A program made the position numbers and the translations under genes. A stretch of 12,124 nucleotides of DNA, taken from Clostridiales bacterium (GTDB lineage: Bacteria > Bacillota > Clostridia > Lachnospirales > Lachnospiraceae). The stretch is taken from positions 1 to 12,124 of the forward strand of contig JAJQBV010000082.1 in NCBI GenBank assembly GCA_021203115.1, in the 5' to 3' direction. A model generated the notes under the pieces. It searched no databases. It was not told the DNA's origin and worked only from the letters and a program-made list of their open reading frames with translations. Shown in pieces: positions 1-12,124 of the stretch (its first letter is position 1; each line of letters starts with the position of its first letter).

Positions 1-30
1 TTCTTCTCGTTCCGTCTCCTGTCCGCGCGT

Positions 31-60
31 GTCGTCTCGTGTCGTGTCGTGTCGTGTCGT
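31..60. repeat. GTCGT pentamer tandem repeat
   Basis: Six consecutive 5-base units are visible: GTCGT at 31-35, the variant CTCGT at 36-40, then four GTCGT units at 41-60. The same theme continues imperfectly to the left (TCTCGT at 5-10, GTGTC at 29-33). The array lies just downstream of the minus-strand promoter at 70-97, so on that strand it would be read as ACGAC repeats at the very start of the transcript. A 5-base unit is not a multiple of three, so copy-number change would shift frame if it is coding. Whether it is coding cannot be decided because the window ends. A sequencing or assembly artefact at a contig end is an alternative. Confidence 0.8.
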
Positions 61-69
61 GGCGGCAAA

Positions 70-97
70 ATTATGGCAACAGAGTTCATTTTGTCAA
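70..97 (-). promoter_or_regulatory. Sigma-A type promoter reading leftward out of the window
   Basis: On the minus strand there is a perfect -35 TTGACA (plus positions 92-97), a 16-base spacer and CATAAT as -10 (plus 70-75). Transcription would begin near position 62-64 and run left through the pentamer repeat into sequence not included here. It lies about 70 bases beyond the tetR stop codon, so it probably serves a separate gene outside the window. The 1-163 stretch holds no ORF or convincing terminator that I can support. Confidence 0.6.
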
Positions 98-163
98 CCC
101 CTTTTTACTTTAAATTTCTTTTTCCTTGCTTTCCATTGAATCCCATAAAAGCATCCGTTTCCC

Positions 164-856
164 TCAAAAAACTTCTTGTTGTTTTTCTTCCAGATACCTG
201 ACGATGCCGTCAAGCTTCTCCTGCGCAATCTTCACAAAATCAAATCTTTCAACAAATGCGATGGCTTCCCGAATTTTTTCCTCCGGCACACGGTAGACCG
301 CCAGCGAAGTCTCCAGAAACGCCTTCACTTTCTCCTCCATCGTAAACCACATGGAACAGGGGACAATCATGAATCCACGCATAATGCCGCCGGAGGCAAT
401 CTCCAGTTTATAGAAATCCTTTGTCCCTAAACCGGGCAGGTGGTCTTTAAAAAGGGATTCCATCCTGCCGGTAACGGCCTGTTGTAAAAGGGCGGTCGGC
501 TTGGGAAGGGAGTAGGCGTTGCAGTACAGCTCGCGCAGGTTTTCATTCAGTTCCGCAATGTGAAGCTGCAAGACCGTCTCCGAGGCGTACAATAGTACAC
601 TGTCATCCGTAACGCCGTCCAGAAGCTGCCCGGTGACTGCAAACTGCCGCTCGATCACAAGCTGCACGAGGCCGCACAGGATATCCTCTTTGGAATCATA
701 CAGGTTTGTCACGGCACCGCTGCTTACATGGCACTTTTCTGCAATGCCGCGCATCGTTGTGTCTGTGTAGCCATGTTCAAGGAAATCCTTTGCCGACACA
801 TACAAAATCCTCTGTTTCAGTAATTTGCGGTGTTTTTCCCGTTTGCCTTCAGCCAT
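164..856 (-). CDS. TetR/AcrR family transcriptional regulator
   Basis: This 230-residue protein has the usual TetR length. The N-terminal DNA-binding domain (about residues 10-62) includes the helix-turn-helix around 33-53, with TMRGIAEKCHVSSGAVTNLY followed by DSKEDIL, the standard TetR hallmark. The rest is the all-helical ligand-binding and dimerisation domain, which varies between family members and does not reveal the ligand. The ATG is preceded by GGGGGAG (minus strand, plus positions 865-871) with an 8-base spacer, which supports this start. The promoter upstream carries a palindrome over the -10, so autorepression is likely. TetR regulators next to MacAB-like exporters usually repress them until a substrate binds. 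Control of the two divergent ABC operons here is an inference from proximity and shared promoter sequence. Confidence 0.92.
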   Translation of the reverse strand: MAEGKREKHRKLLKQRILYVSAKDFLEHGYTDTTMRGIAEKCHVSSGAVTNLYDSKEDILCGLVQLVIERQFAVTGQLLDGVTDDSVLLYASETVLQLHIAELNENLRELYCNAYSLPKPTALLQQAVTGRMESLFKDHLPGLGTKDFYKLEIASGGIMRGFMIVPCSMWFTMEEKVKAFLETSLAVYRVPEEKIREAIAFVERFDFVKIAQEKLDGIVRYLEEKQQEVF

Positions 857-910
857 CCCTCATTCTCCCCCGCTCCATGCGCAACATCTACAGCAAATGA
901 AGACGCAAGT

Positions 911-924
911 CAAAACGTGTTTTG
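911..924. promoter_or_regulatory. Inverted repeat in the tetR leader
   Basis: CAAAAC and GTTTTG flank a 2-base centre (GT), a perfect 6-base inverted repeat. It lies between the tetR -10 and its start codon, in the transcribed leader. It could be a secondary operator or only an AT-rich coincidence. It does not match the palindrome at 934-948. Confidence 0.3.
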
Positions 925-933
925 TTTCTTTGA

Positions 934-962
934 ATTGTAACATACAATGAACGGAATAGCAA
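934..962 (-). promoter_or_regulatory. tetR promoter with palindromic operator over the -10
   Basis: On the minus strand, -35 TTGCTA (plus 957-962) and -10 TACAAT (plus 934-939) are separated by exactly 17 bases. The -10 is embedded in the perfect palindrome ATTGTA-N3-TACAAT at 934-948. A symmetric site over the -10 is a typical position for an autorepressing TetR operator. Reading toward tetR the region runs CCGTTCA, TGTAT, TTACA, elements that also occur in this order in the divergent region at 6072-6095. Operator identity is inferred. Confidence 0.6.
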
Positions 963-986
963 TAGATGATTCGTTTTTAATAAGAA

Positions 987-1022
987 AAGACCGGAAATGC
1001 CGCAGATGACATTTCCGGTCTT
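987..1022 (-). terminator. Rho-independent terminator of the Gld-like ABC operon
   Basis: A 13-base perfect stem (arms 987-999 and 1010-1022, core GACCGGAAATG) encloses a 10-base loop. On the minus strand the stem is followed by a T-rich stretch (TTTTCTTATTAAAAA), so it terminates transcription coming from the DUF4340 gene, whose stop lies about 50 bases upstream. The tetR -35 begins only about 25 bases further on, so the hairpin insulates tetR from the operon. Confidence 0.9.
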
Positions 1023-1074
1023 GCTTACTGTATTGGGTTTGTCAGAACCAATCCTTTGGTACCCGCTCCGGTGT

Positions 1075-2622
1075 CTATTCCAGCCCCAGTACAACACTGG
1101 TCAGTTCTTCCCTCAGATCGACCATCGAACTCCTGCTTATCAGGCCGATCGTCTTGCCGTCGACTGCCACCAGACAGCTCTCACTGTCATACTGGTAGAT
1201 CGCAACCTCCACAGAGGAATACTCCTCATTCGGGAAGCGGAGTGTCAGGGACATTTCCAATGTTTCCCCGCTCTCCTCGTCGGTAAATGTGTCGATTGTC
1301 AGCGCGTCCGCCGCGGACATTACCGCGTCAAACTCCACCTTCTGGTCCGAGATCAGGTAGACATACCCGTCTTCTTCGGTGTCTTCTTCGTCGGATTCCT
1401 CGTCGGTGTCTTCCTCTGTCCCGTAGGTCTCCTCATACTCGGCCTGATCCATAACGCTGACCTCATAGGTGCTGCCGTCAACGGTGAAGGATATGCCGCT
1501 CACGGTATCCCAGTCGGCGCTGAGCACGGCGGTCGGGCGGAGATCGTCGTAGGACACAGACCGGATTGTCTCGTAGTCCGTGGTCTCCAGACGGTAGATG
1601 ATCTCGCTGTCGCCGACACGGAGGTAGGCCGTAATGGTATCCTCTTCCCCGTCTTCCTCGGCCGCTTCTGTGACGACACCGATATACAGGACAAATGCGA
1701 CATCCGCCGTCTCCAGCTCCTCGGTTTCCGCGGAGGACTCCTCCGTCTCTTCGTCCGTTGTTGCGTCAGAACTCTCTTCGTCTTCCTCTGACTCTTCTTC
1801 TGTTTCAACCTCCACTGCTCCGGTCACGGTGATCGTGTATGCCGGATCGTCAAGACCGTATATGGACAGGTCTTTCTCCGCGGAAGCGGTGTATGTCATG
1901 TAATCCGTCAGGCTGAGGGAGGACAGTGAACTGAGGTACGATTCAACCAGACTGTCGTCCAGCATCTGGTAGGTTCCGTCCTCCACCTGATAATAATTGT
2001 AGCTGTCGGTGTAGGAATAGGTTCCGTCCGGATCGTAGACGGCATCCAGCTCTGTCCTTCCGGATACGGTCATCTCTTCCAGTGTGACGATTGCCGGAAT
2101 TTCATCCTGCTGCATAAATGTATCCCGGTCCGTGGAAACGGTTTCCAGAATATCGTCCTCGACAAGGTAAACCTTTCCGTCCCCGATCTCGATATAGCGC
2201 TGCTCATCCATGATCGAGTAGTCGCCCACGGAGACGACGGTTTCCCCGTCCTCTGTGGTCAATGTAATGGTGCACTGCGGATCCTCCAGGCCGTACTGGC
2301 TGTAGTCCGTCACATCATCAATGATAAAGCAGGCATGAACCTCCTCAAACCACGACAGAAAATCAGAGATTGCATCCTGATCGACCGGGAAATCCGCGTC
2401 CTCGCTGTCGTACCAGACTTCATCCGTCTGTTCAAATGTCAGAGTCTCATCCTCATAGGTCCATGTGACATTGGTGATCGATTCCTGCTCCATGCTCAGA
2501 ATGATCTCATCGGTCGAATTGATGCTGTCCACATGTCTGGTCACCGCCTGTTCAATGCCGATCACGCAGCAAAGCGCAGCCACGACCGCAACCAAAATCA
2601 GCAGTTTCTTTTTGCGCTTCAT
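1075..2622 (-). CDS. DUF4340 domain-containing membrane-anchored protein
   Basis: This 515-residue protein has a short basic N-terminus (KRKKK), a hydrophobic anchor at about 7-23, and a long extracytoplasmic part. The motif YGLEDP (110-115) and its copy YGLDDP (255-260) mark two DUF4340-type repeats, each followed by a strand-rich segment. A third strand-rich segment fills the C-terminus. Two very acidic inserts (about 270-307 and 400-418) interrupt the domains and look like flexible linkers. Cys18-Cys19 do not sit in a convincing lipobox, so a membrane anchor is more likely than a lipoprotein. It is the last gene of the operon and overlaps the GldG-like gene by ATGA. Its Shine-Dalgarno AAGGAGG is formed by the Arg codons at the end of that upstream gene. 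DUF4340 proteins commonly accompany GldG-like ABC components, and their biochemical role is unknown. Confidence 0.85.
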   Translation of the reverse strand: MKRKKKLLILVAVVAALCCVIGIEQAVTRHVDSINSTDEIILSMEQESITNVTWTYEDETLTFEQTDEVWYDSEDADFPVDQDAISDFLSWFEEVHACFIIDDVTDYSQYGLEDPQCTITLTTEDGETVVSVGDYSIMDEQRYIEIGDGKVYLVEDDILETVSTDRDTFMQQDEIPAIVTLEEMTVSGRTELDAVYDPDGTYSYTDSYNYYQVEDGTYQMLDDSLVESYLSSLSSLSLTDYMTYTASAEKDLSIYGLDDPAYTITVTGAVEVETEEESEEDEESSDATTDEETEESSAETEELETADVAFVLYIGVVTEAAEEDGEEDTITAYLRVGDSEIIYRLETTDYETIRSVSYDDLRPTAVLSADWDTVSGISFTVDGSTYEVSVMDQAEYEETYGTEEDTDEESDEEDTEEDGYVYLISDQKVEFDAVMSAADALTIDTFTDEESGETLEMSLTLRFPNEEYSSVEVAIYQYDSESCLVAVDGKTIGLISRSSMVDLREELTSVVLGLE

Positions 2623-4076
2623 GATTTTCTCCTCCTTCTGATCACATCATCCAGTCCGTAGAGCAGATAGCAGAACGGAATCACCACGATCAGGCACACC
2701 TTGATGATATTCGCCTGATTGGTGTTGATCGTGAGATAGCTGTAGCTCAGCGACTTTGAGCGGATGGAAATGGAATCCGTCTCTCCGATCATCCATGACA
2801 CCGCGTTCATCACGAAATCCGTGTTGGCGCCGGATGAGTAGGAGACATAGGTATCATCCATGATCGTGTCTGAGCTGATCCAGACCATCGTCGCTCCGGT
2901 TCCGGTATCCTCTACCGTGACGGCGACGGAAAATGCTCCGTCAATATCCCCATCCTCTTTTTCATAGGTGGTCAGGCTGTATCCGGCAATCTTGGAGAAA
3001 GATTCGTCTGTGGTATCCAGAAGAGAGGTCACGGTCACATCGTCCGATGTGCTTCCGATGGTCAGTCCCTGCGCAATGGCTACGATAACATAGCTGTTGT
3101 TCTCCGAAAGCTCGGTTGTGATATCGGAATCGCCGAGCTCCGGCAGCAGCACATAGGGATAGCCGAACGCGTAGTTGTCGCGGCTGCCCTCAACGACGAT
3201 TCCATCCTCCGTCGTGACGCCGTAGGATTCCAGAACAGAGTGGAGATTCGTCATCTCATCCTCCTCCTGCGGCCCGGAAATGACAAACAGATGCCCGCCG
3301 TCCTCCATATATTCCATCAGCATATCCGCCTCTTCTTCGGAAATATCACTGGTCGGGGCGTAGATCAGAATAGCCGCGGCATCCTCCGGAATTTCGTCAA
3401 CTGTGAGAAGGGAAAATTCTTCCGTCTCAATATTTGCCTTCTCCAGACCGTCTGCCATACTGTCGGAAAGGTCGGCCTCGCCATGCCCGGTCAGCAGATA
3501 AATCACCGGCAGCTCCTCGCTGACCACGTAATCAATCGCTGTTGTGATCTCACTCTCCCCGTCGAAGGAATAGGAAACCGATCCGGTCGTATAATAATCA
3601 CTGTAATCCGTCACATAAATGTCGCTGTAGGCAATATAGCGGTAGCTGTCGCCGGATTCCACAACAAGGGAATTGTTCTCCACCGTCTCATCCGTGTATT
3701 GCGAGGCGAAGGTCGGGTAGATGTCAGGGTTCTTTTTCTCAACGGTGATGTTGTCGCTGAGGGCGTCATAGACATTCAGCAGCTTCTCAATCACTGTGTC
3801 CTCCTCGCCCTCCTGCGTGATCCAGTAAATGGTAACCTCGTCCGTCAGATTCTGCGCCACCGCTTTCGTGGAGGAGGTGACGGAGTAAAGCTGCGCGGCG
3901 GAAATATCGAACTGTGTCCATGTGCTCGGCAGCTTTGATACCGCCACATTGATCAGGATCAGGATCGCCAGCACGACGACTGTAATAATGAAACTGTAGC
4001 CGCCCACCTTTGCCGTCCGGGTGTTCAGCGCGTCCCGGTTTTTCTTCATGGAATGCTTCATTTTATTCTCACTCAT
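2619..4076 (-). CDS. GldG-like ABC transporter auxiliary protein
   Basis: This 485-residue protein has a basic cytoplasmic N-terminus, a membrane segment at about 27-46, a large extracytoplasmic domain, and a second membrane segment at about 457-474 followed by RRRRKS inside. Family features are the DISAAQLYSVTSST stretch just after the first membrane segment (58-70) and LLTGHGEADL (194-203), which match the GldG/ABC_transp_aux type of protein. In gliding Bacteroidetes, GldG works with GldA and GldF; elsewhere the set is common but its substrate is unknown. The domain has no visible enzyme motif. The gene overlaps the permease gene upstream and the DUF4340 gene downstream by 4 bases each (ATGA), which indicates translational coupling and probably a fixed-ratio complex. 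Confidence 0.87.
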   Translation of the reverse strand: MSENKMKHSMKKNRDALNTRTAKVGGYSFIITVVVLAILILINVAVSKLPSTWTQFDISAAQLYSVTSSTKAVAQNLTDEVTIYWITQEGEEDTVIEKLLNVYDALSDNITVEKKNPDIYPTFASQYTDETVENNSLVVESGDSYRYIAYSDIYVTDYSDYYTTGSVSYSFDGESEITTAIDYVVSEELPVIYLLTGHGEADLSDSMADGLEKANIETEEFSLLTVDEIPEDAAAILIYAPTSDISEEEADMLMEYMEDGGHLFVISGPQEEDEMTNLHSVLESYGVTTEDGIVVEGSRDNYAFGYPYVLLPELGDSDITTELSENNSYVIVAIAQGLTIGSTSDDVTVTSLLDTTDESFSKIAGYSLTTYEKEDGDIDGAFSVAVTVEDTGTGATMVWISSDTIMDDTYVSYSSGANTDFVMNAVSWMIGETDSISIRSKSLSYSYLTINTNQANIIKVCLIVVIPFCYLLYGLDDVIRRRRKS

Positions 4077-4939
4077 CCGTTATACCTCCGTTTCTCCAGA
4101 GCCTGCACGCACAAAAACAGGAAGAAGACGATTACGCTGACGAAGTATACCAGCGCCGTCAGATCAAACACGCCATTCACAAAGGTATTGAACCGGGTAA
4201 ACAGGCTGAGATTTCCCATGACATTCGGAAGAAGTCCTTCCAGAATGGTATTGTCAAACAGGTATGCGATCAGGACGGCCGCCGCGCAAACCGCCGCCGT
4301 CAGGATCCCTGCCAGATTTGATTTTGTCAGAAACCGCACGATCAGCGCCAGTGCCAGAATCAGGATCGCCAGACCGATGACGGATCCCGCCGTCGTGGAG
4401 GACACATATTCTGCCAGCGTGTCACAGTAGTAGGCAAAGAGCATCAGCACGATGCAGATGCCGACCGCCATCCCCTGAGACTCTGTCAGGCAACTGACAA
4501 ACATGCCCATACTCATCAGCGCCAGCCCCAAAAAGACGAAGGCTATGATCGTCCCGTAGGAAGTCGGCAGATAGACATCCCCGAATCTGGAAAAGATCAG
4601 CGGGTAAATGCTGACAATCGCCATCGGAATCAAAAACACGATCATCATGGAAAGGAATTTTCCGATTACGATTTCCGTCGTAGAGATCGGAAGGGAAAAC
4701 AGAAGCTGATCTGTTTTCTGGCTGCGCTCCTCCGTCATGATCCGCATGGTCAGGATCGGGACTAATATAATAAAGGTAATGGAAATAAAGCTGAGTACAT
4801 ATTCAAAATTGGCGATCGAAGCGTTGATATTGTACATCAGAGTTCCGATTCCGGTGAATACCAGCAGAAAAGCGCCGAAGACATAGGTTCGGATGCTGTG
4901 GTAATACATCGTTAATTCATGTTCAAAAATTGCTAACAT
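4073..4939 (-). CDS. ABC-2 type (GldF-like) permease
   Basis: This 288-residue integral membrane protein has about six or more hydrophobic segments (roughly 20-37, 46-67, 97-117, 130-150, 157-172, 186-203, 211-228 and 261-280). Residues 65-86, MRIMTEERSQKTDQ then LLFSLPIS, form the cytoplasmic coupling segment typical of ABC-2 permeases, whose usual form is an M-R-x-x-x-E-E run followed by LLL-LP-S. It would form the transmembrane channel driven by the ATPase encoded immediately upstream. The start codon lies inside the end of the ATPase gene (7-base overlap), with AAGGAGG about 10 bases before it. There are no fused ATPase or extracytoplasmic domains; those roles are carried by the neighbouring genes. 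Confidence 0.9.
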   Translation of the reverse strand: MLAIFEHELTMYYHSIRTYVFGAFLLVFTGIGTLMYNINASIANFEYVLSFISITFIILVPILTMRIMTEERSQKTDQLLFSLPISTTEIVIGKFLSMMIVFLIPMAIVSIYPLIFSRFGDVYLPTSYGTIIAFVFLGLALMSMGMFVSCLTESQGMAVGICIVLMLFAYYCDTLAEYVSSTTAGSVIGLAILILALALIVRFLTKSNLAGILTAAVCAAAVLIAYLFDNTILEGLLPNVMGNLSLFTRFNTFVNGVFDLTALVYFVSVIVFFLFLCVQALEKRRYNG

Positions 4940-6039
4940 TCTGCCTCGTCCTCCTTTTCTTCATATTTGGCCGGTTCTTTATCGGAATTGTCCTCCGAAG
5001 CATCTTCTTCCGGTTCGGACTCCTCCGGCTGCTCTTGGATTTCCTCCGGTTCCGGTATCTCCTCCGGCTGCTTCGTGATTTCCTCCGGATTCGCATCATC
5101 CTCCCTCTCGCTTGTGATACGGATGAAGATATCCTCCAGCGTCGCCTGCACCGGATTGAGCTTCTGCAGAACCGTACCTGCATTTGCAAAGGCAAGGAAG
5201 ATTTCACGGCAGATCAGGGCCGGGTTCTCCTCCCCGACGAACAGCATCGCGTCACAGATTTCCCCGGTTTCTTCCTGTACGGTGACGGAATTGATTCCGT
5301 CCACACCCGACAGCAGCGTCTGCATTTGATCGGAAGTGCATTCGCAGCAGATCTCAATCGTATTGCCGGAGGAGAGCGCCTTGCTTAAATTCTCCAGTCT
5401 GTCAAACGCTACCAGTTTTCCCTTGTGGATGATGAGCACATGATCGCAGATTGCCTGAATCTCCGACAGAATGTGGGAGCTCAGGATCACAGTGTGCTTT
5501 TCGCCGAGGGATTTGATCAGGTCGCGGATCTCTATGATCTGCGCGGGGTCGAGGCCGACCGTCGGCTCATCCAGAATAATGATCTCCGGATTCCCCAGCA
5601 GCGCCTGCGCGATCCCGACACGCTGGCGGTATCCTTTGGACAGGTGCCGGATCATTTTTTCGGATACATCCCCGATTCTGGTTTCCTCGATCACCTTATC
5701 CAGCTCCTGATCGATCTGCGGCTTTTTGATTCCCTTTGCGCGGGCAACAAAATACAGGTACTCTGTCACGGTCTGATCCATATAGAGAGGCGGCAGCTCC
5801 GGCAGGTAACCGATCAGGCTCTTGGCCTCCTTCGGCTGTTCAAATATATCGTACCCTCCGATTTTGACTTCCCCGGAAGTGGCGGCCAGACAACCGGTAA
5901 TGATGTTCATCGTCGTTGTCTTTCCGGCCCCGTTCGGCCCGAGAAACCCGTAAATCCCGCCGGGGGTAATCGTAAATGACAAATCGGACACAGCCAGATG
6001 GCTGCCGTACCGCTTGCTCAGATTTTTGACTTCAATCAA
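4933..6039 (-). CDS. GldA-like ABC transporter ATP-binding protein with acidic C-terminal tail
   Basis: This is the nucleotide-binding subunit of the Gld-like ABC system. Counting from a TTG start at 6039-6037 it has 368 residues. Walker A GPNGAGKT is at 34-41, the signature LSKGYRQR at 133-140, Walker B IIILDEP at 153-159 and the switch His at 189, so it should be catalytically complete. After the ATPase core comes a regulatory region (about 220-310), then a 58-residue tail rich in Glu, Pro and Asp (311-368) with repeated PEE/PEEI units, which the family does not normally carry. I chose the TTG because AAAGGAGG (6047-6054) stands 7 bases before it and the product then begins MIEVKNLSKRYG, the usual start for these ATPases. 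A start at the TTG at 6057 would place the ribosome site inside the gene. It is the first gene of the operon. Confidence 0.9.
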   Translation of the reverse strand: MIEVKNLSKRYGSHLAVSDLSFTITPGGIYGFLGPNGAGKTTTMNIITGCLAATSGEVKIGGYDIFEQPKEAKSLIGYLPELPPLYMDQTVTEYLYFVARAKGIKKPQIDQELDKVIEETRIGDVSEKMIRHLSKGYRQRVGIAQALLGNPEIIILDEPTVGLDPAQIIEIRDLIKSLGEKHTVILSSHILSEIQAICDHVLIIHKGKLVAFDRLENLSKALSSGNTIEICCECTSDQMQTLLSGVDGINSVTVQEETGEICDAMLFVGEENPALICREIFLAFANAGTVLQKLNPVQATLEDIFIRITSEREDDANPEEITKQPEEIPEPEEIQEQPEESEPEEDASEDNSDKEPAKYEEKEDEAEC

Positions 6040-6046
6040 TATGTTT

Positions 6047-6054
6047 CCTCCTTT
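6047..6054 (-). promoter_or_regulatory. Shine-Dalgarno that fixes a TTG start for the GldA-like ATPase
   Basis: AAAGGAGG on the minus strand is followed by a 7-base spacer and TTG (6039-6037). No in-frame ATG lies nearby. The upstream in-frame TTG at 6057 would translate this site itself as KGG and has no site of its own. Confidence 0.75.
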
Positions 6055-6079
6055 CAAACGCAGATGATGCGCCGTTCAA

Positions 6080-6096
6080 ATGTATAGAGTTTACAT
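6080..6096. promoter_or_regulatory. Candidate TetR-type operator in the divergent control region
   Basis: An imperfect 17-base palindrome reads ATGTAtAgagttTnTACAT-like: arms ATGTA and TACAT, with one more matching pair inside (A at 6086, T at 6090). It overlaps the predicted -10 of the leftward operon. Starting at 6072, CCGTTCA, TGTAT and TTACA occur in the same order as at the tetR promoter, but with longer gaps (2 and 5 bases instead of 1 and 1). A binding site for the nearby TetR is therefore plausible but unproven. Confidence 0.4.
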
Positions 6097-6108
6097 ATTT
6101 TTATTGAA
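6081..6108 (-). promoter_or_regulatory. Probable promoter of the Gld-like ABC operon
   Basis: On the minus strand TATACA (plus 6081-6086) makes a good -10. TTCAAT (plus 6103-6108) is a weak -35 with a 16-base spacer. The resulting leader to the TTG start would be about 35 bases. A repressor on the palindrome at 6080-6096 would block the -10. No equally good rightward promoter was found between 6058 and 6225. Confidence 0.45.
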
Positions 6109-6165
6109 CTTTCTGTGAAAAAAAGCATGAGGACACAGAAAAAACACATTTTTTTAACGAGTCTT

Positions 6166-6189
6166 CCATATCTACCGACTAGGATATGG
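6166..6189. promoter_or_regulatory. Inverted repeat upstream of adaptor 1
   Basis: CCATATC (6166-6172) and GATATGG (6183-6189) are perfect 7-base arms around a 10-base centre. The repeat lies 36 bases before the adaptor 1 start, in the expected promoter/leader zone of the rightward operon. It differs from the palindromes at 934 and 6080, so it could be a site for another factor or a leader hairpin. Confidence 0.35.
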
Positions 6190-6206
6190 TCAATATTTGT
6201 ATCGTC

Positions 6207-6213
6207 AGGAGAG
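6207..6213 (+). promoter_or_regulatory. Shine-Dalgarno that sets the adaptor 1 start
   Basis: AGGAGAG lies 12 bases before the ATG at 6226, slightly distant but the only purine-rich site near a start. An in-frame GTG at 6115 would add 37 residues (beginning KKSMRTQKK) but has no ribosome site and overlaps the divergent control region, so it is not used here. Confidence 0.6.
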
Positions 6214-6225
6214 AAGAACGCAAAG

Positions 6226-7965
6226 ATGAACAGAAACAATGACATCCCCACAGGTGACGACTACCTTGTGGAAATGCACAGGCAGGCAAAAAAGAAAAAG
6301 AAACGAAAGGTGGTCATCACACTGGTCATTGTAATCGCGGTTATACTGGCTGCGGTGATTGCTGCGATTATCATTCTCAGGAATAAGGTGGCGAACAGTG
6401 TGAGCTCCTCTGAAAATGAGGTGCTGTCCGCGGAGGTGACGACCGGCAGCATCAGCACGACGGTTTCCGGCTCCGGTACGCTGGCCGATGAGGAGGTGGA
6501 AAGCATCGATGTCCCCTCTTCCCTTGAAATCATCGATTATTATGTGGAGGAAGGCGATGCCGTGAGCGAGGGTGATCTGATCGCCACGGTGACCAACGCC
6601 TCCCTCTCGACCGCCCTAGCCGACGCGCAGGAGGCGCTGGATGAGCTGGATGAGGAGCTGGAGGGCGCCGCGGGCGACGAGGTTTCCTCTACAATCTCTG
6701 CCAGCGTATCCGGGCGGGTGAAATATATTGCGGTATCTTCCGGCGACGATGTGGCCACTGTGATGTATGACTGCGGTTCCCTGATGCTGCTCTCACTGGA
6801 CGGATACATGGCCGTGGATGTGGAGACAGACAGCTTGAGTGCCGGTGATTCTGTCACGGTGACCGACAGCGACGGCACGGAGTACAGCGGAACCGTGGAC
6901 ACGGTCAGCGATGGCACGGCGACGATTTTGATCACAGACAACGGTCCGGCCTATGGCGATACGGTAACCGTGGCTGACGAAGCGGGAACAGAGATCGGGA
7001 GCGGCGTGCTCTATATCCACAGCTCAATGGCGATTACCGGGTACGCCGGTACGGTTTCTTCTGTCAGCGTGTCCGAGAATACAAAGGTTTCCTCCGGAAC
7101 TACGCTGCTTACCCTGACAGATACAGAGACCTCCGCCACCTATGACGCGATTTTAAAGGAACGCGAGGAGGCGGAGGAGGAGCTGGAGACTCTGATCCGT
7201 ATTTATAAGGAAGGCGGCATTTGCGCTACGGTCTCCGGAACAATCGCCTCCCTGAACAGCAGCTCCGGAACTTCCGCCTCGTCAGGCACCGCGTCCTCGA
7301 CCGATGCATCCGCCATGACGAGCGCGTCCTTGGATACAACGGGCAGCACATCCGGTTCCACGACAATCGCCGAGATTTCTCTGGATGAAAATATGCTGAT
7401 CGAGATCAGCGTGGATGAGTCCGATATCCTTTCTCTCTCCGAGGGGCAGGAGGCAGCCGTCTCCATCGATTCCATCGGCGAGGATACCTATACGGGAACC
7501 GTGACGGAAATCAGTACCACGGCCACCAGCAGCTCCGGCGTGACGACTTACTCGGCGACCGTCACGATCGCCAAGACAGAGGATATGCTCTCCGGTATGT
7601 CCGCTTCGGTCTCGATTACGATCGAAGGCGTGGAAAACGCGCTGCTGATCCCAGTGGATGCACTCCACCAGACCAGCTCCTCTTCCTATGTCTACACCGA
7701 GTACGATGAGAGCACCGGTGAGTACAGCGGAATGGTCGAGGTGACCACCGGCCTGTCCAACAGCTCCTATGTGGAGATCACGGACGGACTCTCCGAGGGA
7801 GACATCGTGTATTATACGGAATCCTCGGACGACAGTTCCGATTACAGCATGGAGTTCAATATGGACATGGGCAACATGGATATGAGTAATATGGGCACGG
7901 GAAATACATCCGGCGGCGGTGATTTCGGCGGCGGCGGTGGCGGCAGTATGCCCGGCGGGAACTAA
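6226..7965 (+). CDS. Membrane-anchored MacA/YknX-like adaptor with two tandem modules
   Basis: This 579-residue protein has a basic cytoplasmic N-terminus, one membrane segment (29-51) and a long extracytoplasmic part. A first lipoyl-like half (about 95-123, YVEEGDAVSEGDLIATV) leads to a very short helix pair (127-147), a return strand (about 157-170) and a beta-barrel-like region (185-250). The plan then repeats: GTVSSVSVSENTKVSSG (276-291), helices at 303-328, ICATVSGTI (332-340), a Ser/Thr/Gly linker and a second barrel (380-465). A final beta part (472-528) is followed by a Met-rich stretch (542-556) and a Gly-rich end. Such adaptors dock on a MacB-type permease and guide exported substrates outward. 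The short hairpins fit an organism with no outer-membrane partner. It precedes its ATPase by 18 bases. Its substrate is unknown. Confidence 0.88.
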   Translation: MNRNNDIPTGDDYLVEMHRQAKKKKKRKVVITLVIVIAVILAAVIAAIIILRNKVANSVSSSENEVLSAEVTTGSISTTVSGSGTLADEEVESIDVPSSLEIIDYYVEEGDAVSEGDLIATVTNASLSTALADAQEALDELDEELEGAAGDEVSSTISASVSGRVKYIAVSSGDDVATVMYDCGSLMLLSLDGYMAVDVETDSLSAGDSVTVTDSDGTEYSGTVDTVSDGTATILITDNGPAYGDTVTVADEAGTEIGSGVLYIHSSMAITGYAGTVSSVSVSENTKVSSGTTLLTLTDTETSATYDAILKEREEAEEELETLIRIYKEGGICATVSGTIASLNSSSGTSASSGTASSTDASAMTSASLDTTGSTSGSTTIAEISLDENMLIEISVDESDILSLSEGQEAAVSIDSIGEDTYTGTVTEISTTATSSSGVTTYSATVTIAKTEDMLSGMSASVSITIEGVENALLIPVDALHQTSSSSYVYTEYDESTGEYSGMVEVTTGLSNSSYVEITDGLSEGDIVYYTESSDDSSDYSMEFNMDMGNMDMSNMGTGNTSGGGDFGGGGGGSMPGGN

Positions 7966-7983
7966 ATAAGGAAGGGATTATCA

Positions 7984-8655
7984 ATGATCGATCTGAAGAA
8001 TATTTCAAAAATGTATCTGGTCGGAGATGAGGAGGTCCGCGCGCTTGACCATGCCGGGATGCATATTTATCCGGGTGAATTTGTATCCGTCATCGGTCCC
8101 TCCGGCAGCGGGAAGTCCACTCTGATGAATATCATCGGCTGTTTGGACACAGCGGACGCGGGCACGTACCTGTTGGACAATATTCCCATCGAGGACTATA
8201 CGGAAAATGAGCTGGCTCATATTCGCAACGAGAAGATCGGCTTTGTCTTCCAGAGTTTTAATCTGGTTCCGAAGCTGACGACGGAGGAGAATGTGGAGCT
8301 TCCTCTGATCTATCAGGGGGTGAAGCGCAGTGAGCGGTCGGAACGGGTTCGGGAGGCCATCGCCCGTGTCGGCCTGGAAAAGCGGGCAAATCACCTGCCC
8401 ACGGAGCTTTCCGGCGGCCAGCAGCAGCGCGTGGCCATTGCCCGCGCCATTGTGACAAGACCGTCGCTGATTCTGGCGGATGAACCGACCGGCAATCTGG
8501 ATTCAAAGACAAGCGAGGAAATCATGGGGATTTTTCATGAGCTGCATAAACAGGGAAATACGATCGTCCTGATCACACACGATGATGATGTGGCAAAACA
8601 GGCCTCCCGAAGCATTCACATTCTGGACGGCAGGGTATCGGAGGTGACATTATGA
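7984..8655 (+). CDS. MacB/LolD/YknY-type ABC ATP-binding protein
   Basis: This 223-residue protein is a stand-alone ATPase of normal family length. Walker [10 protein letters not shown] is at 38-46, the Q-loop Gln at 90, the signature LSGGQQQR at 142-149, Walker B LILADE at 162-167, the D-loop NLD at 171-173 and the switch His at 199. All catalytic residues are present. [18 protein letters not shown] after the Q-loop is typical of the ATPases that partner FtsX/MacB-fold permeases. AAGGAAGG (7968-7975) supports the ATG at 7984. The stop overlaps the permease start (ATGA), so the two are translationally coupled. It should power the mechanotransmission-type permease encoded next. In Bacillus the equivalent arrangement is YknX-YknY-YknZ. 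Confidence 0.95.
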
Positions 8656-9842
8656 CGCAATCTCTGAAAATGGCGTTAAAATCGCTCTCCGGAAATAAAC
8701 TGCGGGCGCTCTTAACCATGCTGGGCATTATCATCGGTGTCATGGCGCTGGTGGTTCTGGTCAGTCTGGTGAGCGGAGCGACCGGTTCCATCACGAGCGC
8801 CGTCTCAGATCTCGGGAGTGACCTTCTGACGGTCACCGTATCGGATGACAAAGGCGACCCTGTTAAGCTCGACACACTGACCGAATGGTCCGATGAGGAC
8901 GGAATCGGGAAGATTGCCCCCAGCGCCTCCGCATCGGCGACCGCAAAATACAGCTCCACCAGCGACAGTATGACCGTTTACGGCACAACCCCATCCTATT
9001 ACAATGTGGAAGAGCTGAATCTGCTTCTGGGGCGGTTTCTCATGACGACAGATGTGGACAATAACAATTATGTCTGCGTGATCAATGAGACGACGGCGAC
9101 GGATCTGGTCGGCTATCTGGACTGCGTGGGGGAAGAAATCTCCATTGACGGCATGAAGTTTACCATCATCGGCGTGCTGGAGGACAATGACAGCTCTCTG
9201 ACAGCGGCATTCAGTTCCGGCTCCATGGTGGCCTACATACCGTATACAACGCTTTTGCGCCTGTCCTCCTCTGTGAGCACCGACATTACGGAATTCTATG
9301 TCAGTGCGGAGGAAGACAGCGATACCACCGCGGCGGAGACCGCCATCACAGCTCTTTTGATGGAACGGTTTGATGACGATGAAGATGCTTTTGGGGTATC
9401 CAGTCAGAACGTGTTGGAGGACACCGTCAGCAGCATCACCTCGATATTGACGGCTCTGCTGGGCGGCATCGCCGCCATTTCCCTGCTGGTCGGCGGCATC
9501 GGCATTATGAACATCATGCTGGTGACGGTCACCGAGCGAACCCGCGAGATCGGCATCCGGAAAGCCATCGGCGCCACCCGCGGCGTGATTCTGCGGCAGT
9601 TTCTCATTGAGGCCGTGGTAATCTGTATGATCGGCTGCTCAATCGGGATTTTCCTGTCATGGATCATCCTGCAGCTGGTTTCCGTTGTGACCGCGAGCAT
9701 GGGGCTGAGCTTTGTCATGAATGGAATGGTCGTCCTGATCGCCATTGTTTTCTGTTTCCTTATCGGCGTGGTCTTCGGGCTCTATCCTGGCAATAAAGCG
9801 GCAAAAATGAAACCGATCGACGCACTCCACTATGGCGGTTGA
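8652..9842 (+). CDS. MacB/YknZ-type ABC permease (FtsX fold)
   Basis: This 396-residue protein shows the standard MacB plan. It has an N-terminal amphipathic region and first membrane segment (about 21-42), a large extracytoplasmic domain (about 45-260), then three membrane segments (about 265-292, 318-345 and 357-378). The cytoplasmic loop TERTREIGIRKAIGATR (294-310) after the second segment is the hallmark of the family, and the C-terminal KPIDALHYGG is also typical. MacB-type permeases transmit ATPase motion to the extracytoplasmic side to expel peptides, lipids or drugs rather than forming a classic channel. The start overlaps the ATPase stop by 4 bases. The end is 15 bases before the second adaptor, so all four rightward genes should be one transcript. 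Confidence 0.95.
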   Translation: MTQSLKMALKSLSGNKLRALLTMLGIIIGVMALVVLVSLVSGATGSITSAVSDLGSDLLTVTVSDDKGDPVKLDTLTEWSDEDGIGKIAPSASASATAKYSSTSDSMTVYGTTPSYYNVEELNLLLGRFLMTTDVDNNNYVCVINETTATDLVGYLDCVGEEISIDGMKFTIIGVLEDNDSSLTAAFSSGSMVAYIPYTTLLRLSSSVSTDITEFYVSAEEDSDTTAAETAITALLMERFDDDEDAFGVSSQNVLEDTVSSITSILTALLGGIAAISLLVGGIGIMNIMLVTVTERTREIGIRKAIGATRGVILRQFLIEAVVICMIGCSIGIFLSWIILQLVSVVTASMGLSFVMNGMVVLIAIVFCFLIGVVFGLYPGNKAAKMKPIDALHYGG

Positions 9843-9857
9843 TCAAAGGAGGTCGCG

Positions 9858-12124
9858 ATGAAAGAAAAAATAAAAACTTTATTCGGAAAAATTTTACAGG
9901 CGCCGGTTTTTCACAGGAAGCCCCTGTATCTGGTGCTCACGATCATCCTCTCCCTCCTTTTGCTGGCAGATGCGGCGATGGCTGTCCTGATTCCGGATAC
10001 CGCCGGCATGGGCGATATGCAAAGCATGCAGAATATGCAGGATATGTTGATGGCGGATGATGACGGCAGCGCAGACAGTGAAAGCGCGGACGCCGACACG
10101 GGGGTCAGACAGAACGACGATGAGATGCCGGATATGCCCGATGCCGAAAACGGTGAGATGCCCGACATGTCTTCCTCCGGGGATGGACACATGCCCGGAA
10201 GGGGAGGCGAAGCCCCCTCTTCTGACGGTGAAAGTCCGGACGGCAGCTCGGAGGATGTCTCAGACAGCACCGCAGATGAAAGTGAAGATTCCGATACGGA
10301 TACGGAGGAGGACGATATCGACAGCGGCATGACCTTTGACGGCGGGGATTTCGCGGATGTGCAGAACAATCGCTTTTCGGCATTCAGCAGACTACAGAGC
10401 ATCCGCTCCCACTGGCTGCTCATCCTGATCATTCTGGCGATTCTGGATGCGGGAAGCATTTTCATGCTGATTCGTATTTCGCGCCGCCAGAAGAAACAGC
10501 GGTTGGAGGAAGAAAAAGCGCGGCGGGAGCTGGCCGCATCCGGAGAGATTATCCATACGGCGCGCTCAGTCAAAAAGGAGAGCAAGCATTCCCATTACCT
10601 GTGGATCATCGCAGTGATCGTGATCGTTGCTCTGGTAATCCTTGTAAAGGTCTTCACCCGGCAGACCTCCGCCTCCGGCACGGAGACAGAGGCTACTACA
10701 TACACAGAAACCGTTGAAACCGGCAGTATCGATACGGTGCTTCCGGGCACCGGCACTCTGGAGGAGGAGGAAGCGGAGGAGTTTTCCCTTCCGGATGAGG
10801 TGGAAATCACGAAGTGGTATGTGTCTGACGGAGATACCGTGGAGGAGGGCGATACGCTGGCTGCGGTTGATCCGGTCTCCGTTATGACAGCAATCGCTAC
10901 CGTGCAGGAAAACATCTCTTCCGTAGATGACGCACTGGAGGATTGTGAAGACGATACGGATTCAGAAACCATTACGGCTGCTTCGGCCGGAAGAGTCATT
11001 AAGATTTATGCCGCCGAAGACACTGATGCGGCGGATACCATGTATGAAAACGGGGCATTGATGCTGCTTTCTCTTGACGGATATATGGCTGTCTCTGTCG
11101 AGACGGATGCGGAAATCTCCACCGGAGATACCGTTGATGTGACATTATCCGACGGCACGGTCGTCACCGGAAAAGTGGAGAGTCTGGTCAACCGGACGGC
11201 TGTCATCATTCTGTCAGATAACGGGCCGGAGCCGGGCGACACCGTGACCGTCACCACAGAGGACGGCGATACCGTGAGCGAGGGAACGCTGTACATTCAC
11301 AGCGAGCTGAAGGTGACAGGGTACACCGGCACCGTATCGTCCATCTCCGTCTCAGAGGGAAGCAAGGTCAGCAGCGGCGCCACCCTGCTCACGCTGACCG
11401 ACACGGATACCTCCGCAGAGTATGAGGCCTTGCTGGAACAGCGGTCCGAACTGGAATCCCAGATTGCGACGCTTTTCAAACTGTATGAGGACGGATATAT
11501 TTACGCATCCTGCTCCGGCGTGATTTCCGTGCAGGCTGACACCGCTGCATCGGAGGACAGCACGGCTTCCGATTCGGATGCCGACAATGATTCTTCTGAT
11601 GACAGCGCTTCGGATACCGGATCGACAGACGCCGCATCCGGGACATCATCGTCCGGCTCTGCGGGATATACGGTGAATACCCTGTCGTATACGAAAAGCT
11701 CCGCTGCGTGTCTGACCGTCTGCACGGATCAGGGCGCACAGGCTGTTCTGACATCTGAGACGGGAAACAGTACAGTCAGCAATGACAACAGTAATATTGA
11801 GACCGGCGATGATACAGTCAGCAGTGACGGCGATGCCTCTGAGACCGGCGATGATACAACCGACAGTGACAACAGAACAACAGATACCGGCACAACAACC
11901 GTGCAGATTGGCGTGATCCAGTCTGTATCGGAGGAAGCGGTGACCGTATCTCTCCTGTCCGGCGGGAGCAGCACCGTGACGCTTTCCACTGTCGGTGTTT
12001 ACAAAAACGGAACCTATAATGCCTCCGGTACGGTCAGCGATATCGCGGTCGGCGATGTCCTGATCCTCACCTGCACGGGCGGGACCGTATCCTCCGCCAC
12101 CGGTATTCCGAGGTCCGACACTGG
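9858..12124 (+). CDS. Second MacA/YknX-like adaptor with an N-terminal two-pass membrane domain (partial, runs off right edge)
   Basis: At least 755 codons are open to the window end with no stop. AAGGAGG (9846-9852) lies 5 bases before the ATG, a strong start. The product has a membrane segment (23-45), an outside loop (46-183) rich in Met, Asp, Pro, Ser and Glu, a second segment (186-205), a basic helical inside segment (206-246), a third segment (248-266), and then an adaptor region. The adaptor part is a clear paralog of adaptor 1: LMLLSLDGYMAV (401-412) is identical to residues 186-197 there, and residues about 400-557 align along their length. A Ser/Asp/Thr-rich stretch with 14-residue repeats (634-675) follows, then a small beta domain (682-750) resembling DUF5666-type barrels. 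The charge pattern supports inside-out-inside-out topology. It probably joins the same exporter, perhaps as a scaffold or alternative adaptor. Confidence 0.87.
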   Translation, partial: MKEKIKTLFGKILQAPVFHRKPLYLVLTIILSLLLLADAAMAVLIPDTAGMGDMQSMQNMQDMLMADDDGSADSESADADTGVRQNDDEMPDMPDAENGEMPDMSSSGDGHMPGRGGEAPSSDGESPDGSSEDVSDSTADESEDSDTDTEEDDIDSGMTFDGGDFADVQNNRFSAFSRLQSIRSHWLLILIILAILDAGSIFMLIRISRRQKKQRLEEEKARRELAASGEIIHTARSVKKESKHSHYLWIIAVIVIVALVILVKVFTRQTSASGTETEATTYTETVETGSIDTVLPGTGTLEEEEAEEFSLPDEVEITKWYVSDGDTVEEGDTLAAVDPVSVMTAIATVQENISSVDDALEDCEDDTDSETITAASAGRVIKIYAAEDTDAADTMYENGALMLLSLDGYMAVSVETDAEISTGDTVDVTLSDGTVVTGKVESLVNRTAVIILSDNGPEPGDTVTVTTEDGDTVSEGTLYIHSELKVTGYTGTVSSISVSEGSKVSSGATLLTLTDTDTSAEYEALLEQRSELESQIATLFKLYEDGYIYASCSGVISVQADTAASEDSTASDSDADNDSSDDSASDTGSTDAASGTSSSGSAGYTVNTLSYTKSSAACLTVCTDQGAQAVLTSETGNSTVSNDNSNIETGDDTVSSDGDASETGDDTTDSDNRTTDTGTTTVQIGVIQSVSEEAVTVSLLSGGSSTVTLSTVGVYKNGTYNASGTVSDIAVGDVLILTCTGGTVSSATGIPRSDT
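11757..11882 (+). repeat. Three 42-base tandem repeats encoding a 14-residue ETGxxT unit
   Basis: Inside adaptor 2, residues 634-675 form three units beginning ETGNSTVS, ETGDDTVS and ETGDDTTD, each 14 residues long, followed by a partial DTGTTT. At DNA level, 19 identical bases recur at 11798-11816 and 11840-11858, exactly 42 bases apart, so the last duplication is recent. The period keeps the reading frame, so copy number could vary and change linker length without breaking the protein. Confidence 0.85.

Follow-up and report, generated by a model that had tools for sequence, protein, structure and literature searches.

A two-pass membrane module fused to the second adaptor of a MacB-type exporter operon in Clostridia

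In an operon for a MacB-type exporter, the second of two adaptors (adaptor 2) carries an N-terminal module that places two further membrane helices ahead of the usual anchor. This architecture recurs in other genomes in the same operon context, and its fusion boundary can be placed approximately. As for function, we give a probability of about 0.4 to the module being an in-cis assembly and coupling element, YknW-like in its job and outside the YknW family. Adaptor 2 bears on two aspects of Gram-positive MacB-type pumps: the use of adaptors where there is no outer membrane, and the job of the extra helper proteins YknW and AS-48E/Mr10E. In some gut Clostridia, the second adaptor of such a pump, with its two-pass piece, may do in one protein what the Bacillus helper does.

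The operon and the architecture of adaptor 2

The window, that is, the whole stretch of DNA that we analysed, is the entire contig G000:C221 (12,124 bases) of a fragmented genome (242 contigs, 79.75% complete). Its right half is a plus-strand operon of four genes: adaptor 1, an ABC ATPase, a MacB-type permease and adaptor 2. Adaptor 1 (6115..7965, + strand) is MacA/YknX-like, with Pfam HlyD_3 and Biotin_lipoyl domains and a single anchor, its one TM segment; judging from the translation, its true start is probably internal, for example at the ATG near 6226. The ATPase (7984..8655, + strand) is of the MacB/LolD type (Pfam ABC_tran, 1.1e-33), its top NCBIfam model being MacB, below the cut-off of that model. 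The permease gene (8652..9842, + strand) overlaps the ATPase gene by 4 nt and encodes MacB_PCD and FtsX domains, with MacB 5lil as the top PDB match (E 3.5e-60). Across the Pfam, NCBIfam and PDB sequence searches, the ATPase and the permease are nearest to MacB, and both adaptors fall among lipoyl/HlyD-type adaptors. With its MacB_PCD plus FtsX permease, LolD/MacB-type ATPase and adjoining adaptor, the system is a MacB-type ABC exporter.

Adaptor 2 (9858..12122, + strand; 755 codons) runs off the end of the contig, and its complete relatives are 788-1177 aa long. Hydropathy peaks lie at residues 27-45 (KD 2.55), 187-205 (2.81) and 248-266 (3.19), in agreement with the initial annotation, which had placed two extra helices at 23-45 and 186-205 before an anchor at 248-266. 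From the N-terminus, all on the + strand, the protein consists of a basic tail (residues 1-26, 9858..9935, net +5); TM1 (residues 27-45, 9936..9992), with a buried Asp38 (codon 9969-9971); an acidic, Met-containing and largely disordered loop (residues 46-186, 9993..10415); TM2 (residues 187-205, 10416..10472), with a buried Asp197 (codon 10446-10448); a basic linker (residues 206-247, 10473..10598) of 42 residues, of which 13 are Lys or Arg, net +7; TM3 (residues 248-266, 10599..10655); and the adaptor core (10683..11507), made of lipoyl halves with an inserted beta domain, as recognised by Pfam Biotin_lipoyl and by the predicted fold of the complete relative P0002. The charges of tail (+5), loop (-35) and linker (+7) fit a topology in which the N-terminus would be cytoplasmic, the loop outside, the linker inside and the adaptor outside.

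An AlphaFold2 model of the window protein, built from 15 sequences, is of low confidence overall (pLDDT 57.7, pTM 0.26), with pLDDT below 50 across most of the loop. It predicts helices at 2-14, 21-44, 52-66, 165-227 and 244-274, the fourth of which would run from TM2 into the cytoplasm and cover the linker up to residue 227. The basic helical cytoplasmic segment proposed earlier at 206-246 is borne out by the charge of the linker and, at the low confidence of the model, by this helix.

The ATG at 9858 is preceded, 5 nt upstream, by the Shine-Dalgarno sequence AGGAGG (9847..9852, + strand). An internal start near residue 245, which the initial annotation had named as one finding that would overturn it, is not supported, because the in-frame candidates between residues 170 and 290 (ATG203, TTG216, GTG253 and GTG255) have no clear Shine-Dalgarno by reading of the sequence. 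Such a start, or an assembly join that created the module, would be a conceivable product of so fragmented an assembly, but it is refuted by relatives that share the architecture, one of them on a 428-kb contig (G265:C3), and is hardly credible given the strong Shine-Dalgarno at the first ATG and the low dN/dS. By the NG86 method, no module segment that yielded a value (10 pairs) has a dN/dS above 0.454; as judged from these values the module is under purifying selection, a point for the assembly reading. The layout with three helices recurs in independent genomes, at loci from two bacterial families of the class; the 29 sequences that we measured were chosen as module-bearing, and 29/29 for the layout is therefore not an independent rate. 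A point against the assembly reading is P0014 (898 aa, on a 46-kb contig), whose database prediction starts within the loop and has no TM1; the start may be miscalled in this predicted record.

Family and structure searches

The lipoyl domain of adaptor 2 in the window matches Pfam Biotin_lipoyl (1.4e-9) and HlyD_3 (6.6e-5), both over the cut-off. The C-terminal beta part lies past the end of the contig; in P0002, HlyD_3 covers residues 818-889 and the model is beta-rich over 818-977. The P0002 model, also of low confidence (pLDDT 55.7), has the three helices, then two more (361-384 and 542-567) that flank beta strands, and another beta domain (670-740) with disordered stretches on either side. 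Searched against the PDB with Foldseek, it matches first 9qgy_G, a chain of a MacAB-TolC complex that we infer to be MacA (E 1.2e-7), then TMexCD1-TOprJ1, ZneB, BesA and CusB, and MacA 4dk0 (1.9e-5), in local matches of about 160 columns. By this structure comparison, P0002 is predicted to have the adaptor fold. Adaptors of the MacA/YknX class have a single N-terminal anchor, and here the window protein and its module-bearing relatives have three helices; from sequence comparison, TM3 is taken as the ancestral anchor and the extra two helices as a variant feature. The newer Pfam models PF25984, PF25989 and PF25990, which are attached to relatives in both module searches, we take to be of the YknX type.

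The module has no Pfam or NCBIfam match above cut-off; the initial annotation had asked whether residues 1-246 are a known domain, and at that threshold neither collection recognises one there. Weak matches of single members (EbpS, ETRAMP, FILTED and others) are scattered, each common to at most 5 of 15, and were set aside. Yip1 (PF04893) was found neither in residues 1-266 nor among the families listed for 15 module sequences; over cut-off it occurs in 0/20 genomes of the genus, with a positive B. subtilis control, and a match below cut-off occurs in G004 (E 9.8e-6). A Foldseek search with the module model, which is poor, gave no PDB match at E 10 or better.

Origin of the module

Within the window, adaptors 1 and 2 align by BLAST at 47% identity over 329 residues, starting at residue 231 of adaptor 2 (position 10548). 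In this alignment the basic tail of adaptor 1 pairs with the end of the linker, and its anchor with TM3, which makes about 230 residues of adaptor 2 an addition. The order adaptor 1, ABC ATPase, permease, adaptor 2 holds at 17/17 loci where one contig carries both a module-bearing adaptor 2 and the genes upstream of it; among these, L044 has an adaptor 1 truncated at the contig end and L039 one that extends up to it, L039 also has a broken ABC frame, and an N-gap interrupts adaptor 2 of L031.

In a permease tree of 36 rows, the 23 dual-adaptor operons form one branch with support of 100/100; L043, labelled 'none' as its contig ends, was counted as dual because its adaptor 2 lies on L042. In the tree of adaptor cores (57 rows, after 3 of 60 with 150 residues or fewer were dropped, the G148 adaptor 2 among them), a single branch (97/95) unites the adaptor 1s from dual operons. 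The adaptor 2s are grouped weakly (81/26) with many long branches, a point against our preferred explanation; kinship was the basis for the three-TM label of the 5'-cut adaptor 2s (G004, G012 and G342) and of the gapped adaptor 2 in G013:C149. Another point against it comes from four dual-adaptor operons (G148, G568, G610 and G717:C39) in which adaptor 2 has one anchor and no module. No gene replacing the module is evident among the neighbours inspected in these four operons; a DUF4349 gene beside G717:C39 (E 0.015) was set aside as a counterpart. Taken together, the alignments and trees fit a history in which the adaptor was duplicated once and the copy later acquired the module, which was then lost in some lines or else was gained a few times. 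Since these sister operons persist without it, the module would be an added refinement and not a general need.

The earlier proposal of an extra two-pass membrane domain fused to an adaptor holds up on the BLAST boundary at residue 231, the four module-less operons and the lack of a family match.

Distribution of the module

With a profile of module plus anchor, 12/20 genus genomes match at E 1e-4 or better, as do 2/391 genomes of the class (the window's own and G717). An adaptor-core profile matches 18 genomes in a family draw of 397, of which we inspected 17, G070 being left out. A module-bearing adaptor 2 is present in five of these (own, G149, G193, G265 and G342, where it is divided between contigs); the adaptor 2 of G148 has one helix, ten have no second adaptor in the stretch fetched, and the contig of G074 ends at the permease. 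In family f45, a three-helix adaptor 2 is encoded at G717:C60 and one-helix adaptor 2s at G717:C39, G568 and G610. The class search was inspected in 6 of 13 matching genomes (own, G717, G568, G610, G558 and G485; left out were G417, G433, G534, G557, G650, G660 and G742), and the profile A2 search in 15 of 26 match rows (left out were L052, L053, L057, L058, L059, L065-L069 and L072). Profile A2 missed G193 and G265, and its counts are therefore lower bounds. A scan with two genus-derived peptide patterns found 14 loci, all in Clostridiales or Lachnospiraceae metagenome genomes.

Database searches returned 14 proteins with the window module and 11 with the G717 module, all of adaptor length under length limits of 0.55-1.75 of the whole adaptor, which exclude short proteins. 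Stand-alone copies beside MacAB-like operons, which the initial annotation had suggested looking for, did not turn up: a module profile search of ORFs of at least 60 aa in the loci studied found none, and neither did a database search with alignment A2 among 7,995 candidates scored, where acidic low-complexity words may have crowded out true candidates. Apart from the adaptor 2 frames and their fragments, the best hits of the module profile, at E 1.5e-6 or worse and with a histidine kinase frame in L076 among them, look like chance.

Conserved features of the membrane helices

Among 28 distinct module-bearing proteins, an Asp lies within the central 15 residues of TM1 in 22 and of TM2 in 26; TM3 has it in 0/28, and the anchors of adaptor 1s and single adaptors in 0/36. 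The rows include near relatives and are therefore not independent trials; by clusters at 60% identity, the Asp is found in 8 of ten for TM1 and 8 of ten for TM2. As background, a central acidic residue occurs in 30/359 other hydrophobic segments of open frames called mechanically at these loci, and in 0/68 when the frame has one or two helices. The buried Asp is not universal, which counts against the preferred reading: it is missing from TM1 in G006 and the five-member G717 cluster, and from TM2 in G265 and in P0021, where it is Asn. The consensus of TM2 is roughly W(L/I)PI..V..LL.DA..IFMLIRIS and spans two families.

For charge and Asp we sampled the window, 15 further loci and 13 P proteins out of 25, each chosen as module-bearing. 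Left out were P0001 (the window's own copy), P0008 and P0014 (no TM1 in the record), P0011 (no reason given) and, as copies or near-copies, P0003, P0004, P0009, P0012, P0013, P0015, P0019 and P0022; the Asp count further omits P0005, a near-copy.

In 10/10 pairs the loop has more nonsynonymous differences per site than the TM2 region has, although the dN/dS ranges overlap (0.05-0.37 for the TM2 region and 0.18-0.32 for the loop where computable), again a point against the preferred reading. The adaptor core, at 0.04-0.14, is in general more constrained than either.

These observations bear on the alternative that the module is inert, a two-pass segment fused by chance that provides only membrane attachment and a spacer. 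Its absence from four sister operons and the low complexity of the loop, which in G010 contains a 33-bp tandem repeat, would suit this idea, but it is made improbable by the buried Asp, which exceeds background in TM1 and in TM2, by the purifying selection on the module and by the module's presence in two families of the class.

We found no permease membrane residue that the module-bearing operons share and the four module-less dual operons lack, which speaks against the assembly reading; C325, C368, W79 and E256 of the permease mark dual-adaptor operons with or without the module.

The acidic loop

In the window, loop residues 46-185 comprise 29 Asp, 11 Glu and 12 Met (net -35), and a 9-bp repeat in 3.6 copies at 10015-10046 underlies the QNM-type units. 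An acidic loop of 138 residues with Met/Asp repeats had been described from the window; the acidic loop (141 residues in our delimitation) and the QNM-type units stand, and the repeats turn out to be local to the genus. Across the 29 module-bearing sequences the loop is 77-233 aa long, with differing sequence and motifs. Met makes up 0-11.7% of it, and Phe and Pro reach about 12% in distant forms, which are of a Phe/Pro/Asp type. Because length, Met content and Phe/Pro content differ so among relatives, the Met/Asp repeats are best described, on sequence grounds, as a local style of this genus.

The Met content raises the idea of a metal-binding domain with Mets motifs in the copper or silver style: MxxM occurs 6 times in the window loop, and Met accounts for 5.7% of loop residues over the 29 sequences vs 1.7% in their other low-complexity insert (none was located in the window, G011 or P0025). 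MxxM is, however, missing from 13/29 loops, Met falls to 0-2% in P0016, P0017, P0018 and P0020 (0% in P0018), and the loops have no Cys (29/29) and at most 2 His. On this composition we reject a Met metal site as the general function and consider the idea very improbable.

The main rival to the assembly reading is that the acidic loop captures or senses a cationic substrate (an antimicrobial peptide, for example) at the cell surface, which it would then hand on to the pump or report via TM1 and TM2 to the cytoplasmic helix. Consistent with it are the negative net charge of the loop in 28/29 sequences, the response regulator and histidine kinase genes that adjoin the operon in 5/25 loci (L145, L102, L103, L133 and L136; many flanks are short), and a lipoprotein with PDMDFNPEDADG repeats encoded directly upstream of the module-less dual operon of G610. 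The loops nonetheless differ in sequence, length and motifs; eleven Phe/Pro-richer distant ones have a net charge of only -2 to -16, and that of P0020 is +2. The window, with its right flank cut off, has no two-component genes, and the recurring features sit in the membrane helices. We regard capture or sensing as rather unlikely.

Proposed function

We favour assembly and coupling over sensing because it is the helices with their buried Asp that recur, whereas the loop differs greatly among relatives. A gene for an ancestral MacA/YknX-like adaptor would have been duplicated in a MacB-type operon, and the copy 3' of the permease would have gained, ahead of its old anchor TM3, an N-terminal module of about 230 residues consisting of a basic tail, TM1, a disordered acidic outer loop, TM2 and a long basic cytoplasmic helix. 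The two added helices may pack through their buried Asp against the permease, the anchor of the other adaptor or each other. The hairpin and the cytoplasmic helix could hold adaptor 2 in register and relay conformational change between the ATPase and permease and the adaptor ring, with the loop as a variable charged outer spacer. The module would thereby do for adaptor 2 in cis what the separate YknW is thought to do in Bacillus YknWXYZ.

Related pumps offer precedents. In a pneumococcal MacB-type pump, the adaptor anchor and cytoplasmic part are needed for stimulation of the ATPase (PMC5985334); membrane and cytoplasmic parts of adaptors are needed for assembly (PMC8277102), and the anchor of EmrA is said to bind helices of EmrB (PMC13328181). 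Against the preferred reading, the same source, a 2026 review, describes MacA as mainly a passive scaffold (PMC13328181).

In the literature that we searched, with subscription papers, including the primary YknWXYZ paper, mostly outside its scope, we found no description of an adaptor with three membrane helices. A more ambitious and more doubtful proposal is that this is an adaptor class not found described there: a duplicated MacA/YknX adaptor, with its own hairpin bearing conserved buried Asp residues and a cytoplasmic helix, that would unite an adaptor with a YknW-like fourth component and, alongside an unmodified partner adaptor, give an asymmetric coupling of ATPase, membrane and adaptor ring. 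A natural fusion of a membrane element to one of two adaptors, together with module-less sister operons, makes a ready comparison, and within the one protein the extra element is open to deletion, exchange or mutation of two buried positions.

Comparison with known systems

MacA-MacB-TolC and pneumococcal Spr0693-0695 share with this system the adaptor fold, the lipoyl domains and the MacB permease plus ATPase (PMC5768738 and PMC5985334). They have one adaptor with one anchor, whereas here there are two adaptors. Three membrane helices distinguish the second, and in the P0002 model beta strands separate its hairpin helices and long disordered inserts are present. TriABC-OpmH of Pseudomonas likewise has two distinct adaptor genes per pump operon, the pair here being 47% identical; in contrast, it is an RND pump of a two-membrane cell, and the accessible parts of PMC4338810 and PMC8277102 mention no fused membrane module.

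AS-48E/Mr10E of the enterocin immunity pumps are, like the module, accessory membrane elements of a Gram-positive MacB-like pump, but each is a separate gene product with four helices and no adaptor fusion (PMC5985334, PMC10598978). The role of such extra membrane helpers, YknW and AS-48E/Mr10E, is called enigmatic in PMC5985334 and unknown in PMC10598978.

The closest comparison is Bacillus YknWXYZ, which also combines a MacB-type ABC ATPase and permease, a MacA-like adaptor and an extra membrane element in the same operon (PMC4887032, PMC8277102 and PMC4338810). YknW, a four-helix protein of the Yip1 type, affects oligomerisation of YknX or its contact with YknYZ according to PMC4338810, and is critical for assembly according to PMC8277102. 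The initial annotation's comparison of the extra membrane domain with YknW stands as an analogy and goes no further: YknW is a separate membrane protein with four helices, and the module has two, shows no Yip1 match and occurs only fused in the searches made. The resemblance is best seen as a working likeness and not as membership: where Bacillus uses one adaptor with a separate helper, the operon described here has two adaptors and an extra element with a large acidic loop, fused to the second of them.

Permease residues of dual-adaptor operons

Four positions of the MacB-type permease (8652-9842) mark operons of the order adaptor 1, ABC ATPase, permease and adaptor 2. Cys is found at both C325 and C368 in all 19 permeases whose adaptor 2 bears the N-terminal module and in all four from dual-adaptor operons without it; all 13 single-adaptor permeases have Ser at each site. 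W79 is equally constant in the two dual-adaptor groups (19/19 and 4/4), with Trp in one of 13 single-adaptor permeases, and E256 is present in 18/19 and 4/4, with Glu in 0/13. Hydropathy places C325 and C368 within the final two membrane helices.

Genomic surroundings and operon integrity

The divergent gene set of the window (164-6057) encodes an ABC ATPase, an ABC-2 permease, a GldG-like protein (ABC_transp_aux), a DUF4340 protein and a TetR regulator. The ABC/GldG/DUF4340 set also adjoins the pump in loci L139, L141 and L045; in L103 (genome G193, another genus) DUF4340 and GldG genes lie directly past the two-component genes. One genome, G013, carries two dual-adaptor operons (L032 and L031; contigs G013:C135 and G013:C149); two-component genes adjoin one of them (L145), and the ABC/GldG/DUF4340 set adjoins the other (L141). 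The ABC ATPase of L039 (G005:C371) is split into two open frames in an otherwise intact operon, reflecting either sequencing error or decay.

Loop variation and similar sequences outside the module

In G010, the adaptor 2 loop contains four copies of a 33-bp tandem repeat (L036:10416-10546) encoding GEMPDMSSMGD units, so the loop can lengthen through repeat expansion. The loop of the G006 adaptor 2 (L034:9066-12041) is Trp/Asp-rich, and by eye its adaptor part holds a coiled-coil-like insert.

In G129, a membrane protein that by eye resembles a glycoside hydrolase (L077:5529-8597) has a C-terminal TM segment, LFAVLDLLSIFKLTRI, similar to module TM2 (E 0.0081), a likeness that may be due to chance. 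A lipoprotein with tandem PDMDFNPEDADGSRPSR repeats (L136:1425-2075), encoded immediately upstream of a dual-adaptor operon with a module-free adaptor 2, is similar in flavour to the loops of the module-bearing database protein P0023 and of genome G193. Met/Phe/Pro/Asp richness is likewise apparent by eye in the histidine kinase sensor loops of L102, L133 and L136.
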